Assembly (NCBI RefSeq): GCF_000152805.1
Contig: NZ_CH902578.1
Coordinates: 509,173-573,172, forward strand
DNA length: 64,000 nt
From: Maritimibacter alkaliphilus HTCC2654
GTDB taxonomy: Bacteria > Pseudomonadota > Alphaproteobacteria > Rhodobacterales > Rhodobacteraceae
Direction: 5' to 3'
The notes beneath the pieces are model-generated. The model saw nothing but the letters and a program-made list of their open reading frames with translations. It did no database searches and was not told where the DNA came from. Position 1 is the first letter of the stretch. Every line of letters starts with the position of its first letter. This document shows, piece after piece, positions 1 to 64,000 of the stretch. The position numbers were made by a program, and so were the translations under genes.

Positions 1-2
1 AC

Positions 3-653
3 GGGTTATCGACCGGGCTCAGATCGTATTTCAAATACGTCGTGGTGGGGGACGTCGACGAATTCGTCGTGGTCGATCCGAACGCCGGGCTGGACCTGCT
101 CGGGTTTCTGAAGAAGGCGCCGGGGCGCAAGATCCTGACACCTCTCGGGCTGGAGGTGACGCATCGCACCATGCAGGAGCGCGACCCGGTGACCGGCCCG
201 ATCCTCGGCCCGCGCCGGTTCGTGCGGGTGAATTTCCATTACTCCAAACCCTGCGTGGTGGGGTTTCCCGGCAAGCTGTCGCGCGGTGGGCATTTCGCGG
301 AATACGATCAGCTTTTCACGCCCGAGGCGCTGTATCTCTTTCACATGAAGTTCTGCGACTCGGCCCAGTATTCGGGCGTGATGGACCGACGCAACGCGAC
401 GGTGGCGGCGGCGGGGGTGACCAAGGGCGAGACCGGCATCGGCGGGCATTGGTTCGCGGATGAACGTGGGTCGGACGACGAGGTGTTCGCCCAGTTCAAC
501 ACGCGCCCCATCGTGCGCGGTTTCGACATGTCGCCATACCGGCGCAAGATGCATGACGGGTGGGAGGAGCGTGGGCACGGCATGTGGCAGTTCCCGCGCG
601 GGCTTTACCCCCATATGCATGAGCTGCCCGAGCGGTTCTTCGGGATCGTGTGA
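3..653 (+). CDS. Family 2 glycosyltransferase, C-terminal part (5'-truncated by window edge)
   Basis: The reading frame is open from the first bases of the window, so the N-terminus lies outside it; the visible part is about 216 residues. It contains a V-G-D-V-D-E-F segment near its beginning, the Asp-x-Asp-like nucleotide-sugar/metal motif of GT2-type glycosyltransferases in which a hydrophobic strand precedes DxDEF. The remainder is rich in Phe, His and Tyr, with no membrane segment or signal peptide. By family it would transfer a sugar to a surface glycan or related acceptor; donor and acceptor cannot be read. It ends convergently with the hydrolase on the other strand, with a repeat element between them. 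The family call rests on a short motif and is moderate. Confidence 0.6.
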   Translation, partial: GLSTGLRSYFKYVVVGDVDEFVVVDPNAGLDLLGFLKKAPGRKILTPLGLEVTHRTMQERDPVTGPILGPRRFVRVNFHYSKPCVVGFPGKLSRGGHFAEYDQLFTPEALYLFHMKFCDSAQYSGVMDRRNATVAAAGVTKGETGIGGHWFADERGSDDEVFAQFNTRPIVRGFDMSPYRRKMHDGWEERGHGMWQFPRGLYPHMHELPERFFGIV

Positions 654-740
654 GGTTTCGCGCCAGCAAGCTGGCGCGACCCGTTGGGGGGCTAGCCCCC
701 CAAACCCCCCAAGGTTTCCTGAAACAGAGAAGGGGCAGGG
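654..740. repeat. REP-like intergenic palindromic repeat, copy 1
   Basis: The convergent gap holds a perfect 8-bp hairpin (GCGCCAGC/GCTGGCGC, 660-677), then a G/C hairpin GGGGGGCTAGCCCCCC, then CCCCCCAAGGTTTCCT and GAAACAGAGAAGGGG. The last part recurs at about 10193-10217 with nearly the same sequence, also after a GGGGC-N-AGCCCC hairpin. Both copies lie directly after gene ends. The layout resembles bacterial REP/ERIC-type dispersed elements; it may also act as a terminator for the convergent genes. Confidence 0.7.
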
Positions 741-1607
741 TCAGGCGAAGAAATCGGCGAGTGCCGTCGTCACGGCACCCGGGTGGCTGTCGATCATGAA
801 ATGTCCGCCCGGCAAGGGCGCCGGGGTGATCGTTTCGATCCGATCGGCCCAAGTGTCTGGCACGTCGTAAGCGCGGCCCATTGCGCCGTCCATGCCCCAG
901 CCGATGAGAGTCGGGGCGCGGACCGTCCGGCCAAGGTCGGCCTCGTCCTGCGCGAGGTCGATGTCGATGGCGGCGCGGTAGTCGTGGCACATCGCGCGGA
1001 TGCAGGCGGGGTCGCGCCAGCTTTTCCGGTAAGCGGCCAGTTGATCCGGCGCGAAATCGCTGAGGTTCGCCGCGCCCCAGCCCAGCAGGCAGCTTTCGAA
1101 ATAGGCGTCGGGATCGTGGCCGATCATCGTTTCGGGGAAGGGGGCGGGCTGCGACAGGAAGAACCAGTGGTAATAGGCGCGCGCGACCGGATGCGTGAGA
1201 CCGTTGAGGATCAGCTCGGTCGGCACGACGTCGATGAGGGCGAGGCGTGCGATGCGGTCGGGCGCGTCCAGCGTCATCCGATAGGCCGTGCGCGCGCCCC
1301 GGTCGTGGCCTGCGACCGCGAAACGCTTAAAACCGAGGTCGGACATCAGCGCCAGCATGTCGCCGCCCATGTGGCGGAAGGAATAAAGCGCGGGATCGTC
1401 GGGCTTGGACGAGGCGCCGTAGCCGCGCAGGTCGGCTGCGATCACCGTGTGGTTGGCGGCCAGCGCCGGTGCCACGCGCCACCACAGCGCACGCGTCTGC
1501 GGAAAGCCGTGCAGGAGGAGGAGCGGCGGGCCGCTCCCCCCGATGTCGTAGGCGATCTCGATCCCGTCGTGGTCGAAGGTCCGGGTCGAAAAGCCCTGCG
1601 GTGTCAC
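741..1607 (-). CDS. Alpha/beta hydrolase of the haloacetate (fluoroacetate) dehalogenase / epoxide hydrolase type
   Basis: A 288-residue cytosolic alpha/beta hydrolase. The oxyanion strand is L-L-H-G-F-P-Q (32-37). The nucleophile elbow is G-H-D-R-G-A-R, giving Asp102 as nucleophile rather than Ser, with Arg103 and Arg106 following. His147-Trp148 lie in Y-Y-H-W-F-F, Tyr210 in the cap and the catalytic His269 in G-G-H-F. This set (Asp, two Arg, His-Trp, Tyr, His) is what fluoroacetate dehalogenases use to bind carboxylate and halide, whereas generic epoxide hydrolases carry two cap tyrosines. I therefore favour hydrolytic dehalogenation of a 2-haloacid; many relatives remain uncharacterised. 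The start overlaps the stop of the upstream M20 peptidase by 4 bp, so the two are translationally coupled. Confidence 0.8.
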   Translation of the reverse strand: MTPQGFSTRTFDHDGIEIAYDIGGSGPPLLLLHGFPQTRALWWRVAPALAANHTVIAADLRGYGASSKPDDPALYSFRHMGGDMLALMSDLGFKRFAVAGHDRGARTAYRMTLDAPDRIARLALIDVVPTELILNGLTHPVARAYYHWFFLSQPAPFPETMIGHDPDAYFESCLLGWGAANLSDFAPDQLAAYRKSWRDPACIRAMCHDYRAAIDIDLAQDEADLGRTVRAPTLIGWGMDGAMGRAYDVPDTWADRIETITPAPLPGGHFMIDSHPGAVTTALADFFA

Positions 1608-2995
1608 GACCGCTCCGCCAGCGCCGCGAGGATGCGCGCCCAGCTGCGGATCCCCTTGTGGAAGCTCTGGACGTCGTATTTCTCGTTCGGGGAGTGGATC
1701 GCGTCATCCTCTTTCGCGAAGCCGATCAGCATGGCGTCCATGCCGAGCACCTCCTTGAAATGCCCCGCGACGGGGATGGAGCCGCCCGCGCCCACGAAAG
1801 CCGCTTCGACTCCCCATTCGTCCGACAGCGCCCCGCGCGCGATCTCGAACGCCGGGTTGTCGGTGGACATGACCGAGGCGGGCGCGCCGTGGCCGTTGGA
1901 AAACACGCATTCGACGTCATCGGGCAGGCGGGCGTTCACGAAATCGACGAAGGCCGCGTGGATCTTGTCCGGGTCCTGTTGCCCGACGAGGCGGAAGCTG
2001 ATCTTGGCATGGGCTTCGGCGGGCAAGACCGTCTTGAACCCGTCGCCGGTGTAGCCGCCCCAGATCCCGTTCACTTCGCAGGTCGGGCGCGACCAGACCT
2101 TTTCGAGCGGTGTGCGGTCCTGTTCGCCCGCAGGCACCGAAAGGCCCACGTCTTCGAGCATCCGGGCGTGGTCGAAGTTCAGACCCTGCCACTGGGCGCG
2201 CAATTCGTCGGAAAGCTCCGGCACGTCGTCGTAGAAGCCGGGCAGGGTGACGGTGCCGGTGTCGTCGCGCAGGCCCGCGACGATCCGGGTCAGGAGGTGA
2301 ATGGGGTTCTGGGCAAGGCCGCCGTAGAACCCCGAGTGGAGGTCGCGGTTGGCGGCCTTCAGCGTGATCTCCTCGGCCAGAAGCCCGCGAAGCTGCGTGA
2401 CGATGGCGGGGACGCGCCCGTCGTAAAGCCCGGTGTCGCAGATCATCGCGATATCGGCGGTCAGTTCCCCGGCGTGCTCTTTCAGGAACGGAACGAGGGA
2501 CGGGGAGCCGGATTCCTCTTCGCCTTCGAGAAAGATCGTGATCCGGCAGGGCAGGGCGCCGTTCACCGCCTCCCACGCGCGCATGGCCTCGATGAAGGTC
2601 ATGAGCTGGCCCTTGTCGTCGGACGAGCCGCGCGCGCGGATGACCTTGCCCTTCGGCGTGTCTTCGATGACGGGGTCGAACGGCGGGGTGTTCCAAAGCT
2701 CCAGCGGGTCGACCGGCTGCACGTCGTAATGACCGTAGAACAACAGGTGCGGCAGGCCGTCGACCGGATCGGGGCCGCCATGGGCCACCACCATCGGATG
2801 ACCGGGTGTGTCGCGCACCTGCGCGTCGAAGCCGATGGTGGCCAGATCGTTCACGATGGTTTCGGCAGCGGTGCGGCAATCGCCCTTGTAGGCGGGGTCG
2901 GTCGAGATCGACGGGATCTTGAGCAGCGAGATCAGGCGGTCGAGTGCGAGGTCGATCTCGCCGTCGATCTTGTGCAGGACGGTATCGAGGGACAT
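1604..2995 (-). CDS. M20 family metallopeptidase (dipeptidase, CNDP-like)
   Basis: A cytosolic zinc dipeptidase of 463 residues. The start at 2995 is chosen because AGAAGGAG precedes this ATG by a normal gap; the frame is open further upstream without a better signal. Metal ligands of the family are visible: His89 and Asp91 in Y-G-H-Y-D-V-Q-P, the bridging Asp126 in G-S-S-D-D-K-G, the general base and ligand Glu160/Glu161 in E-G-E-E-E-S-G-S, Asp187 in C-D-T-G, and a C-terminal His in A-I-H-S-P-N-E-K. The N-R-D-L-H-S-G-F-Y-G-G segment belongs to the dimerisation lid. Motifs match the carnosinase-2/cytosolic non-specific dipeptidase branch. It is the first gene of a two-gene unit with the downstream hydrolase and is divergent from the small exported protein at 3121. 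Confidence 0.9.
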   Translation of the reverse strand: MSLDTVLHKIDGEIDLALDRLISLLKIPSISTDPAYKGDCRTAAETIVNDLATIGFDAQVRDTPGHPMVVAHGGPDPVDGLPHLLFYGHYDVQPVDPLELWNTPPFDPVIEDTPKGKVIRARGSSDDKGQLMTFIEAMRAWEAVNGALPCRITIFLEGEEESGSPSLVPFLKEHAGELTADIAMICDTGLYDGRVPAIVTQLRGLLAEEITLKAANRDLHSGFYGGLAQNPIHLLTRIVAGLRDDTGTVTLPGFYDDVPELSDELRAQWQGLNFDHARMLEDVGLSVPAGEQDRTPLEKVWSRPTCEVNGIWGGYTGDGFKTVLPAEAHAKISFRLVGQQDPDKIHAAFVDFVNARLPDDVECVFSNGHGAPASVMSTDNPAFEIARGALSDEWGVEAAFVGAGGSIPVAGHFKEVLGMDAMLIGFAKEDDAIHSPNEKYDVQSFHKGIRSWARILAALAERS

Positions 2996-3120
2996 GGGAA
3001 CTCCTTCTGTCATCGGCGTGGACCGTAGCATTGTCGTGAGCGACGTCCAGCCACACTGGTCAGCCCCGGGGTCAGGGACTATGGTCCCGCCGAACGAGTA
3101 GTCTGAAAAGGATTCCACAA

Positions 3121-3723
3121 ATGCGCCAAGCGATTGCAGGCATCGCTGTAGCCCTCATGGCCGCCGGCACGGCACAGGCCGAGCCGATGACGGGCGATGC
3201 CGCGAAGAAACAGCTGTTCTCGCCGTCGAAGATGATCATGCACATCGCGGATCTGAGCCAGTTCGGCGCGGGCATGAAACAGGCGGTCAACCTGACGCTC
3301 GACCAGATGAAGGCGCCGAGCCAGATGGCCAAGTTCCTCGAGGCGGGCTATGGCTATTATGGCGCGGTGGCGTTTCCGGTGTCCGGCGACGGGCAGGTGC
3401 CGCCGACGATCATCGCGCAACTGAACACGCCGGATGCGGCGGGCGCGGCGGCTGTCGCGGCCTGTCAGCAGGCGAACGGCGGGCAATGCGCGGTGGCTGC
3501 GCTGCTTCTGCCGCGCGGGTACAAGGCCCGTGATCTGACGCTCAGTCAGGCCGCGACCAAGCGCGTCGTGGACGGGTGGGACGACGGCGGGATGCCGAAA
3601 TTCCTGGCCTATTCGCCCACGACCCATGCCTGGGGCATTGCCAAGGGACCGACGGCGAGCGCGCGCACCGCGATCGAAAGCTGCAAGGAGTCGGACTGCG
3701 TGGTTGCCATCGCAGACCAATAA
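3121..3723 (+). CDS. Exported protein of unknown function upstream of hemA
   Basis: A 200-residue protein with a clear Sec signal peptide: a short basic start, a hydrophobic core and a probable cleavage after A-Q-A at residue 20. The mature part is soluble with four Cys residues that could form disulfides (two in the A-A-C-Q-Q-A-N-G-G-Q-C stretch, two near the C-terminus in S-C-K-E-S-D-C). No catalytic motif is recognised, and it has no feature of an aminolevulinate synthase despite sitting just before hemA. The start is supported by AAAAGG upstream. It may be a periplasmic helper or stress protein; function unknown. Confidence 0.75.
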   Translation: MRQAIAGIAVALMAAGTAQAEPMTGDAAKKQLFSPSKMIMHIADLSQFGAGMKQAVNLTLDQMKAPSQMAKFLEAGYGYYGAVAFPVSGDGQVPPTIIAQLNTPDAAGAAAVAACQQANGGQCAVAALLLPRGYKARDLTLSQAATKRVVDGWDDGGMPKFLAYSPTTHAWGIAKGPTASARTAIESCKESDCVVAIADQ

Positions 3724-3744
3724 ATGTGAAAAACCCGCTCAGGT

Positions 3745-3758
3745 TTGATCCACGTCAA
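3745..3758 (+). promoter_or_regulatory. FnrL (FNR/CRP-type) box upstream of hemA
   Basis: TTGAT-CCAC-GTCAA matches the FNR/FnrL consensus TTGAT-N4-ATCAA at 9 of 10 half-site positions. Its centre (3751.5) lies about 40 bp before the start point predicted from a TATCAG -10-like hexamer at 3780-3785, which is a class II activator position. hemA is a known FnrL target in Rhodobacter sphaeroides. Confidence 0.8.
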
Positions 3759-3868
3759 CGCGCGGGCTGCGACAGAGTGTATCAGGTTTTTTGCATATGT
3801 TTACTGGATGTGCATAGGTATTGTGCAGAACGTGAACAGGAGAATCGGGACGCCCGGGAGGGAAGCGC

Positions 3869-5092
3869 GTGAATTACGAGACCAAACTGGATGCGGCACT
3901 GACACGGCTGCATGACGAAGGGCGCTACCGCGTCTTCATCGACATCGAGCGTGAGATGGGGAATTTCCCGCACGCGACATGGCGCAAGGAAGACGGCACG
4001 GAACGCCCCGTCACGATCTGGTGCGGGAACGACTATCTCGGCATGGGCCAGCACCCGGTCGTGCTTGAGGCGATGCACGAGGCCATCGACGCCACCGGCG
4101 CGGGGTCGGGCGGCACGCGCAACATCTCCGGCACGACCGTCTATCACAAGCGTTTGGAAGCCGAACTGGCCGATCTGCACCGCAAGGAAGCGGCGCTTCT
4201 GTTCACCTCGGCCTACATCGCCAACGACGCGACCCTGTCGACGCTGCCCAAGCTGTTCCCCGGTCTCATCATCTATTCCGACGCGCTGAACCACGCTTCG
4301 ATGATCGAAGGCGTGCGGCGCAACGGCGGGGCCAAGCGCATCTTCCGCCATAACGATGTCGAGCATCTGCGCGAACTCCTCGCCGCCGACGATCCGGCGG
4401 CCCCCAAGCTGATCGCGTTCGAGTCGGTCTATTCGATGGACGGTGACTTCGGCCCGATCGAAGCGATCTGCGATCTCGCCGACGAATTCAACGCGCTGAC
4501 CTATATCGACGAGGTTCATGCGGTCGGCATGTATGGCCCGCGCGGCGCAGGTGTGGCCGAGCGTGACGGACTGATGGGCCGGATCGACATCATCAACGCC
4601 ACGCTGGCCAAGGCTTACGGCGTGATGGGCGGCTATATCGCGGCATCGGCGAAAATGGTCGATGCCATAAGGTCTTACGCGCCGGGCTTCATCTTCACCA
4701 CGTCGCTGGCCCCGGCGCTCGCCGCGGGTGCGGCGGCCTCGGTCCGTCACCTCAAGACCGATCAGACCCTGCGCGACCAGCACCAGACGCAGGCCAAGAT
4801 CCTCAAGACCCGGCTTAAGGGGCTGGGTCTGCCGATCATCGACCACGGCTCGCACATCGTGCCCGTCATCGTCGGCGACCCGGTTCATACAAAGCAACTG
4901 TCGGACATGCTGCTCGACGGCTATGGCATCTACGTGCAGCCGATCAACTTCCCGACCGTGCCGCGCGGGACCGAGCGTCTGCGCTTCACGCCGTCGCCCG
5001 TTCACGGCCCGAAAGAGATGGACGCGCTGGTCAAGGCGATGGACGAACTCTGGTCGCACTGTGCGCTGAATCGCGCCGAGCTTTCCGCTTAA
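3869..5092 (+). CDS. hemA: 5-aminolevulinate synthase
   Basis: A pyridoxal-phosphate enzyme of 407 residues that condenses glycine with succinyl-CoA to 5-aminolevulinate, the first step of heme and bacteriochlorophyll synthesis by the C4 pathway. The PLP lysine is Lys248 in T-L-A-K-A-Y-G, the same number as in the Rhodobacter capsulatus enzyme; Asp214 and His217 lie in Y-I-D-E-V-H-A. The [11 protein letters not shown] substrate loop is intact and length is typical. The start is GTG at 3869 behind GGGAGGGAAG. A FnrL box lies 110 bp upstream, so expression should rise at low oxygen. No other tetrapyrrole or photosynthesis gene is visible in the window. Confidence 0.97.
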
Positions 5093-5221
5093 CCACTTAA
5101 TCTCGTGCAAGAATCGTTGCAGGCTGCTAAATATCGGTTAAGGAACCCATAGCGGTTCGGAATCGTTACGGGACTAACGAAACCGCCGAAGGTACGGCCA
5201 CGAGTAATAGGGGCAGGCTGC

Positions 5222-6448
5222 ATGATCAGGCGTTGGATCACGCCTCAGGTCACGAAAGAAGAGCAACCGACTGGTTTTGACTCTTTCGAGTTGCGCTTGG
5301 GTGACATCATGCGCGGGGAACGCGCCACCCTGAGCAAATCCCTGCTCGACGTTCAGCGTGAACTCAAGATCAAGGCGACCTACATCGCGGCGATCGAGAA
5401 TTGCGACATCACCACCTTCGAAACCCCCAGCTTCATCGCCGGATACGTGCGATCCTACGCCCGGTATCTGGGTATGGATCCGGACTGGGCGTTCAAGGCG
5501 TTCTGCGCCGAAAGCGGGTTCGAACCCGCGCATGGGCTGTCGCCTTCGGCCTCGGTCGTCGCCAAGCCGGAAAAGGTGCGCGAGACTGCACCCGATCCGC
5601 TGGCCAATCCGAATGCGAGCTATGTGCCGCGCCCCTCGTCGATCTTCGAGGGGATCGAGCCGGGCGCCGTGGGATCGGTCGCGGTGCTGGTCGGCATCGT
5701 CGGTATCCTCGGCTTCGGCGGCTGGTCGCTTCTTCAGGAAATTCAAAAGGTGGATTTCGCGCCCGTCGAACAAAGCGTCGGCGTGCTCGAAGACCTGCCG
5801 GAACTCGATGCGCCCATCGGCCCGACCGATGGCGATGCGCCGCGCGACGTGGCCGGGCTGAACTCGCCCCCGTCGGTCGAGGCGATGGACCGCATGTATC
5901 GGCCCGAGGCGCTTGACGTTCCCGTGCTGATCGCGCGGGACGGCCCGATCTCGACTCTCGATCCGCGCGAAGTGGGCACGATGCCCGACCGCAGCGGCGA
6001 CGACCGGATCGCGCGCACCGCGCCGCGCCCCGGACAGGCGATCGACGAGGCCGTGAACGAAGCGGTTGCGGATGCGGGCGCCGCGTCCTCCGGCGCCGTG
6101 ACGGTATTCGGCCCCGACGCGCCGGAAGTCGCCATTTTCGCGGTGCGCCCAAGCTGGGTGCGCGTGCAATCGGCTGACGGCACCACGCTTTTCGAAAAGA
6201 TCCTCGACGCGGGCGAACGGTATGTGTTGCCGAAGTCCGAACAACCGCCGGTCCTGCGCACCGGCAACGCGGGCTCGGTCTATTTCGCCGTGAACGGCGA
6301 GGCCTATGGCCCTGCGGGCGAGGGGGCGAGCGTCGTGTCGAACGTGGCCCTCGCGCCGACGGCGATCCACGAAAGCTTCGCGGTCGCCGATGTGCAGGCC
6401 GATCAGGATCTGGCGAATTTCATCGCCGTCGCGGACGCCAGCCAGTAA
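5222..6448 (+). CDS. RodZ-like helix-turn-helix membrane protein (DUF4115)
   Basis: A 408-residue single-pass protein. Residues about 23-100 form a RodZ-type helix-turn-helix domain (L-G-D-I-M-R-G-E-R ... T-Y-I-A-A-I-E-N ... [10 protein letters not shown]), residues 148-171 a membrane segment, followed by a low-complexity acidic linker and a C-terminal DUF4115 beta domain (about 295-385). In rod-shaped bacteria RodZ links MreB to the cell-wall elongation machinery; in alphaproteobacteria the family is less studied. It is followed at once by ispG, the same rodZ-ispG order as in E. coli, which strengthens the assignment. The start is ATG 5222 behind GGGGCAGG. Confidence 0.85.
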
Positions 6449-6527
6449 GTCCCTCTCACAGTCTAGTGCCTTGCCGCGCTGCCGCACACGCGGTATCGGT
6501 CGGGCGTTCCAACGTTTGCGAGGCCGC

Positions 6528-7661
6528 ATGTCGCACAATCCGATCCGCCCCTGGCGTTCGATCGAGCGCCGCAAATCCCGTCAGATCATGGTCGGCAACG
6601 TCCCCGTCGGGGGCGACGCGCCGATCTCGGTCCAGACCATGACGAACACGGTCACGACCGACGTGGCCGCGACCATCGCGCAGGTGCAGGCCGCCGCCGA
6701 AGCGGGTGCCGACATCGTGCGCGTCTCGGTCCCCGATCAGGCGTCGTCCAAGGCGCTGAAAGAGATCGTGGCGGAAAGCCCGGTCCCGATCGTGGCCGAC
6801 ATCCATTTCCACTACAAACGCGGCATCGAAGCGGCCGAGGCAGGCGCGGCCTGCCTGCGCATCAACCCCGGCAACATCGGGTCCGAGGACCGCGTGCGCG
6901 AGGTCATCGCGGCCGCCCGCGATCACGGCTGTTCCATGCGCATCGGCGTGAATGCCGGGTCGCTGGAGCGTCACTTGCTGGAAAAATACGGCGAGCCGTG
7001 CCCCGAAGCGATGGTGGAAAGCGGGCTGGAGCATATCCGCATCCTTGAAGACAACGATTTCTTCGACTTCAAGATCAGCGTCAAAGCCTCGGACGTATTC
7101 CTGTCGGCCGCCGCCTATCACGCGCTGGCCGAAGTCACCGATGCGCCGCTTCACCTTGGGATCACCGAGGCGGGCGGGCTGACCTCCGGCACGATCAAGT
7201 CGTCCATCGGTCTGGGCAACCTGCTGTGGGCCGGGATCGGGGATACGATCCGCGTTTCGCTTTCCGCCGATCCGGTGGAAGAGGTGAAGGTGGGTTATGA
7301 AATCCTCAAGTCCCTCGGCCTGCGCCATCGCGGCGTCAACATCATCTCGTGCCCGTCCTGCGCGCGTCAGGGGTTCGACGTCATCAAGACCGTCGAGGCG
7401 CTGGAAAAACGGCTGGAGCACGTCAAGACGCCCATGAGCCTGTCGATCATCGGCTGCGTGGTGAACGGGCCGGGCGAGGCGCTGATGACCGACGTCGGCT
7501 TCACCGGCGGCGGGGCCGGGCACGGCATGGTCTATATGGCCGGCAAGCAGGACCACAAGATCGGCAACGAGGGTATGATCGATCACATCGTCGAACTGGT
7601 CGAAAAGAAAGCCGAAGAGATCGAGGCGGAGAATGCCGCCGCGGAAGAAGCGGCGCAGTGA
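6528..7661 (+). CDS. ispG: 4-hydroxy-3-methylbut-2-en-1-yl diphosphate synthase
   Basis: IspG (GcpE) is the [4Fe-4S] enzyme that reductively opens 2-C-methyl-D-erythritol 2,4-cyclodiphosphate in the non-mevalonate isoprenoid pathway. From ATG 6528 it has 377 residues. The cluster ligands are Cys275 and Cys278 (S-C-P-S-C-A-R), Cys310 ([11 protein letters not shown]) and Glu317, in the classic order. The N-terminal TIM-barrel part begins with [11 protein letters not shown] and [10 protein letters not shown]. The frame is open well upstream, but this start fits the family's N-terminus. Its stop overlaps the start of the VOC gene by 4 bp (GTGA). Confidence 0.96.
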
Positions 7662-8059
7662 CCCGTAGCCTCGCCCATGTCTCGCTCGTCGTGCGGGACT
7701 ATGACGTGGCGATCGAATTCTACGTCGGCACGCTCGGTTTCGAACTGGTCGAGGACAGCTATCAACCGGAACAGGACAAGCGTTGGGTCGTGGTGCGACC
7801 CGGCCCCGACGGCACGTCGATTCTGCTGGCGCGCGCGTCGAACGACCGGCAGGCGGCGTTCATCGGCGATCAGGCCGGAGGTCGCGTGTTCCTGTTCCTG
7901 CGCACCGATGATTTCTGGCGCGATTACAACGCGCTGACGGCCAAAGGTGTGACGTTTGTCCGCCCGCCGAAAGAGGCCGATTATGGCACTGTCGCGGTGT
8001 TTCAGGACCTGTACGGCACGCTCTGGGATCTTGTCGAATTCACCGACGGGCGCCCCTGA
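7658..8059 (+). CDS. VOC (glyoxalase/bleomycin-resistance fold) protein
   Basis: A 133-residue single-module vicinal oxygen chelate protein. It begins [19 protein letters not shown], with the usual metal-ligand His near the N-terminus, and ends [12 protein letters not shown], with the usual terminal Glu. Two beta-alpha-beta-beta-beta repeats are apparent. The GTG start overlaps the ispG stop, so it is translationally coupled to isoprenoid synthesis, although no functional link is known. The substrate cannot be predicted; family members include dioxygenases, lyases and resistance proteins. Confidence 0.85.
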
Positions 8060-8071
8060 GCGCAGCCCGCC

Positions 8072-8824
8072 TCAGCTATCCTCGCGTTCGGCCGCGACCA
8101 TTTCCTGCATCGCTTCGAGCGGCACGTAGCCCCGGATCATCTGGCCGCCCAGAACGAAGGTGGGCGTGCCGGAGATTTCGAGACGTTGCGCGAGCAGGTG
8201 GTTTTCCTCGATCTGCCGGTTCACCTCCGGGTCTTCCATCTTCGCCAGAATTTCCTGGCTGTCGTAGCCCATGTCATCGGCCATCCGTGCAAGCACCTCT
8301 TCGGTCGCGTTGGCACGCAGGGTCATCAAGGCGTCATGCATCTCGCCGTAAGCTTCGTCGCCATGGGCAAGCTTGGTGGCGATGGCAAAGCGGGCCGAGG
8401 TGACGCTTTCCTGCCCGAGGATCGGGAATTCCTTGTAGATCAGGCGGATGTTGCCGTCGCTTTCGAGCAGCGCGTTGATTTCGGGGAAGGCCTTGCGGCA
8501 ATAGCCGCAGCGGTAATCGACGAATTCGACAAGCGTCACATCGCCATCCGGGTTCCCTGCGACATGGCTGTATCCATCGTTGTAGATGCTCTCTTCATTC
8601 GCCGCGATCATGGCCACGTCGTTGGCCTCGGCCTGTTCCGCCTGCCGCTGTTCGAGAACCGCGATCGCTTCCATCAGAACTTCGGGGTTCTCGAGCAGAT
8701 ACCCGCGCACCTCGTCACGGAACATCGCACGCTCGTCCTCGGTCATTGCGCCGATGTCGAACGACAGGGCCGGGGTCGAGGCGAGGCCCAGAGCGAGGGC
8801 GGCGGCGGAAACGATGCGGGTCAT
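8072..8824 (-). CDS. DsbA-family periplasmic thiol oxidoreductase
   Basis: A 250-residue exported thioredoxin-fold protein. The start is the ATG at 8824 behind GGAG with 5-base spacing; a GTG two codons earlier is less likely. The signal peptide ends near A-L-S-F (about residue 20). An N-terminal helical extension (23-80), resembling the oligomerisation stalk of ScsC/BdbD-like proteins, precedes the thioredoxin domain, whose redox motif is C106-G-Y-C109; the cis-Pro loop is S-G-T-P-T-F. It would oxidise or isomerise disulfides in the periplasm. It is convergent with the VOC gene and divergent from the aminotransferase. Confidence 0.92.
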   Translation of the reverse strand: MTRIVSAAALALGLASTPALSFDIGAMTEDERAMFRDEVRGYLLENPEVLMEAIAVLEQRQAEQAEANDVAMIAANEESIYNDGYSHVAGNPDGDVTLVEFVDYRCGYCRKAFPEINALLESDGNIRLIYKEFPILGQESVTSARFAIATKLAHGDEAYGEMHDALMTLRANATEEVLARMADDMGYDSQEILAKMEDPEVNRQIEENHLLAQRLEISGTPTFVLGGQMIRGYVPLEAMQEMVAAEREDS

Positions 8825-8959
8825 GGTCACTCCAAAATCAGGTTGGCCAGACGCTACGGGGGTGGCGGTCGGGGTTCAATCCCCAAGCGCACCGGGTCCG
8901 TAAGGTTGACCTTTTACCGCCGACGCGGGATGTCACAGGCACTAACCGTCGAGGACAGG

Positions 8960-10099
8960 ATGCGCAAATCAAAGAGAAGCGAGGTCGACCCCTTCATCGT
9001 CATGGACGTGATGGAAGCCGCGCGGAAGGCGGAAGAGGCGGGGCGTCACATCATCCACATGGAGGTGGGCCAGCCCTCGACCCCCGCACCCGAGGCGGCC
9101 CGCCGCGCGGTCGAGGCGGCACTGTCCACAGACGCGCTGGGATACACCGTCGCCCTGGGCCTTCCGGCGCTGCGGCGCGGGATCGCCGGGCTCTATGGGC
9201 GCTGGTATGACGTGGAGCTCGATCCGAATCGGGTCGTCGTGACCTCGGGTTCGTCGGCGGCGTTCCTTCTGTCCTTCACGACGCTCTTCGACACCGGCGA
9301 CCGGATCGGCCTGTCCGACCCCGGATACCCGTCCTACCGCCAGATCCTGAAAGCCCTGGGCCTCACGCCCGTCGGCTTCCCGGCGCGGCCCGAGAACCGC
9401 TATCAGCCCGTGCCCGAGGATCTGCCCGAGGGGATCGACGGTCTCATGGTCGCCTCGCCCGCGAACCCGTCCGGCACGATGCTGGGGCGCGACGAACTGG
9501 GCGCGCTCATCGGCACCACCGCCGAACGGGGCGTGTCGTTCATCTCGGACGAGATCTACCACGGTCTGCACTACGAGGATCGCGCGGTGAGTGCGCTGGA
9601 ACTGTCCGACGACGTCCACGTCATCAACTCGTTCTCCAAGTATTTCTCGATGACCGGTTGGCGCGTCGGCTGGATGGTGGTGCCGGAGGATCACGTGCGC
9701 ACGGTCGAACGCATCGCACAGAACATGTTCATCTGCCCGCCCCATGCGAGCCAAGTGGCCGCGCTGGCGGCGCTGGACGCGGTGGACGAACTGGAGGCGA
9801 ACCGCGCGGTCTATCGCGCGAACCGCGCCCTGATGCTCGAAGGTCTCCCGAAAGCCGGATTCGACCGGATCGCGCCGCCGGACGGGGCGTTCTATGTCTA
9901 TGCCGATGTGTCCGATCATACGGACGACAGCCGGGCCTTCGCCCGCGAAATCCTCGACAAGGCCGGGGTCGCGGTCACTCCGGGGCTGGATTTCGATCCG
10001 GTCCGAGGGGCGCGGACGCTCAGATTTTCCTATGCCCGGTCCACCGACGACATCCGCGAGGGGCTTTCACGCCTTCAGGCGTTCATGGCGGCACGTTAG
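8960..10099 (+). CDS. PLP-dependent class I aminotransferase
   Basis: A 379-residue fold-type I aminotransferase. The start is ATG 8960, preceded by GAGG; the frame is open upstream but that region overlaps dsbA. The PLP lysine is Lys227 in S-F-S-K-Y-F-S-M-T-G-W-R. Asn169 in S-P-A-N-P-S-G, Asp197 and Tyr200 in D-E-I-Y hold the cofactor, and a C-terminal Arg in L-R-F-S-Y-A-R binds the substrate carboxylate. It resembles the aspartate/alanine/aromatic aminotransferase subgroup; the amino donor cannot be fixed from sequence. It is followed by the second REP-like element. Confidence 0.9.
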   Translation: MRKSKRSEVDPFIVMDVMEAARKAEEAGRHIIHMEVGQPSTPAPEAARRAVEAALSTDALGYTVALGLPALRRGIAGLYGRWYDVELDPNRVVVTSGSSAAFLLSFTTLFDTGDRIGLSDPGYPSYRQILKALGLTPVGFPARPENRYQPVPEDLPEGIDGLMVASPANPSGTMLGRDELGALIGTTAERGVSFISDEIYHGLHYEDRAVSALELSDDVHVINSFSKYFSMTGWRVGWMVVPEDHVRTVERIAQNMFICPPHASQVAALAALDAVDELEANRAVYRANRALMLEGLPKAGFDRIAPPDGAFYVYADVSDHTDDSRAFAREILDKAGVAVTPGLDFDPVRGARTLRFSYARSTDDIREGLSRLQAFMAAR

Positions 10100-10109
10100 C
10101 GATTTCGGA

Positions 10110-10220
10110 TTGTGCGGGCTTGCGCCCGCGCAGGATGTGCAGCGCCCCGGCTGACGCCGGGACGCCGCGATGCGGGGCCAGCCCCGCACCCCGAGGTTTC
10201 CTTGAAACAGAGAAGGGATG
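10110..10220. repeat. REP-like intergenic palindromic repeat, copy 2
   Basis: The element contains three stem-loops (GCGGGC/GCCCGC at 10114-10129; CCCGGC-tgac-GCCGGG; TGCGGGGC-CA-GCCCCGCA) followed by CCCCGAGGTTTCCTTGAAA and CAGAGAAGGG. The terminal part matches copy 1 at about 706-735 except for one inserted T and one A/G change. It lies between two genes on the same strand, so terminator duty alone is a less obvious explanation than for copy 1. Confidence 0.7.
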
Positions 10221-10271
10221 GGCGCAGGCGCGCGCCCTTGCTATGATCTGCGCAAAACGAGCGGGTGGTGC

Positions 10272-11468
10272 ATGAGACGGGCGATTTTTCTGATCGTGAT
10301 GACGTGCTGGGCCGGGATGGCACAGGCGCAGATGTCGGCATTGGCGCGTCTGACCGGCGACGGGGTCGTTCTGTCGCAGGACTCGGGCGGGGTCGCCTTG
10401 CGCATCGACCTGACGCGGGCGGTGCCGTGGCGCGTGTTCTCACTCGCCGATCCGGCGCGGCTGGTGATGGATTTCTCGGAACTGGACTGGACTGGCGTGG
10501 ACGAGGCGGCGCTCGCGACCGTGGACGGTGTGGGCGAGGTGCGCACGGGGCTGTTTCGGCCCGGCTGGTCGCGGATCGTCGTGACGCTGGACGGCCCGTT
10601 TCTTGTCGAGAGCGCGGGAATGCGCAAGGTGAGCGAGACCCGGTCCGAGGTGTCGGTGCGCACGGTGCCGACGGATGCGGCGACCTTCGCGCGCACGGTC
10701 GGGGCACCGCCGAGCGCGGAGTTCAGGATGGCCGACGCGCCGCCGCCGGTGCGCCGGGGCGAGGGGCCGCTGGTGGTCATGCTCGACCCCGGCCATGGGG
10801 GGATCGACCCGGGCGCCGAACGCGAAGGCATTCGCGAGGCCGATCTCATGCTCACCTTCGCACGCGAATTGAAGGAGGTTCTGCTGAGGCAGGACGGGGT
10901 CGAGGTCGTTCTGACGCGCGACGAGGACGTGTTCGTCCCGCTCGAGGAGCGGGTGTCGATGGCGCGTGCCGCCGGGGCCGATATTTTCCTGTCGCTCCAT
11001 GCGGATGCTCTGGCCGAAGGCCGGGCCAACGGGGCGACGGTCTATACGCTGGCCGAAGAGGCGACCGATATCGCGTCGCAGAAGCTCGCCGAACGCCATG
11101 ACCGGGCCGACCTGCTGGCCGGAGTGGACCTGAGCGAGACGGGCGACGAGGTGGCGCTGGTTCTGATGGATATGGCGCGCGTCGAAACCCGGCCCCGGTC
11201 CGACGCGCTTGCGGATGCGATCGTCGAAGGGATCCGCGAGGCGACCGGGTCGACCTACAAGACGCCGCGGCTGGAGGCCGGGTTCTCGGTTCTCAAGGCG
11301 CCCGACATCCCGTCGGTCCTGATCGAACTGGGGTTCCTGTCGTCGAAGCGGGACCGCGAAAAGATGGTCGACCCCGAATGGCGTCGTCAGGCCGCCGAGG
11401 GCATTCGCAACGCGATCCTCGACTGGGCGCTCGAAGACACGGCGGCGCAGGACCGGCTGAGGCAGTAG
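10272..11468 (+). CDS. amiC: N-acetylmuramoyl-L-alanine amidase (AMIN + Amidase_3)
   Basis: A periplasmic zinc amidase of 398 residues that cleaves the lactyl-peptide bond of peptidoglycan during daughter-cell separation. The signal peptide ends at A-Q-A near residue 20. Residues about 25-130 form an AMIN domain for septal targeting, and about 167-390 the Amidase_3 domain. Zinc ligands are His175 (L-D-P-G-H-G-G), Glu189 (R-E-A-D-L) and His243 (S-L-H-A-D-A), with catalytic Glu352 (L-I-E-L-G-F-L-S). The start at 10272 is chosen because it begins the signal peptide. mrcA follows on the same strand after an opposed methyltransferase gene. Confidence 0.95.
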   Translation: MRRAIFLIVMTCWAGMAQAQMSALARLTGDGVVLSQDSGGVALRIDLTRAVPWRVFSLADPARLVMDFSELDWTGVDEAALATVDGVGEVRTGLFRPGWSRIVVTLDGPFLVESAGMRKVSETRSEVSVRTVPTDAATFARTVGAPPSAEFRMADAPPPVRRGEGPLVVMLDPGHGGIDPGAEREGIREADLMLTFARELKEVLLRQDGVEVVLTRDEDVFVPLEERVSMARAAGADIFLSLHADALAEGRANGATVYTLAEEATDIASQKLAERHDRADLLAGVDLSETGDEVALVLMDMARVETRPRSDALADAIVEGIREATGSTYKTPRLEAGFSVLKAPDIPSVLIELGFLSSKRDREKMVDPEWRRQAAEGIRNAILDWALEDTAAQDRLRQ

Positions 11469-11469
11469 G

Positions 11470-12075
11470 TCAGGCGTTCAGCCCGCGATATTGCGCAAGC
11501 CAGACCGAGTGGCCGTTGCAGGTCGGGTCTTCCGGCACGAAGGCGACCTCGTCGAACCCGTTTTCGTTCAGGAGCTTGCGATACTCGTCCGGGTCCAGAG
11601 AGGCGTGATAGACGCTTTCGCCTTCGACCCGGCCCATCGCTTCGCCCGCCGCCGGCCCGGTGGTGAAGAGAAGCGCGGTGCGCGGGCGGGCATGGGCCGC
11701 GAAGGTGGCGAACATGCCGCGTTGGTCGTCCGCCGACAAGTGGAACATCGAATTCCACGCGAGGATCAGGTCGAAGGTTTCGCCCAGATCGAGCCCGCGC
11801 ATATCGGCGTGAACGGCGCGGGCGCGGGGCAGGTTGTCGCGAAACAGGACCAGCATCGACCCGGCCCCGTCGACCCCCGTGACCTCGCCATTGCGCTCCT
11901 GCAAATAGGCCGCGATCGGCTTGCCCGGGCCACAGCCGAGGTCGAGCACCCGACGCCCCGGCGCATGGTTCAACGCACGGTCCAGCCATCGGCGTTCGAA
12001 AAGCGTCCGGTCGCGGGACCGGGCGAATCCGCGCGCGACTCGGTCGTATGTGGGAAGGATGTCGTCGGGTCTCAT
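11470..12075 (-). CDS. Class I SAM-dependent methyltransferase
   Basis: A 201-residue Rossmann-fold methyltransferase. Motif I is V-L-D-L-G-C-G-P-G-K-P, followed by an acidic residue ending strand 2 (V-T-G-V-D-G-A) and F-D-L-I-L-A-W-N-S-M-F-H-L as motif II/post-II. The substrate is unknown; the profile resembles small-molecule (UbiE/Tam-like) rather than RNA methyltransferases. It lies on the minus strand between amiC and mrcA and stops directly behind the amiC stop. The start at 12075 is uncertain because no good ribosome-binding site is visible; the frame is open further up, to 12195. Confidence 0.8.
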   Translation of the reverse strand: MRPDDILPTYDRVARGFARSRDRTLFERRWLDRALNHAPGRRVLDLGCGPGKPIAAYLQERNGEVTGVDGAGSMLVLFRDNLPRARAVHADMRGLDLGETFDLILAWNSMFHLSADDQRGMFATFAAHARPRTALLFTTGPAAGEAMGRVEGESVYHASLDPDEYRKLLNENGFDEVAFVPEDPTCNGHSVWLAQYRGLNA

Positions 12076-12236
12076 GCGGGCGAGAAGGGGGCGGAACTTC
12101 CCGCATGTCCAGAAGGCATTTGAACGGCGGGCGAAATCCTGCCCATCGCGCATTCGTGCAGGCCATGTCATGCCGTTCTTTTTTGACCCGGCCAACGATC
12201 GACCCTATACCCTTTGGCTCAACCTCGGAGGCAGTC

Positions 12237-14753
12237 TTGATCCGATTCATACTGGGATTTTTCGGCGCCATCTTCTCGTGGCTGACCCTTGGTGCGCTCA
12301 TGGCCGCCCTTGCCATCGGTGGCATCTTCTGGATGTACGGGCAGGGTCTGCCGTCGACCGAGCAGCTCGAGAATTATCAGCCCGCCACGATCAGCCGGAT
12401 CTATTCGGGCGAAGGGCAGCTGATGGACGAATTCGCGCGCGAGCGTCGTCTGTATACGCCGCCGGAGCAGATCCCCGACCTAGTGAAATACGCCTTCATC
12501 TCGGCCGAGGACAAGAATTTCTATACCCACAAGGGCTATGATCCGCGCGGGATGCTGGCGGCAGCGGTCGAGGCCGCGCGAGGCGGGCGGCTTCGCGGGG
12601 CGTCGACGATCACCCAGCAGGTGATGAAGAACTTCCTTCTATCGTCCGACCGTTCGGCGGAGCGCAAGATCAAGGAACTGATCCTCGCGAGCCGTCTGGA
12701 AAACACGCTCGACAAGGAAGACATCCTCGCGCTGTATCTGAACGAGATTTTCTTGGGCCAGAACTCGTTCGGGGTCACGGCGGCCTCGCAGACCTATTTC
12801 AACAAGACGCTGGACGAGCTTGCGCCGCATGAGGCGGCGACGCTGGCGGCGATGCCAAAGGCACCGTCCGACTATCATCCGGTGCGCAACTACGACCGGC
12901 TGCTCAACCGCCGGAACTTCATCCTCAAGGAGATGTACGAGAACGGTTACATCACCGAGGATCAGTATCTGTCCGAACGGCAGGAGCCCATTCGCTCGGT
13001 CCAGAACGGCGATTTCGAAAGCTTCCGGTCGGCCATGCCGCGCCGCGACTATTTCACCGACGAGATCCGCCGTCAGTTGAGCCGCGATTTCGGGGAAGAG
13101 GAATTCTTCGGGGGCGGTCTGACGATCCGCGCGACCGTTGACCCGGAAATGCAGGAAATCGCCGCATGGTCGCTGCGCAAGGCGCTAGAAGACTATGACC
13201 GCGCCCGCTCGCCGTGGCGCGGGACCGGCAAGTCCATCGACCCGGCCACCATCGACAACGGCACTTGGGAAGAGGCGCTGGGGGAACTGCGCGTGGCGCG
13301 CGACATCGACCTGAACGGGCAATGGTATGTCGCGGTCGTGGACCAGATCGGCTCGAACGAGATGACGGTCAAGATCGAAGGCCAGCCCGAGCCGCAGCCC
13401 TGGGTCATTCCGCGCAGCGATACCTCGTGGTTCCGGGGCAGCTTCGCCGACAATTTCGAGCGTGGCGACGTGATCCACGTGCGCCGCATGACCGATGGCG
13501 AGGGGTCCGAGGGCAACTTCGTGCGCTGGTCGCTGCGTCAGGTGCCGGAGGTGCAGGGCGGGTTCATGGCGATGGACGTGAACACCGGCCGCGTGATCGC
13601 GATGCAGGGCGGGTTCTCGTACGAGCATTCGACCTTCAACCGCGCGACGCAGGCCACGCGCCAGCCCGGCTCGTCCTTCAAACCCTTCGTCTACGCTTCG
13701 GCGCTTTCCACCGGGTTCTCGCCCGCCTCGATCATCATCGACGCGCCGATCGAGATCGACACGGGTGGCGAAATCTGGCGGCCCAAGAACGCGTCGAACC
13801 AGTTCTACGGGCCCACGCCGCTGCGCACCGGGATCGAACGGTCGCGCAACCTGATGACCGTGCGTCTGGCGCAGGAGGTCGGGATGCAGACCGTCGCGCG
13901 CTATGCCGAACGGTTCGGTGTCTACGACCACCTCGACCCCTATCTCGCCAACGCGCTCGGCTCGGCGGAAACGACGCTGTTCAAGATGGTGTCTGCCTAC
14001 GCCATGTTCGCCAACGGCGGCGAGCGAGTGGAACCGACGCTCGTCGACCGCGTGCAGGACCGTTGGGGGCGCACGATCTATCGTCACGACCAGCGCGACT
14101 GTGCCGACTGCAAGGCGGCCCGTCTGCCGTCGGGCGAAGCGCCGCAGATCACCTCGAACCGCGAACGGGTGATGGACGCGATCACCGCTTATCAGCTCAC
14201 CTCGATGATGCAGGGCGTGGTTCAGCGCGGCACGGCATCGGGGTCCGTGCGCCTTCCGGTGCCGACCGCGGGCAAGACAGGGACCACCAACGATTCGAAA
14301 GACGTCTGGTTCGTGGGCTTCACCTCGAACATCGTGGCGGGTTGCTACATCGGTTTCGACCGACCGCGCCCCTTGGGTGGCGCGTCGGGTGGCGGCACCT
14401 GCGGCCCGGTGTTCCAGCGTTTCATGGTCGAAGCGGTCAAGAAATACGGTGGCGGCAAGTTCAAGATCCCGCCGGGCGGTCACTTCGTGAAGATCGACCG
14501 CTATTCCGGCGCCCGTCTGCCCGACAGCGCGTCGGGGCCGAGCGTGGTGGCGGAATATTTCCGTGACGGCGAAGAACCGATCTTCGGCATCGTGTTCGAC
14601 GGGGGCTTCGCGATGGGGTCGAACCTGCCGCTTTTCGGCGATCCAGACAGCGGTTTCGGCGGCCAGCAGCAGGTCCAGACCTCGACGGGCGAAACCGTGG
14701 TCATTCCCGACCGCGCGAATTCCTCGTCCCTGTCCGCAGGTGGACTTTATTAA
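12237..14753 (+). CDS. mrcA: Penicillin-binding protein 1A (bifunctional transglycosylase/transpeptidase)
   Basis: An 838-residue class A penicillin-binding protein that polymerises and crosslinks peptidoglycan. The start is read as TTG 12237 because CGGAGG lies 5 bases before it and the next residues form the membrane anchor (about 4-35). The glycosyltransferase domain carries catalytic Glu91 in S-A-E-D-K-N-F-Y and the G-A-S-T-I-T-Q-Q motif. The transpeptidase domain has Ser479-x-x-Lys482 in P-G-S-S-F-K-P-F, S-R-N in R-S-R-N-L-M and K-T-G in A-G-K-T-G-T-T. An OB-like insert (about 340-440) separates the domains, as in PBP1A. Partners amiC and rne flank it. Confidence 0.95.
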   Translation: MIRFILGFFGAIFSWLTLGALMAALAIGGIFWMYGQGLPSTEQLENYQPATISRIYSGEGQLMDEFARERRLYTPPEQIPDLVKYAFISAEDKNFYTHKGYDPRGMLAAAVEAARGGRLRGASTITQQVMKNFLLSSDRSAERKIKELILASRLENTLDKEDILALYLNEIFLGQNSFGVTAASQTYFNKTLDELAPHEAATLAAMPKAPSDYHPVRNYDRLLNRRNFILKEMYENGYITEDQYLSERQEPIRSVQNGDFESFRSAMPRRDYFTDEIRRQLSRDFGEEEFFGGGLTIRATVDPEMQEIAAWSLRKALEDYDRARSPWRGTGKSIDPATIDNGTWEEALGELRVARDIDLNGQWYVAVVDQIGSNEMTVKIEGQPEPQPWVIPRSDTSWFRGSFADNFERGDVIHVRRMTDGEGSEGNFVRWSLRQVPEVQGGFMAMDVNTGRVIAMQGGFSYEHSTFNRATQATRQPGSSFKPFVYASALSTGFSPASIIIDAPIEIDTGGEIWRPKNASNQFYGPTPLRTGIERSRNLMTVRLAQEVGMQTVARYAERFGVYDHLDPYLANALGSAETTLFKMVSAYAMFANGGERVEPTLVDRVQDRWGRTIYRHDQRDCADCKAARLPSGEAPQITSNRERVMDAITAYQLTSMMQGVVQRGTASGSVRLPVPTAGKTGTTNDSKDVWFVGFTSNIVAGCYIGFDRPRPLGGASGGGTCGPVFQRFMVEAVKKYGGGKFKIPPGGHFVKIDRYSGARLPDSASGPSVVAEYFRDGEEPIFGIVFDGGFAMGSNLPLFGDPDSGFGGQQQVQTSTGETVVIPDRANSSSLSAGGLY

Positions 14754-15230
14754 CCTGAACAAAGGGTTGTGGGTCACCTGTTCATGCGATCACCGGAATA
14801 ATCCGATCCTCGGATCATTTTCGCCATTGTCATGACACCCCCCGGACCACTATGTTCAATGGGCGGTGGTCCGCTTGCCGGATGACCCGAAAGTTTCGCT
14901 GCTTGCACGCCGCACCGCGCGAGGATCGCGCAGGAGGCTGGGAGCAGACCGAGTTGGCCGCAAGGCCAGGGCAGGCGGGCATGACAAAACCCGAACGCCA
15001 GACATTCGTCCGGGGGCACAGACCCGTCCGGACCCGAACGGGCCCCATCAAGGGGTCGGAGAAGAAACGCGATGAGGCGCGACGCGGCACTGATGGGACA
15101 TGACGCAGGGGCAAGAGCCCGTGCGCAGCCTGCGTGCCACCGCACCGACGCTCGCCCAGACAAGACACCCCAAATCGACGACCGCTCCCCCGGGGGGCGG
15201 CATTCGCATATGCGGGTGCAATGAGATCAA
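14754..15230 (+). other. Intergenic region and long 5' leader of rne
   Basis: No convincing gene lies in these 477 bases, although several short frames are open by base composition. Visible structures are a GNRA-capped stem T-GGCC-gcaa-GGCC-A (14955-14968), a strong GC hairpin CCGCTCCCC/GGGGGCGG (about 15183-15200) and the 10-bp palindrome CGCATATGCG (15205-15214). The rne start is only weakly provided with a ribosome-binding site. In E. coli a long rne leader mediates RNase E autoregulation; the same role here is inference. Confidence 0.45.
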
Positions 15231-18107
15231 ATGGCCAAGAAAATGCTCATCGACGCCACGCACGCGGAAGAAACCCGCGTTGTCGTGGTGGACGGAAACA
15301 AAGTCGAAGAATTTGACTTCGAGTCCGAAAACAAACGCCAGCTAGCCGGAAACATCTACCTCGCCAAAGTCACCCGTGTGGAGCCCTCGCTTCAGGCGGC
15401 CTTTGTCGATTACGGCGGAAATCGTCACGGCTTCCTCGCGTTTTCCGAAATTCACCCGGATTACTACCAGATCCCGGTCGCCGACCGTGAGGCGCTGCTC
15501 GAGGAAGAGCGCGCCTATGCCGAGGCGCTCGAGCGTGAGGAAGAGGGGCGCAAGTCCCGCCGCAGCGCGCCCAGAGCCGAGGAAACCCGCTCGGACGACG
15601 AGGTCGTGACCAAGGACGCCGAGCCGCAGGGCATGGACGTGATCGACCTCGACGAAGGTGGGGAGGCTGACGAAGCCTCGTCCCCGATGGAACGGGTCGC
15701 GGATACGCCGGTCGAGGAACCGTCGGACGAGACGGGCGAGGATGTGGACGACGCCGAAGAGGGTGCCGAAGCCTCCGACGAGGCCGAGGCTTCCGGCGAC
15801 GACGACACCGACGCGAAACCGTCCCGGTCGCGCCGCTCGCGGTCGCGCTCCCGGTCGCGGTCCAGATCGCGCCCGAGCGACGAGGAAGACGCCAAGCCGG
15901 TCGATGCGGCCGAAAAGGACGACACCATCGAATCCGTGGCCGACGACGACGACCACGAAGATATTCGCCCGCCGCGCAAGCCGCGCCCGCGCAAGTACAA
16001 GATTCAGGAAGTCGTCAAGGTTCGCCAGATCCTGCTGGTTCAGGTCGTGAAAGAGGAGCGCGGCAACAAGGGTGCGGCGCTCACCACCTACCTGTCGCTG
16101 GCGGGTCGTTACTGCGTGCTGATGCCGAACACCGCCCGTGGCGGTGGCATTTCGCGCAAGATCACCAACGCGGTGGACCGCAAGAAGCTCAAGGAAATCG
16201 CGACCTCGCTCGACGTGCCGAAGGGTGCGGGGCTGATCGTGCGCACGGCGGGTGCCAAGCGCACCAAGACCGAGATCAAGCGCGACTACGAATACCTTCA
16301 GCGCATGTGGGAACAGATCCGCGAACTGACGCTGAAATCAACGGCGCCGGCGAAAATCTATGAAGAGGGCGACCTCATCAAACGGTCGATCCGCGACCTT
16401 TACAACAAGGACATCGACGAGGTGCTCGTCGAGGGCGAGGGCGGTTATCGGATCGCCAAGGACTTCATGAAAATGATCATGCCGTCCCACGCCAAGAACG
16501 TGAAGAATTACCACGACCAGCTGCCGCTCTTCGCCCGTTATCAGGTCGAAAGCTACCTGTCGTCGATGTTCAACCCGACCGTTCAGCTGAAATCCGGCGG
16601 CTACATCGTCATCGGCGTGACCGAGGCGCTGGTCGCCATCGACGTGAACTCGGGCAGGGCCACGAAAGAGGGCTCGATCGAGGAAACGGCGCTCAAGACC
16701 AACCTCGAGGCCGCCGAAGAAGTGGCGCGCCAACTGCGTCTGCGCGACCTTGCCGGTCTGATCGTGATCGACTTCATCGACATGGAAGAGCGCAAGAACA
16801 ACAACGCGGTCGAGAAGAAGCTGAAAGACAAGCTCAAGACCGACCGCGCGCGCATTCAGGTGGGCCGCATCTCGGGCTTCGGGCTGTTGGAGATGAGCCG
16901 CCAGCGCCTGCGCCCCGGCATGATCGAGGCGACGACGCAGCCCTGCGCCCATTGCCACGGCACGGGTCTGATCCGGTCCGACGACAACCTCGCGCTCAAC
17001 ATCCTGCGTCAGCTGGAAGAAGAGGGCACGCGGGGCCGCTCGAAAGAGGTGTTGCTCAAGGCCCCGGTGGGCATCGTGAACTTCCTCATGAACGTGAAGC
17101 GCGAGCATATCGCGCAGATCGAGGCGCGTTATGGCATGGCGATCCGGCTTGAGGCCGATCCCTTCCTGATCTCGCCCGATTTCGAGATCGAGAAGTTCAA
17201 GACCGCGACTCGCAGCGTGGCCGAAGTGACCGCGCCGGTCGTCTCGGTCGATGCGTCGCTGATGGAAGATCTGGACGAGGATATCGAGGACGAAACCGAA
17301 GAGGATCAGTCCGAAGAGACCTCGGAAGCGTCCGAGACCAACGAGGACGACGATCAGCCGAAGAAAAAGCGCCGCCGCCGCCGCCGTCGCGGTGGCCGAG
17401 GCCGCAACAAGTCGCGGTCCGATGAGGATGGCGACGAGAGCGGTGACGAGGCGCAAGGGCAGGGCGAAGCCGCCGAGGCCCCTGCGGAGAGCGAAGGCGC
17501 GGATGCCGCGACCGAAGCGCCCGCCGAGGCCGACGTGACGCCCGAGGCTGCCGAAGCCGAAGCCGCGCCGGACGTGGCCGAGAAGCCCAAGCGCAAGCGT
17601 GCGCCGCGCAAGAAGAAAACCGACGAGGCCGAAGCCGCGCCTGCCGAGGCGGAGGCCGAGAAACCGGCCGAGGCCGAAAAGCCCAAGCGCAAGCGCGCCC
17701 CGCGCAAGAAGAAGACCGACGAGACGGTCGAGGCGGTCGCGGACACGCCGACCGAGCCTGTGACCGAAGCGGTGGCCGAGCCGGTCACGGAAGCGCCGGA
17801 AACGGTGTCTGAAGCCACCGCCCCGGAAGCCGAGGTCGCGCCGGAGGTTGCGGACGAAACGCCCGCGCCTGTCGATGCGGCGATGGCCGAGGCCGACGCG
17901 ACGCCGGAACCCGAAGCCACGCCCACGGGCAACGATCCCGAGGACATGCCGTCCGAAGCCGAAGCCCCGTCGCAGAAAAGCGACCCGGTCGTGGAAGAAA
18001 CCCTTGCCCAACCGGCGCCGCAGCCCGAACCGGAACCTGCGATGGCCGAGGGTGAGGCGGACGAGAAATCCAAGCCCAAGCGGCGCGGGTGGTGGAACCG
18101 GGGGTAA
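15231..18107 (+). CDS. rne: Ribonuclease E
   Basis: The essential endoribonuclease of the RNA degradosome, 958 residues. The S1 domain starts at about 38 and is interrupted after about residue 80 by an acidic then Arg-Ser-rich insertion up to about 252 (repeated S-R-S-R units), a known trait of alphaproteobacterial RNase E. Catalytic Asp471 (A-I-D-V-N-S-G) and Asp514 (V-I-D-F-I-D) and the zinc-link Cys572/Cys575 (C-A-H-C) are present. The C-terminal third is disordered, alternately acidic and Arg/Lys-rich, with two copies of a K-P-K-R-K-R-A-P-R-K-K-K-T-D-E block, and ends R-R-G-W-W-N-R-G, resembling the GWW PNPase-docking tail described in Caulobacter. Confidence 0.95.
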   Translation: MAKKMLIDATHAEETRVVVVDGNKVEEFDFESENKRQLAGNIYLAKVTRVEPSLQAAFVDYGGNRHGFLAFSEIHPDYYQIPVADREALLEEERAYAEALEREEEGRKSRRSAPRAEETRSDDEVVTKDAEPQGMDVIDLDEGGEADEASSPMERVADTPVEEPSDETGEDVDDAEEGAEASDEAEASGDDDTDAKPSRSRRSRSRSRSRSRSRPSDEEDAKPVDAAEKDDTIESVADDDDHEDIRPPRKPRPRKYKIQEVVKVRQILLVQVVKEERGNKGAALTTYLSLAGRYCVLMPNTARGGGISRKITNAVDRKKLKEIATSLDVPKGAGLIVRTAGAKRTKTEIKRDYEYLQRMWEQIRELTLKSTAPAKIYEEGDLIKRSIRDLYNKDIDEVLVEGEGGYRIAKDFMKMIMPSHAKNVKNYHDQLPLFARYQVESYLSSMFNPTVQLKSGGYIVIGVTEALVAIDVNSGRATKEGSIEETALKTNLEAAEEVARQLRLRDLAGLIVIDFIDMEERKNNNAVEKKLKDKLKTDRARIQVGRISGFGLLEMSRQRLRPGMIEATTQPCAHCHGTGLIRSDDNLALNILRQLEEEGTRGRSKEVLLKAPVGIVNFLMNVKREHIAQIEARYGMAIRLEADPFLISPDFEIEKFKTATRSVAEVTAPVVSVDASLMEDLDEDIEDETEEDQSEETSEASETNEDDDQPKKKRRRRRRRGGRGRNKSRSDEDGDESGDEAQGQGEAAEAPAESEGADAATEAPAEADVTPEAAEAEAAPDVAEKPKRKRAPRKKKTDEAEAAPAEAEAEKPAEAEKPKRKRAPRKKKTDETVEAVADTPTEPVTEAVAEPVTEAPETVSEATAPEAEVAPEVADETPAPVDAAMAEADATPEPEATPTGNDPEDMPSEAEAPSQKSDPVVEETLAQPAPQPEPEPAMAEGEADEKSKPKRRGWWNRG
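17580..17723 (+). repeat. Two 48-bp direct repeats inside rne encoding a basic block
   Basis: Copies at 17580-17627 and 17676-17723 are offset by 96 bp and differ at only a few positions, mostly synonymous (gtgcg versus cgccc, aaa versus aag). Each encodes E-K-P-K-R-K-R-A-P-R-K-K-K-T-D-E, an arginine/lysine-rich segment of the disordered C-terminal scaffold that probably binds RNA. Confidence 0.85.
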
Positions 18108-18130
18108 GACCCCGGGCACCGGACAAACAA

Positions 18131-18166
18131 AAAGGGCGGGTCAAGCGACCCGCCCTTTCTTGTTCT
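18131..18166. terminator. Bidirectional intrinsic terminator between rne and ilvN
   Basis: A perfect 12-bp stem (AAAGGGCGGGTC / GACCCGCCCTTT) with a 4-base loop. On the plus strand it is followed by CTTGTTCT. On the minus strand it is followed by TTGTTTGT after the T run of the stem, so it can end both convergent transcripts. Confidence 0.92.
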
Positions 18167-18177
18167 ATGGCAGGGTC

Positions 18178-18741
18178 TTACTCGGCCCCACGCGACAGGG
18201 CAGCGACCCCGGTGCGCGCCATTTCGACCAGGCCGAGCGGGCGCATGAGGTCCGCGAAGGCGTCGATCTTGTCCGGCGCACCCGTCAGTTCGAAGACGAA
18301 GCTTTCCAGCGTGGAATCCACCGCATTGGCCCGGAAAATGTCGGCCATGCGCAGGGCCTCGACCCGTTTTTCGCCAGTGCCCGCCACTTTGAAGAGCGCG
18401 AGTTCCCGTTCGACCGAAGCACCTTCGACCGTCAGGTCATGCACCCGGTGCACCGGCACGATCCGCCCGAGCTGGGCCTTGATCTGTTCGATCACCGCAG
18501 GTGTCCCACCCGTGACGATGGTGATGCGCGACTGGTGCCCGGTGTGGTCGACCTCGGCCACGGTCAGCGAGTCGATGTTGTAACCACGGCCCGAAAACAG
18601 CCCGATCACGCGCGCCAGCACACCCGGTTCGTTGTCCACGATCACCGCCAGCGTATGCGTCTCGACGATATCCGAATTCGGATCGCGCAGGTCATAGGCC
18701 GACTTCTTGGAGGAGCCTTTTTTGATCTTGAGAGCGTTCAT
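18178..18741 (-). CDS. ilvN: Acetolactate synthase small (regulatory) subunit
   Basis: A 187-residue regulatory subunit of acetohydroxyacid synthase. The N-terminal ACT domain (T-L-A-V-I-V-D-N-E-P-G-V-L-A-R-V-I-G-L-F-S, about 30-105) binds valine for feedback inhibition, followed by a second ACT-like C-terminal domain. It starts 12 bp after the ilvI stop and is co-transcribed with it from the attenuated promoter upstream of ilvI. A bidirectional terminator follows. Length and motifs are typical of IlvN/IlvH. Confidence 0.95.
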   Translation of the reverse strand: MNALKIKKGSSKKSAYDLRDPNSDIVETHTLAVIVDNEPGVLARVIGLFSGRGYNIDSLTVAEVDHTGHQSRITIVTGGTPAVIEQIKAQLGRIVPVHRVHDLTVEGASVERELALFKVAGTGEKRVEALRMADIFRANAVDSTLESFVFELTGAPDKIDAFADLMRPLGLVEMARTGVAALSRGAE

Positions 18742-18753
18742 ATCCTGTCCCCC

Positions 18754-20508
18754 TTACACCAGCACCGCGCCCGACGTGCCGATCGCATCGGCGGTCGAGG
18801 CTTCACCCAGAAGCATCTTGTTGTGCGGCTCGCCCGACGGGATCATCGGGAAGCAGTTCTCGTGCTTCTCGACCATGACGTCGAGGATGAAGGGACCGTC
18901 GTAGTCCAGCATCTCCTGAATAGCGTCGTCCAGTTCGGCGGGGTCTTTGACCAGCCGTCCCTTGCAGCCGAAGGCCTCGGCGAGTTTCACGAAGTCGGGC
19001 AGCGCCTCGGACCACGAATGGGAATAGCGTTCGCCATGCAGAAGCTCCTGCCACTGGCGCACCATGCCGAGGCGTTCGTTGTTCAGGATGAATTGCTTGA
19101 TCGGCAGGCGGAACTGAACCGCCGTCCCCATTTCCTGCATGTTCATCAGCCACGAGGCTTCGCCCGCCACGTTGATGACCACGCTGTCCGGGTGCGCCAT
19201 CTGCACCCCCACGCTCGCGGGCAGGCCGTAACCCATCGTGCCCAGACCGCCCGAGGTCATCCAGCGGCCCGGTTCGTCGAAGCCCATGAACTGCGCGGCC
19301 CACATCTGGTGCTGGCCCACTTCGGTCGTCACGTAACGGTCCATGCCACGCGTGATCGCTTCCAGCCGCTGAAGCGCGTGCTGCGGTTTGATGGTCTGGG
19401 TCGAGTTCTTGTAGTCGAGGCAGTTCACCTCTTTCCACGCGTCAATCTGCTTCCACCAGTTCCCCAGTGCCTCGACATTGGTCTTGCGCCCGCGCGACTT
19501 CCAGATGCGCAGAAGGTCTTCGAGCACGTGGCCCACGTCGCCGACGATGGGCAGGTCGACATGGATCACCTTGTTGATCGACGAGGGGTCGATGTCGATA
19601 TGCACCTTCTTCGAGCCGGGCGAGAACGCGTCGATGCGCCCCGTGATCCGGTCGTCGAACCGCGCGCCGACGTTTATCATCAGGTCGCAGTCGTGCATCG
19701 CCATGTTGGCTTCGTAAAGCCCGTGCATCCCCAGCATTCCGAGCCAGTTCTTGCCGGATGCCGGGTAGGCGCCCAGACCCATCAGGGTCGAGGTGATCGG
19801 AAAGTTCGTGGCATCCACCAGTTCACGCAAGAGCTGGCTCGCCGCCGTGCCGGAGTTGATGACCCCGCCACCGGTGTAGAACACCGGGCGCTCGGCCGCT
19901 TCGATCATCTCGGCCAGACGGGTGATCGCGTCGATATCGCCCTTCACCTGCGGCTGGTAATGTTCGGTGCGCGCCTTCTGCGGCTCGACGTAGGTGCCTT
20001 GGGCGAATTGCACGTCCTTGGGGATGTCGATGAGCGTCGGGCCGGGGCGGCCCGTGGTCGCGACGTGGAAGGCCTGATGGATGGTGTCCGCCAGCTTGTT
20101 CGTGTCCTTCACCAGCCAGTTGTGCTTGGTGCAGGGGCGGGTGATGCCGACCGTATCGGCCTCCTGAAACCCGTCGGTGCCGATCATGAAGGTGGGCACC
20201 TGACCCGTCAGCACGACGATCGGGATCGAGTCGAGCAGCGCGTCGGTCAGACCCGTGACCGCGTTGGTCGCGCCGGGGCCGGAGGTGACGAGCACGACAC
20301 CGGGTTTCCCGGTCGAACGGGCATAGCCCTCGGCGGCATGGACCGCGCCTTGTTCATGGCGCACCAGAACATGACGGATGTCGTTTTGCTGGAACACCTC
20401 GTCATAGATCGGAAGAACGGCGCCGCCGGGATATCCGAATACCGTGTCCACACCCTGATCCTTTAGGGCCTGAACCACCATTTTCGCGCCGGTCATCTGA
20501 CGTGTCAT
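18754..20508 (-). CDS. ilvI: Acetolactate synthase large (catalytic) subunit
   Basis: The ThDP/FAD-dependent enzyme that makes acetolactate or acetohydroxybutyrate, the first common step of Val, Leu and Ile synthesis; 584 residues. It starts with F-G-Y-P-G-G-A-V-L-P-I-Y-D, includes the catalytic Glu region in H-E-Q-G-A-V-H-A-A-E-G-Y-A-R, the F-Q-E-A-D-T-V-G-I-T-R-P herbicide-site loop and the ThDP motif V-A-G-E-A-S-W-L-M-N-M-Q-E. The start at ATG 20508 follows GGAGAG. Its leader encodes a branched-chain-rich peptide and a terminator/antiterminator pair, so transcription should be attenuated when charged Leu/Val/Ile tRNAs are plentiful. Confidence 0.96.
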   Translation of the reverse strand: MTRQMTGAKMVVQALKDQGVDTVFGYPGGAVLPIYDEVFQQNDIRHVLVRHEQGAVHAAEGYARSTGKPGVVLVTSGPGATNAVTGLTDALLDSIPIVVLTGQVPTFMIGTDGFQEADTVGITRPCTKHNWLVKDTNKLADTIHQAFHVATTGRPGPTLIDIPKDVQFAQGTYVEPQKARTEHYQPQVKGDIDAITRLAEMIEAAERPVFYTGGGVINSGTAASQLLRELVDATNFPITSTLMGLGAYPASGKNWLGMLGMHGLYEANMAMHDCDLMINVGARFDDRITGRIDAFSPGSKKVHIDIDPSSINKVIHVDLPIVGDVGHVLEDLLRIWKSRGRKTNVEALGNWWKQIDAWKEVNCLDYKNSTQTIKPQHALQRLEAITRGMDRYVTTEVGQHQMWAAQFMGFDEPGRWMTSGGLGTMGYGLPASVGVQMAHPDSVVINVAGEASWLMNMQEMGTAVQFRLPIKQFILNNERLGMVRQWQELLHGERYSHSWSEALPDFVKLAEAFGCKGRLVKDPAELDDAIQEMLDYDGPFILDVMVEKHENCFPMIPSGEPHNKMLLGEASTADAIGTSGAVLV

Positions 20509-20547
20509 GTCTCTCTCCGTGTGGGCGTCGCGCCCGTATCTCCGGTC

Positions 20548-20578
20548 ATAAAAAAGCCCCCGATTTTCTGTCGGGGGC
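20548..20578 (-). terminator. Attenuator terminator in the ilvI leader
   Basis: On the minus strand a perfect 8-bp stem GCCCCCGA / TCGGGGGC with a 7-base loop is followed by TTTTTTAT. It lies between the leader peptide and ilvI, so it would stop transcription before the structural genes. Its 5' arm overlaps the 3' arm of the alternative antiterminator (20576-20585). Confidence 0.9.
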
Positions 20579-20619
20579 GCATGGGGAACCTTCAGGGGTC
20601 CGTTACCGTCCCATGCGCC
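20576..20619 (-). promoter_or_regulatory. Antiterminator of the ilvI attenuator
   Basis: GGCGCATGGG (20610-20619, within the last codons of the leader peptide) pairs perfectly over 10 bp with CCCATGCGCC (20576-20585), which includes the beginning of the terminator's 5' arm. The two structures are therefore mutually exclusive. A ribosome completing the peptide covers the first arm and favours termination; a ribosome stalled at the Leu/Val/Ile codons leaves it free and favours read-through. Confidence 0.85.
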
Positions 20620-20650
20620 TATATCCTACGATGACTACAAGGCTTTCCAC
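20603..20650 (-). CDS. ilvI leader peptide (attenuation peptide)
   Basis: A 15-residue peptide, M-E-S-L-V-V-I-V-G-Y-R-R-M-G-R, starting at GTG 20650 behind AAAGGAG with 7-base spacing and ending in TAA at 20603. Five consecutive codons specify Leu, Val, Val, Ile, Val, the very products of the downstream pathway. Its position before a perfect terminator/antiterminator pair defines a classical ribosome-mediated attenuator. Confidence 0.9.
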   Translation of the reverse strand: MESLVVIVGYRRMGR

Positions 20651-20876
20651 GACCGCTCTCCTTTGTGGTGCGGGGACATTATGGGTCGGCTGTCGGGGCG
20701 TCAACGCCAAATGGCTGAATAAAGTGTCGCACCAGCGGTTTTTGGCGACATTTTCTTTCCTTTTGGCGGGCCTGAAGGGGGATTGTGAAAATGTGAGCGT
20801 GCTCGAGAGGCCGACTCGGGTGTTTTCAGGCGGGAAGAAACGCATCCGTGTTAGGGTTCGGTCGGATTTTACACGG

Positions 20877-20905
20877 CTGTCATGGAAGCGACTCCGCTTT
20901 GTCAC
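20877..20905 (+). promoter_or_regulatory. Candidate Pho box upstream of phoX
   Basis: CTGTCAT (20877-20883) equals the canonical Pho heptad, and TTGTCAC (20899-20905) lies exactly 22 bp (two 11-bp steps) further on; the middle heptad GCGACTC is poor. The site is 74-102 bp before the phoX start. PhoX genes are typical PhoB targets and phoB is encoded in this window, but the weak middle repeat makes this a candidate. Confidence 0.55.
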
Positions 20906-20978
20906 AGCTCGAAACGAGGCTCGCGCACGGACGCCGACTCGGCGCACCCGAACAGCCAGCCAATAAGGAGCAAGCCCC

Positions 20979-22841
20979 GTGAAAGACCAAGACACCTCGA
21001 ACCTGTCGTGGGACGAATTCGACGAGATGCGCGACCCGCGCCCGGCGACCAATGATTTCGACGCCGTCGTGGAACGTGCCATCACCCGCCGCGGCTTTCT
21101 GGGTGGGGCGCTGGCCTTCGGCTCGGCCGCGACCGTTTTCGGTTCGGCCATGCTGACCTCAAGCCGCGCGCAGGCTGCGGCCCACGGGGGCTTCGGGTTC
21201 GAGCCGATCGACATCGCCACCGATTTCGACATCCACGTGCCCGAAGGCTACGAATGGAAAACGCTCGTGCGCTGGGGCGATGCGCTCTGGTCCGAAGCCG
21301 ATGGCGCCTATGACGCCGAGACCGGCGTTTCGCCCGCCATGTCGGACAAGGTGTTCGGTGAGAACACGGACGGGATGGAGACGTTTTTTGTCGATGGCAA
21401 GGAACTGATCGCCGTGAACTCGGAATACGTGAACCCCAAGATCAACCTTCCCGCCGCCTCGGACGGCACGCCGCAGAATGCGGACGAGGTGATGCTCTTG
21501 AAGAACCTTCAGGGCGTGACGGTCATGGAGGTCGCGATGAACGGCGGCACCTATGAGGTGGTGAAGGACAGCCCCTACAACCGCCGCATCACGCATGAAA
21601 CCCAGATGACCATGGACGGCCCCGCAGCCGGTCACGCGCTGGTGCAGACGAACGCCGACCCCGAGGGCATGAGCCCCAAAGGCACGATGAACAACTGCGG
21701 TTCGGGCAAGACGCTTTGGGGCACCTACCTGACCTGCGAAGAGAACTTCAACGGCTACTTCGGCGCGACCGGCGGTTATGACGAAACCGACGGTCTGTCG
21801 CGCTACGGCATCGGAGGCGAGGGCCGCTACGCTTACGAAAAGTTCGACCCGCGCTATGACCTGACCGCCGAGCCCAACGAGCCGAACCGCCACGGCTGGA
21901 TCACCGAGATCGACCCGACCGATCCCGAAAGCACCCCCGTCAAACACACCGCCCTTGGCCGCTTCAAGCACGAGAACGCCGAGATGGTGCAGGCCGCCGA
22001 TGGCCGTGTCGTTGTCTACATGGGCGACGATGAGCGGGGCGAGTTCATCTATCGCTACGTCTCGAACGGCACCTATGCCGAAGGCGGCTCGACCGAGGGT
22101 CTGCTGTCGGACGGTCAGCTTTACGTCGCCAAGTTCAACGACGACATGACCGGCGAATGGATCGCGCTGACCCCCGAAGCCACCGGCATGTCGCTGGAAG
22201 AAACGCTGGTCTTCTCGCGCATCGCGGCCTCGGCTGTGGGCGCGACGTCGATGGACCGCCCGGAATGGATCGCGGCGAACCCGCTCAAGGCCGAGGCCTA
22301 TTGCGCGCTCACCAACAACTCCAAGCGCGGCGGTGACGCCATGCCGGTGAACGCGGCCAACCCGCGTGAGACCAACGAATACGGTCAGATCGTGCGTTGG
22401 GCTCCGGCGGGCGACGACCACGGCGCCGACACCTTTGCGTGGGATCTCTACGTGATGGCGGGCAACCCGGCGGTTTACGACAACGCTTACGGCGGGTCCG
22501 AGAACGTCACCGACGGCAACATGTTCAACTCGCCCGACGGCATGGCGTTCGACAGCAAGGGGATGCTGTGGATCCAGACCGATGGCGACGATTCGAACGA
22601 GGGCGACTTCGCCGGGCAGGGCAACAACCAGATGCTCGTCGGGAACACCGAAACCGGCGAAATCGCCCGCTTCCTTACCGCGCCCAATGGGGCCGAAGTG
22701 ACGGGCCTGTGCTGGAACGAAGACAACACGGTCGCCTTCGTCGGCATCCAGCATCCGGGCGGTTCGTGGCCCGATGGCAACGGCAAGCCGCGCTCGTCGA
22801 TCATTCAGGTCTGGCGCACGGACGGTGCCCCGGTCGGCTGA
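20979..22841 (+). CDS. phoX: PhoX-family alkaline phosphatase (DUF839), Tat-exported
   Basis: A 620-residue periplasmic phosphomonoesterase that liberates phosphate from organic esters using iron and calcium. The start is GTG 20979 behind AAGGAG. A twin-arginine signal, T-R-R-G-F-L-G-G (Arg37-Arg38) plus hydrophobic core up to about 67, shows export of the folded protein, as known for PhoX. Conserved PhoX elements include N-S-E-Y-V, M-N-N-C-G-S-G, L-T-C-E-E-N and F-K-H-E-N-A. A Pho-box-like site lies upstream and a clear terminator downstream, so it is a single-gene unit. It separates from the opposed ilvI leader by about 330 bp. Confidence 0.92.
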   Translation: MKDQDTSNLSWDEFDEMRDPRPATNDFDAVVERAITRRGFLGGALAFGSAATVFGSAMLTSSRAQAAAHGGFGFEPIDIATDFDIHVPEGYEWKTLVRWGDALWSEADGAYDAETGVSPAMSDKVFGENTDGMETFFVDGKELIAVNSEYVNPKINLPAASDGTPQNADEVMLLKNLQGVTVMEVAMNGGTYEVVKDSPYNRRITHETQMTMDGPAAGHALVQTNADPEGMSPKGTMNNCGSGKTLWGTYLTCEENFNGYFGATGGYDETDGLSRYGIGGEGRYAYEKFDPRYDLTAEPNEPNRHGWITEIDPTDPESTPVKHTALGRFKHENAEMVQAADGRVVVYMGDDERGEFIYRYVSNGTYAEGGSTEGLLSDGQLYVAKFNDDMTGEWIALTPEATGMSLEETLVFSRIAASAVGATSMDRPEWIAANPLKAEAYCALTNNSKRGGDAMPVNAANPRETNEYGQIVRWAPAGDDHGADTFAWDLYVMAGNPAVYDNAYGGSENVTDGNMFNSPDGMAFDSKGMLWIQTDGDDSNEGDFAGQGNNQMLVGNTETGEIARFLTAPNGAEVTGLCWNEDNTVAFVGIQHPGGSWPDGNGKPRSSIIQVWRTDGAPVG

Positions 22842-22863
22842 TCCAACGCATTTGATGACGGTC

Positions 22864-22896
22864 GGGCGTCTCCCTCACGGGAGGCGCCTGTTTTTT
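22864..22896 (+). terminator. Intrinsic terminator after phoX
   Basis: GGCGTCTCCC / GGGAGGCGCC form a 10-bp stem with one G-U wobble and a TCAC loop, followed by TGTTTTTT. It lies 23 bp behind the phoX stop. Confidence 0.9.
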
Positions 22897-22909
22897 GGAG
22901 CGGAGCAGA

Positions 22910-23590
22910 TCAGTCGGCGTTATCGGGTTCCGGCTCGGCCTTGCGCGACGGGCCCCAGAGCACCTCAAGTTGCGGCAGGAGGAGCGAGACGAAAATCGCG
23001 ACGACGGCGGCGATGGCCGTGGCGGCGGGGCTGGTGACGATGGGGTCGCCGGGGGTCGCGGCGGCCCAGGCCCAGAACGCGATGACCGAAGACAAAAACG
23101 GCCACATCGGAAAGGTGAGGACCGACGGGGTCGCAGGCTTCCCGGCCTTTTCGCGGGCCGCGGCGGCTGCGTCCTCCGCCCGTTTTTCAACCTTGTAGTC
23201 CACGACGACATACAGCCAGATCAGCAGGTGGCAGGCCACGAACAGGTAGGGCCAGAACACCGCGCCATCGGTCTGGCCAAGCCCGTTGAAGATCGCAAGC
23301 CCGGTGATGTAGAACGCCATGATCTCGGCCGGGAAATACTGCCCCAGCACGTCGAGGGCCGAGGTGACCTTGGCCTTGGCGGTGCCGGGATCGGCGTCGG
23401 CATCCGGCTTCGGCTCTTGCGCGGCGGCTGCGGCGATTCGGGCTTCCAGAGTCTCGACGCTCTCGCCATTGTCACGGGCAAGGCGGGCGAGGCCCATGAC
23501 CTCGTCCATGTCGAGCTTGAACGATGGATCGGCCACCTTGGCCGACCGTTGCGCTGCGTAATTGCGCTGTAATGACCCACGTATTGACAT
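22910..23590 (-). CDS. Conserved membrane protein of unknown function
   Basis: A 226-residue protein. Residues 1-85 are hydrophilic and helical (A-Q-R-S-A-K-V ... D-E-V-M-G-L-A-R-L-A-R-D), followed by four probable membrane segments at about 90-105, 111-133, 160-176 and 186-208, then a charged tail. No catalytic motif is recognised. The start at ATG 23590 follows GGGGGACAG. It lies downstream of the arginyl-transferase gene on the same strand, 79 bp away, and may be co-transcribed. Function unknown. Confidence 0.7.
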   Translation of the reverse strand: MSIRGSLQRNYAAQRSAKVADPSFKLDMDEVMGLARLARDNGESVETLEARIAAAAAQEPKPDADADPGTAKAKVTSALDVLGQYFPAEIMAFYITGLAIFNGLGQTDGAVFWPYLFVACHLLIWLYVVVDYKVEKRAEDAAAAAREKAGKPATPSVLTFPMWPFLSSVIAFWAWAAATPGDPIVTSPAATAIAAVVAIFVSLLLPQLEVLWGPSRKAEPEPDNAD

Positions 23591-23669
23591 GGCTGTCCCC
23601 CGAAAAAACGTCGAAAACGAACCCGTTCAGTAAAATGCGGGATCAGTCTAGCGTCTGGGGGGCGTTTGA

Positions 23670-24506
23670 CTAGCGCTTCTTGACCGGCTGCGCGCCGGGC
23701 AGGGCGATCTGGGCGACCTGTTCGGCGATCGGATCGTTGGACAGCGGATGCTGGCGCGTGTCGAAATTCTCGGCGTCTTCCATCGGGGTCCACTGACCGC
23801 CGACATAGACCTCGAGCGCCGCGAACTTGGCCTTGTAATCCATCTTGGGCGATCCGGGCACCCAGTAGCCGAGGTAGACGTAAGGCAGCCCCGCCTCCTG
23901 CGCGAGCCGGATGTGATCGAGGATCACGTAGGTGCCGAGGCTGTCGGCGTGGCGGGCGGGATCGTAGAAGCTGTAGACCATCGACAGCCCGTCATCGAGC
24001 ACGTCGGTCAGGCAGACGGCGGCCAGATCGCGGGTCCGGCGATCCTCGGACCGGACGGAATATTCGATCACCCGCGATTTGATCGGGGTTTCCTCGATCA
24101 TCGCGGCGAATTCGAACACATCCATGTCGGCCATGCCGCCGTCGGCATGGCGCGCGTCGAGGTATTTGCGGAAAAGCTCGTATTGTTCTTCGGTCGCCCA
24201 GGGCGCACGGGTCCGGCGGGCGAGCTGCGCGTTCTTCTTCTCGGTGCGCCGCTGGCTTTTCGACTCGGTGAAATCCTTAACCCTGATCCGGGCGGACAGG
24301 CAGGCGTTACAATCCGAACATGACGGACGGTAAAGCACGTTCTGGGACCGGCGGAACCCCTGCTTGGACAGGGTGTCGTTCAGCGCCTCGGCCTGTTCGC
24401 CCTGAAGCGCCGTGAACAACTTCCGCTCCAGCCGACCCTCGAGGTAAGGGCAGGGCTGCGGCGCAGTCACATAGAACTGCGGGGCGAGGGGAAGAGTGTG
24501 ACGCAT
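23670..24506 (-). CDS. bpt: Aspartate/glutamate leucyltransferase (ATE/Bpt, N-degron pathway)
   Basis: A 278-residue aminoacyl-tRNA-protein transferase that adds an amino acid to N-terminal Asp/Glu of proteins and so marks them for ClpS/ClpAP degradation. The N-terminal signature [14 protein letters not shown], the F-R-R-S ... [16 protein letters not shown] metal/Cys cluster, and the GNAT-like C-terminal part with [14 protein letters not shown] and Y-V-Y-L-G-Y-W match bacterial Bpt rather than eukaryotic ATE1. Donor preference (Leu versus Arg) is inferred from the bacterial family. Confidence 0.93.
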
Positions 24507-24610
24507 AGAGACGCGAAGTGTTCGGTGGTTTCGGACCCAGTTTCACGAAACCTATCAACGAAACCTTAACCCGCCAAGCCCCGCAGGGCATTTGGGTAAA
24601 TCACCGCCGG

Positions 24611-25063
24611 TCACATCCGCGCGGAGCGGTTGATCGCGGCGGTGCCCAGCACGAGGTCGGTGAGGCCCTGACCCCGATCCCCGGTCATCATAAGGATGAT
24701 GGATGCGATCTGCGGCAGGACGAAGGACATCGACAGGGTGTAGCCCAGCGTGTGCATCACGGCGGTCCCGAGGTCGAGCCGCTGGCCGTCGTGCCGCCGG
24801 ATCTCGATCGACATCAGGCGCATCCCCAGCGTGGCCGACCCGTTGGCGAGTGTCACCACACGGTAGACGAACCCGACGACGAGCCACAGGAAGCCCGCGA
24901 AGAAAAAGCCGATCCCGACGGTCAACAGAATGAAAAGCAGAACAAGGCCGACCACGATCAGCGTATCGAACACCCAAGCCAGCGCGCGCTTGGCGGGCAC
25001 ATCGGCATAGAACTCCGACTGGTAGTCGGGATCGGGTAGTCCGGTATAGGTGGCGGTGTTCAT
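24611..25063 (-). CDS. RDD-family membrane protein
   Basis: A 150-residue membrane protein with an RDD domain: the A-K-R-A-L-A-W-V-F-D-T-L-I-V segment carries the Arg and Asp of the signature, and three membrane segments follow (about 32-50, 54-72, 108-130). The start at 25063 is preferred over 25075 because GGGGA lies 7 bases upstream. RDD proteins have been linked to ion or osmolyte transport in a few cases; no substrate can be given. It lies between the DUF2852 and bpt genes on the same strand and probably shares their promoter. Confidence 0.8.
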   Translation of the reverse strand: MNTATYTGLPDPDYQSEFYADVPAKRALAWVFDTLIVVGLVLLFILLTVGIGFFFAGFLWLVVGFVYRVVTLANGSATLGMRLMSIEIRRHDGQRLDLGTAVMHTLGYTLSMSFVLPQIASIILMMTGDRGQGLTDLVLGTAAINRSARM

Positions 25064-25117
25064 GATGGTCCCCATATGGAAAAGGCGGTCGGCCCCGACA
25101 AGCGGGGCCGCGCGATC

Positions 25118-25636
25118 TTATTTCGGCTCTTTCGCCACGACGGCATCGTCGTCGCCGTCCTCGTCGTCCGAGCTGTCTTCGATCCGACCGCTGCGGGCCG
25201 CATCGGCGCGTTCGTTCATGAACTGGTCGAATTCCGACTTGTCCTTGGCTTGGCGCAGGCGGTCGAGGAAAGCCTCGAACTGCTCCTGCTCGTCCATCAG
25301 GCGTTGCAGGGTTTCGGCCTTGTAGGAATCGAAGGCGGTGTTGCCCGAGCTTTTGAAGCTGCGTCCGCGACCGTTGTCCCAGACATAGGCGTAGGTGTCA
25401 TGGCCGTGACGGCGGCCGTGGCGGTGACGGCCATGCGGGCCGTTGCAGGATTTCGAGAACATGCGTTTGCTCCAGATCATGTACATCAGAAGGGCGAGGC
25501 CCACGGGCCAGAAGAAGACGAACCCGAGGACCATGAGCGCGATCCACGCGCCCTTGCCCCGTTCGTCGAGCCAGGCCTCGGTCTTGTTGAACCAGCCCTC
25601 GGACTTCGGAGGGGCGGTTTCGCTCATCGTCGTCAT
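25118..25636 (-). CDS. DUF2852 family membrane protein
   Basis: A 172-residue protein. The start is ATG 25636 behind AAAGGAA. One or two membrane segments (about 29-52, W-I-A-L-M-V-L-G-F-V-F-F-W-P-V-G-L-A-L-L) are followed by a His/Arg-rich stretch (G-P-H-G-R-H-R-H-G-R-R-H-G-H), a W-D-N-G-R-G-R-S-F motif, then a coiled-coil-like segment with F-L-D-R-L-R-Q-A-K-D-K-S-E-F-D-Q-F-M and an acidic tail. The F-D-x-Y-K-x-E-T-L-x-R-L core is typical of DUF2852. Function unknown. Two palindromic operators lie directly upstream. Confidence 0.8.
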   Translation of the reverse strand: MTTMSETAPPKSEGWFNKTEAWLDERGKGAWIALMVLGFVFFWPVGLALLMYMIWSKRMFSKSCNGPHGRHRHGRRHGHDTYAYVWDNGRGRSFKSSGNTAFDSYKAETLQRLMDEQEQFEAFLDRLRQAKDKSEFDQFMNERADAARSGRIEDSSDDEDGDDDAVVAKEPK

Positions 25637-25674
25637 AGTGTTTCCTTTCTGCACGGAATGTGCGGTGTCGGTGC

Positions 25675-25753
25675 GATGTGAATTCCTTTCACATTACCAA
25701 GATCGGCACCACGCCCCGTGTTTTCAAGGAAAAATGTGAAAGGTCTTCACATT
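25675..25753. promoter_or_regulatory. Twin palindromic operators upstream of the DUF2852 gene
   Basis: Two sites share the architecture ATGTGAA-N5-TTCACAT. Site 1 is 25676-25694 (spacer TTCCT), with matching T on its right edge. Site 2 is 25733-25753, where the arms extend to AATGTGAA/TTCACATT (spacer AGGTC). Their centres are 58 bp apart. Spacing is one base longer than a CRP site (TGTGA-N6-TCACA), so a different dimeric regulator is likely. They lie between the ybaK stop and the DUF2852 start. Confidence 0.75.
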
Positions 25754-25761
25754 AATTTCGT

Positions 25762-26232
25762 TCAGGCAATGAAATCAGTGACTTGCGCGCCCGTCAGCCG
25801 CTCGATATCGCGGGGATTCACGGAGAAGATGTGCCGTGGCGTGCCTGCTGCGGCCCAGATCACGTCGAAATCGAAGAGCCGGGGGTCCATGAAGGCCCGG
25901 ATCGGGTTCAGGTGCCCGATGGGGGCGACCCCGCCGATGGCAAAGCCTGTCTGCGACCGGATCAGGCCCGCATCGGCCTTGCCCAAAACTTCGCCTGCCG
26001 CCGCGCCGGCCTTGGCGTCGTCCACCCGGTTGCCGCCTGCGGTCAGGAACAGGATCGCCTGCCCGTCGTCCTCGCCGCGAAAGATGATCGACTTGATGAT
26101 CTGGTCGATCTCGCAGCCAGCCGCGCGGGCCGCATCCGCCGCCGTGCGCGTGCCCTCGGCCATTTCGAGTATGGTGATGTCCAGCCCGGCCTCGGCCGCC
26201 GCCCGTTCGACGCGTTTCAATGACTTGCTCAT
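25762..26232 (-). CDS. YbaK/EbsC-type aminoacyl-tRNA deacylase
   Basis: A 156-residue trans-editing domain that hydrolyses mischarged tRNAs (Cys- or Ala-tRNA-Pro in characterised members). The conserved Lys in I-I-K-S-I-I-F-R, the A-G-G-N-R-V-D strand, G-F-A-I-G-G-V-A-P-I-G-H and the terminal A-A-A-G-T-P-R-H-I-F match the YbaK/ProX fold. The start is ATG 26232; the open frame continues far upstream but only over the opposed glnE. It is divergent from glnE and ends just before the operator pair. Confidence 0.88.
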   Translation of the reverse strand: MSKSLKRVERAAAEAGLDITILEMAEGTRTAADAARAAGCEIDQIIKSIIFRGEDDGQAILFLTAGGNRVDDAKAGAAAGEVLGKADAGLIRSQTGFAIGGVAPIGHLNPIRAFMDPRLFDFDVIWAAAGTPRHIFSVNPRDIERLTGAQVTDFIA

Positions 26233-26295
26233 GGCGGCATCATGCACGGGCGGATCGGCTTGACCACCCCCGACCGCGCAGCCAATCTCCGCGCC

Positions 26296-29085
26296 ATGTC
26301 CTTCGCCAGCCATATCACCCGTTGCCCGCGCCCGTTCGAAACCGACCCGGCCAGGGAAATCGCCACATCGTTCGATGACCTTGCCCCAGAGATGGTCGAG
26401 GTTCTGTCGGGCACGGCGGGCTGTTCGCCCTATCTCAAGGGCCTCATGACGAAAGAGGACGCGTGGCTGCGTGATGCCCTGTCGATGGACCCTGACGAGG
26501 CGATCGACAGGGCGCTGGTCATCGAGGGCGAAAGCGAGGCCGATTTGTCCGCCGCGCTCAGGCAGGCCAAGCGCCGCGTCGCGCTTTACACCGGGCTGGC
26601 CGACCTTGCCGGGGTCTGGCCGCTGGAAAAGGTCACGGGCGCGCTGACCCGGCTTGCGGATATCGCCACCGACAAGGCGCTGAAGTTCCACGTCGGGCGT
26701 GAGATCGCCCGCGGCAAGCTGCCCGGCGCGACCGAGGACGACATCGCGACCGCAGGCGGGGCCTTCGCGCTTGCGATGGGCAAGATGGGGGCCGGGGAGC
26801 TGAACTACTCCTCCGACATCGACCTTATCATGCTGTTCGATGAGACGCGCTATGACGACGACGATTACCACGACGCCCGCGCCAGCCTGATCCGGGCGGT
26901 GCGGAAAATGTCATCGATGTTGTCCGAGAACACCGCCGACGGCTATGTCTTTCGCACCGACCTGCGCCTGCGTCCCGATCCCTCCGTCACGCCCGTCATC
27001 ATCTCGACCGATGCCGCCGAACGCTATTACGAAAGCCTCGGCCGCACGTGGGAGAGGGCGGCGCATATCAAGGCGCGCACCTGTGCGGGCGATATCGAGG
27101 CGGGCGACAGGTATCTTGAGGTGCTGCGGCCCTTCGTCTACCGCAAACACCTCGATTTCGCGGCCATTCAGGACGCGCACGACATGCGGTTGCGCATTCG
27201 CGAGCACAAGGGGCTGGGCGGTCCGATCACGCTGCCGGGGCACGACATGAAGCTCGGGCGCGGCGGCATTCGCGAGATCGAGTTCTTCACCCAGACCCGG
27301 CAGTTGATCGCTGGCGGGCGCGATCCCGAACTGCGCCTGCGCGGCACGGTCGAAGGGCTGGCCGCTTTGGTCGAGAAGGGCTGGGTGCCCGCCGATGTGG
27401 CCGAGACGCTGACCCGGCACTACCGCTTCCACCGCGATGTCGAGCACCGCGTCCAGATGGTGCGCGATGCCCAGACGCACAAGCTGCCCAGCACGGACGA
27501 GGGCTTCCGGCGGCTGGCCTGCATGATGGACATGGACCGCGCGCACCTCGTGTCCGACCTCACGACCGCGCTGACCGAAGTGCATGACCTGACCGAGGGC
27601 TTCTTTGCCCCCGGCGATGCGTCGGCCCCGACTGCGGACCTCGACAAGGAAGAGGCCGAGATCGTCGAGGGGTGGAAGGCCTATCCGGCGCTGCGTTCAT
27701 CGCGTGCGGTCACCATCTTCGACCGCCTGAAACCGGATCTGCTGGCGGCTCTCAAGGGGGCCGCGCGCCCTCGCGAGGCGATCATTAATTTCGACAAGTT
27801 TCTCAGCGGCTTGCCTGCGGGCGTTCAACTGTTTTCCCTGTTCGATTCGAACCCGACGCTGGTCGATCTGATCGTCGACATCGCCGCCACCGCGCCCGCG
27901 CTTTCCGTCTATCTGGGCCGCAACGCGCAGGTGCTGGACGCGGTGATCGGGGGCGACTTCTTTTCGGCATGGCCCGGTGAAAGCGGCCTGCGGGCCGATC
28001 TTCAGGAAACGCTCGACGCGCTCCCGGACTACGAAGCCAAGCTCGACGGGGCGCGGCGCTGGATGAAGGAATGGCATTTCCGCATCGGCGTTCACCTGCT
28101 GCGCGGCCTGACGCCTCCGGCCGAGGCGGGGCTGGACTATGCCGACCTCGCCGATGCCGTGGTCCGGGTGATCTGGCCTCTGGTGGCGGAAGAATTCGCG
28201 CGCAAACACGGGACGCCACCGGGCAACGGGGCGGTTCTGCTCGGCATGGGCAGCCTCGGTGCGCGCACCGTCGGCCCGGCCTCGGACCTCGACCTGATCG
28301 TCATCTATGATGCGCCGGGCGACGCGGAGTCGGACGGCAAAAGGCCCCTTGGGTCAAGGGCTTACTATTCACGCCTCACGCAAGCGATGGTGACCGCGCT
28401 TTCGGCCCAGATGCCCGAAGGGCGGCTTTACGAAGTCGACATGCGCCTGCGCCCCTCGGGCCGCCAGGGTCCGGTCGCCACCTCGCTCGCCGCGTTTTCC
28501 GCCTACCAGCGGGACGAGGCCTGGACGTGGGAGCATCTGGCGCTCACCCGTGCGCGCCCCATCGCGGGCGATATGGCCATCGGCGACGCGGTGGAAGAGG
28601 TCCGCGCCGAGGTGCTGGGCCGCGACCGCGACCCGGCCCGCACCATCGCCGACGTGGTCGAGATGCGCGCCCGGATCGCCGAAGCCAAGGGCGACACCGG
28701 GCCGTTGGACCCCAAGATCGGGCCGGGGCGGTTGCAGGACATCGAACTCGTCGCGCAATGCGCCGCGGTTCTGGCCCCCGAAACGCCCCGGCTGACCGAG
28801 GATCAGATCGCCATCGGAGTCGAGATCGGCTGGATCACGCGGGACGAGGCCCAGGCGCTCAACGCGGCCTATGACACGATGCGGCGGCTGCAAAGCGGCG
28901 CCAAGCTCATCACCGACGGCACACTCGATCTGGACACGGTCGGGCAGGGTGGCCGCGCCTTCCTGTTCCGACTGATGGAGGTCGAGGATGGCGAGGCGCT
29001 GCTCGACCGCGTGACAGGCTGCGCCGAAACGGCGACGAAGGCGATCGAAGCTATCCTTGCACGCAGACCGGGAGAGGCGGCATGA
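26296..29085 (+). CDS. glnE: Bifunctional glutamine synthetase adenylyltransferase/deadenylylase
   Basis: GlnE sets glutamine synthetase activity by attaching or removing AMP in response to PII and glutamine; about 929 residues. The two nucleotidyltransferase domains are visible: the N-terminal deadenylylating domain with G-K-M-G-A-G-E-L-N-Y-S-S-D-I-D-L and the C-terminal adenylylating domain with G-M-G-S-L-G-A-R-T-V-G-P-A-S-D-L-D-L, each followed by R-P-D-P/R-P-S-G motifs. ATG 26296 is preferred; the in-frame ATG at 26242 would leave only 9 bp to the divergent ybaK start. A small gene is coupled to its stop. Confidence 0.94.
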   Translation: MSFASHITRCPRPFETDPAREIATSFDDLAPEMVEVLSGTAGCSPYLKGLMTKEDAWLRDALSMDPDEAIDRALVIEGESEADLSAALRQAKRRVALYTGLADLAGVWPLEKVTGALTRLADIATDKALKFHVGREIARGKLPGATEDDIATAGGAFALAMGKMGAGELNYSSDIDLIMLFDETRYDDDDYHDARASLIRAVRKMSSMLSENTADGYVFRTDLRLRPDPSVTPVIISTDAAERYYESLGRTWERAAHIKARTCAGDIEAGDRYLEVLRPFVYRKHLDFAAIQDAHDMRLRIREHKGLGGPITLPGHDMKLGRGGIREIEFFTQTRQLIAGGRDPELRLRGTVEGLAALVEKGWVPADVAETLTRHYRFHRDVEHRVQMVRDAQTHKLPSTDEGFRRLACMMDMDRAHLVSDLTTALTEVHDLTEGFFAPGDASAPTADLDKEEAEIVEGWKAYPALRSSRAVTIFDRLKPDLLAALKGAARPREAIINFDKFLSGLPAGVQLFSLFDSNPTLVDLIVDIAATAPALSVYLGRNAQVLDAVIGGDFFSAWPGESGLRADLQETLDALPDYEAKLDGARRWMKEWHFRIGVHLLRGLTPPAEAGLDYADLADAVVRVIWPLVAEEFARKHGTPPGNGAVLLGMGSLGARTVGPASDLDLIVIYDAPGDAESDGKRPLGSRAYYSRLTQAMVTALSAQMPEGRLYEVDMRLRPSGRQGPVATSLAAFSAYQRDEAWTWEHLALTRARPIAGDMAIGDAVEEVRAEVLGRDRDPARTIADVVEMRARIAEAKGDTGPLDPKIGPGRLQDIELVAQCAAVLAPETPRLTEDQIAIGVEIGWITRDEAQALNAAYDTMRRLQSGAKLITDGTLDLDTVGQGGRAFLFRLMEVEDGEALLDRVTGCAETATKAIEAILARRPGEAA

Positions 29086-29348
29086 CACCCGACGAAATCG
29101 ACCCGAAGGGACTGATCCGCGAGGCCTATCGTATCGAAGGCGTGTCGCTTGAAGACTGCCGGGGCATCTTTTTCGATTGGGTGCTGGGCCATCGCGAGCG
29201 CCGGATCGGCGCGGCGGAGGTGGCGGCGCTTCTCGACCTGTATGGCGGGGTCGCGCCGGATCACCCGATGACACGGGTGCTGCGCGAGGGCAAAGACAGC
29301 ATCACCACCGCGCCCAGACGCCGGGGCGGGGCCCGCGCGCGGCGCTGA
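29082..29348 (+). CDS. Small conserved-looking protein coupled to glnE
   Basis: An 88-residue protein whose ATG overlaps the glnE stop (ATGA). It contains D-P-K-G-L-I-R-E-A-Y-R-I-E-G-V-S-L-E-D-C-R-G-I-F-F-D-W-V-L and ends in a strongly basic tail. Coding bias matches its neighbours. No family is recognised; no signal peptide or membrane segment. Coupling suggests co-regulation with nitrogen control, but the role is unknown. Confidence 0.7.
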   Translation: MTPDEIDPKGLIREAYRIEGVSLEDCRGIFFDWVLGHRERRIGAAEVAALLDLYGGVAPDHPMTRVLREGKDSITTAPRRRGGARARR

Positions 29349-29394
29349 CCGGATCAGCGAGTGAGACGAAGTCGACGCCCTCGCGCGACGCGGG

Positions 29395-30036
29395 TCAGCG
29401 GGGAAGCGTCGCCGCCTCGGCTGCGAGCCGTTCGATCCCGGCCCAGTCGCCCGATTTGAACATCTCTTTCGGCGCGACCCACGACCCGCCCGCGCAGATC
29501 ACGTTGGGCAGCGATAGGTAATCGCGCGCGTTCTTCGGGCTTACGCCGCCCGTGGGGCAGAACCGGATCTGCGGCAAGGGCGAGGCGAGCGATTTCAGGA
29601 AGGGCGCACCGCCTGCCGCCTCGGCCGGAAAGAATTTCTGGATGGTGTAGCCGCGTTCCAGAAGGCGCATCGCCTCGGTCGCCGAAGCCGCGCCCGGCAG
29701 CAGCGGCAGCCCCGCCTCTTCGCAAGCGTCGAGCAGCGTGTCCGTCGCACCGGGCGAGACGCCGAATTTCGCGCCGGCCTCCACCGCCCGTTGCACGTCC
29801 TTCGGAGTGAGCAGGGTGCCGGCCCCCACGACGCCACCTTCGACACGGGCCATCTCGGCAATCACCTCGAGCGCGGCATCGGTGCGCAAGGTCACCTCCA
29901 GCGCAGGCAAACCGCCCGCGACCAGCGCGGCGGCGAGGGGTGCGGCATGGGCCACATCCTCGACGATCAGCACGGGCACGATGGGGGCCAATTCGCAGAT
30001 TTCGGCGGCTTTGGCAGACGCTTCGGCAGGGGTCAT
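29395..30036 (-). CDS. eda: 2-dehydro-3-deoxy-6-phosphogluconate (KDPG) aldolase
   Basis: The class I aldolase that splits KDPG into pyruvate and glyceraldehyde 3-phosphate, last step of the Entner-Doudoroff pathway. From ATG 30036 (AAGGAG 6 bases upstream) it has 213 residues, the same as E. coli Eda. Visible active-site residues are Glu and Arg in A-L-E-V-T-L-R-T and the Schiff-base Lys in I-Q-K-F-F-P-A-E. It begins 10 bp after the edd stop, so both are one operon. Confidence 0.96.
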
Positions 30037-30046
30037 CGTCATCTCC

Positions 30047-31852
30047 TTACACAACCACGCCCGCGCCCTCGGTGGCGAGGCCGACGTTCTGGCGGAACAT
30101 TTCGAACAGTTCGCGGCCAAGACCACGGGCATTGGCCGTCAGGTCCATCGTGGCGGGCGTGCGCGCGTCGAATCCTTCGGTCAGCACTTCGATGGTGCCG
30201 TTCGTGGCATCCACGCGCACCAGATCACCGTCCTGCACCTTGGCGATGGGGCCACCGTCCACCGCTTCGGGCGAGACATGGATCGCGGCGGGCACCTTGC
30301 CCGACGCACCGGACATGCGCCCGTCGGTCACGAGCGCGACCTTCAGCCCCCGGTCCTGCAACACGGCGAGCGTCGGCGTCAGCCCGTGAAGCTCAGGCAT
30401 CCCGTTGGCCTTGGGGCCTTGGAAGCGCACGACGACCACCGTGTCCTCGGTGAACGCGCCGGCCTTGAACGCTTCCTTGACCGACGCCTGATCGGTGAAG
30501 ACCCGCGCCTTGGCTTCGATCACGTGGCGCGCGGGATCGACCGCCGACACTTTCATGACCGCATGACCGAGGTTGCCCACCAACTGCGACAAGCCGCCGG
30601 TTTTCTGGAACGGATCGGCATAGGGGCGCACGATCTTGTCGTTCAGCGTCTTGCGCGGGCCGGGTTCGTATTTCACCCGGTCGCCATCTACTTTGGGCTC
30701 CTGCGTATAGGCTTCCAGCCCGCCGCCCGCGACGGTGCGGGTGTCGGGGTGCAACATGCCTTCGTCCAACAGGTCGCCGATCAGGTAGCCAAGCCCGCCC
30801 GCGGCGTGGAAATGGTTCACGTCGGCCAGACCGTTCGGATAGACCCGCGCCATGAGCGGCGTGACGGCCGAGATGTCGGCGAAATCCTGCATCGTCAGCT
30901 CGATCCCGGCGGCCCGCGCCATGGCGGGCAGGTGGATGAGCAGGTTCGTGGACCCGCCCGTGGCCATCAGCCCGACGATCCCGTTCACGAAGGCCTTTTC
31001 GTCCAGCACCTCGGCGACCGGGGTGAAAGCATTGCCCAATGCGGTGATCTGCGTCGCGCGGCGCGCACCCTCCATCGTCAGGGCATCGCGGAGCGGCGTG
31101 TTCGGGTTCACGAAGGACGCGCCGGGCAGGTGCAGCCCCATGAACTCCATCAGCATCTGGTTCGAATTGGCGGTGCCGTAGAAGGTGCAGGTGCCGGGGC
31201 CGTGATAGGCCTCCATCTCGGCCTGCATGAGCGCGTCGCGGCCCACTTCGCCCGCCGCGAATTTCTGGCGCACCTTGGCCTTTTCGTCGTTCGGCAGGCC
31301 GGAGGTCATGGGCCCTGCCGGCATGAAGATGCCGGGGATATGGCCGAAGGTGGCGGCGGCGATCACCAGACCCGGCACGATCTTGTCGCAGACCCCCAAA
31401 TAAAGCGCGGCGTCGAAGGTGTTGTGACTGAGCGCCACGCCCGAGGCGAGCGCGATCACGTCGCGTGAAAACAGCGACAGCTCCATTCCGGTCTCGCCTT
31501 GCGTGACACCGTCGCACATGGCCGGCACGCCCCCCGCCACCTGCGCCGTCGCGCCCTCGGCCCGCGCGGCGGCCTTGATGAGGTCGGGGAACCGCTCGAA
31601 CGGCTGGTGGGCCGACAGCATGTCGTTGAAGGTGGTGACGATCCCGATGTTGGGCGCATCCTTGGTGGCGAGTGCGTGTTGATCGGGGCCAGCCCCGGCA
31701 TAGGCATGCGCCTGACCCGAACAACTCAGATGGCCGCGCTTCGGCCCCTTGTCGATCTGCGCCTGAATCCCCTCCATGTAGGAGGCGCGCCGTGCGGCGC
31801 TGCGGTCGATGATCCGTTGGGTGACCCGTTCGATCTCGCTGTTGAGAGCCAT
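30047..31852 (-). CDS. edd: Phosphogluconate dehydratase
   Basis: A 601-residue [4Fe-4S] dehydratase that converts 6-phosphogluconate to KDPG. Typical IlvD/Edd segments include [42 protein letters not shown], and the C-terminal [15 protein letters not shown]. The frame is open far upstream (to 33562) over the opposed methyltransferase gene; ATG 31852 gives the family length and N-terminus. A LacI-type palindrome lies 49-62 bp before the start. With eda it forms the complete lower Entner-Doudoroff branch. Confidence 0.96.
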
Positions 31853-31900
31853 GGGAAGTCCTATTCTGATCGCGCGTTCTGGCGACCGCTTATCATGTCG

Positions 31901-31914
31901 TGATAGCGCTAACA
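31901..31914. promoter_or_regulatory. LacI-type operator upstream of edd-eda
   Basis: TGATAGCGCTAACA is a 14-bp palindrome centred on GC with one imperfect pair, the general form of LacI-family sugar regulator sites. It lies 49-62 bp before the edd ATG, in promoter position. No LacI-family gene is present in the window, so the regulator would act in trans. Confidence 0.6.
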
Positions 31915-32065
31915 ACCCGGCGAACGCATCTGGCCGGGCAGGGCGCCCTCGTCGGAGGCTAGCATGCCTTTCCCCGGCGTCCCGTGCAAACGGCGCGAAA
32001 CCGTCCGCAGGCGGGCACGTGCGCAGCCTCTTCCCGCCCGGACGCGAACGGGATAGGCAGTGCGC

Positions 32066-33274
32066 ATGATCGATACGCAAAAGGGCAATCGCCCGTCCAT
32101 CCGCCTCAAGCCGAAAGCCAACGCGCGCGCGATCCGTCACGGCGCACCGTGGGTCTATGACAACGAACTGGTCACGGACCGGCGTACCAAGGGCATCGCG
32201 CCGGGCACCATCGCCCGTTTGGAGGACGCGGACCGTGCGGCCCTGGGCACTGTCGCGGTGAACCCGAATTCCCGCATCTTCGCGCGGATGCTGGACCGCG
32301 ACCCGGACGCTGTGATCGACAAAGCGTGGCTCGCCGCCAAGGTCGAACTGGCGCTCGCCCACCGTGCACGGCTTTTCCCCGACCCGTTCTATCGCCTGAT
32401 CCATGCCGAGGCCGACGGGCTGCCCGGCGTGGTCATCGACCGCTTCGGCGATACGGCGGTGATCCAGCCCAATGCGGCATGGGCCGATGTGCTGTTCGAC
32501 GATCTGGCGGCGGCGGTGGCCGAGGTCACGGGCGTGAGCACGGTGGTCAAGAACGCCAGCGGCCGGGCGCGCGGGCTCGAAGGGCTGGACGAGGAGACGC
32601 TGGTGGAGCGCGGGGCGGTCGACGGCCCGATCCCGGTGCCGATGAACGGCGCGACCTATATGGCCGACCTTCTGGGCGGGCAGAAGACGGGCCTTTTCTT
32701 CGACCAGCGTCCGAACCACGCCTTCGCCGCGACGCTTTCGAACGGCGCACGCGTGCTCGATGTCTTCAGCCATGTCGGGGGCTTCTCGCTCGCCGCACTG
32801 GCGAACGGCGCCACCACCGCACTGGCCGTCGACGGCTCGCAACCCGCGCTGGACCTCGCCACACAAGGCGCCGAAGCCACGGGCGTGGCGGACCGGTTCG
32901 ACACCCGCCAAGGCGACGCTTTCGACGTGCTGACCTCGCTTGGCGAAGCGGGCGAGGTGTTCGACATGGTTATCTGCGACCCGCCCGCCTTTGCGCCCAA
33001 CAAACAGGCGCTCGACGCGGGTCTCAGGGCCTATGAGCGCATCGCCCGGCTGGCGGCCCCCCTCGTCGGCCCCGGCGGCTATCTGGGCCTGTGCTCCTGC
33101 TCCCACGCCGCCGACCTCGACAGTTTCCGCAAGTCCAGCGTGCGGGGTATCGGGCGCGGCGGACGCGCGGCGCAATTGATCCACACGGGCTTTGCCGGCC
33201 CCGACCACCCGCAACATCCGGCGCTTGCCGAAAGCGGCTACCTCAAGGCGCTGTTCTTCCGGCTGACCGCATGA
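32066..33274 (+). CDS. Class I rRNA methyltransferase with PUA domain (RlmI-like)
   Basis: About 402 residues: an N-terminal PUA-like domain (about 10-80, [19 protein letters not shown]), a linker strand domain ([16 protein letters not shown]), and a Rossmann methyltransferase domain with [19 protein letters not shown] and catalytic-loop D-P-P-A-F-A. This order is that of RlmI, which methylates a 23S rRNA cytosine at C5, although the target here is not proven. ATG 32066 is preferred over GTG 32060. The stop overlaps the start of the PIN gene. Confidence 0.88.
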
Positions 33275-33825
33275 AGGTTCTGATCGACGCCTGCGTGCTT
33301 TACCCGACGGTGATGCGCGAGATGGTGATCGGCGTAGCCAAGGCGGGGTTGTTCGAGCCGAAGTGGAGCCCCCGCATCCTCGAAGAATGGGCGCGGGCGG
33401 CGGCGAAACTCGGTCCGGGGCAGGAGGCGCTTGCGCGCGGTGAAATCGCGACGCTGGAGGCCGACTGGCCCCGCGCCTCGTTCCGGCCCAAGGACGGCGA
33501 CATGAGCCGCCTGTCGCTGCCCGACCCCGACGACGTGCATGTTCTAGCCTCGGCCATTGCATCCTCGGCGGACGTGCTGATGACGCTGAACATCAAGGAC
33601 TTCCCCCGGCAATTGCTGGGCGAAGAGGGGCTGGTGCTGGCAAGTCCCGATCCGTTTCTGCTGGGGCTTTACGAAGACGCACCCGAAGCGATCGAAACCG
33701 TCGCCCGCGCCGTGCTGGACGAGGCGATCCGGCTGTCGGGCGAAGATTGGACGATCCGCAAGCTGATGAAGAAAGCCCGCCTGCCAAGACTCGGCAAGGC
33801 ATTGGAAGCCTCGGGCACGTTCTAG
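33271..33825 (+). CDS. PIN-domain protein coupled to the rRNA methyltransferase
   Basis: A 184-residue protein whose ATG overlaps the methyltransferase stop (ATGA). The PIN core is complete: Asp6 in [10 protein letters not shown], an acidic residue in I-L-E-E-W, and [12 protein letters not shown] followed by [11 protein letters not shown] domains are usually Mg-dependent RNases, often VapC-type toxins. No antitoxin-like gene is adjacent, and a C-terminal extension (120-184) is longer than in most VapCs, so an RNA-processing role beside the methyltransferase is as likely as a toxin. It ends in a 4-bp overlap with the opposed tetR gene. Confidence 0.82.
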
Positions 33826-34445
33826 CTATCGGCCTTGATAAGCCCGAGGCCCCGCAAGTAGACGCCGATCCCGCTTTCCAGCAGATCCTCGGGCGGAAAC
33901 GGCGACTTGGTGCCGGGCGAGCCACGACCGAAAAGTTCGACGACACCGTGCGACATGGCCCAGATATGGGCCGAGACCATCCGGGCCGGCGGCCGTTTTT
34001 CGGGCGGCACGTCTTTCAGCAGTTCGTTCGCCGCCATGTCGAGCACGCCGAGCGCCCGGTTCGCCACATGGGCCAGATCGGCGGACTTGTTGATCGACAC
34101 CCCGGACTCGAACATCGCGATGTAATGGCCCGGAAAGCGGCGGGAAAATGCCAGATAGGCCCGCCCCGTCGCCTCGAACGAGGCCAGCGCCGAGGGCTGG
34201 CCCTTGGCATAGGCATGTTCCATCAGGTCCGCGAAAATCTCATACCCCTGACGTGCGGCTTCGGCGATCAGGTCTTCGCGCCCGTCGAAATGGCGATAGA
34301 CGGCGGCGGGCGTCACGCCAGCCTGCTTGGCCGCTTCCGACAGCGTGAACCCGGTCGGTCCCTTTTCCTCGATCAGCGTCAAGGCGGCTTCGACCAGCGC
34401 CTGCCGGAGATTGCCGTGGTGATATCCGCGCTTTTTCGTGGGCAC
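33822..34445 (-). CDS. TetR/AcrR-family transcriptional regulator
   Basis: A 207-residue regulator. The N-terminal helix-turn-helix is clear (R-Q-A-L-V-E-A-A-L-T-L-I-E-E-K-G ... F-T-L-S-E-A-A-K-Q-A-G-V-T-P-A-A-V-Y-R-H-F). The ligand domain has A-Y-L-A-F-S-R-R-F-P-G-H-Y and A-H-I-W-A-M-S-H-G-V-V-E-L-F, as in WHG-type C-terminal domains. It starts 5 bp behind the ppk2 stop and so is the last gene of a minus-strand run. Its ligand and targets are unknown. Confidence 0.9.
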   Translation of the reverse strand: MPTKKRGYHHGNLRQALVEAALTLIEEKGPTGFTLSEAAKQAGVTPAAVYRHFDGREDLIAEAARQGYEIFADLMEHAYAKGQPSALASFEATGRAYLAFSRRFPGHYIAMFESGVSINKSADLAHVANRALGVLDMAANELLKDVPPEKRPPARMVSAHIWAMSHGVVELFGRGSPGTKSPFPPEDLLESGIGVYLRGLGLIKADS

Positions 34446-34450
34446 CGGCG

Positions 34451-35320
34451 TCAGCTTTCCCAGATGTCCAGCCCGCCCGCGATCTTGGGGTCGGGGGCAC
34501 AGGCCACGTCGTGGATTTTCTTATCGTAATCAATGCCCTGCAACACGGTCTTGATGGCCGCAAGCCGGGCGCGCTTTTTGTCGTCGGAACGGATGATCGT
34601 CCAGGGCGCATAGGGAAAATGCGACTTGGCGAAGGTTTCCGAGATCGCATCGGAATAGGCCTGCCAACGGCTGAGCCCCTGAACGTCGATGGATGAGAGT
34701 TTCCAATGCTTTAGCGGATCCTGCTCACGCGCCATGAAGCGGCGGAGTTGTTCCGCGCGGCCAACGTTCAACCAGAGCTTCACGAAATAGATGCCTTCGT
34801 CCACCAGCATGTGTTCGAACTCCGGCAGTTGCCTGAAGAACGCCGCGCGCTCGGCCTCGTCGCAGAAGCCGAACACCTTTTCGACCACACCCCGGTTGTA
34901 CCACGAGCGGTCGAAGAGCACGATCTCACCTTCGGTCGGCAAGTGGCTGACATAGCGTTGGAAATACCATTCGCCCTGTTCGCGGTTCGAGGGTTTCGGA
35001 AGTGCGACGACCCGCGCGACACGGGGGTTCAGGTTCATCCGCATCCGCTTGATCGTGCCGCCCTTGCCAGCGGCGTCGCGCCCTTCGAACACGACGACGA
35101 CACGCTTGCCGGTCGCTTTCACATCGGCCTGCAACTTCACAAGTTCAAGCTGAAGCGCCTCCAGCTCGTCCTCGTAATCGTCCTTGTCCATTTCTTCGGC
35201 ATAAGGATAGGACGGGTCGAGCATATCGTCCTTGCCCGCACCCTCGATGGCCTTGCGCACATCCTCGGGCGCTTCGTCCGCATAGAATTTCGAGATTGCG
35301 CCGTCGAAAGGCAGGTCCAT
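34451..35320 (-). CDS. ppk2: Polyphosphate kinase 2
   Basis: A 289-residue PPK2 that transfers phosphate between polyphosphate and nucleotides, mainly making NTPs from NDPs. Walker A is [11 protein letters not shown] (79-89), Walker [10 protein letters not shown] (Asp137, Arg138), and the lid contains [13 protein letters not shown] single-domain, class I layout is seen, with an N-terminal extension up to about residue 55. It belongs to the run metA, hydrolase, ppk2, tetR. No ppk1 or exopolyphosphatase is near. It matches the phosphate theme of the window but shows no Pho box of its own. Confidence 0.94.
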
Positions 35321-35353
35321 CGCCGTCTCCCGTGTCCAGTCAGGCCAGTATGG

Positions 35354-36301
35354 CTATTTGACCCCGGCGCGCAACGCCGCGCGGTCGATGGCGGCGATGG
35401 TTTCCGCCATCTCGACGTGATGGGGCATGTGTCCAACGCCGTCGAGAACCGTCAGGTTTCCGTTCTGCACCTCTTCGACCAGCGGTTCCGAATGGACCGA
35501 CAACCCGACCGTGGTGTCGGCGTCGCCGTGGATCACCTCGACCGGGATTTCGACATCGGCATAACGCGGCTGCTGCTCTTCGAGGTGGTGGAGCAGTTCG
35601 TGCCGCTGTTGCGCATTGGCCTTGAATTGCTCGGGCAGCAGGATCATGCCCGCACCGATGTAATCGGCATATCCGGGCAGGGGATCGTTCGGCGCGAAGA
35701 CCGCGTTGATCTGGGCTTCCAGATAGGCTTCGGGCAGCCATGCCGAGATGACATGCGCCATGATCGGCCCGATCACGGGTTGGGCGAGCAGGGCATAAAG
35801 CGTATCGCGGCCACCGGGCCACGGATGCGTGGCCCCGGCGATAGAGACGGCGGCGGAGATATGGTCGGGGTGATAGACCGCCCAGTTCATCACAAGGGCC
35901 CCGCCAAAGCTCTGGCCCGCGACGACGGGGTTTTCGACCCCCAGGGCGCGGGCGGCCTCGACCATAAGTGTGGTCTGTTCCGACAGGGTCACGCCATTGG
36001 GTTTGAGCGGCGGGGTGTAGCCCAGCCCCGGACGGTCGAGGATCGTGACGCGGTAGCTTTCAGCCAGCACCGGCGCGATGTCGAAGGTCCAGTCGCGGGT
36101 CGAACCGGACGCGCCGTGAAGCAGCACCAGATCCGGCCCTTCGCCCATCTGGACGTAATGCACCGGGTGCCCGTCCACGACGATGAATTGCCCCTCGGGC
36201 GGATGCGCGCGGTAGGCGGCAAGCCGACGGTTTTCCACCCGGATCATCGTCGCGCAGGCGAACAGCGCGAGGATCAGGAGAAGGCTAAGTGCCAATTTCA
36301 T
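35354..36301 (-). CDS. Membrane-anchored or lipoprotein alpha/beta hydrolase
   Basis: A 315-residue hydrolase with an N-terminal hydrophobic segment (2-15) ending A-L-F-A-C, which could be a lipobox, although Phe at -2 is unusual. The fold has L-L-H-G-A-S-G (oxyanion), nucleophile Ser in A-G-Q-S-F-G-G, Asp in H-G-D-A-D and His in G-V-G-H-M. It probably acts on an ester or amide in the periplasm; the substrate is unknown. The start at 36301 lies inside the end of metA (17-bp overlap), so the two are coupled. Confidence 0.82.
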
Positions 36302-37202
36302 TCTGATCGTAGGGCGTCGTCTGGTAAATCTCGTTGATCCAGTTGCCGTAAAGCAAATGCGCATGGCTGCGCCAACGGTTCTTGGGCGGCTTGGTCGGGT
36401 CGTCGTCCGGGTAGTAGTTGATCGGCACCTCGATCGGCGTGCCGGAGGCGGTGTCGCGGTCGTATTCCTGCTTCAACGTGTCCGAGTCGTATTCGAAATG
36501 GTTGAAGATATAGAGCGCCCGGTGCGCCGGGTCTTCGACCAGACACGGCCCCGTCTCGGGCGACCCGAGAAGGGTGGTCAGCCCGTCGGCTGCGTCGATC
36601 TCATCCTGTTTCATCTCGGTCCACCGGCTTACGGGAATGACGAAGCTGTCCGAGAAGCCACGCAGATAGGGCGAATTTGGTTTCAGCTTTTCCTGCGGAA
36701 AGCAGCCGAAGCTTTTTTCCGGCAGTATATGCTTCTGCACCCCGTGGAAATGATAGATCATCGCCATGCCGCCCCAGCAGACGCCGAAGGTGGAATGCAC
36801 ATTGGTCTGGGTCCAGTCCATGACCTCGACCATCTCGTCCCAATAGGTCACGTCCTCGAACGGCAGATGTTCGATCGGGGCGCCGGTGATGATGAGCCCG
36901 TCGAACTTCTCGTCCTTCACGTCCTGAAAGTCGCGATAGAACATGCCCAGATGCTCCTCGGGCGTGTTCTTGGAGGCGTGCTCGGTCATCTTGATGAGCG
37001 TGAAATCGATCTGAAGCGGGGTCGCCCCGATCAGACGCGCGAACTGCGTCTCGGTCTGGATCTTCTTGGGCATCAGGTTCAAAAGCCCGATCTTCAGCGG
37101 CCGGATATCCTGTCGCGCCGCCTGATTTTCCGACATGACCATGACGCCCTCGCGCGAAAGCACGTCGGCGGCAGGCAGGTCGGCAGGGATCTTGATCGGC
37201 AT
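36285..37202 (-). CDS. metA: Homoserine O-acyltransferase (MetA fold, predicted acetyl-CoA-specific)
   Basis: A 305-residue MetA-family enzyme activating homoserine for methionine synthesis. Catalytic Cys142 is in F-G-V-C-W-G-G, a His and Glu in the F-N-H-F-E-Y segment complete the triad. Residue 111 is Glu (A-P-I-E111-H-L); in studied MetA proteins Glu here gives acetyl-CoA use while Gly, as in E. coli, gives succinyl-CoA, so homoserine O-acetyltransferase activity is predicted despite the usual O-succinyltransferase label. The start at 37202 follows GGAG. It is 42 bp behind the ATPase gene and overlaps the hydrolase. Confidence 0.92.
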
Positions 37203-37244
37203 CGGAAGCTCCGGTTGAAAGGTTCGGGTGAGATAAGCCTTTGA

Positions 37245-38105
37245 TCACCGGGCCTCAAGGGCCGCCGCGATCAGGTCGTCGAAGTCGTCGGGGGACCGGA
37301 CCTTCGCCACGTCGTCGGCCTTGACCCTGACCCCCCATTTCTCGGCCATCGCGGCATAGAGCGGGTGGCGGTGGTGCAGCGCCTTGGCATAGGTCGAGCG
37401 CACGAAGTCGTCCGGGTCCACCTGATCTTCGCGCAGACCCTTTTCGGCAAGGTAATCGGCCCAGCAGGCTTCGAGAAACGCGGGCTGATAATACATCGGC
37501 TTGGGCGCCTTGATGAACCGACGGACGAGTTCCTCGGTATGCGCCTCGGACCCTTCGATCCAGACCATCAGCAGATTGTCCGACAGGGCGGTGAGCACCG
37601 GGTCCGTTGGATCGTGCGGGTCCACGACCTCGCAGATCGAGCCGCCGCTGTCGCAGACGAAGTTGTCGTAGCCGTAAAGCGACTTGGCGCGGCGCACGAA
37701 ACGCACCGTGTCGAGCAGGGCGTTGATCTCGGCGTCGCGATGCTCGGCCTGCCGCTGCATGTAGACGTCCCACGGCAATCCGTGTTTCGACGGATCGCCG
37801 GGTTTGCCGAGATAGGTCGAAAGGGGCGCGAGGTTGTTGAAGGTGATGTTCGACGCGATATAGACGCTGTCGGTCAACAGAAGCTCGCGCAGAAACGGGT
37901 TCTTCATCGCCTCGGACTTGAAATTGTCCGATATGAGCTCGCCCATGTATCGCGTGCCGATCCGGTAATCGACCGAGTAATGAAACCACGCGCCGCCGTC
38001 GCGCAGCATGTTGGACAGGTGCGTCTTGCCCAGCCCGGACATGCCGAACAGCAGCACGCGCTTCGCCGTCGCGTCGCGCCAGTCTTTCGCGGTCTCGTAG
38101 ATCAT
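37245..38105 (-). CDS. P-loop ATPase of unknown function
   Basis: A 286-residue protein starting I-Y-E-T-A-K-D-W-R-D. It has a near-N-terminal Walker A motif, L-L-F-G-M-S-G-L-G-K-T (residues 18-28), and several aromatic-rich segments (F-H-Y-S-V-D-Y-R-I-G-T-R-Y-M-G). A second acidic strand, N-F-V-C-D-S-G-G-S, may serve as Walker B. No transporter or helicase signature is seen. It resembles a nucleotide or cofactor kinase-like P-loop protein, but no substrate can be assigned. It is directly upstream of metA on the same strand. Confidence 0.75.
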   Translation of the reverse strand: MIYETAKDWRDATAKRVLLFGMSGLGKTHLSNMLRDGGAWFHYSVDYRIGTRYMGELISDNFKSEAMKNPFLRELLLTDSVYIASNITFNNLAPLSTYLGKPGDPSKHGLPWDVYMQRQAEHRDAEINALLDTVRFVRRAKSLYGYDNFVCDSGGSICEVVDPHDPTDPVLTALSDNLLMVWIEGSEAHTEELVRRFIKAPKPMYYQPAFLEACWADYLAEKGLREDQVDPDDFVRSTYAKALHHRHPLYAAMAEKWGVRVKADDVAKVRSPDDFDDLIAAALEAR

Positions 38106-38165
38106 CGCCGTCCCTGCCGTGGTTCTTGCCCCGTGTGGTAGCGGGCGGGCGCGGGCAGGGCAAGA

Positions 38166-38528
38166 TCAACCCCGGTCGTCACGCTCCTGCGCCGGGACCG
38201 GGCCGCGTTCGGGGTCGAAGGTCAGGCGGCCGGGGCGGCAGGCGCTTTGCGCGATGTCCTCCCACGAACAGCCCCGGGCGCGCAGCGTGGCGATACTCGG
38301 CCCGCCCACGTCGCCATGTGCGCGCAGAGTCCGGGCCTCGATCAGGCTGCGCATCGGTTCGGGCGTGCGCGCCTTGAACGCAGTGGCAAGCGCGCGGCGC
38401 CGGGCATGAAGATGGCGTGCGATTGTTTCGGGCGCGTGACCGTCGGCCCGCATCCGCCGTGCCTCGCCTTTGAGCGCGTGAACCTCGGCCTCGTATGCGG
38501 CGCGAAGATCGCCCGCGCCACCGCTCAT
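38166..38528 (-). CDS. Small basic protein coupled to the EamA transporter gene
   Basis: A 120-residue protein whose ATG overlaps the EamA stop by 4 bp. It is Arg/Ala-rich with a long helical first half (L-R-A-A-Y-E-A-E-V-H-A-L-K-G-E-A-R-R-M) and a C-terminal D-I-A-Q-S-A-C-R-P-G-R-L-T-F segment. No family is recognised. The long frame it is embedded in continues upstream through the EamA gene only because of base composition. Codon use is normal, so I regard it as real but uncharacterised. Confidence 0.6.
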   Translation of the reverse strand: MSGGAGDLRAAYEAEVHALKGEARRMRADGHAPETIARHLHARRRALATAFKARTPEPMRSLIEARTLRAHGDVGGPSIATLRARGCSWEDIAQSACRPGRLTFDPERGPVPAQERDDRG

Positions 38529-39439
38529 CCGACCCGCGCCCGCGCCTCGCGCACGCTGGCCCGGATGTTGATCCAGTTGGCCGTCAGGATCAGTGCACCG
38601 CCGAGGATCACGGCCATCTCCAACCGCTCCTGATAAAGCAGCCACCCGATTAGGGCGATCACCGGCAGGCGGGCGAAGTCGATGGGCATGACCACCGTTG
38701 CAGGTGCCAGTTTGAGCGCCGAGGTCAGGCAGAAATGCGCGGCGAGGCCCGCGAAACCGATGATGACGAGCCACGGCGCGGAGGCCGCGGACGGCAGCGC
38801 CATGTCGCCGTCGATGGCCGCGAGTGTGAGGCCGAAGACCGCCTGCATCGTCGTCAGGTAGAACAGGATCGAGGCAAGGCTTTGGGTGCGGGTCAGCTTG
38901 CGGGTGAACACGGCGGAGCCAGCAAAGCCGATCGCGGCACCCAGCGCGGCCAGCACGCCCGGCTCGAGCTGCACCGAAAAGGGTCGTGTCACGACGAGGA
39001 TGCCGAGAAAGCCCACAAAGGCCGCCAGGGCCCGCGGCGCGGTGATGCGCTCGGCCAGAAAGATCGGCGACATCGCAAGCACCCAGAGCGGCGAGGTGAA
39101 TTCGAGCGCGAAGACCTGTGCGAGTGGGATCACCCCGACGGCGTAGAACCACAGGTTCTGCCCGGTGAAATGGGACACGTTGCGCACGAAATGCAGGCCC
39201 AGTTGGCGACGCCCGACGCTGCCCCAAAGCCCGCGCGCGGAAATCACGGACACCACGATGACGATGCCGACGGAGGAGCGGTAGAACATCAACTCGAAGG
39301 TGTCGTGGTCGAGGCTCACCTCGCGGCCCGCCACGGCCATGGTGGTGAAACAGGCAATCGCACCCAGCATCCAGAGCGAGGCGCTCAGGATCGGGTTCAC
39401 TGTCGGGGCCAGACCCTGCTCGTTCGCGCCATCGATCAT
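38525..39439 (-). CDS. EamA/DMT-family transporter
   Basis: A 304-residue inner-membrane protein with ten predicted membrane segments arranged as two five-helix EamA repeats (first about 18-145, second about 158-295). The M-L-G-A-I-A-C-F-T-T-M-A start and the A-E-R-I-T and Y-Q-E-R-L-E motifs at the ends of each repeat are typical of drug/metabolite exporters. Substrate unknown; family members export amino acids or similar metabolites. It follows the zinc-ribbon gene by 15 bp. Confidence 0.9.
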   Translation of the reverse strand: MIDGANEQGLAPTVNPILSASLWMLGAIACFTTMAVAGREVSLDHDTFELMFYRSSVGIVIVVSVISARGLWGSVGRRQLGLHFVRNVSHFTGQNLWFYAVGVIPLAQVFALEFTSPLWVLAMSPIFLAERITAPRALAAFVGFLGILVVTRPFSVQLEPGVLAALGAAIGFAGSAVFTRKLTRTQSLASILFYLTTMQAVFGLTLAAIDGDMALPSAASAPWLVIIGFAGLAAHFCLTSALKLAPATVVMPIDFARLPVIALIGWLLYQERLEMAVILGGALILTANWINIRASVREARARVG

Positions 39440-39454
39440 GGCGCGACCCTGCCG

Positions 39455-39646
39455 TCAGCCGGTGGGAACCGCAAGCATAATGAACGCGAAAAATCCGACG
39501 ACGACGATGGCCGGAATGGCCGCCATCGCGATCAGCGACCCCGGCTTCTGCCAGCCCGGCTTTTCGTTGAAACACGATCCGCAGTAATTGCTCGCAAGCC
39601 GCATACGATGCCCGCACGCGGTGCATTTGAAAATCCTGATTGCCAT
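39455..39646 (-). CDS. Small zinc-ribbon membrane protein
   Basis: A 63-residue protein with two Cys pairs, C-T-A-C and C-G-S-C, at residues 8-25, forming a zinc ribbon, followed by one membrane helix (about 40-60). The start is ATG 39646 behind GGGGACGG. It begins the minus-strand run that includes the EamA gene. Function unknown; the design suggests a membrane-tethered small regulator or assembly factor. Confidence 0.75.
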   Translation of the reverse strand: MAIRIFKCTACGHRMRLASNYCGSCFNEKPGWQKPGSLIAMAAIPAIVVVGFFAFIMLAVPTG

Positions 39647-39909
39647 TCCGTCCCCACGGCAGGCTATATACAAAAGTCCTTAACGGTCGAAGCAGCCTCT
39701 CCGCACCGTCTGAATCAAGACGGAGCCAGTGCCCGTCGGCGACTCGTTAACATGCTATTTCCACATGACAAAGTGAGTTGTGCGGGCGACGGTCCCTTTT
39801 GCGCGCCGTGGTCCCAAAACGCTTTGGGTCGCATCATTTTTTTGCGGCAGGCAGCGGGTGAGGCCGGTTTCGATCAGAGCTTGTGCAGAATGAAAATGCC
39901 GGGGCTTGC

Positions 39910-41818
39910 CTAGGGTGAGCCCAGGTTCGTGTCCCACATCCTGCGAAAATCGGGCGTGTCGAACAGCTTTTCGACCATGATCGTTTCGCCCCGCGCCGTC
40001 GTGTGGCCGCCGTCCGGGGTCAAAGGCGCTCCGTCCTCGTCTATGACCCGGCACCCTTTGCCGGTCTCGCAAAAGGCGTCGTTCACAAGAAAATACGCGC
40101 GCCCGGTCATGCGCGAGCGGGCCTGATGGATAAGGTCGATCATGGGCGGAGCGGGTTCGACCACCGTGTATGACGCGTTCGTGTCGATATCCGCGACCCG
40201 CTCGGTGCGCGCGCAGGGCACTCAGCGAGTTGTATTTCACATCGCCGAAGGTGGTCGCTTCCAGAAACGCGACCCGCCCCGGCGCAAGTGCATCGAGATG
40301 ATCGTAGGTTCGTGGCAACTCGCGGGTCGGCAGAACATCCCATGCGCTGCGCACGAGGGTCAGATCGGCTTCGCGCACGAGAGGATCGAGGTCCGGATCA
40401 CCGACGCGCGGCTTCCAGTTCTGGCATTGTTTGTCCGAGGGGTCGAGAAACGCGGCAAGGTCCGGGGTGTCGCGGAGCACGTTTTTGCACCTACGCGGAA
40501 TGGTGACCAGAACCACGTCGAGCCGGGAAAGATCGGCGGCCGAAGATGCGCGCAGGCCCTCGTACAGATCCTTGGCGAAGCTGTCCCCGATGATGAGGAG
40601 CTTGGGTTTGCCCGATCCGAATCCGGCCCGTGACGCCACCTGCCGGAAATCGTCATCCGGCCTGTTGTCGAGCGCCGCGACGAAAGCGCGTTCCGTCTCG
40701 CTGAGGCGAGAGGCGAACCCTTGGGTCAGGTGAGCGCCCAAACCGGCAGCGGCCAGTGCGACCATCCCAAGGGCCGACCACGCGAAAATGCGCGGTCGCG
40801 TCCATGTCTTGGAGGATCGGTCGCGGAAGGGCCGCTCGACATATCGCCAGCTCAGAAACGCCAGCGCGAAGGTCATCACGACGAGCGCGCCACCCAAAGC
40901 CAGATCGAATGACTCGGCGTACCGAAGTCTTGTGAAAGCGAACAAGGGTTGGTGCCAGAGATAGGCACTGTAGCTCACCAAACCGATCGCGACCGGAATG
41001 CGCGACCCCAGTAACCGACGCACCAAGGTGTCGCCCGAGCCGAACAGAATGATGAGCGCGACGCCTGCGACCGGAACGACCGTGATGAGCCCCGGAGAGG
41101 GTGTCGTGTCGTCGAACGCGAAAATCGGGACGATGACCATCGCCAGCCCGGCCAGCGAAAAAAGCTGGTTCGGTGCGACAGTCCGGCGGCTCATCACGAA
41201 GGCCACGAGCGACCCCGCGAACAACTCCCACGCGCGAAATATGGTCAAATAGAAGTTCGCCGTCGGCGCCTTGCGCCAACCTACTTCGCTCAGGCCAAGA
41301 CTGATAAGGGCGATGACCCCGATGATCGTGAACGCCGCCTTGCGCCCCAGCCGCCATGCGAAAAACAGGAGGATCGGGAACAGAAGGTAGTATTGCTCTT
41401 CGACCGCAAGGCTCCACGTATGGAGAAGCGGTTTTTCCTCGGCCGCCGGGGAAAAATACCCGGCTTCACGCCAGAACAGGACATTCGAGACGAACAGGAC
41501 GACCGCGATCAGGCTTCGACCGAATTCCTCCATCTGTTCGGGCAGCATCCATGCCCAGGCGAAGGGAATGCAGGCCAGCATCACCACGAACAGCGCGGGC
41601 AGGATGCGCCGCGCCCGGCGTTCGTAAAAGGTGACGAGGCTGAAACGACCCGCTTCGATGTCGTTCAGAAGGATCGTCGTAATCAGGTAGCCGCTGATGA
41701 CGAAAAAGACATCGACGCCGATGAAGCCCCCGCTGAAAAGCGAGGCGCCGGCGTGGAAAAGAATGACAGGCACCACCGCGACGGATCGCAGGCCGTCGAT
41801 CTCGGGGCGATAGTTCAT
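39910..41818 (-). pseudogene. OafA/YrhL-type O-acyltransferase with SGNH domain, frameshifted
   Basis: The N-terminal acyltransferase-3 domain starts at ATG 41818 (N-Y-R-P-E-I-D-G-L-R-S-V-A-V) and is complete, with about ten membrane segments, F-I-G-V-D-V-F-F-V-I-S-G-Y and L-L-H-T-W-S-L-A-V-E-E-Q. The SGNH domain begins L-L-I-I-G-D-S-F, but after Y-N-S-L-S-A-L-R-A the frame runs into nonsense-like sequence. The expected continuation, T-E-R-V-A-D-I-D-T-N ... with T-P-D-G-G-H, is found in the -1/+2 frame at about 40220 down to the stop at 39910. The break lies in a GCGCGCGC run. Either a real lesion, dinucleotide-tract slippage or a sequencing error. Confidence 0.8.
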
Positions 41819-41864
41819 TTCAACGTATTGAACCGGGTGTGGGCCATATCACGCATGACCGTCA

Positions 41865-43445
41865 TCACTCCCACTCGATCGTCCCCGGAGGTTTCGAGGT
41901 GATGTCGTAGGTCACGCGGTTGATGCCCTGCACTTCGTTGATGATCCGCGTCGCGGTTTCGCCGAGGAATTCGTGGCTGAACGGATAGTAATCCGCCGTC
42001 ATCCCGTCGACGCTGGTCACCGCGCGCAGCGCACAGGCGTAATCATAGGTGCGCCCGTCGCCCATGACGCCCACGGTGCGCACGGGCAGGATCGCGACGA
42101 AGGCCTGCCAGATCTCGTCGTAAAGGCCATGCTTGCGGATCTGGTCGATATAGACCGCATCAGCCTTGCGCAGAATGTCGAGCTTGTCGCGCGTGATCTC
42201 GCCCGGACAGCGGATCGCGAGACCGGGGCCGGGGAAGGGGTGGCGGCCGATGAAGCTGGCAGGCAGGCCAAGCTCGTGCCCAAGCGCGCGAACCTCGTCT
42301 TTGAAGAGTTCGCGCAGCGGTTCGACCAGCTTCAAACCCATCTTCTCGGGCAGACCGCCGACGTTGTGGTGGCTTTTGATCGTGACGCTCGGCCCGCCAC
42401 TGAACGAGACGCTTTCGATCACGTCAGGGTAGAGCGTGCCTTGGGCGAGGAAATCGGCATCCTCGATTTCGCTCGCGTATTTCTGGAATACGTCGATGAA
42501 AAGCTTGCCGATGGTCTTGCGCTTCTGCTCGGGGTCCGAGACGCCCTCAAGCTCGCCAAGGAACAGATCGCTTTCATCCGCATGGATCAGCTTCATGTTG
42601 TAGTGGTCGCGGAACATCGTGACCACTTCCTCGGCCTCGTTGAGCCGGAGAAGGCCGTGATCGACGAAGACGCAGGTCAGTTGATCGCCAATCGCCTCGT
42701 GCAGCAGGACCGCCGTCACGGACGAGTCGACGCCACCGGACAGACCGCAGATCACGTGGGACGACCCCACTTGTTCGCGGATCTTGGCAATCGCTTCCTC
42801 ACGGTAAGCGCCCATCGTCCAGTCGCCCTTGAAGCCTGCGTCGCGCACGAAGTTCTCGTAAAGCGTCTTGCCGTTCGGCGTGTGATGCACCTCCGGGTGG
42901 AACTGCACGGCGTAGAACCGGCGCTCAAGATCGGCGGTGATCGCGAAGGGGGCGTTGGGCGAGGTGCCGTAGACCTTGAAGCCCGGCGCGATCTTGGACA
43001 CGTGGTCGCCGTGGCTCATCCACACCTGTTCGCGCCCCGTGCCGTCCATGAACCAGCCGTTCAGCGCGTCGATCCGCTCTTCGGTCGGGGTCACGTAGGC
43101 GCGCCCGAATTCGGCGGTGCCGTGACCGCGCAGAACCTCGCCGCCCAGCATGTGCATCATGACCTGCTGGCCGTAACAGATGCCGAGGATCGGAACCCCG
43201 AGGTCGAAAACGCTTGCCGGCGGACGCGGCGAGCCTTCGTCGATCACGCTGGCCGGACCGCCCGAGAAGATCACGGCTTTCGGCGCGAACTCGGCAAGGA
43301 ACGCATCGGTCACGTTCTGGTAGGGGTGGATTTCGCAATAGACGTTCAACTCGCGCAGACGCCGCGCGATGAGCTGCGTCACCTGGCTGCCGAAGTCGAT
43401 GATGAGAAGGCGCTGATGATCGCGCTGCGGGTCCGTGATGCTCAT
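41865..43445 (-). CDS. guaA: GMP synthase (glutamine-hydrolysing)
   Basis: A 526-residue enzyme that aminates XMP to GMP. The N-terminal class I glutamine amidotransferase domain has Cys90 (L-G-I-C-Y-G-Q-Q), His183 and Glu185 (Q-F-H-P-E-V); the ATP pyrophosphatase domain has the S-G-G-V-D-S-S loop (236-242); and the C-terminal dimerisation domain contains [10 protein letters not shown] and ends K-P-P-G-T-I-E-W-E. The start is placed at ATG 43445; upstream there is no strong ribosome-binding site. Length equals the E. coli enzyme. Confidence 0.97.
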
Positions 43446-43514
43446 GGGCAAAGCAAATACGCGCCGCGCCACAGGCGCGCAAGCGCCCATCCGCCACAAT
43501 CGACACACGCGCCG

Positions 43515-43540
43515 GGAACCCTGAGGCCGGCAGTCTCGTT
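43515..43540 (+). promoter_or_regulatory. EcfG-like general-stress promoter for the YciE-type gene
   Basis: GGAAC (43515-43519), 17 bases, CGTT (43537-43540) fits the alphaproteobacterial EcfG (ECF15) consensus GGAAC-N16/17-CGTT. The predicted start lies about 45 bp before the ATG at 43593. No ecfG, phyR or nepR gene is in the window, so the sigma factor's presence is unproven. Confidence 0.5.
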
Positions 43541-43592
43541 TAGAGCCGCAGACCCCCGGACGGGTCCAACCCCAACATTAGCGAGGCTAACC

Positions 43593-44078
43593 ATGAACAC
43601 CCTAGATGCCCTGTTCAAACATTTCCTGCGCGACATTTACTATGCCGAAAAGCAGGTGCTGAAGACGCTGCCGAAAATGGCCCGCAAGGCCGACTCGGAC
43701 GACCTCAAGACCGCCTTCGAAGATCACCGCGAAGAAACCGAGACCCAGATCGAGAACCTTGAAAAGGTGTTCGAGCATCTCGGGCTCAAGGCCCGTGGCG
43801 TCACCTGCGACGCGATCAACGGGATCCTCGACGAAGGCAAGGAGATCATGGAGGAAGCCGACGATCCCGATACCCGTGATGCGGGCATGATCGCGGCGGC
43901 GCAGGCGGTCGAGCATTACGAGATCACGCGCTACGGCACCCTGATCGCCTGGGCCAAGACCCTTGGGCTCGACCCCGAGGTCGGCAAGCTGTTGCAGGCG
44001 AATCTCGATCAGGAATACGACGCCGACCGCAAACTGTCGAAACTGGGCGAGGACAGCCTGAACCGTCAGGCGGCCTGA
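43593..44078 (+). CDS. YciE/YciF-type ferritin-like protein (DUF892)
   Basis: A 161-residue all-helical protein of the DUF892 family. The L-K-H-F-L-R-D-I-Y-Y-A-E-K-Q-V-L opening and later helices carry Glu and His in positions used by ferritin-like folds (D-H-R-E-E-T, Q-A-V-E-H-Y-E-I, D-Q-E-Y). Members are induced by osmotic or general stress; biochemical role unknown. The start at 43593 follows GCGAGG. Upstream is an EcfG-like promoter, downstream a strong hairpin. Confidence 0.88.
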   Translation: MNTLDALFKHFLRDIYYAEKQVLKTLPKMARKADSDDLKTAFEDHREETETQIENLEKVFEHLGLKARGVTCDAINGILDEGKEIMEEADDPDTRDAGMIAAAQAVEHYEITRYGTLIAWAKTLGLDPEVGKLLQANLDQEYDADRKLSKLGEDSLNRQAA

Positions 44079-44085
44079 GCCGGGG

Positions 44086-44118
44086 CAGGCGGGGCCCCCG
44101 GTTTCAGGGCCCCGCCTG
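44086..44118 (+). terminator. Strong hairpin, probable terminator after the YciE-type gene
   Basis: A perfect 12-bp stem CAGGCGGGGCCC / GGGCCCCGCCTG with a 9-base loop lies 8 bp behind the stop. A T tract is missing, so termination efficiency is uncertain; mRNA protection is an alternative. Confidence 0.6.
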
Positions 44119-44224
44119 ATCCAGCTTCGGCCCCGCGTCGTTTTCGCGCGTCAAATGTCGCAAACCCTCCCGACCCGGCGTCTGGGGCGGGCTATCAGGT
44201 GGCAGGATCAGCGCGGAGAAAGAC

Positions 44225-45781
44225 ATGTCCGAAGAAGTGGCGACCGGCGAACGCAAAAGGCGGGCACGGGGCGGAGGCGGCGCGGCACGACGCGCGGAAC
44301 GCACGGCCCCGCGATTCGACTCGGCCCCCGTGATCGTGCGCAAGACGCCGACGCTGGACATTCTGAACGACGAGGCTTTGGCGATCATCGAAGCCAACGC
44401 GGAAACCGTGCTGGAAGAGATCGGGGTGGTCTTCGCCGAAAACCCCGGCGCGCTCGAGCGTTGGCGCGCGGCGGGTGCGGACGTGCGGGGGGAGCGGGTT
44501 CATATACCGCGCGGCCTCGCCCGCGAACTGTGCAAGACCGCGCCCTCGTCTTTCACGCATCACGCCCGAAACCCCGAGCGGTCGGTCGAGATCGGCGGCA
44601 ACAATCTCGTCTTCGCGCCGGTCTATGGCCCGCCCTTCGTGCGCGATCTGGACGGCGTGCGCCGTTACGCCACGATCGAAGATTTCCGAACCTTCGTGAA
44701 GCTGGGCTATATGTCGAAATGGGTCCACCTGTCGGGCGGCACCCTGTGCGAACCGACGGACGTTCCGGTGAACAAACGTCACCTCGACATGCTCCATGCC
44801 CACATGACCCTGTCGGACAAGCCCTATATGGGTGCCGTGACCGACAAGGACTGGGCCGCCGATTGCGTCGAGATGTCCAAGATCCTGTTCGGGGCCGAGT
44901 TCGTCGACCAGAACGCGGTGATGACCTCGCTGGTCAACATCAACTCGCCGCTCACCTTCGACAGCGTCATGATGGGCACGTTGGAGACGTATGCCGCCGC
45001 AAATCAGGCCTGCATCGTGTCGCCCTTCATCGTCGGTGGTGCGATGGCGCCCGTGTCGGTGGCGGGCACGCTGACGCAGGTGCTGGCCGAGGTGATGGCG
45101 GGCGTCGCCTATTCGCAACTGGTGCGCAAGGGCGCGCCGGTGATCTTCGGCGCCTTCGTGACCTCGATCGACATGAACTCCGGCGCGCCGACCTTCGGGA
45201 CGCCCGAGGCCACGCAGATCACGCTCGGCGCGGGGCAGCTTGCCCGCCGCATGGGGCTCCCGTTCCGCTCGTCCGGCGCGTTCACCGGCTCGAAACTGCC
45301 GGATGCGCAGGCGGGCTATGAAAGCGCGAACAGCCTTCAGATGGGGATGAATGCGGGCGTCAACTTCATGCTGCACGCCTGTGGCTGGCTCGAAGGCGGG
45401 CTGGTGTCGAGCTTCGAGAAATTCGTGCTGGATGCCGATCAGCTCGGAACGGTCCACAAATTCGCGGCCGGCGTCGCGATCGACGAGAACGCGCAGGCGA
45501 TGGACGCGCTGCGCGAAGTGGGGCCGGGAGGGCACTACCTTGGCTGCGCCCACACGCAGGCCAATTTCAAGGACGCGTTCTGGCGCTCTGAAGTGCTCGA
45601 CTACAAACCCTACGAGACCTGGTTCGAAGAAGGGGCACGGGATTCGTCGACGCTCGCCAATGTCCGGGTGCGCAAGCTGCTCGGCCAATACGAGGCACCG
45701 GCGATGGACCCCGCGGTGCGCGAGGCCATCGAAGCCTTCGTGGCGCGCCGCAAGGCCGAGATGCCCGACGCCTACAGCTGA
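44225..45781 (+). CDS. MttB-family corrinoid methyltransferase without pyrrolysine
   Basis: A 518-residue TIM-barrel protein of the trimethylamine:corrinoid methyltransferase (MttB) superfamily. The frame has no internal amber codon, so it is a non-pyrrolysine member; some such proteins demethylate quaternary amines such as glycine betaine, proline betaine or carnitine. Characteristic segments are P-V-Y-G-P-P-F-V-R-D-L-D, N-I-N-S-P-L-T-F-D, F-T-G-S-K-L-P-D-A-Q-A-G-Y-E-S and L-H-A-C-G-W-L-E-G-G-L. The N-terminus (1-35) is basic and disordered. A GGAGAAAG site precedes ATG 44225. No corrinoid protein gene is adjacent. Its end overlaps the opposed DUF6477 gene by 10 bp. Confidence 0.88.
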   Translation: MSEEVATGERKRRARGGGGAARRAERTAPRFDSAPVIVRKTPTLDILNDEALAIIEANAETVLEEIGVVFAENPGALERWRAAGADVRGERVHIPRGLARELCKTAPSSFTHHARNPERSVEIGGNNLVFAPVYGPPFVRDLDGVRRYATIEDFRTFVKLGYMSKWVHLSGGTLCEPTDVPVNKRHLDMLHAHMTLSDKPYMGAVTDKDWAADCVEMSKILFGAEFVDQNAVMTSLVNINSPLTFDSVMMGTLETYAAANQACIVSPFIVGGAMAPVSVAGTLTQVLAEVMAGVAYSQLVRKGAPVIFGAFVTSIDMNSGAPTFGTPEATQITLGAGQLARRMGLPFRSSGAFTGSKLPDAQAGYESANSLQMGMNAGVNFMLHACGWLEGGLVSSFEKFVLDADQLGTVHKFAAGVAIDENAQAMDALREVGPGGHYLGCAHTQANFKDAFWRSEVLDYKPYETWFEEGARDSSTLANVRVRKLLGQYEAPAMDPAVREAIEAFVARRKAEMPDAYS

Positions 45782-46065
45782 ACCTGATCGGGCGCGGCGA
45801 GGCTGCGGGCCTCGGCGATGATCGCGGTCAGCAACTCGATGTGCCGCGCGGGGGAATAATCCGCGCCCCCGCTCCGGCGGAGGCTTTCCACCTGTTCTTC
45901 GTGCAGGAGCAGCTCGTCGATGGTGTGGTCATGGCGGGCGGGCGTCTTGCCCAGAATCCGCGGCAAGGCCCGCTTGCGGTCATAACCTTCCAGCGCGAAG
46001 CGGGCGGCCTTCATCAAGAGTTTCGGGCGTTTCATCTGGCTGAGTCGGGTGATCGCGGGTCGCAT
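45772..46065 (-). CDS. DUF6477-type small protein
   Basis: A 97-residue protein; the start at ATG 46065 has GGAGG 5 bases upstream. It is basic in the N-terminal half (M-K-R-P-K-L-L-M-K-A-A-R-F-A-L-E-G-Y-D-R-K-R-A-L-P-R-I-L) and contains I-D-E-L-L-L-H-E-E-Q-V-E-S-L-R-R. The order is typical of a Rhodobacterales-restricted family (DUF6477). Function unknown. It is divergent from the DUF6456 gene, sharing the DnaA-box intergenic region. Confidence 0.75.
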   Translation of the reverse strand: MRPAITRLSQMKRPKLLMKAARFALEGYDRKRALPRILGKTPARHDHTIDELLLHEEQVESLRRSGGADYSPARHIELLTAIIAEARSLAAPDQVQL

Positions 46066-46203
46066 CGTATCCTCCGTTGAGCGTGATTCGATGCCGTTGT
46101 CGCACAACCTAGACGAGTGTTGCGTCGTGGCCCCGCGCTGCGTGCGATGCCTTTAGAAGGCTTTATTCGATGCGGCGACATTGTGACCGCATCGTTGAGA
46201 GCC

Positions 46204-46242
46204 TGTGGATAAACCGTCAAATTGTGGATTGTCTGTGGATAA
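46204..46242 (+). promoter_or_regulatory. DnaA-box cluster upstream of the DUF6456 gene
   Basis: Two perfect DnaA boxes TGTGGATAA lie at 46204-46212 and 46234-46242 in the same orientation, 30 bp (about three helical turns) apart; a partial box TGTGGATTG lies between them at 46223-46231, 11 bp before the second. Adjacent GANTC sites (GATTC 46085-46089 and GACTC 46244-46248) could be methylated by CcrM. No replication gene is near, so a DnaA-controlled promoter or titration site is more likely than an origin. Confidence 0.7.
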
Positions 46243-46307
46243 CGACTCGCGTTAAGGTTGTATCGCTTCCAGATTGGAAACGGTTCGACACGGGATGAGG
46301 ACAGAAC

Positions 46308-47417
46308 ATGCGGACACATGCCCAGCAGTCTTTCGGATCGCGCCAACGACTTCCGGCCTGGGTGCCGGAAACGGTTCGGACCTATCTGGCACATGTCGAA
46401 GACGGCACGTCGCTGCGCAATATCGCGCGGGAAACCGGCGTTCATGCGTCGACGGTGATGCGGCAGGTCAGGCGGTGCGAGGGATTGCGGGACGATCCGC
46501 TGGCGGACGCGGCTCTCAGGTCACTTGAAACGCTTTGGCATGGCTCGGGCCGCGACAGCGGACCGGACCGCCACGGAGGCACCGCGAAGACCATGACCCG
46601 CATACCGAACGACCATGACCGCATCGACCGGGAAGCCCTGCGCGCGCTCCGGGCGCTGACCGAACCGGGCGCGCTGCTTATCATCGCCGAGGGTGTCGAG
46701 GACGCCGTCGTCGTCGCGCATGTCGAAGACGACCGGCCCGTCCGCCGCGCGGTGGTGCCGCGCGACGTGGCCGAAATCCTCGCCCTGAAAGAATGGATCG
46801 AAGGGCGCACGCGGGGCCGCCTGAGCCGCTATTCGATCACGCCGTCGGGCCGGACCGAGCTTGGCCGGCTGATGGCCCAGAACGAGTCGCGCAAGGTCGC
46901 CTCGATCTCGGAGGTGACGAAAACGACCGCGAAACCGGGGCAGGGAGCGCAGAAGAAGCCGCGCACCGCGGGTGCGGAGCCGCCCCTGCGGGTTCTGGCC
47001 CGGCGCAAGCGCGGCGACGGATCGGCGTTTCTGTCCAAACCCATGGTGCGTGCGGCGGAACGGTTTCGCGAAAGCTACGAAATCGCCCGCACCGGGGGCG
47101 CCATCGGCGATGATCTGGGCGCCTTGCTCGAAGGGCATGTCCGCCCGGCGATGCCGTCGGGTGGCGGCGCGACCGCGCTCGCCATCCCGCGCCACATGAC
47201 GGCGTTCCAAAGCCTCGCCAAAGCGATCGACAAGCTCGGCCCGGAGCTGTCCGAGGCCGTCATCCTGTCATGCTGTGACGAAACGGGCATGGAAGAGATC
47301 GAGGACCGGCTCGATTTCCCGGCACGGTCGGGCAAGATCGTTCTGCGGATCGCGCTGAATACGCTGGTGCGCCACTATGAAACGGTGGGCGACGAGGGTC
47401 ACGATCTGATCTATTGA
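46308..47417 (+). CDS. DUF6456 helix-turn-helix protein
   Basis: A 369-residue putative DNA-binding protein. The N-terminal 60 residues include a resolvase-like helix-turn-helix (T-S-L-R-N-I-A-R-E-T-G-V-H-A-S-T-V-M-R-Q-V-R-R). A central region resembles a winged-helix (L-S-R-Y-S-I-T-P-S-G-R-T-E-L-G-R-L) and the C-terminal DUF6456 domain (about 225-365) contains F-R-E-S-Y-E-I-A-R and V-I-L-S-C-C-D-E-T-G-M-E. No signal or membrane segment. The upstream DnaA boxes and GANTC sites suggest cell-cycle-linked expression. Targets unknown. The start at 46308 follows GAGGACAG; ATG 46318 is not in frame. Confidence 0.75.
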   Translation: MRTHAQQSFGSRQRLPAWVPETVRTYLAHVEDGTSLRNIARETGVHASTVMRQVRRCEGLRDDPLADAALRSLETLWHGSGRDSGPDRHGGTAKTMTRIPNDHDRIDREALRALRALTEPGALLIIAEGVEDAVVVAHVEDDRPVRRAVVPRDVAEILALKEWIEGRTRGRLSRYSITPSGRTELGRLMAQNESRKVASISEVTKTTAKPGQGAQKKPRTAGAEPPLRVLARRKRGDGSAFLSKPMVRAAERFRESYEIARTGGAIGDDLGALLEGHVRPAMPSGGGATALAIPRHMTAFQSLAKAIDKLGPELSEAVILSCCDETGMEEIEDRLDFPARSGKIVLRIALNTLVRHYETVGDEGHDLIY

Positions 47418-47435
47418 CCCTGCGCCGCCCGGCGT

Positions 47436-47843
47436 TCAGACCGCACGCGATTCCGGCGTGCGGGCCACCACCAAAACGTCGAAATCCAGCCCGGGAAAAC
47501 TGCGCCGGATTTCACGTTTGACCATCTCGGGGCGCGGAATGTCCTCGGCAAAGGCGCGGTAGCGCCCGCCGAATCCGCTGTCCACCAGTCGATAGGCGAG
47601 TTCCACGCAATCGAACCCGCTCGACATGAGCGGCGAAAGCACCACGTCGGGCCGATGCAACTCCATCAACTCGGTCGTCAGTTCGGCGAAATCCACGAAA
47701 CGCGTTCCGGGAAGGTCACCGACCTTGTCGTTCGTGTTGGCCGCGTTCGATGAGCCGACGGCGAGCACGCGCAACGCCTCGGCACCTGTGCCTGTCGATG
47801 CGTCGATCCAATCAATGTTTTTGGTTTTATCCGGTTGACTCAT
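47436..47843 (-). CDS. Conserved hypothetical protein, receiver-like fold
   Basis: A 135-residue soluble protein. After a short hydrophilic N-terminus it has L-R-V-L-A-V-G-S-S-N-A, F-V-D-F-A-E-L-T-T-E-L, P-D-V-V-L-S-P-L-M-S-S-G-F-D-C-V-E-L-A and F-D-V-L-V-V, an alternation of strands and helices like a degenerate response-regulator fold, without the phospho-acceptor pattern. It ends convergently with the DUF6456 gene and is divergent from phoR. Function unknown. Confidence 0.65.
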   Translation of the reverse strand: MSQPDKTKNIDWIDASTGTGAEALRVLAVGSSNAANTNDKVGDLPGTRFVDFAELTTELMELHRPDVVLSPLMSSGFDCVELAYRLVDSGFGGRYRAFAEDIPRPEMVKREIRRSFPGLDFDVLVVARTPESRAV

Positions 47844-48032
47844 TGCTCGGCTAAACCCCCTAGGAGTTATCAGGGTAAGTCCCTGTCCAAGTCACGCCAC
47901 TGTAGTATGAGAGAAGTATTGATAGATTGCAAAGTGAACCTTTGGGCATTTAACCGAATAGATCAGTAACTTAGCGGGTGCGGTCGCGCGGCCACATTCA
48001 AAGGGATAGGCGAAGGCGAAAGCGGCAACGAA

Positions 48033-49058
<1,026 letters not shown>

Positions 49059-49094
49059 ACAACCCGCGCGAGTTGTCCACATCTGATTTGGACT

Positions 49095-49123
49095 GTGTTA
49101 CACGCTTGTTACAAAACTGTCGC
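49095..49123 (+). promoter_or_regulatory. Pho box of the pst operon
   Basis: Three heptads in exact 11-bp phase: GTGTTAC (49095-49101), TTGTTAC (49106-49112) and CTGTCGC (49117-49123). This is the repeated PhoB half-site pattern. A weak -10-like CATAGC begins about 8 bp downstream, as expected when PhoB replaces the -35 contact. The site ends 84 bp before pstS. Confidence 0.85.
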
Positions 49124-49207
49124 AAAACCATAGCGGACTCACCCTAGTGAGGCGCCCAGTGCGACGCGGAACGTGTCGCCTGCTGCAAACCAAACCAGGA
49201 GACACTC

Positions 49208-50239
49208 ATGTCCTTTGCGAAACTGACCGCCTCGACCCTGGCGATCGCTGCCATGACCACCGGCGTTGCCGTCGCGCGTGACCAGGTCCAGGTGGCTGGC
49301 TCGTCCACCGTGCTGCCCTATGCCTCGATCGTCGCCGAAGCCTTTGGCGAAAACTTCGACTTCCCGACCCCGGTCGTGGAATCGGGCGGCTCCTCGGCTG
49401 GCCTCAAGCGCTTCTGCGAAGGCGTCGGTGAAAACACCATCGACATCGCGAATGCCTCGCGCGCGATCCGTGAAAAGGAAATCGCCGCCTGCGCCGAAGC
49501 CGGCGTGACGGACATCATCGAAGTGCGCATCGGCTACGACGGCATCGTGTTCGCCTCGCAGCTGAACGGCCCCGAGTTCACCGCGTTTACCGAAAGCGAC
49601 ATCTTCAACGCGCTGGCGCCGAAGGTCATGGTCGACGGCGAGCTGGTCGACAACCCGCACACCAAGTGGTCGGACTTCAACGCCGATCTGCCGGACGCCG
49701 AAATCCTCGCCTTCATCCCCGGCACCAAGCACGGCACCCGTGAAGTGTTCGAAGAGAAAGTCATCGCGGCTGGCTGCGAAGCCACCGGCGCGATGGAAGC
49801 CATGATCGCTGGCGGCATGTCGGAAGACGACGCCGAAGACGCCTGCCTGATGGTGCGCACCGACGGCATGTCGGTCGACATCGACGGCGACTACACCGAA
49901 ACGCTCGCCCGCATCGATGCCAACACCAACGCCATCGGCGTCTTCGGCCTCGCGTTCTATGAGAACAACACCGACAAGCTGAAAGTGGCGACCATGTCGG
50001 GCGTCGAGCCGACCACCGAGACCATTGCCGCTGGCGATTACCCGGTGTCGCGCCCGCTCTACTTCTACATCAAGAAGGCCCACATCGGCGTCATCCCCGG
50101 CCTGAAGGAATACGCCGAGTTCTTTGTCGCTGACGAGATCGCCGGCCCCGACGGCCCGCTGTCGAACTACGGCCTCGTCGCCGATCCCGAGCTTGCCGCC
50201 ACGCAGGCCATGATCGCGAACGAAGAGACCATGAACTAA
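49208..50239 (+). CDS. pstS: Phosphate-binding periplasmic protein
   Basis: A 343-residue exported phosphate receptor of the PstS type. The signal peptide ends at V-A-V-A-R near residue 23; the mature protein begins D-Q-V-Q-V-A-G-S-S-T-V-L-P-Y. The phosphate-contact motifs V-A-G-S-S-T-V-L-P, E-S-G-G-S-S-A-G-L and P-G-T-K-H-G-T-R-E are visible. First gene of pstSCAB-phoU-phoB, behind a Pho box. A stem-loop follows the stop, which could raise pstS mRNA relative to pstC. Confidence 0.94.
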   Translation: MSFAKLTASTLAIAAMTTGVAVARDQVQVAGSSTVLPYASIVAEAFGENFDFPTPVVESGGSSAGLKRFCEGVGENTIDIANASRAIREKEIAACAEAGVTDIIEVRIGYDGIVFASQLNGPEFTAFTESDIFNALAPKVMVDGELVDNPHTKWSDFNADLPDAEILAFIPGTKHGTREVFEEKVIAAGCEATGAMEAMIAGGMSEDDAEDACLMVRTDGMSVDIDGDYTETLARIDANTNAIGVFGLAFYENNTDKLKVATMSGVEPTTETIAAGDYPVSRPLYFYIKKAHIGVIPGLKEYAEFFVADEIAGPDGPLSNYGLVADPELAATQAMIANEETMN

Positions 50240-50260
50240 GGTTTTCAGACCTTCGAAATC

Positions 50261-50293
50261 GGTCGGCGCGGGGGTGACCTCGCGCCGATCTTT
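50261..50293 (+). terminator. Intercistronic stem-loop between pstS and pstC
   Basis: TCGGCGCG (50263-50270) and CGCGCCGA (50281-50288) form a perfect 8-bp stem, extendable by a G-U and G-C pair, with a 10-base loop and a TCTTT tail. It may partly terminate transcription or protect the pstS message, giving more binding protein than permease. Confidence 0.6.
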
Positions 50294-50344
50294 ACCGCGG
50301 GAAAGACGTACGGTGCGTTTCCCGAACCTAAAGGTGGCCCGCCG

Positions 50345-51808
50345 ATGTCCCCTCTGATCCTTCTCGCCATCGTCCTTGCGCTCACGGTCGCAGGCTATGT
50401 CATGGGCCGCCAGCGCGCGGTCGGTTCGGTCGATGACGTGCGAAAGCTGCACAGTCTGCCGAATTTCTACGGGATGAACGTGGCGATGCTCGCCTTCGTC
50501 CCCGCCGTCCTGCTGCTTGCCATCTGGGTCATCGTGCAGCCGCTCGTCGTCGCCGGGCAGGTGCGCGGCGATATTCCCGATACGCTTTACGAGACGCGGG
50601 GCGAACTCAGCCTCGTGATGTCGGACGTGCAGCGCGTGGCCTCGGGCCTCGACACCGCGATCGCCCAAGGCGTGCTCGCGCCGGGTGATATCGAAGGGCT
50701 GGACGCGACCACGGTCCGCGACACGCTGGGCGGTGTCGGCGTCGCGCTCGGCTCGGACGTGAGCGAAGAGGTTCTGGCTGCCGCGCTCGACTATCGCGCC
50801 ACGTCCAACACCGGGGATTGGGTGCGCACCGTCGTCGTGCTCGTCGTCGCGGTCGCCGGGTTTCTTTACGCCTATCTCGGCACCTCAGGCACGCTGCGGG
50901 CGCGCAACCGGGTCGAGACCGGCATCCTGATCCTGCTCATCACCGCCGCGCTTATCGCGATCCTGACGACGCTCGGCATCGTGCTGTCGCTTCTGTTCAA
51001 TACAATCGAGTTCTTCGGCCTTTACCCGGCGGACGAGTTCTTTTTCGGCACCACATGGTCGCCCTCGTTCGGTGGCGGCTCGCAACTGGGTATCCTGCCG
51101 CTTCTGTGGGGCACGCTTTATATTTCGCTCATCGCGCTGGCGGTGGCCGTGCCCATCGGCCTGTTCGCCGCGATCTATCTGTCGGAATACGCAAGCTCAA
51201 AGGTGCGCAGCATCGCCAAACCGATGCTCGAGGTGCTCGCGGGCATTCCCACCATCGTCTACGGCCTGTTCGCGCTGCTGACCGTCGGTCCGCTTCTGGT
51301 CGGCATTTTCGGGGACGGTGGCATTCTGGGCGTCGGCTGGATGCAGGGCGGAACCGCCGTGATGACCGCCGGGCTCGTCATGGGAATCATGCTGATCCCC
51401 TTCGTGTCCTCGCTGTCCGACGACATCATCAACGCGGTGCCGCAGGCGATGCGCGACGGCTCCTACGGGCTTGGCGCGACACAGTCCGAAACCATCCGTC
51501 AAGTCGTCATGCCAGCCGCCCTTCCGGGCATCGTCGGCGCGATCCTTCTGGCCGCCTCGCGCGCCATCGGTGAGACGATGATCGTCGTGCTCGGGGCAGG
51601 GGCCGCGGCCCGCCTGTCGCTGAACCCGTTCGACGCCATGACGACGGTGACCGCCAAAATCGTGAGCCAGCTCACCGGCGACGCGGACTTCGCCAGCCCC
51701 GAGGCGCTGGTCGCCTTTTCACTGGGCATGACGCTCTTCGTCGTGACCCTCGCCCTAAATGTCCTCGCCCTCTACATCGTGCGCAAATACCGGGAGCAGT
51801 ACGAATGA
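50345..51808 (+). CDS. pstC: Phosphate ABC transporter permease PstC
   Basis: A 487-residue inner-membrane permease. An N-terminal extension with two membrane helices (about 1-20, 40-65) and a periplasmic region (70-155) precedes the classical six-helix domain (about 160-485) containing the EAA-like loop S-D-D-I-I-N-A-V-P-Q-A-M-R-D-G-S-Y-G-L-G-A-T. Such extended PstC proteins are common in alphaproteobacteria. The stop overlaps pstA by 4 bp. Confidence 0.93.
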   Translation: MSPLILLAIVLALTVAGYVMGRQRAVGSVDDVRKLHSLPNFYGMNVAMLAFVPAVLLLAIWVIVQPLVVAGQVRGDIPDTLYETRGELSLVMSDVQRVASGLDTAIAQGVLAPGDIEGLDATTVRDTLGGVGVALGSDVSEEVLAAALDYRATSNTGDWVRTVVVLVVAVAGFLYAYLGTSGTLRARNRVETGILILLITAALIAILTTLGIVLSLLFNTIEFFGLYPADEFFFGTTWSPSFGGGSQLGILPLLWGTLYISLIALAVAVPIGLFAAIYLSEYASSKVRSIAKPMLEVLAGIPTIVYGLFALLTVGPLLVGIFGDGGILGVGWMQGGTAVMTAGLVMGIMLIPFVSSLSDDIINAVPQAMRDGSYGLGATQSETIRQVVMPAALPGIVGAILLAASRAIGETMIVVLGAGAAARLSLNPFDAMTTVTAKIVSQLTGDADFASPEALVAFSLGMTLFVVTLALNVLALYIVRKYREQYE

Positions 51809-53136
51809 CCGATGCGACCAACACCGGCTCGCTCTACGACGTCGACGCGCGCACGAAAAAGCGCAACGCGGCCGAGAAACGGTTCAGGATCTACGGCATG
51901 ATCGCCATCGGTCTGGGCCTCGTGTTCCTCGTGGCGCTGCTGTCCACCATCGTCGTGCGCGGCATCCCGGCGTTCCAGCAGACCAAGCTGACGCTGCCTA
52001 TCGCGCTGCCGGAAGAGACGCTCGACAAGTCCGGCGTGCGCGACATCGAGGTGATGAAGAAGGTGTCGACCTTCGGATACAATCCGCTCATCGAACAGGC
52101 GCTGGCCGACGCGCTGGACGCGAATGGCATCGAAAACCCGTTCGAGGACGCCAAGGGGCTGAAGCCGATCCTGTCCTCGTCGGCCGCCGCCGTCGTGCGG
52201 GACGAGGTGCTGGCGAACCCGGAACTGGTGGGCACGACCCATACGTTCGAGATTCTGGCGGCGAGCCGGGTGGACGGCTACCTCAAGGGCCGAGTGACGC
52301 GCGAAAGCGTGGCGCGTGACAACAACATCGATGCGGCCCATTTCGACGTGGTGGATGCGCTGCGCGACGCAGGCATCATCGCAAAGGGCTTCAACTTCGA
52401 CTTCATCACCGGGGCGGATGCCTCGGAAAGCCGGCCGGAGCAGGCGGGGATCGGGGTGTCGATGCTGGGTTCGCTCTTCATGATGTTCGTGGTGCTGGGC
52501 CTGTCGCTGCCCATCGGAGTCGCGGCCTCGATCTATCTGGAGGAGTTCGCGACCCAGAACCGCTTTACCGACATCATCGAGGTGAACATCTCGAACCTCG
52601 CCGCCGTGCCTTCGATCGTCTTCGGTATTCTGGGTCTGGCCGTCTTCATCCAGTTCATGCATCTGCCGCAGTCGGCCCCGCTGGTCGGCGGCCTGGTCCT
52701 GACGCTGATGACGCTGCCGACCATTATCATTTCGACCCGCGCGTCGCTGAAAGCCGTGCCGCCATCGATCCGCGAGGCGGCTCTGGGCATCGGCGCGTCC
52801 AAGATGCAGACGGTGTTCCATCATGTCCTGCCGCTGGCCATGCCCGGCATCCTCACGGGCACCATCATCGGGCTGGCACAGGCGCTTGGGGAAACCGCGC
52901 CGCTGCTTCTGATCGGGATGGTCGGCTATATCGCGTCGAACTACCCGGACGGGGTGGCGAGCGGGTTCCTCGACCCGAACTCGGCCATGCCCGCGCAGAT
53001 CTACGAATGGGCCAAGCGTGCCGATCCGGCTTACTACGAACGGGCATGGGGCGGGATCATCATCCTGCTCGTGTTCCTCATGACCATGAACATCCTGGCG
53101 GTGATCCTGCGCCGTCGTTTCGAGCGCCGCTGGTAA
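51805..53136 (+). CDS. pstA: Phosphate ABC transporter permease PstA
   Basis: A 443-residue permease. The N-terminal DUF3333 region (about 15-205: one helix at 30-52, then a long periplasmic part) precedes the transport domain with six helices and the EAA loop [15 protein letters not shown]. It starts in a 4-bp overlap with pstC and is followed by pstB after 19 bp. Confidence 0.93.
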
Positions 53137-53155
53137 TCGCGGGCAGGGGGAACTT

Positions 53156-53956
53156 ATGATGAAAGACAATGTGGAAAACAAAGTCGGGGTGGATGCGATG
53201 AACGTGAAGTTCTCAGCAAGGGACGTGCAGGTCTATTATGGCGACAACCACGCCATCAAGGACGTGAACGTCGACATCCTCGACAAGACCGTAACGGCCT
53301 TCATCGGCCCGTCGGGCTGCGGCAAGTCGACCTTCCTGCGGTCCCTGAACCGGATGAACGACACGATCCCGATCTGCCGGGTCGAGGGCGACATTCTGCT
53401 GGACGGCGAAGACATCAACGCGCCGCAGGTGGACCCGGTGCAACTGCGCGCCAAGGTCGGGATGGTGTTTCAGAAGCCGAACCCGTTCCCCAAGTCGATC
53501 TACGACAATATCGCCTACGGCCCGCGCATTCACGGGCTGGCCCGCAACAAGGCGGAACTCGATGAAATCGTTGAAAAATCCCTACGCCGCGGCGCGATCT
53601 GGGACGAGGTGAAGGATCGCCTCGACGCGCCCGGCACCGGCCTGTCCGGCGGTCAGCAGCAGCGTCTGTGCATCGCGCGGGCGGTGGCGACCGAGCCGGA
53701 AGTTCTGCTGATGGATGAACCCTGTTCGGCGCTCGACCCCATCGCCACGGCGCAGGTCGAGGAACTGATCGACGAGCTCAAGGCCAGCTATTCGGTCGTG
53801 ATCGTCACGCACTCGATGCAGCAGGCCGCGCGCGTCAGCCAGAAGACTGCGTTCTTCCATCTGGGCAACCTCGTCGAATACGACGACACGACCACCATCT
53901 TCACCAATCCGCGCGACACGCGGACGGAAAGCTACATCACCGGCCGTATCGGCTGA
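53156..53956 (+). CDS. pstB: Phosphate ABC transporter ATP-binding protein PstB
   Basis: A 266-residue ABC ATPase. Walker [10 protein letters not shown] (51-59), Q-loop with [10 protein letters not shown], signature L-S-G-G-Q-Q-Q-R, Walker [13 protein letters not shown] and H-loop V-T-H-S-M-Q-Q-A are all present. F-Q-K-P-N-P-F-P and the Cys in D-E-P-C are PstB-specific. It energises PstCA and takes part in PhoR signalling together with PhoU. Confidence 0.96.
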
Positions 53957-53969
53957 GGAGGGCAGAGAC

Positions 53970-54695
53970 ATGAACGATCCCCATATCGCAAAAGCCTTCG
54001 ACCGCGATCTCGAAGCCATTCAGGCGCTGGTCATGAAAATGGGCGGGCTGGTCGAAGAAGCGATCCGCGAAGCCGCCAAATCGCTCAAGACTCGCGACAC
54101 GGAGCGTGCCGAGAAGGTGCGTCAGGGCGACCGCAAGATCGACGAGCTTGAAGACCTCATCAACACCCAGTGCGCGCAGCTTCTGGCGATCCGGCAGCCG
54201 GCCGCGACCGACCTGCGCACCGTGCTGACGGTGATGAAGATCGCCGGCAACCTCGAACGCATCGGCGACTATGCCAAGAACATCGCGAAACGGACCGAGG
54301 TTCTGTCGCACATGCAGCCCATCGAAGGGGCCTCGAGCGCGATTCGACGCATGTCCAAAGAGGTCGAAGCGATGCTGTCCGATGCGCTCGACAGCTATAT
54401 CCGCCGGGATGCGACGGTGGGCGAGGATGTGCGGCACCGCGATCTGGAAGTCGACCAGATGTATAACGCGCTGTTCCGCGAATTCCTGACGTTCATGATG
54501 GAAGATCCGCGCAACATCACCGCCTGTATGCACCTGCATTTCATCGCCAAGAACATCGAACGGATGGGCGACCACGTGACCTCGATCGCGGATCAGGTGA
54601 TCTATCTGTCCACGGGCCAGTTCCCGGATGACCAGCGACCCAAGGACAACCAGTCCATCTACAAGGTCGAGGGGTTCGAAGAGGCGGACGAATGA
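53970..54695 (+). CDS. phoU: Phosphate signalling protein PhoU
   Basis: A 241-residue protein of two PhoU three-helix bundles, each with an acidic metal-binding signature (first around E-R-A-E-K-V-R-Q-G-D-R-K-I-D-E-L-E; second around V-R-H-R-D-L-E-V-D-Q-M-Y). Conserved R-Q-P-A-A-T-D-L-R and L-E-R-I-G-D-Y-A-K-N-I and E-R-M-G-D-H-V-T-S-I are present. It links PstSCAB to PhoR. It starts 13 bp behind pstB and overlaps phoB. Confidence 0.95.
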   Translation: MNDPHIAKAFDRDLEAIQALVMKMGGLVEEAIREAAKSLKTRDTERAEKVRQGDRKIDELEDLINTQCAQLLAIRQPAATDLRTVLTVMKIAGNLERIGDYAKNIAKRTEVLSHMQPIEGASSAIRRMSKEVEAMLSDALDSYIRRDATVGEDVRHRDLEVDQMYNALFREFLTFMMEDPRNITACMHLHFIAKNIERMGDHVTSIADQVIYLSTGQFPDDQRPKDNQSIYKVEGFEEADE

Positions 54696-55381
54696 GCACC
54701 GACAAGCCGCTCGTGCTGTTGGTCGAGGATGAACCGGCGCAACGGGAAATCCTGCGCTACAACCTCGCATCCGAAGGCTATGACGTGTCGATCGCCGAGA
54801 ACGGCGACGACGCGATGGTGCTAGTCGAGGAAATCGGGCCGGACCTGATCCTGCTGGACTGGATGCTGCCGGGGGTTTCGGGGATCGAGATCTGCCGCCG
54901 TGTGAAATCGCGACGCGAGACGACGGATATTCCCGTCATCATGCTGTCGGCCCGGTCGGACGAGATGGACCGGGTGAGGGGGCTGGAAACCGGCGCCGAC
55001 GATTACATGGTCAAACCGTTCTCGGTGCAGGAACTTATGGCGCGCATCCGCACGCAATTGCGCCGCACGCGCCCCGCGAGTGTCGGGCAGCAGCTTGCCT
55101 ATGAGGACATCATCCTCGACGGCGAGACCCATCGCGTTACGCGCGGCGGCGATCCGATCAAATTGGGTCCGACCGAATTCCGGCTTCTGACGACCTTCAT
55201 GGAAAAACCGGGCCGCGTCTGGAGCCGTGAACAACTTCTGGACCGGGTCTGGGGCCGTGACGTCTATGTCGATACGCGGACCGTCGATGTGCATGTCGGG
55301 CGGCTGCGCAAGGCGCTGTGCAAGACCGGGGGGGACGATCCGTTGCGCACGGTTCGGGGCACGGGATACGCGCTTGGCTAG
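54692..55381 (+). CDS. phoB: Phosphate regulon response regulator PhoB
   Basis: A 229-residue OmpR/PhoB-type regulator. The receiver domain has the acidic pocket (V-E-D-E-P), phospho-acceptor Asp56 (L-L-D-W-M-L-P-G) and conserved Lys in M-V-K-P-F-S. The winged-helix C-terminal domain includes L-G-P-T-E-F-R-L-L, V-W-S-R-E-Q-L-L-D-R-V-W and R-T-V-D-V-H-V-G-R-L-R-K-A-L. The start overlaps phoU by 4 bp. It should bind the Pho boxes at 49095 and, possibly, 20877. Confidence 0.96.
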   Translation: MSTDKPLVLLVEDEPAQREILRYNLASEGYDVSIAENGDDAMVLVEEIGPDLILLDWMLPGVSGIEICRRVKSRRETTDIPVIMLSARSDEMDRVRGLETGADDYMVKPFSVQELMARIRTQLRRTRPASVGQQLAYEDIILDGETHRVTRGGDPIKLGPTEFRLLTTFMEKPGRVWSREQLLDRVWGRDVYVDTRTVDVHVGRLRKALCKTGGDDPLRTVRGTGYALG

Positions 55382-55700
55382 GGCGCGTTTGCGTTTATTG
55401 CTTCGAGGGGAGCGCAGGTTTCCTAAATGCATAGTTTCGGGCGGCTAATGTGGTTTATGCGTATAATCAGTATTATGTAAAATAACCGCACGCCGGATTA
55501 AACGAAACTTTCCAATACCTTACCAAGACCTCCTGTCGCACTACCACACTCGCAAATAGCAAAAAATTCGCATTTTGTGTGCATATACACTCGACAACCC
55601 ATACGAATGGTGGCTTTCTTCGGGCTCAAATGACACTCTGCCGTCAAGGGGCGTTCACGAAAGTGGGACGACGGAGTGCAAGCGACGGGATGAGGTACTG
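55382..55700 (+). other. AT-rich region upstream of the LuxR-type gene
   Basis: Clearly more AT-rich than the rest of the window, especially 55430-55600. It holds the small dyad ATAAT-cagt-ATTAT (55463-55476), a CCTTAC motif (55518-55523) related to the GTAAGG repeats behind the LuxR gene, and several TATA-like hexamers. No gene longer than chance is supported here; an in-frame extension of the LuxR gene to 55575 lacks a ribosome-binding site. Confidence 0.5.
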
Positions 55701-56534
55701 ATGCTTGATGTGCTCGAACACATCGTGCGAGCAAGAACGCTCCAACAAGTCTGGCAATTGCACTGCGACAGGATGGCGACATTCGGGTTCGACAGGCTGA
55801 TTTACGGATATACGCGCTTCGCGACGCCCAACTCGGTTGGCGAGCTGATCGACGCGCTGTTTCTGACCAACCACAATCCAACCTATTTTCGGCAGTTCAT
55901 CGAGGAACGCATGTTCCTGCACGCGCCCCTCACCCGTTGGGCGCGTGAGAATGAAAGCGGATACTGCTCCTGGGGTGCGCTTTGGACGCGGCCTGAGGAT
56001 CTGACCGAGAAAGAGCTGGAGGTGATCGCCTTCAACCGCGCGATGAACGTGACCGCGGGATATACAGTGGCAGTTCCGACCGCGTCGGATCGGTCTCATG
56101 CGCTGTTCGCGCTGACCGGCGCGCATGGGCTGACCCAGCAGGATCTGGACGAGATCTGGGCGGAAAACGGCAAGGAAATCGATGTGTTATGCAACATCGT
56201 TCACCTGAAGATCGCCTCGCTGCCGATCGAGACCAACCGCCCCAAGCTGTCGAAGCGCCAGTTGGAAGTGCTGGAATGGGTTTCGGAAGGCAAATCGAAC
56301 CAGGATGTCGCGACGATCATGGACGTCTCGGTTCCGACCATCGAAAAGCACCTGCGCCTCGCGCGCGAAAAGCTGGGCGTGGACACCACCGCGCAAGCCA
56401 TTGCCAAGATTACCTTCCTGAACCAGATCCACGTGCGCAGCTCGCAAGGTGGCGCGGTACAGTTGAACGACGATGTGGATGACGGATCGTCCTATGTCAG
56501 CCGCCGGTTGCGCCGCGCGGACGAGGACTACTGA
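55701..56534 (+). CDS. LuxR-family regulator (solo) with altered ligand pocket
   Basis: A 277-residue regulator with an autoinducer-binding-type domain (about 10-175) and a GerE helix-turn-helix (L-S-K-R-Q-L-E-V-L-E-W-V-S-E-G-K-S-N-Q-D-V-A ... V-S-V-P-T-I-E-K-H-L-R-L-A). The start at 55701 follows GATGAGG. No luxI is nearby. Against TraR, Tyr61 and Trp85 seem kept (T-Y-F; C-S-W-G), but Asp70-Pro71 is replaced by His-Ala (F-L-H-A-P) and Trp57 by Asn, by eye. Asp70 contacts the AHL amide, so AHL binding is doubtful. Confidence 0.85.
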   Translation: MLDVLEHIVRARTLQQVWQLHCDRMATFGFDRLIYGYTRFATPNSVGELIDALFLTNHNPTYFRQFIEERMFLHAPLTRWARENESGYCSWGALWTRPEDLTEKELEVIAFNRAMNVTAGYTVAVPTASDRSHALFALTGAHGLTQQDLDEIWAENGKEIDVLCNIVHLKIASLPIETNRPKLSKRQLEVLEWVSEGKSNQDVATIMDVSVPTIEKHLRLAREKLGVDTTAQAIAKITFLNQIHVRSSQGGAVQLNDDVDDGSSYVSRRLRRADEDY

Positions 56535-56558
56535 CGGTTGTCAAACACGTCCAAAAGG

Positions 56559-56620
56559 GTAAGGAAAACCAGCAGAAAGTAAGGAAAACCTTACTGGTAT
56601 CTCGCGAAGAAATGCGAGAT
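56559..56620 (+). repeat. Direct repeats and hairpins downstream of the LuxR-type gene
   Basis: GTAAGGAAAACC occurs at 56559-56570 and 56579-56590, 20 bp apart. The second copy forms GTAAGG-aaaa-CCTTAC (56579-56594). A perfect 7-bp stem ATCTCGC / GCGAGAT (56599-56620) follows, with a moderately T-rich tail TGTGTCTCTGTT, a possible terminator of the LuxR gene. Confidence 0.6.
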
Positions 56621-56846
56621 TGTGTCTCTGTTCCGTGAGTGGTGGCAATTGATGCCTTTGGAACTGGGGATGGGGCACTCGCGATTTCGGGATCGCTCCA
56701 TTCCCGTCTCACCCCCTGCCGATCTCTGCTTCATCTCAGTTTCAATCGCCAGGCCGCTGTCGGCCAAAGAAAAACCCGGCACGCGTCGGCGCACCGGGTT
56801 CTGTCATGTGGGACCGGGCACCCTGCCCGACCCGATCCTATCCGGA
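56621..56846. other. Intergenic region between the LuxR-type gene and tsf
   Basis: Apart from the tsf terminator (56767-56801) nothing with clear function is seen in this stretch. Short open frames on both strands lack ribosome-binding sites and codon bias. Confidence 0.4.
56767..56801 (-). terminator. Intrinsic terminator of the rpsB-tsf operon
   Basis: On the minus strand AACCCGG ... CCGGGTT forms a stem (7 perfect outer pairs, further GCGC/GCGT pairing inside) followed by TTTCTTTGG. It lies 46 bp behind the tsf stop. Confidence 0.85.
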
Positions 56847-57722
56847 TCAGGCGCCGGCGGCCTTGGCCACTTCGGCGGCGAAGTCTTCTTCGACCTTCTC
56901 GATGCCTTCGCCGACTTCCATGCGGATGAAGCCGGTGATCGTCGCGCCCGCTTCTTTCGCGGCCTGCTCGACCGTCAGGTCCGGGTTGATCACGAAGTTC
57001 TGGCCCAGAAGCGTGACTTCCGAGAGGAACTTCTTCATGCGGCCTTCGATCATCTTCTCGATCACCTGCTCCGGCTTGCCGGATTCGCGGGCGATCTCGA
57101 TCTGGATCTGACGCTCTTTCTCGACGATGGCCGGATCGAGCGAGGCTTGATCGAGCGAAGCCGGGTTCGCGGCGGCGACGTGCATCGCGACCTGCTTGCC
57201 GAAGGCTTCGTCACCGCCGGTCATCGCGACGAGGACACCGATCTTGCCGAGGCCGTCAGCGACGGCGTTGTGCACGTAGGTCACGACCGTCTCGCCGGAG
57301 ATCTTCTCCATGCGGCGCACGCCCATGTTCTCGCCGATCTTCGCGATAGCGTCGGTAATCATGGTCGAAACCGGCTTGCCGTCGATGTCGGCCTCTTTCA
57401 GCGCGTCCACGTCGGCCACGTTCAGCGCGGCGGCGGCGATCTTGGTGACCATGCCCTGGAATTCGGCGTTCTTGCCGACGAAGTCGGTTTCCGCGTTCAC
57501 TTCGACCGCGATGCCGGTGTCGCCCGACACGGCGACGGCGACGAGGCCCTCGGCAGCGGTGCGGCCCGATTTCTTGGCGGCGGTGGCAAGACCCTTGGTG
57601 CGCAGCCAGTCCATCGCGGCGTCCATGTCGCCATCGGTCTCGGTCAGCGCCTTCTTGGCATCCATCATGCCCGCGCCGGATTTCTCGCGGAGTTCTTTCA
57701 CTTGTGCAGCGGTGATCGCCAT
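56847..57722 (-). CDS. tsf: Elongation factor Ts
   Basis: A 291-residue guanine-nucleotide exchange factor for EF-Tu. The N-terminal UBA-like domain ([21 protein letters not shown]) and the core signature with T-D-F-V-G-K-N and [10 protein letters not shown] are clear. The start at ATG 57722 follows GGAGAG; the frame is open into the rpsB end only by composition. Second gene of rpsB-tsf. Confidence 0.97.
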
Positions 57723-57765
57723 CTTGGCTCTCCTTCGTAATGTACGGGGTCCGTTAGAAACGGGT

Positions 57766-57790
57766 CCGAGGGCGGTGTGCCCGCCCTCGG
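57766..57790 (-). other. Intercistronic hairpin between rpsB and tsf
   Basis: CCGAGGGCGG / CCGCCCTCGG is a perfect 10-bp stem with a 5-base loop in the 88-bp gap between rpsB and tsf. It has no T tract, so a role in mRNA processing or partial attenuation of tsf is more likely than full termination. Confidence 0.65.
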
Positions 57791-57810
57791 TTACAGGACT
57801 GTGACGAAGA

Positions 57811-58581
57811 TCAGGCTTCGGCCTGCTCTTCGGCGACAGCTTCCTCGACCATGCCTCCTTCCAGCGCACCGACGTCGATGCCGGCGGCTTCGAGCTGACC
57901 GGACATGCCGTCAAGCGCGGCGCGGGCGGCCAGATCGCAGTACAGCGCGATGGCGCGGGCGGCGTCGTCGTTGCCGGGGATGATGTAGTCAACGCCATCG
58001 GGCGAGCAGTTGGAGTCGACCACGGCCACGACCGGGATGCCCAGCTTGTTGGCTTCCTTGATGGCGAGGTCTTCCTTGTTCACGTCGATGACGAACAGGA
58101 GGTCGGGACGGCCGCCCATTTCGCGGATACCGCCGAGCGAGAGCGTCAGCTTCTCCTGATCGCGTTCCATGCCCAGACGCTCTTTCTTCGTCAGGCCTTC
58201 GGCACCGGCGGCGAGCTGCTCGTCATAGGCCTTGAGGCGGTTGATCGACTGCGACACGGTCTGCCAGTTGGTCAGCGTGCCACCGAGCCAGCGGTGGTTC
58301 ATGTAGTACTGGGCCGATTTCTCGGCGGCTTCGGCGATCGGCTTCGACGCCTGACGCTTGGTGCCGACGAACAGGATGCGGCCGTTCTTCGCGACCGTTT
58401 CACGGATCACGTTCAGGGCGGCGTCCAGCATCGGGACGGTCTGGGTCAGGTCGAAAATGTGGATGCCGTTCCGCTCACCGTAGATGAACTCGCCCATGCG
58501 GGGGTTCCAACGCTGAGTCTGGTGGCCGAAGTGAACGCCAGCTTCCAAAAGCTGACGCAGAGTGAATTCAGGGAGCGCCAT
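57811..58581 (-). CDS. rpsB: 30S ribosomal protein S2
   Basis: A 256-residue S2 protein. It starts [26 protein letters not shown] and contains [18 protein letters not shown] and [17 protein letters not shown] 58581 is preferred to the ATG two codons earlier (58587) because it fits the family N-terminus. The C-terminal tail is acidic. Upstream is a structured leader. Confidence 0.97.
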
Positions 58582-58628
58582 GTCCAAGTTCCTTTTCCGG
58601 TTTGCGCCTCGGCGGGGCTTCTAGGTTT

Positions 58629-58645
58629 GGACGAAAGCTTCGTCC
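58629..58645 (-). promoter_or_regulatory. Hairpin in the rpsB leader
   Basis: GGACGAA-AGC-TTCGTCC is a perfect 7-bp stem in the probable 5' leader of rpsB, 48-64 bp before its start. Ribosomal protein leaders are often autoregulated by the encoded protein; whether this hairpin is such an S2 site is not known. Confidence 0.4.
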
Positions 58646-58834
58646 TCACCAACCGGTGGACCTGCACGGGATTTCTCCCCGTCAGGCCCGACCCCGCCTG
58701 TGAAGTAGGGCGGCCATTACGGGGCTTTGGCCCTGTTGGCAAGGGGTTTCGCGGTTTTTCAGCTTGTTTTCGCTGAAATTGGCGTAGGGTCGGATCAAAG
58801 GGCCCGCAATCAGGCGGGCGGGACAGGAGGATCA

Positions 58835-59170
58835 ATGGCATTTCCCGACTTCATACAGGCGTTCCCCGCCCTCGACATCCCGTTTCCCGAGGATGTGGTT
58901 TCGGCGCGCGCGATCCAATCCGACGCGGGCCTCGTCGTCTTTTTCACCTTTCATCAGGATTTCGAGATCCCGGAGCACAGCCACAAGTGGCAATGGGGCA
59001 CGCTCGTCTCGGGCGAGATCGAAATGACCATCGACGGCGAGGTGCAGACCTGCGGTCCCGGCGACACATGGAACCTGCCGACAGGCGTGCCGCATAGTGC
59101 GCGTATCAAGGCCGGGACAACCGCTATCGACGTGTTCGAGGAAGCGGATCGGTATCCTTTGCGCGCCTGA
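58835..59170 (+). CDS. Small cupin-domain protein
   Basis: A 111-residue single cupin barrel. Metal-ligand motif 1 is P-E-H-S-H-K-W-Q-W-G-T-L-V-S-G-E-I-E-M and motif 2 P-G-D-T-W-N-L-P-T-G-V-P-H-S. ATG 58835 has AGGAGG in good position. The role may be sensing or isomerising a small molecule; no partner gene is clear. It is divergent from rpsB. Confidence 0.85.
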   Translation: MAFPDFIQAFPALDIPFPEDVVSARAIQSDAGLVVFFTFHQDFEIPEHSHKWQWGTLVSGEIEMTIDGEVQTCGPGDTWNLPTGVPHSARIKAGTTAIDVFEEADRYPLRA

Positions 59171-59221
59171 TCGGCCCGAACCCGGCTTGCGGTTTTCCCG
59201 GCGGGTTGCCAAAAGCGGGTG

Positions 59222-60115
59222 ATGAACGGGACCAGCGACATTCTTTGCATCGGCAGCGTGCTGTGGGACGTGATCGGGCGCACCGACGCGTCGATGCGGC
59301 AGGGCAATGACGTGCCGGGACGGATCACGCGCCTGCCGGGCGGCGTGGCGCTGAACATCGCGATGACGCTGAAACGGTTCGGGCTGACCCCTGCCCTGTT
59401 GTCCATCGTCGGCTCGGACCCCGAGGGCGACGAACTCGTCACCGCCTGCGACGACATGGGGCTGATTACCGCCTTTCTGCTGCGCGATGCGCGGCTGCCG
59501 ACCGACAGCTACATCGCCATCGAGGATAACGGCGGGCTGGTCGCGGCGATGTGCGACGCGCATTCGCTGGAGGCGGCGGGCGACCGTATCCTCGCGCCCC
59601 TGTTCGACGGCCGGTTGGGGAGCGCCGAGGCCCCCTACAGCGGCCCGGTGGCGCTGGACGGGAACCTGACCGAGGCGCTGCTTATCGACGTGGCCGAGCA
59701 CCCTGCCCTGCGCAAAGCCGATCTCAGGATCGCCCCGGCCAGCCCCGGCAAGGCGACGCGGCTGACCCCGCTGCTCGCCCATCCCGGCGCGACGCTTTAC
59801 GTCAATCTCGAAGAGGCCGGGTTGATCCTTGGCCGGACCTTCGACGCGGCCTTCCACGCCGCCGATGCGCTGGTCGCCGCCGGGGCGACGCGCGCACTGG
59901 TGACGGATGGCGCACGGTCGGCGGCGCTTGGCGAATATGCCGGCACGATCAGCGATACCCCGCCACGGGTTCCGCAAAAACGCGTGACCGGCGCAGGCGA
60001 CACCTTCATGGCAGCCCATATCGCGGCGGAAAGGCGCGGCGAAAGCGGTGCGGTCGCGCTGCGCACGGCGCTGAACGCCGCCGCCACTTATGTATCGGGA
60101 GAGGACCCCGCATGA
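59222..60115 (+). CDS. psuK: Pseudouridine kinase (PfkB family)
   Basis: A 297-residue ribokinase-like enzyme. The N-terminal substrate loop G-S-V-L-W-D-V-I-G-R and G-G-V-A-L-N-I-A, and the C-terminal R-V-T-G-A-G-D-T-F-M with the catalytic Asp, are PfkB signatures. Its ATGA overlap with psuG identifies it as the kinase making pseudouridine 5'-phosphate, which psuG then cleaves. The start at 59222 is ATG. Confidence 0.9.
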   Translation: MNGTSDILCIGSVLWDVIGRTDASMRQGNDVPGRITRLPGGVALNIAMTLKRFGLTPALLSIVGSDPEGDELVTACDDMGLITAFLLRDARLPTDSYIAIEDNGGLVAAMCDAHSLEAAGDRILAPLFDGRLGSAEAPYSGPVALDGNLTEALLIDVAEHPALRKADLRIAPASPGKATRLTPLLAHPGATLYVNLEEAGLILGRTFDAAFHAADALVAAGATRALVTDGARSAALGEYAGTISDTPPRVPQKRVTGAGDTFMAAHIAAERRGESGAVALRTALNAAATYVSGEDPA

Positions 60116-61020
60116 TCGACATTCACTACTCGCCCGAAGTGGCCGACGCGCGCGCATCCGGCGCCCCCCTCGTGGCGCTGGAAAGCACCATCATCACCCA
60201 CGGGATGCCGTGGCCGCAGAACGTGGAAACCGCGCGCGAGGTCGAGGCGACGATCCGCGCCGAGGGGGCCGTGCCCGCGACCATCGCGGTCTTGTCGGGC
60301 CGCCTGCACGTGGGCCTGACGGACGACGAGCTCGAGACGCTGGGTCAGGCCAAGGACGTGGCCAAGCTGTCACGAGCCGATATCGCGGCCTGTATCGCCA
60401 CAGGCGGCACGGGGGCCACGACCGTGGCCGCGACGATGATCGCCGCGCACCTGGCGGGCATCCGGGTCTTCGCGACCGGCGGGATCGGCGGTGTGCATCG
60501 GGGCGCCGAAACCTCGTTCGACATCTCCGCCGACCTGATCGAACTGGCCACGACGCCCGTGACCGTGGTGGCAGCCGGGGCCAAGGCCATTCTGGATCTG
60601 CCGAAAACTCTGGAAGTGCTGGAAACCAACGGGGTGCCCGTCATCGCCTATGGTCAGGACGACTTCCCGGCGTTCTGGTCGCGTGCGTCCGGCCTTGGCG
60701 CACCGCTCAGGATGGACAGCGCCGAAGACATCGCACGGGCCGCCGAGACGCGCACAGCGATGGGCCTGTCAGGCGGGCAACTCGTCGCCAACCCGATCCC
60801 GCAGGAATACGAGATCGCACAAGAGGTGATCGGCCCGATCATCGAGGCCGCGCTGGACGAAGCCGAGGCGCAGGGGATCAAGGGCAAAGCGGTCACGCCG
60901 TTCCTGCTCGACCATATCTTCCGGGCGACCGACGGCGCTTCGCTCACCGCCAATATCGCCCTCGTTCTGAACAATGCGCGCCTTGGGGCGGGGATTGCGC
61001 GGGCGCTTGCAGGAAAGTGA
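60112..61020 (+). CDS. psuG: Pseudouridine-5'-phosphate glycosidase
   Basis: A 302-residue glycosidase splitting pseudouridine 5'-phosphate reversibly to uracil and ribose 5-phosphate. The family blocks A-L-E-S-T-I-I-T-H-G-M-P, C-I-A-T-G-G-T-G-A-T-T-V-A-A-T-M, F-A-T-G-G-I-G-G-V-H-R and V-V-A-A-G-A-K-A-I-L-D-L-P-K-T (with the Schiff-base Lys) are complete. Translation is coupled to psuK. The frame is open upstream across psuK by composition. Confidence 0.96.
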   Translation: MIDIHYSPEVADARASGAPLVALESTIITHGMPWPQNVETAREVEATIRAEGAVPATIAVLSGRLHVGLTDDELETLGQAKDVAKLSRADIAACIATGGTGATTVAATMIAAHLAGIRVFATGGIGGVHRGAETSFDISADLIELATTPVTVVAAGAKAILDLPKTLEVLETNGVPVIAYGQDDFPAFWSRASGLGAPLRMDSAEDIARAAETRTAMGLSGGQLVANPIPQEYEIAQEVIGPIIEAALDEAEAQGIKGKAVTPFLLDHIFRATDGASLTANIALVLNNARLGAGIARALAGK

Positions 61021-61098
61021 TACCACGGCGGAACCTCACCATTGCCGTGCCGCGCCGCAGCGCCTAGATAGCGTGTAACGCCCGAACCCCGGACCATT

Positions 61099-61863
61099 AT
61101 GAACGCCAAGCCCACCCCGCCCGACCATCCGCGCAGACGCCGTCGCTTCTTCGCAGGGTTCAGGAACAATTTTCTCACGGGGCTGGTCGTCGTCGCGCCC
61201 ATCGCGCTGACCATCTGGCTGATCTGGACCTTCATCGGCTGGATCGACGGCTGGGTTCTGCCCTTCGTGCCGAAAAGCTACCACCCGGACATGCTGATCC
61301 AACGCTACCTTGGCGACAAGGAGTGGTTCATCGCCGTCTTCGGCGAGAACGTGACGGTGAACATCCGGGGCCTCGGCGTCGTCATCTTCCTGCTGTTCAC
61401 GATTTTCGTGGGCTGGATCGCCAAGGGGATTCTCGGACGTCAGTTCATCGCATGGGGCGAAAACCTCGTCGATCGGATGCCCATCGTCCGCTCGCTCTAC
61501 AACGGGATCAAGCAGATCGCCGAGACGGTGTTCGCGCAGACCGACACCAAGTTCGACAAGGCCTGTCTGGTCGAATATCCCCGTAAGGGGCTGTGGGCCA
61601 TCGCGTTCATTTCGACGAACGCGAAGGGTGAGATCGCCAAGCGCATTCCGGTGGATGAAGAGATCATATCGGTGTTTCTGCCGACCACGCCGAACCCGAC
61701 CTCGGGCTTCCTTCTCTTCGTGCCGCGCCATTCGGTGATCGAACTCGACATGACGGTCGAGGATGCGGCGAAACTCGTCATTTCGGCGGGCCTCGTCTAT
61801 CCGAACAAGAAAGACACGGTGGAAAACAAAGGCGGCACGCCGCTGCCCAAACCGGCGGAATGA
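61099..61863 (+). CDS. DUF502 family membrane protein
   Basis: A 254-residue protein with two membrane helices near the N-terminus (about 25-45 and 90-112), a short G-R-Q-F-I-A-W-G-E linker and a soluble C-terminal domain with P-I-V-R-S-L-Y-N-G-I-K-Q and F-V-P-T-T-P-N-P-T-S-G-like sequence. These are DUF502 signatures, shared with plant COV-type proteins. Function unknown in bacteria. The lysE-type gene overlaps its stop by 4 bp. Confidence 0.9.
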   Translation: MNAKPTPPDHPRRRRRFFAGFRNNFLTGLVVVAPIALTIWLIWTFIGWIDGWVLPFVPKSYHPDMLIQRYLGDKEWFIAVFGENVTVNIRGLGVVIFLLFTIFVGWIAKGILGRQFIAWGENLVDRMPIVRSLYNGIKQIAETVFAQTDTKFDKACLVEYPRKGLWAIAFISTNAKGEIAKRIPVDEEIISVFLPTTPNPTSGFLLFVPRHSVIELDMTVEDAAKLVISAGLVYPNKKDTVENKGGTPLPKPAE

Positions 61864-62468
61864 CGGCGGCGCTGACCGGGTTCGCGACCGGCTTTTCCCT
61901 GATCCTCGCAATCGGCGCGCAGAACGCCTTCGTCCTGCGCCAAGGGCTTTTGCGCAGCCATGTGTTCTGGCTGTGCCTGTTCTGCGCGGCGTCCGACGCG
62001 CTCCTCATCACCGCAGGCGTCGCGGGCTTCGGGGCGATGGTCGCGGCGGCACCCTGGCTGCCGCTTGTTATGAGCCTCGGGGGTGCTGCGTTCCTGATCG
62101 TCTACGGCCTCACCCGGCTCATCGCGGCATGGCGCGGCGGCGATGCGATGGAGATCGGCGGCGCGGACCATTCGCTGTGGAAGACACTGGCGATCGCGGC
62201 GGCGTTCACCTGGGCCAATCCGCATGTCTACCTCGACACACTCGGCCTGATCGGTGCCGTGTCCACGCAATACCCCGACTGGCCCACCCGCATCACCTTC
62301 GGCGCCGGGGCCGTCATCGCGAGTTTCGTTTTCTTCTTCGGCCTTGGCTACGGCGCCCGGTTCCTCGCGCCCATCATGCGCTCGGCGCGGGCGTGGCAAG
62401 TGCTCGACCTTGTGATCGGGCTGACGATGCTGGCGATTGCGGCGAAGTTGATCGCGGGCGTTCTTTGA
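61860..62468 (+). CDS. LysE/ArgO-family amino acid exporter
   Basis: A 202-residue exporter with five to six membrane helices. The opening G-F-A-T-G-F-S-L-I-L-A-I-G-A-Q-N-A-F-V-L-R-Q-G and F-T-W-A-N-P-H-V-Y-L-D-T are the LysE/ArgO hallmarks. It would export basic amino acids such as arginine or lysine. It is coupled to DUF502. No LysG/ArgP-type regulator gene is adjacent. Confidence 0.92.
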   Translation: MTAALTGFATGFSLILAIGAQNAFVLRQGLLRSHVFWLCLFCAASDALLITAGVAGFGAMVAAAPWLPLVMSLGGAAFLIVYGLTRLIAAWRGGDAMEIGGADHSLWKTLAIAAAFTWANPHVYLDTLGLIGAVSTQYPDWPTRITFGAGAVIASFVFFFGLGYGARFLAPIMRSARAWQVLDLVIGLTMLAIAAKLIAGVL

Positions 62469-62570
62469 CGGGCGGGCTTGGCGACGAAGGCTTCATGAAG
62501 CCACCCGTCCCCATAGCCTGTCCGAAAGATAGACCCGCTCGGCGGATTGCCGCGCCCCCGACCGGACACC
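62469..62570. other. Short intergenic region behind the lysE-type gene
   Basis: No coding signal is seen. The region leads to the terminator of the minus-strand sRNA candidate. No plus-strand terminator for the DUF502-lysE unit is evident here. Confidence 0.4.
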
Positions 62571-62600
62571 AAAAAAAACGCCGGCACTAGGGCCGGCGTT
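62571..62600 (-). terminator. Intrinsic terminator of the sRNA candidate
   Basis: A 9-bp GC-rich stem with a 6-base loop and a run of T on the minus strand only; on the plus strand the hairpin is followed by CAGTC, so it would not terminate well in that direction. Confidence 0.9.
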
Positions 62601-62647
62601 CAGTCATTGAGGCAGGTTTCATACAGGCAAGAAACCTATCGAGCAGT
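62571..62647 (-). ncRNA. Candidate small RNA of about 77 nt
   Basis: A sigma70-type promoter TTGGAC (62677-62682), 17 bp, TATATT (62654-62659) on the minus strand points to a start near 62647. The transcript would hold stem 1, AGGTTTC / GAAACCT (62614-62637, 10-base loop), and a perfect 9-bp terminator stem AACGCCGGC / GCCGGCGTT (62577-62600) with an eight-T tract (two in the stem). No minus-strand gene needs this terminator, since both neighbours lie on the plus strand. Confidence 0.65.
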
Positions 62648-62653
62648 GCCCTC

Positions 62654-62682
62654 AATATAGAGGCAGCAACTTCAAAGTCCAA
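62654..62682 (-). promoter_or_regulatory. Promoter of the sRNA candidate
   Basis: -35 TTGGAC and -10 TATATT with optimal 17-bp spacing, minus strand. The -10 matches consensus at 5 of 6 positions, the -35 at 3 of 6. Confidence 0.6.
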
Positions 62683-62756
62683 GCTAAAAGTTTGAAAAGC
62701 CAAGGAACGCCCACTAGGCTCGCCACAAACAGGCGCAGTACGGGGGACCGTTTCCA

Positions 62757-64000
62757 ATGACATTCGCAGTTCATCGCCGATTCGCCCAACATATGTTGGG
62801 GATCGCTCTTGCAGGCACAATTGGCGGGATGGCCCAAATGGTACATGCCGAACCCAAGCACGGCATCGCCATGTATGGGGAACCGGCCCTTCCCGCGGAT
62901 TTCAAGCACTTGCCGCAAGCCAACCCGGATGCGCCCAAGGGGGGCGAGATCGTCTTTGCCGAATCGGGGTCGTTCGATTCCCTGCATCCGGTCATCACCA
63001 AGGGCAATCCGCCCTGGCAGTTGCGCTACATGATCTTCGAAAGCCTGCTGGGCCGGTCCTATGACGAGCCGTTCACGCTTTACGGCCTTCTGGCCGAGAC
63101 GGTAGAAACCGGGCCGAACCGCGAATGGGTCGAATTCACGCTGCGCGAAGAGGCCGCGTTCTCGGACGGCTCGCCGGTGACGGTCGAGGATGTGATGTGG
63201 TCTTACGAAATCCTCGGGACCGAGGGGCACCCGCGCTATCTCGGCGCATGGGGCAAGATCGAAAAGATGGAACAGACCGGCCCGCGCTCGGTCCGGTTCA
63301 CCTTCAACACGGTCGATTTCGAACTACCGCTCATCATGGGGTTGCGGCCCATCCTGAAGAAGGCCCAGTGGGAAGGGCATGACTTTCAGGCGTCGGGCAT
63401 CGACGTCATCCCGATCGGGTCGTCGCCCTATGTGATCGGGGATTTCGAACCGGGGCGATATCTGAACCTCGAACGCAATCCCGATTATTGGGGCAAGGAT
63501 GTGCCGTTCATGCAGGGTCAGATGAACTTCGACACGATCCGGTATGAATTCTACGGCGACGGCGACGTGGTGTTCGAGGCGTTCAAGGCGGGCGAAGCGA
63601 ACACCTACCGCGAAACCAATGCCGAGAAATGGGCGACGCAATACGACTTCCCGGCGGTGCAATCGGGCGACGTGGTGCTGTCGGAGATTCCGCACAAGCG
63701 CCCGACCGGCATTCAGGGCTATGTCATGAACACCCGCAGCCCCCAATTTCAGGACTGGCGGGTGCGCGAGGCGATGATCCAGGTCTTCAACTTCGAATTC
63801 ATCAACCAGACCCTGAACGGCGGTCGCGAGCCGCGCATCCAGTCCTATTTCCATAACTCGGTTCTGGGGATGGAAGTGGGCGCCCCGGCAACGGGCCGCG
63901 TGGCCGAATACCTGAGCGCCTATGACGACCTGCCGCCGGGCGCGCTCGAGGGATACGCCCTGCCCGCCTCGGACGGGTCCGAGCGCAACCGCGCCGGGGT
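62757..64000 (+). CDS. yejA: YejA-type periplasmic peptide-binding protein, 5' part (cut by window edge)
   Basis: The frame is open from ATG 62757 to the window end (at least 414 residues). A signal peptide (hydrophobic core about 13-29, cleavage near V-H-A-E-P at 31) leads into H-G-I-A-M-Y-G-E-P-A-L-P-A-D-F-K-H-L-P-Q-A-N-P-D-A-P-K-G-G, the hallmark of YejA-like extracellular solute-binding family 5 proteins. Later segments are L-R-E-E-A-A-F-S-D-G-S-P-V-T-V-E-D-V and N-P-D-Y-W-G-K. Such proteins feed peptides or microcin C-like compounds to an ABC importer, whose genes would lie to the right. GGGGGA precedes the start. Confidence 0.9.
   Translation, partial: MTFAVHRRFAQHMLGIALAGTIGGMAQMVHAEPKHGIAMYGEPALPADFKHLPQANPDAPKGGEIVFAESGSFDSLHPVITKGNPPWQLRYMIFESLLGRSYDEPFTLYGLLAETVETGPNREWVEFTLREEAAFSDGSPVTVEDVMWSYEILGTEGHPRYLGAWGKIEKMEQTGPRSVRFTFNTVDFELPLIMGLRPILKKAQWEGHDFQASGIDVIPIGSSPYVIGDFEPGRYLNLERNPDYWGKDVPFMQGQMNFDTIRYEFYGDGDVVFEAFKAGEANTYRETNAEKWATQYDFPAVQSGDVVLSEIPHKRPTGIQGYVMNTRSPQFQDWRVREAMIQVFNFEFINQTLNGGREPRIQSYFHNSVLGMEVGAPATGRVAEYLSAYDDLPPGALEGYALPASDGSERNRAG

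Follow-up and report, generated by a model that had tools for sequence, protein, structure and literature searches.

A probable ribosome-mediated attenuator before ilvI-ilvN in Maritimibacter alkaliphilus, with homologous leaders before Bcr/CflA-type transporter genes

The window analysed here, a 64,000-nucleotide stretch of the Maritimibacter alkaliphilus HTCC2654 genome, carries ahead of the acetolactate synthase genes an element that is very probably a ribosome-mediated transcription attenuator of ilvI-ilvN. This reading, proposed in the initial annotation, remains the best one, and is carried by a conserved predicted promoter, codons for Leu, Ile and Val in a short leader ORF, a bias towards GTA, a geometry in which the ribosome masks one hairpin arm, and the downstream genes. 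The exclusion between its two hairpins is a competition for one to three basal base pairs and not a choice between fully alternative hairpins. This short-overlap geometry and the copies of the leader before transporter genes are what goes beyond expected biology. The parts of the element and its neighbours are the following.

20676..20704, minus strand: predicted sigma-70-type promoter, -35 TTGACG at 20704-20699, 17-nt spacer, -10 TAATGT at 20681-20676
20658..20664, minus strand: Shine-Dalgarno sequence AAAGGAG of the leader ORF; a comparable purine run precedes many relatives' leaders (by eye)
20603..20650, minus strand: leader ORF, GTG start at 20650, 15 codons, peptide MESLVVIVGYRRMGR, stop TAA at 20605-20603; homologous peptides occur in relatives
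Codons 4-8 of the leader ORF, minus strand: control codons CTT GTA GTC ATC GTA (Leu-Val-Val-Ile-Val)
20610..20619, minus strand: 5' arm GGCGCATGGG of the leader hairpin (antiterminator), within codons 11-14
20576..20585, minus strand: 3' arm CCCATGCGCC of the leader hairpin, from the sequence and the minimum free energy (MFE) fold
20556..20578, minus strand: intrinsic terminator hairpin GCCCCCGA-CAGAAAA-TCGGGGGC, arms 20578-20571 and 20563-20556, 8 bp
20550..20555, minus strand: U-tract T6 (TTTTTT)
18754..20508, minus strand: ilvI, acetolactate synthase large subunit (NCBIfam NF006581, 1119.8 bits against a cut-off of 974, and TIGR00118)
18178..18741, minus strand: ilvN/ilvH, acetolactate synthase small subunit, 12 nt past ilvI (NCBIfam NF008864 and TIGR00119, both above cut-off)
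20979-22841, plus strand: divergent upstream gene, PhoX alkaline phosphatase (PF05787)

The leader ORF has its own ribosome-binding site and tandem codons for the pathway product; ilvI and ilvN/H, assigned with curated models, make the branched-chain amino acids that would be sensed. The 15-residue peptide with Leu-Val-Val-Ile-Val announced in the initial annotation was found exactly (ORF 20650-20603, codons 4-8), as were the perfect 10-bp antiterminator whose 5' arm falls within those final codons (20619-20610 with 20585-20576) and the perfect terminator with T6 (20578-20571 with 20563-20556, T6 at 20555-20550), which both the sequence and a scan place between the leader ORF and ilvI. The paired motif GCGCATGGG-N15-45-CCCATGCGC occurs at a single place in the whole 4.5-Mb genome, and the 121-nt stretch that holds the leader folds with a z-score of -3.78, none of 200 shuffles being equally stable. 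The promoter sequence predicts a transcription start at about 20669. A generic promoter scan did not have the leader promoter in its list, since agreement at 8 of 12 positions lies below the scan threshold, and an Rfam scan of the whole window returned no family at its gathering score.

A search for conserved leaders before ilvI in relatives, suggested in the initial annotation, showed the element to be widespread in the window's family, the Rhodobacteraceae. Thirty ilvI loci were gathered by protein search, 23 of them from this family. Those with GCGCATGGG and a rightly placed T-run (18 of the 30 loci, 18 of the 23 in the family) served as seed leaders, all from the window's family and including the window's own. 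A covariance model built on these 18 seeds, R1, was run on 198 genomes of the family (one per genus); at E<=0.1 it matched in 171 of them and gave no match in the other 27. ilvI lies downstream in 25 of 26 further loci (it was not confirmed at L056), and in the 18 seeds by selection. These 26 leaders, drawn from 33 loci (L036-L068) after removal of the window, five repeated genomes and L040, form with the seeds the set of 44 ilvI leaders used below. Family loci L015, L019, L020, L022 and L026 have different arms yet, by eye, a similar plan.

A best-match search of the 70 nt upstream of these 44 leaders gave TTGACG as the -35 box in 38 and TTGACC in 6, with a 17-nt spacer in 39. All 44 showed 3-4 mismatches out of 12, while shuffled upstream stretches showed 4 mismatches in 4 of 44 and 5-7 in 40 of 44. 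This conserved sequence is a predicted promoter for the leader ORF. The geometry of the hairpins is also constant: counted from the stop codon, the 5' arm lies at -13 or -14 in all 44 leaders, and the two helices overlap by 1 nt in 5, by 2 nt in 22 and by 3 nt in 17, never by 0.

Leu, Ile and Val are all found before the last five residues in 42 of the 44 ilvI leader peptides. The script that picked the leaders favoured Val/Ile/Leu content, ATG, a Shine-Dalgarno sequence, 14-18 codons and Arg-rich ends, which biases the residue composition, and it took an upstream ATG for L008; it gave no reward for the choice among synonymous codons. That choice is the strongest evidence on what the leader senses. 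GTA makes up 27 of 51 Val codons in the 18 seed leaders versus 23 of 784 in those genomes' ilvI genes (Fisher p 2.7e-23), and CTA 5 of 24 Leu codons versus 10 of 833 (p 2.8e-5). Over the 44 leaders, GTA accounts for 55% of 129 Val codons, against 1 of 255 (0.4%) in seven window genes.

The effect of ribosome position was modelled by mask-folding, in which the RNA downstream of the ribosome was folded. The ribosome covers 9 nt past the A-site codon, and its leading edge was placed there. The two hairpins had been described as mutually exclusive; this holds only for 20578-20576 (GCC), where the first three nucleotides of the terminator are the last three of the leader hairpin, and the MFE structure of the window has both hairpins together (7 bp and 8 bp). 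The probability of the terminator base in the window was 1.0 with the ribosome at the stop codon, 0.76-0.77 with stalling at codons 4-7, 0.98 at codon 8 and 0.83 without a ribosome, a state in which the model is still on the termination side. Over the 44 ilvI leaders the median was 1.0 for a ribosome at the stop, 0.80 for one stalled at the first branched-chain codon and 0.775 without a ribosome; the value exceeded 0.9 at the stop in 43 of 44 and fell below 0.5 at the first branched-chain codon in only 10 of 44.

The energy gained when the terminator's three basal pairs close was more responsive. In the window, a ribosome at the stop gave -9.2 kcal/mol and one stalled at codons 4-7 gave -1.3 to -1.4, compared with -8.5 for a stall at codon 8 and -6.0 without a ribosome. 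At the stall codon of largest effect, stop and stall differed by more than 2 kcal/mol in every one of the 44 ilvI leaders and by more than 5 in 32, with a median of 5.4; the difference rose with the overlap, medians being 4.5, 5.3 and 8.1 kcal/mol for 1, 2 and 3 nt. Since the closing energy changes with ribosome position and the overlap of 1-3 nt is never 0, antitermination is read here as a theft of the terminator's basal nucleotides: hairpin and masking geometry are present, with exclusion confined to the three shared nucleotides. Since the MFE structure retains both hairpins and the stalled-state probability stays at 0.76-0.77, we infer that antitermination would depend on hairpin closure at the polymerase and not on thermodynamic exclusion. 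The same fold and the same persistent probabilities (0.76-0.77 in the window, a median of 0.80 over 44 leaders) could be taken to mean that two neighbouring hairpins form a constitutive terminator without regulation, the small ORF being incidental. It would be very surprising, however, for such a terminator to conserve the ORF, the control codons, the rare-codon bias, the distance from arm to stop and the helix overlap all together.

In the attenuation mechanism that we favour, charged Leu-, Val- and Ile-tRNAs would let the ribosome reach the stop codon at 20605-20603, where its footprint would lie over the 5' arm at 20619-20610. With this arm covered, the leader hairpin would not form, the terminator would close fully and transcription would end before ilvI. 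Scarcity of any one of these charged tRNAs would halt the ribosome at codons 4-7 and allow the leader hairpin to form. This hairpin would take the three nucleotides at the terminator base; the basal pairs, which on closing must draw RNA from the hybrid at the U-tract, would then gain almost no energy by closing there, and the polymerase would read through. The rare GTA codons would make the wait of the ribosome sensitive to Val-tRNA.

The window leader belongs to an attenuator type already reported for alphaproteobacterial ilvIH/ilvBN. Vitreschak and colleagues are said to have predicted attenuation of alphaproteobacterial ilvIH in 2004. In PMC4117421, attenuation of Caulobacter ilvBN at tandem Ile and Val codons is attributed to Tarleton 1994; PMC1273637 and PMC2573895 credit Vitreschak 2004 with an alphaproteobacterial ilvB leader peptide and with a cis element of S. 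meliloti ilvIH, respectively. The lineage is not unexplored for this mechanism, which corrects the initial annotation. Features shared with the window are the operon, a short leader ORF that has branched-chain codons in tandem, and a terminator before the gene. The overlap of 1-3 nt was counted in the present analysis.

The likeness to the E. coli trp attenuator and to S. meliloti rnTrpL is that ribosome position chooses between leader hairpin and terminator, with a short peptide and tandem control codons. Unlike trp, the window shows no separate 1:2 protector hairpin, and the terminating ribosome would itself mask the antiterminator arm. The hairpin overlap in the trp layout is much longer than in the window leader.

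The surprise is that, in many other bacteria, what look like close copies of the switch precede an unrelated gene, one for a membrane transporter. R1, run on 385 genomes of the class, gave 24 matches at E<=0.1, of which 5 fall in the family, 12 precede a transporter gene (L069-L079 and L085) and 7 are chance-like. These seven, weak matches at L080-L084, L086 and L087 (E 0.004-0.09), were rejected as leaders and taken as chance, as no such plan was seen in the stretches read, which for L083 and L084 may fall short of the full match; a terminator alone is visible in L080, L082, L086 and L087. At a further locus, L207 (E 0.006), a terminator accompanies a Val-Val-Val stretch. For all ten proteins scanned out of the 12 transporters, TIGR00710 (Bcr/CflA efflux) was the best NCBIfam model, above cut-off in eight; the other 11 of the 12 proteins are 46-68% identical to the first.

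A profile search of genome contigs with an alignment of the transporter proteins returned 272 relatives, of which the best 80 loci (L090-L169) were retained. R1 matched 48 of these best 80 at E<=0.01 and 54 at E<=1, leaving 26 without a match; the 80 being ranked by likeness to the leader-bearing protein, 48/80 is too high a figure for the transporter group as a whole. All 48 matches are on the coding strand and end 11-114 nt ahead of the matched protein segment. Examples are a Kiloniellaceae locus (L099, 100 bits) and two from Paraburkholderia, a betaproteobacterium (L137, 80 bits; L134, 75 bits), together with Bradyrhizobium L149 and Sulfitobacter algicola L154. There was no R1 match at, among others, transporter loci labelled Gammaproteobacteria and Rhodobacteraceae loci L126, L153 and L163, the genomes of these last three having one strong R1 match elsewhere.

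Fifty-eight transporter leaders were analysed, 53 from the best 80 loci (L105 being dropped by eye) and 5 of the 12 from the class search, the remaining seven of which are the same as, or close to, loci in the best 80. Matched by the ilvI-leader model with up to 100 bits, they share the peptide plan (roughly MKxxIVVVGxxRRMDR) and the hairpins of the ilvI leaders; they differ in the gene downstream and in having fewer peptides with all of Leu, Ile and Val (11 of 58), Val being present in 58 of 58. GTA represents 51 of 159 Val codons in 53 of these leaders versus 60 of 1267 in the adjoining transporter genes (p 7.6e-23). The median probability of the terminator base hardly moves (n=58; 1.0 at the stop, 0.98 stalled, 0.99 without a ribosome), and the stop/stall difference, at the stall codon of largest effect, exceeds 2 kcal/mol in 47 of 58. 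Hairpin and terminator overlap by 1-6 nt in 43 of 58 and not at all in 15, which include the subset resembling Rfam family Atu_C8 described below. The -10 box ends 6-7 nt ahead of the start codon in eight transporter leaders, as in leaderless mRNAs.

Inspection by eye of the unannotated flanks of 12 loci brought out no recurring neighbour gene. Both kinds of leader coexist in Sulfitobacter algicola and in the family genome G234, which has L204 before ilvI and L206 before an MFS-like ORF; the peptide of L206 is MSFLNVVVSVRCVVR, and the ORF that follows looks, as read, like that same transporter. R1 matches once in the window's own genome, and no such leader was seen in the 400 nt upstream of its one distant transporter homologue (43% identity, E<=1e-30).

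The retention in the transporter leaders of the Val run and, mostly, of the Arg-rich tail, before a gene that resembles a drug exporter, would fit a leader that sensed a general slowing of translation, for instance when drugs that target the ribosome act on a nascent VVV-x-RR chain, rather than branched-chain starvation. We regard this as quite improbable: Leu, Ile and Val occur together in 42 of 44 ilvI leaders (against 11 of 58 transporter leaders), a rare synonymous codon is favoured, as tRNA sensing predicts, and the operon downstream produces these same amino acids.

Atu_C8 (RF02502), filed in Rfam as an sRNA of the Rhizobiales, is a recognisable homologue with Val codons, an GCGCATGGG...CCCATGCGC hairpin and a terminator. 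The window scores 17.2 bits against its gathering score of 50 and thus falls outside the family. Atu_C8 was above its cut-off in 1 of 142 genomes of the class and in 6 of 36 genomes of that genome's order, and a transporter gene follows it in five of these six (L187-L191) as well as in the sixth (L032/L085). When 20 loci were scanned with Rfam, 15 reached the Atu_C8 gathering score (11 chosen Atu_C8-type transporter leaders and L188-L191); transporter leaders L099, L115, L137 and L154 and the ilvI locus L003 stayed below it. Loci of the Atu_C8 type before the transporter gene are L110, L140, L141, L146, L152, L155, L158, L161, L164, L168, L085 and L187-L191.

Unlike in the window, where they overlap, the hairpin and the terminator of Atu_C8-type loci are set 8-10 nt apart, in 11 of 11 measured. 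Masking shifts the closing energy little there (medians of 0.4 to 2.7 by spacing). With no overlap and so small a change, the explanation by basal pairs therefore does not extend to this type. The homology suggests that Atu_C8 is an attenuator leader. A literature search that covered few subscription papers found no title or abstract start describing such a transporter leader or Atu_C8 by name.

For nine ilvI genes whose genomes carry transporter leaders, the sequence upstream was read. One leader is of the family type (L193, Sulfitobacter) and clusters with the family ilvI leaders, three are of the Atu_C8 type (L194, L196 and L197, from Devosia, Mesorhizobium and Paramesorhizobium), and one is Val-rich with other arms (L198, Bradyrhizobium); no leader was seen upstream at L195, L199, L200 and L201. 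The 11 Atu_C8-type transporter leaders have a mean identity of 0.711 to the three Rhizobiales ilvI leaders, 0.649 to 45 family ilvI leaders and 0.638 to 47 other transporter leaders, the Rhizobiales ilvI leaders being nearest in 11 of 11 rows. Within one genome, ilvI and transporter leaders are 0.70-0.72 identical, which does not exceed their average identity to other Atu_C8-type leaders (0.69-0.74). A tree of 106 leaders, built on short sequences, has 5 changes of gene label versus 35.1 in shuffles, a low number that is expected because the ilvI rows come nearly all from one family. As judged from sequence likeness, leader type tracks lineage more than gene, in these Rhizobiales only, and the ilvI and transporter leaders appear to have been copied or changed together within the lineage. 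The Rhizobiales ilvI leaders L194, L196 and L197 and transporter leaders L161, L158 and L110 have a common layout, with extra residues after RRMG and the terminator set apart.

The hairpin arms of the ilvI leaders are nearly invariant, with 5 distinct arm pairs among 44, which comes partly from seed choice by GCGCATGGG. Covariation was absent within the ilvI leaders (47 of 50 cells paired, a value reached by 1000 of 1000 shuffles); pairing held in 283 of 350 cells of the transporter leaders (79 of 1000 shuffles reach it) and in 330 of 400 jointly (17 of 1000), the count omitting the 11 Atu_C8-type rows. This weak signal is no proof of the leader hairpin.

Invariance of both arms beyond what pairing asks for, in a set of 44 whose 18 seeds were picked by the motif and whose other members came through the model built on those seeds, would suit a hairpin acting chiefly in trans, with the terminated leader as a stable small RNA, or its peptide, at work elsewhere and cis attenuation secondary. 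Such action has been published for the trp attenuator RNA and peptide of Sinorhizobium meliloti (rnTrpL/peTrpL), and the related Atu_C8 is filed as an sRNA. We consider this unlikely, as the inner arms vary in the transporter leaders while the GGCGC:GCGCC base is kept, as a cis junction would need, and as the 5' arm is coding; action in trans would, moreover, be compatible with attenuation.

Other pairings and a further ORF were also considered. In the window, the leader start (20636-20664) pairs over 15 bp with the terminator end, the U-tract and the following bases (20538-20558), a duplex of -21.2 kcal/mol that is part of the MFE structure. Support for it in relatives is weak: the ilvI leaders average -10.6 with their own partners and -9.7 with swapped ones, and the number of 200 swaps reaching the own value, relatedness being uncontrolled throughout, was 0 for ilvI leaders and 2 for transporter leaders, rising to 22 and 47 when pairing was counted strictly past the U-tract. 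A second ORF, which opens with an ATG in the hairpin 3' arm and in the window runs to the ilvI start, was inspected by eye there and at L003 and L004 and set aside: it ends prematurely in L003 and is out of step in L004, and its AUG is missing from several transporter leaders. In the window, CCCCTGA, which follows the stop codon, could pair as a decoy with the terminator 3' arm; by eye, this pairing is lost in several relatives, and it too was rejected.

The preferred reading can be widened, at about even chances, to one attenuator module that serves both ilvI and a Bcr/CflA-type MFS transporter. The transporter would be induced by scarce charged Val-tRNA, or by slowed translation, and not by a drug-sensing repressor; it would then be part of the regulon for branched-chain amino acids and might import Val or something chemically related. 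On this view Atu_C8 would likewise be such an attenuator, and the Rhizobiales copies would have changed together or been copied.

In the window, the element is expected biology, and it gives a checkable anatomy for a family-wide switch, in which one to three basal base pairs would be competed for instead of two fully alternative hairpins, with rare Val codons as the sensor. If Atu_C8 is indeed an attenuator leader, its transcripts would read differently in RNA-seq data. The transporter link merits follow-up: a group known just as 'drug efflux' gains a lead on its function from a homologous Val-codon leader at 48 of the best 80 of 272 loci.
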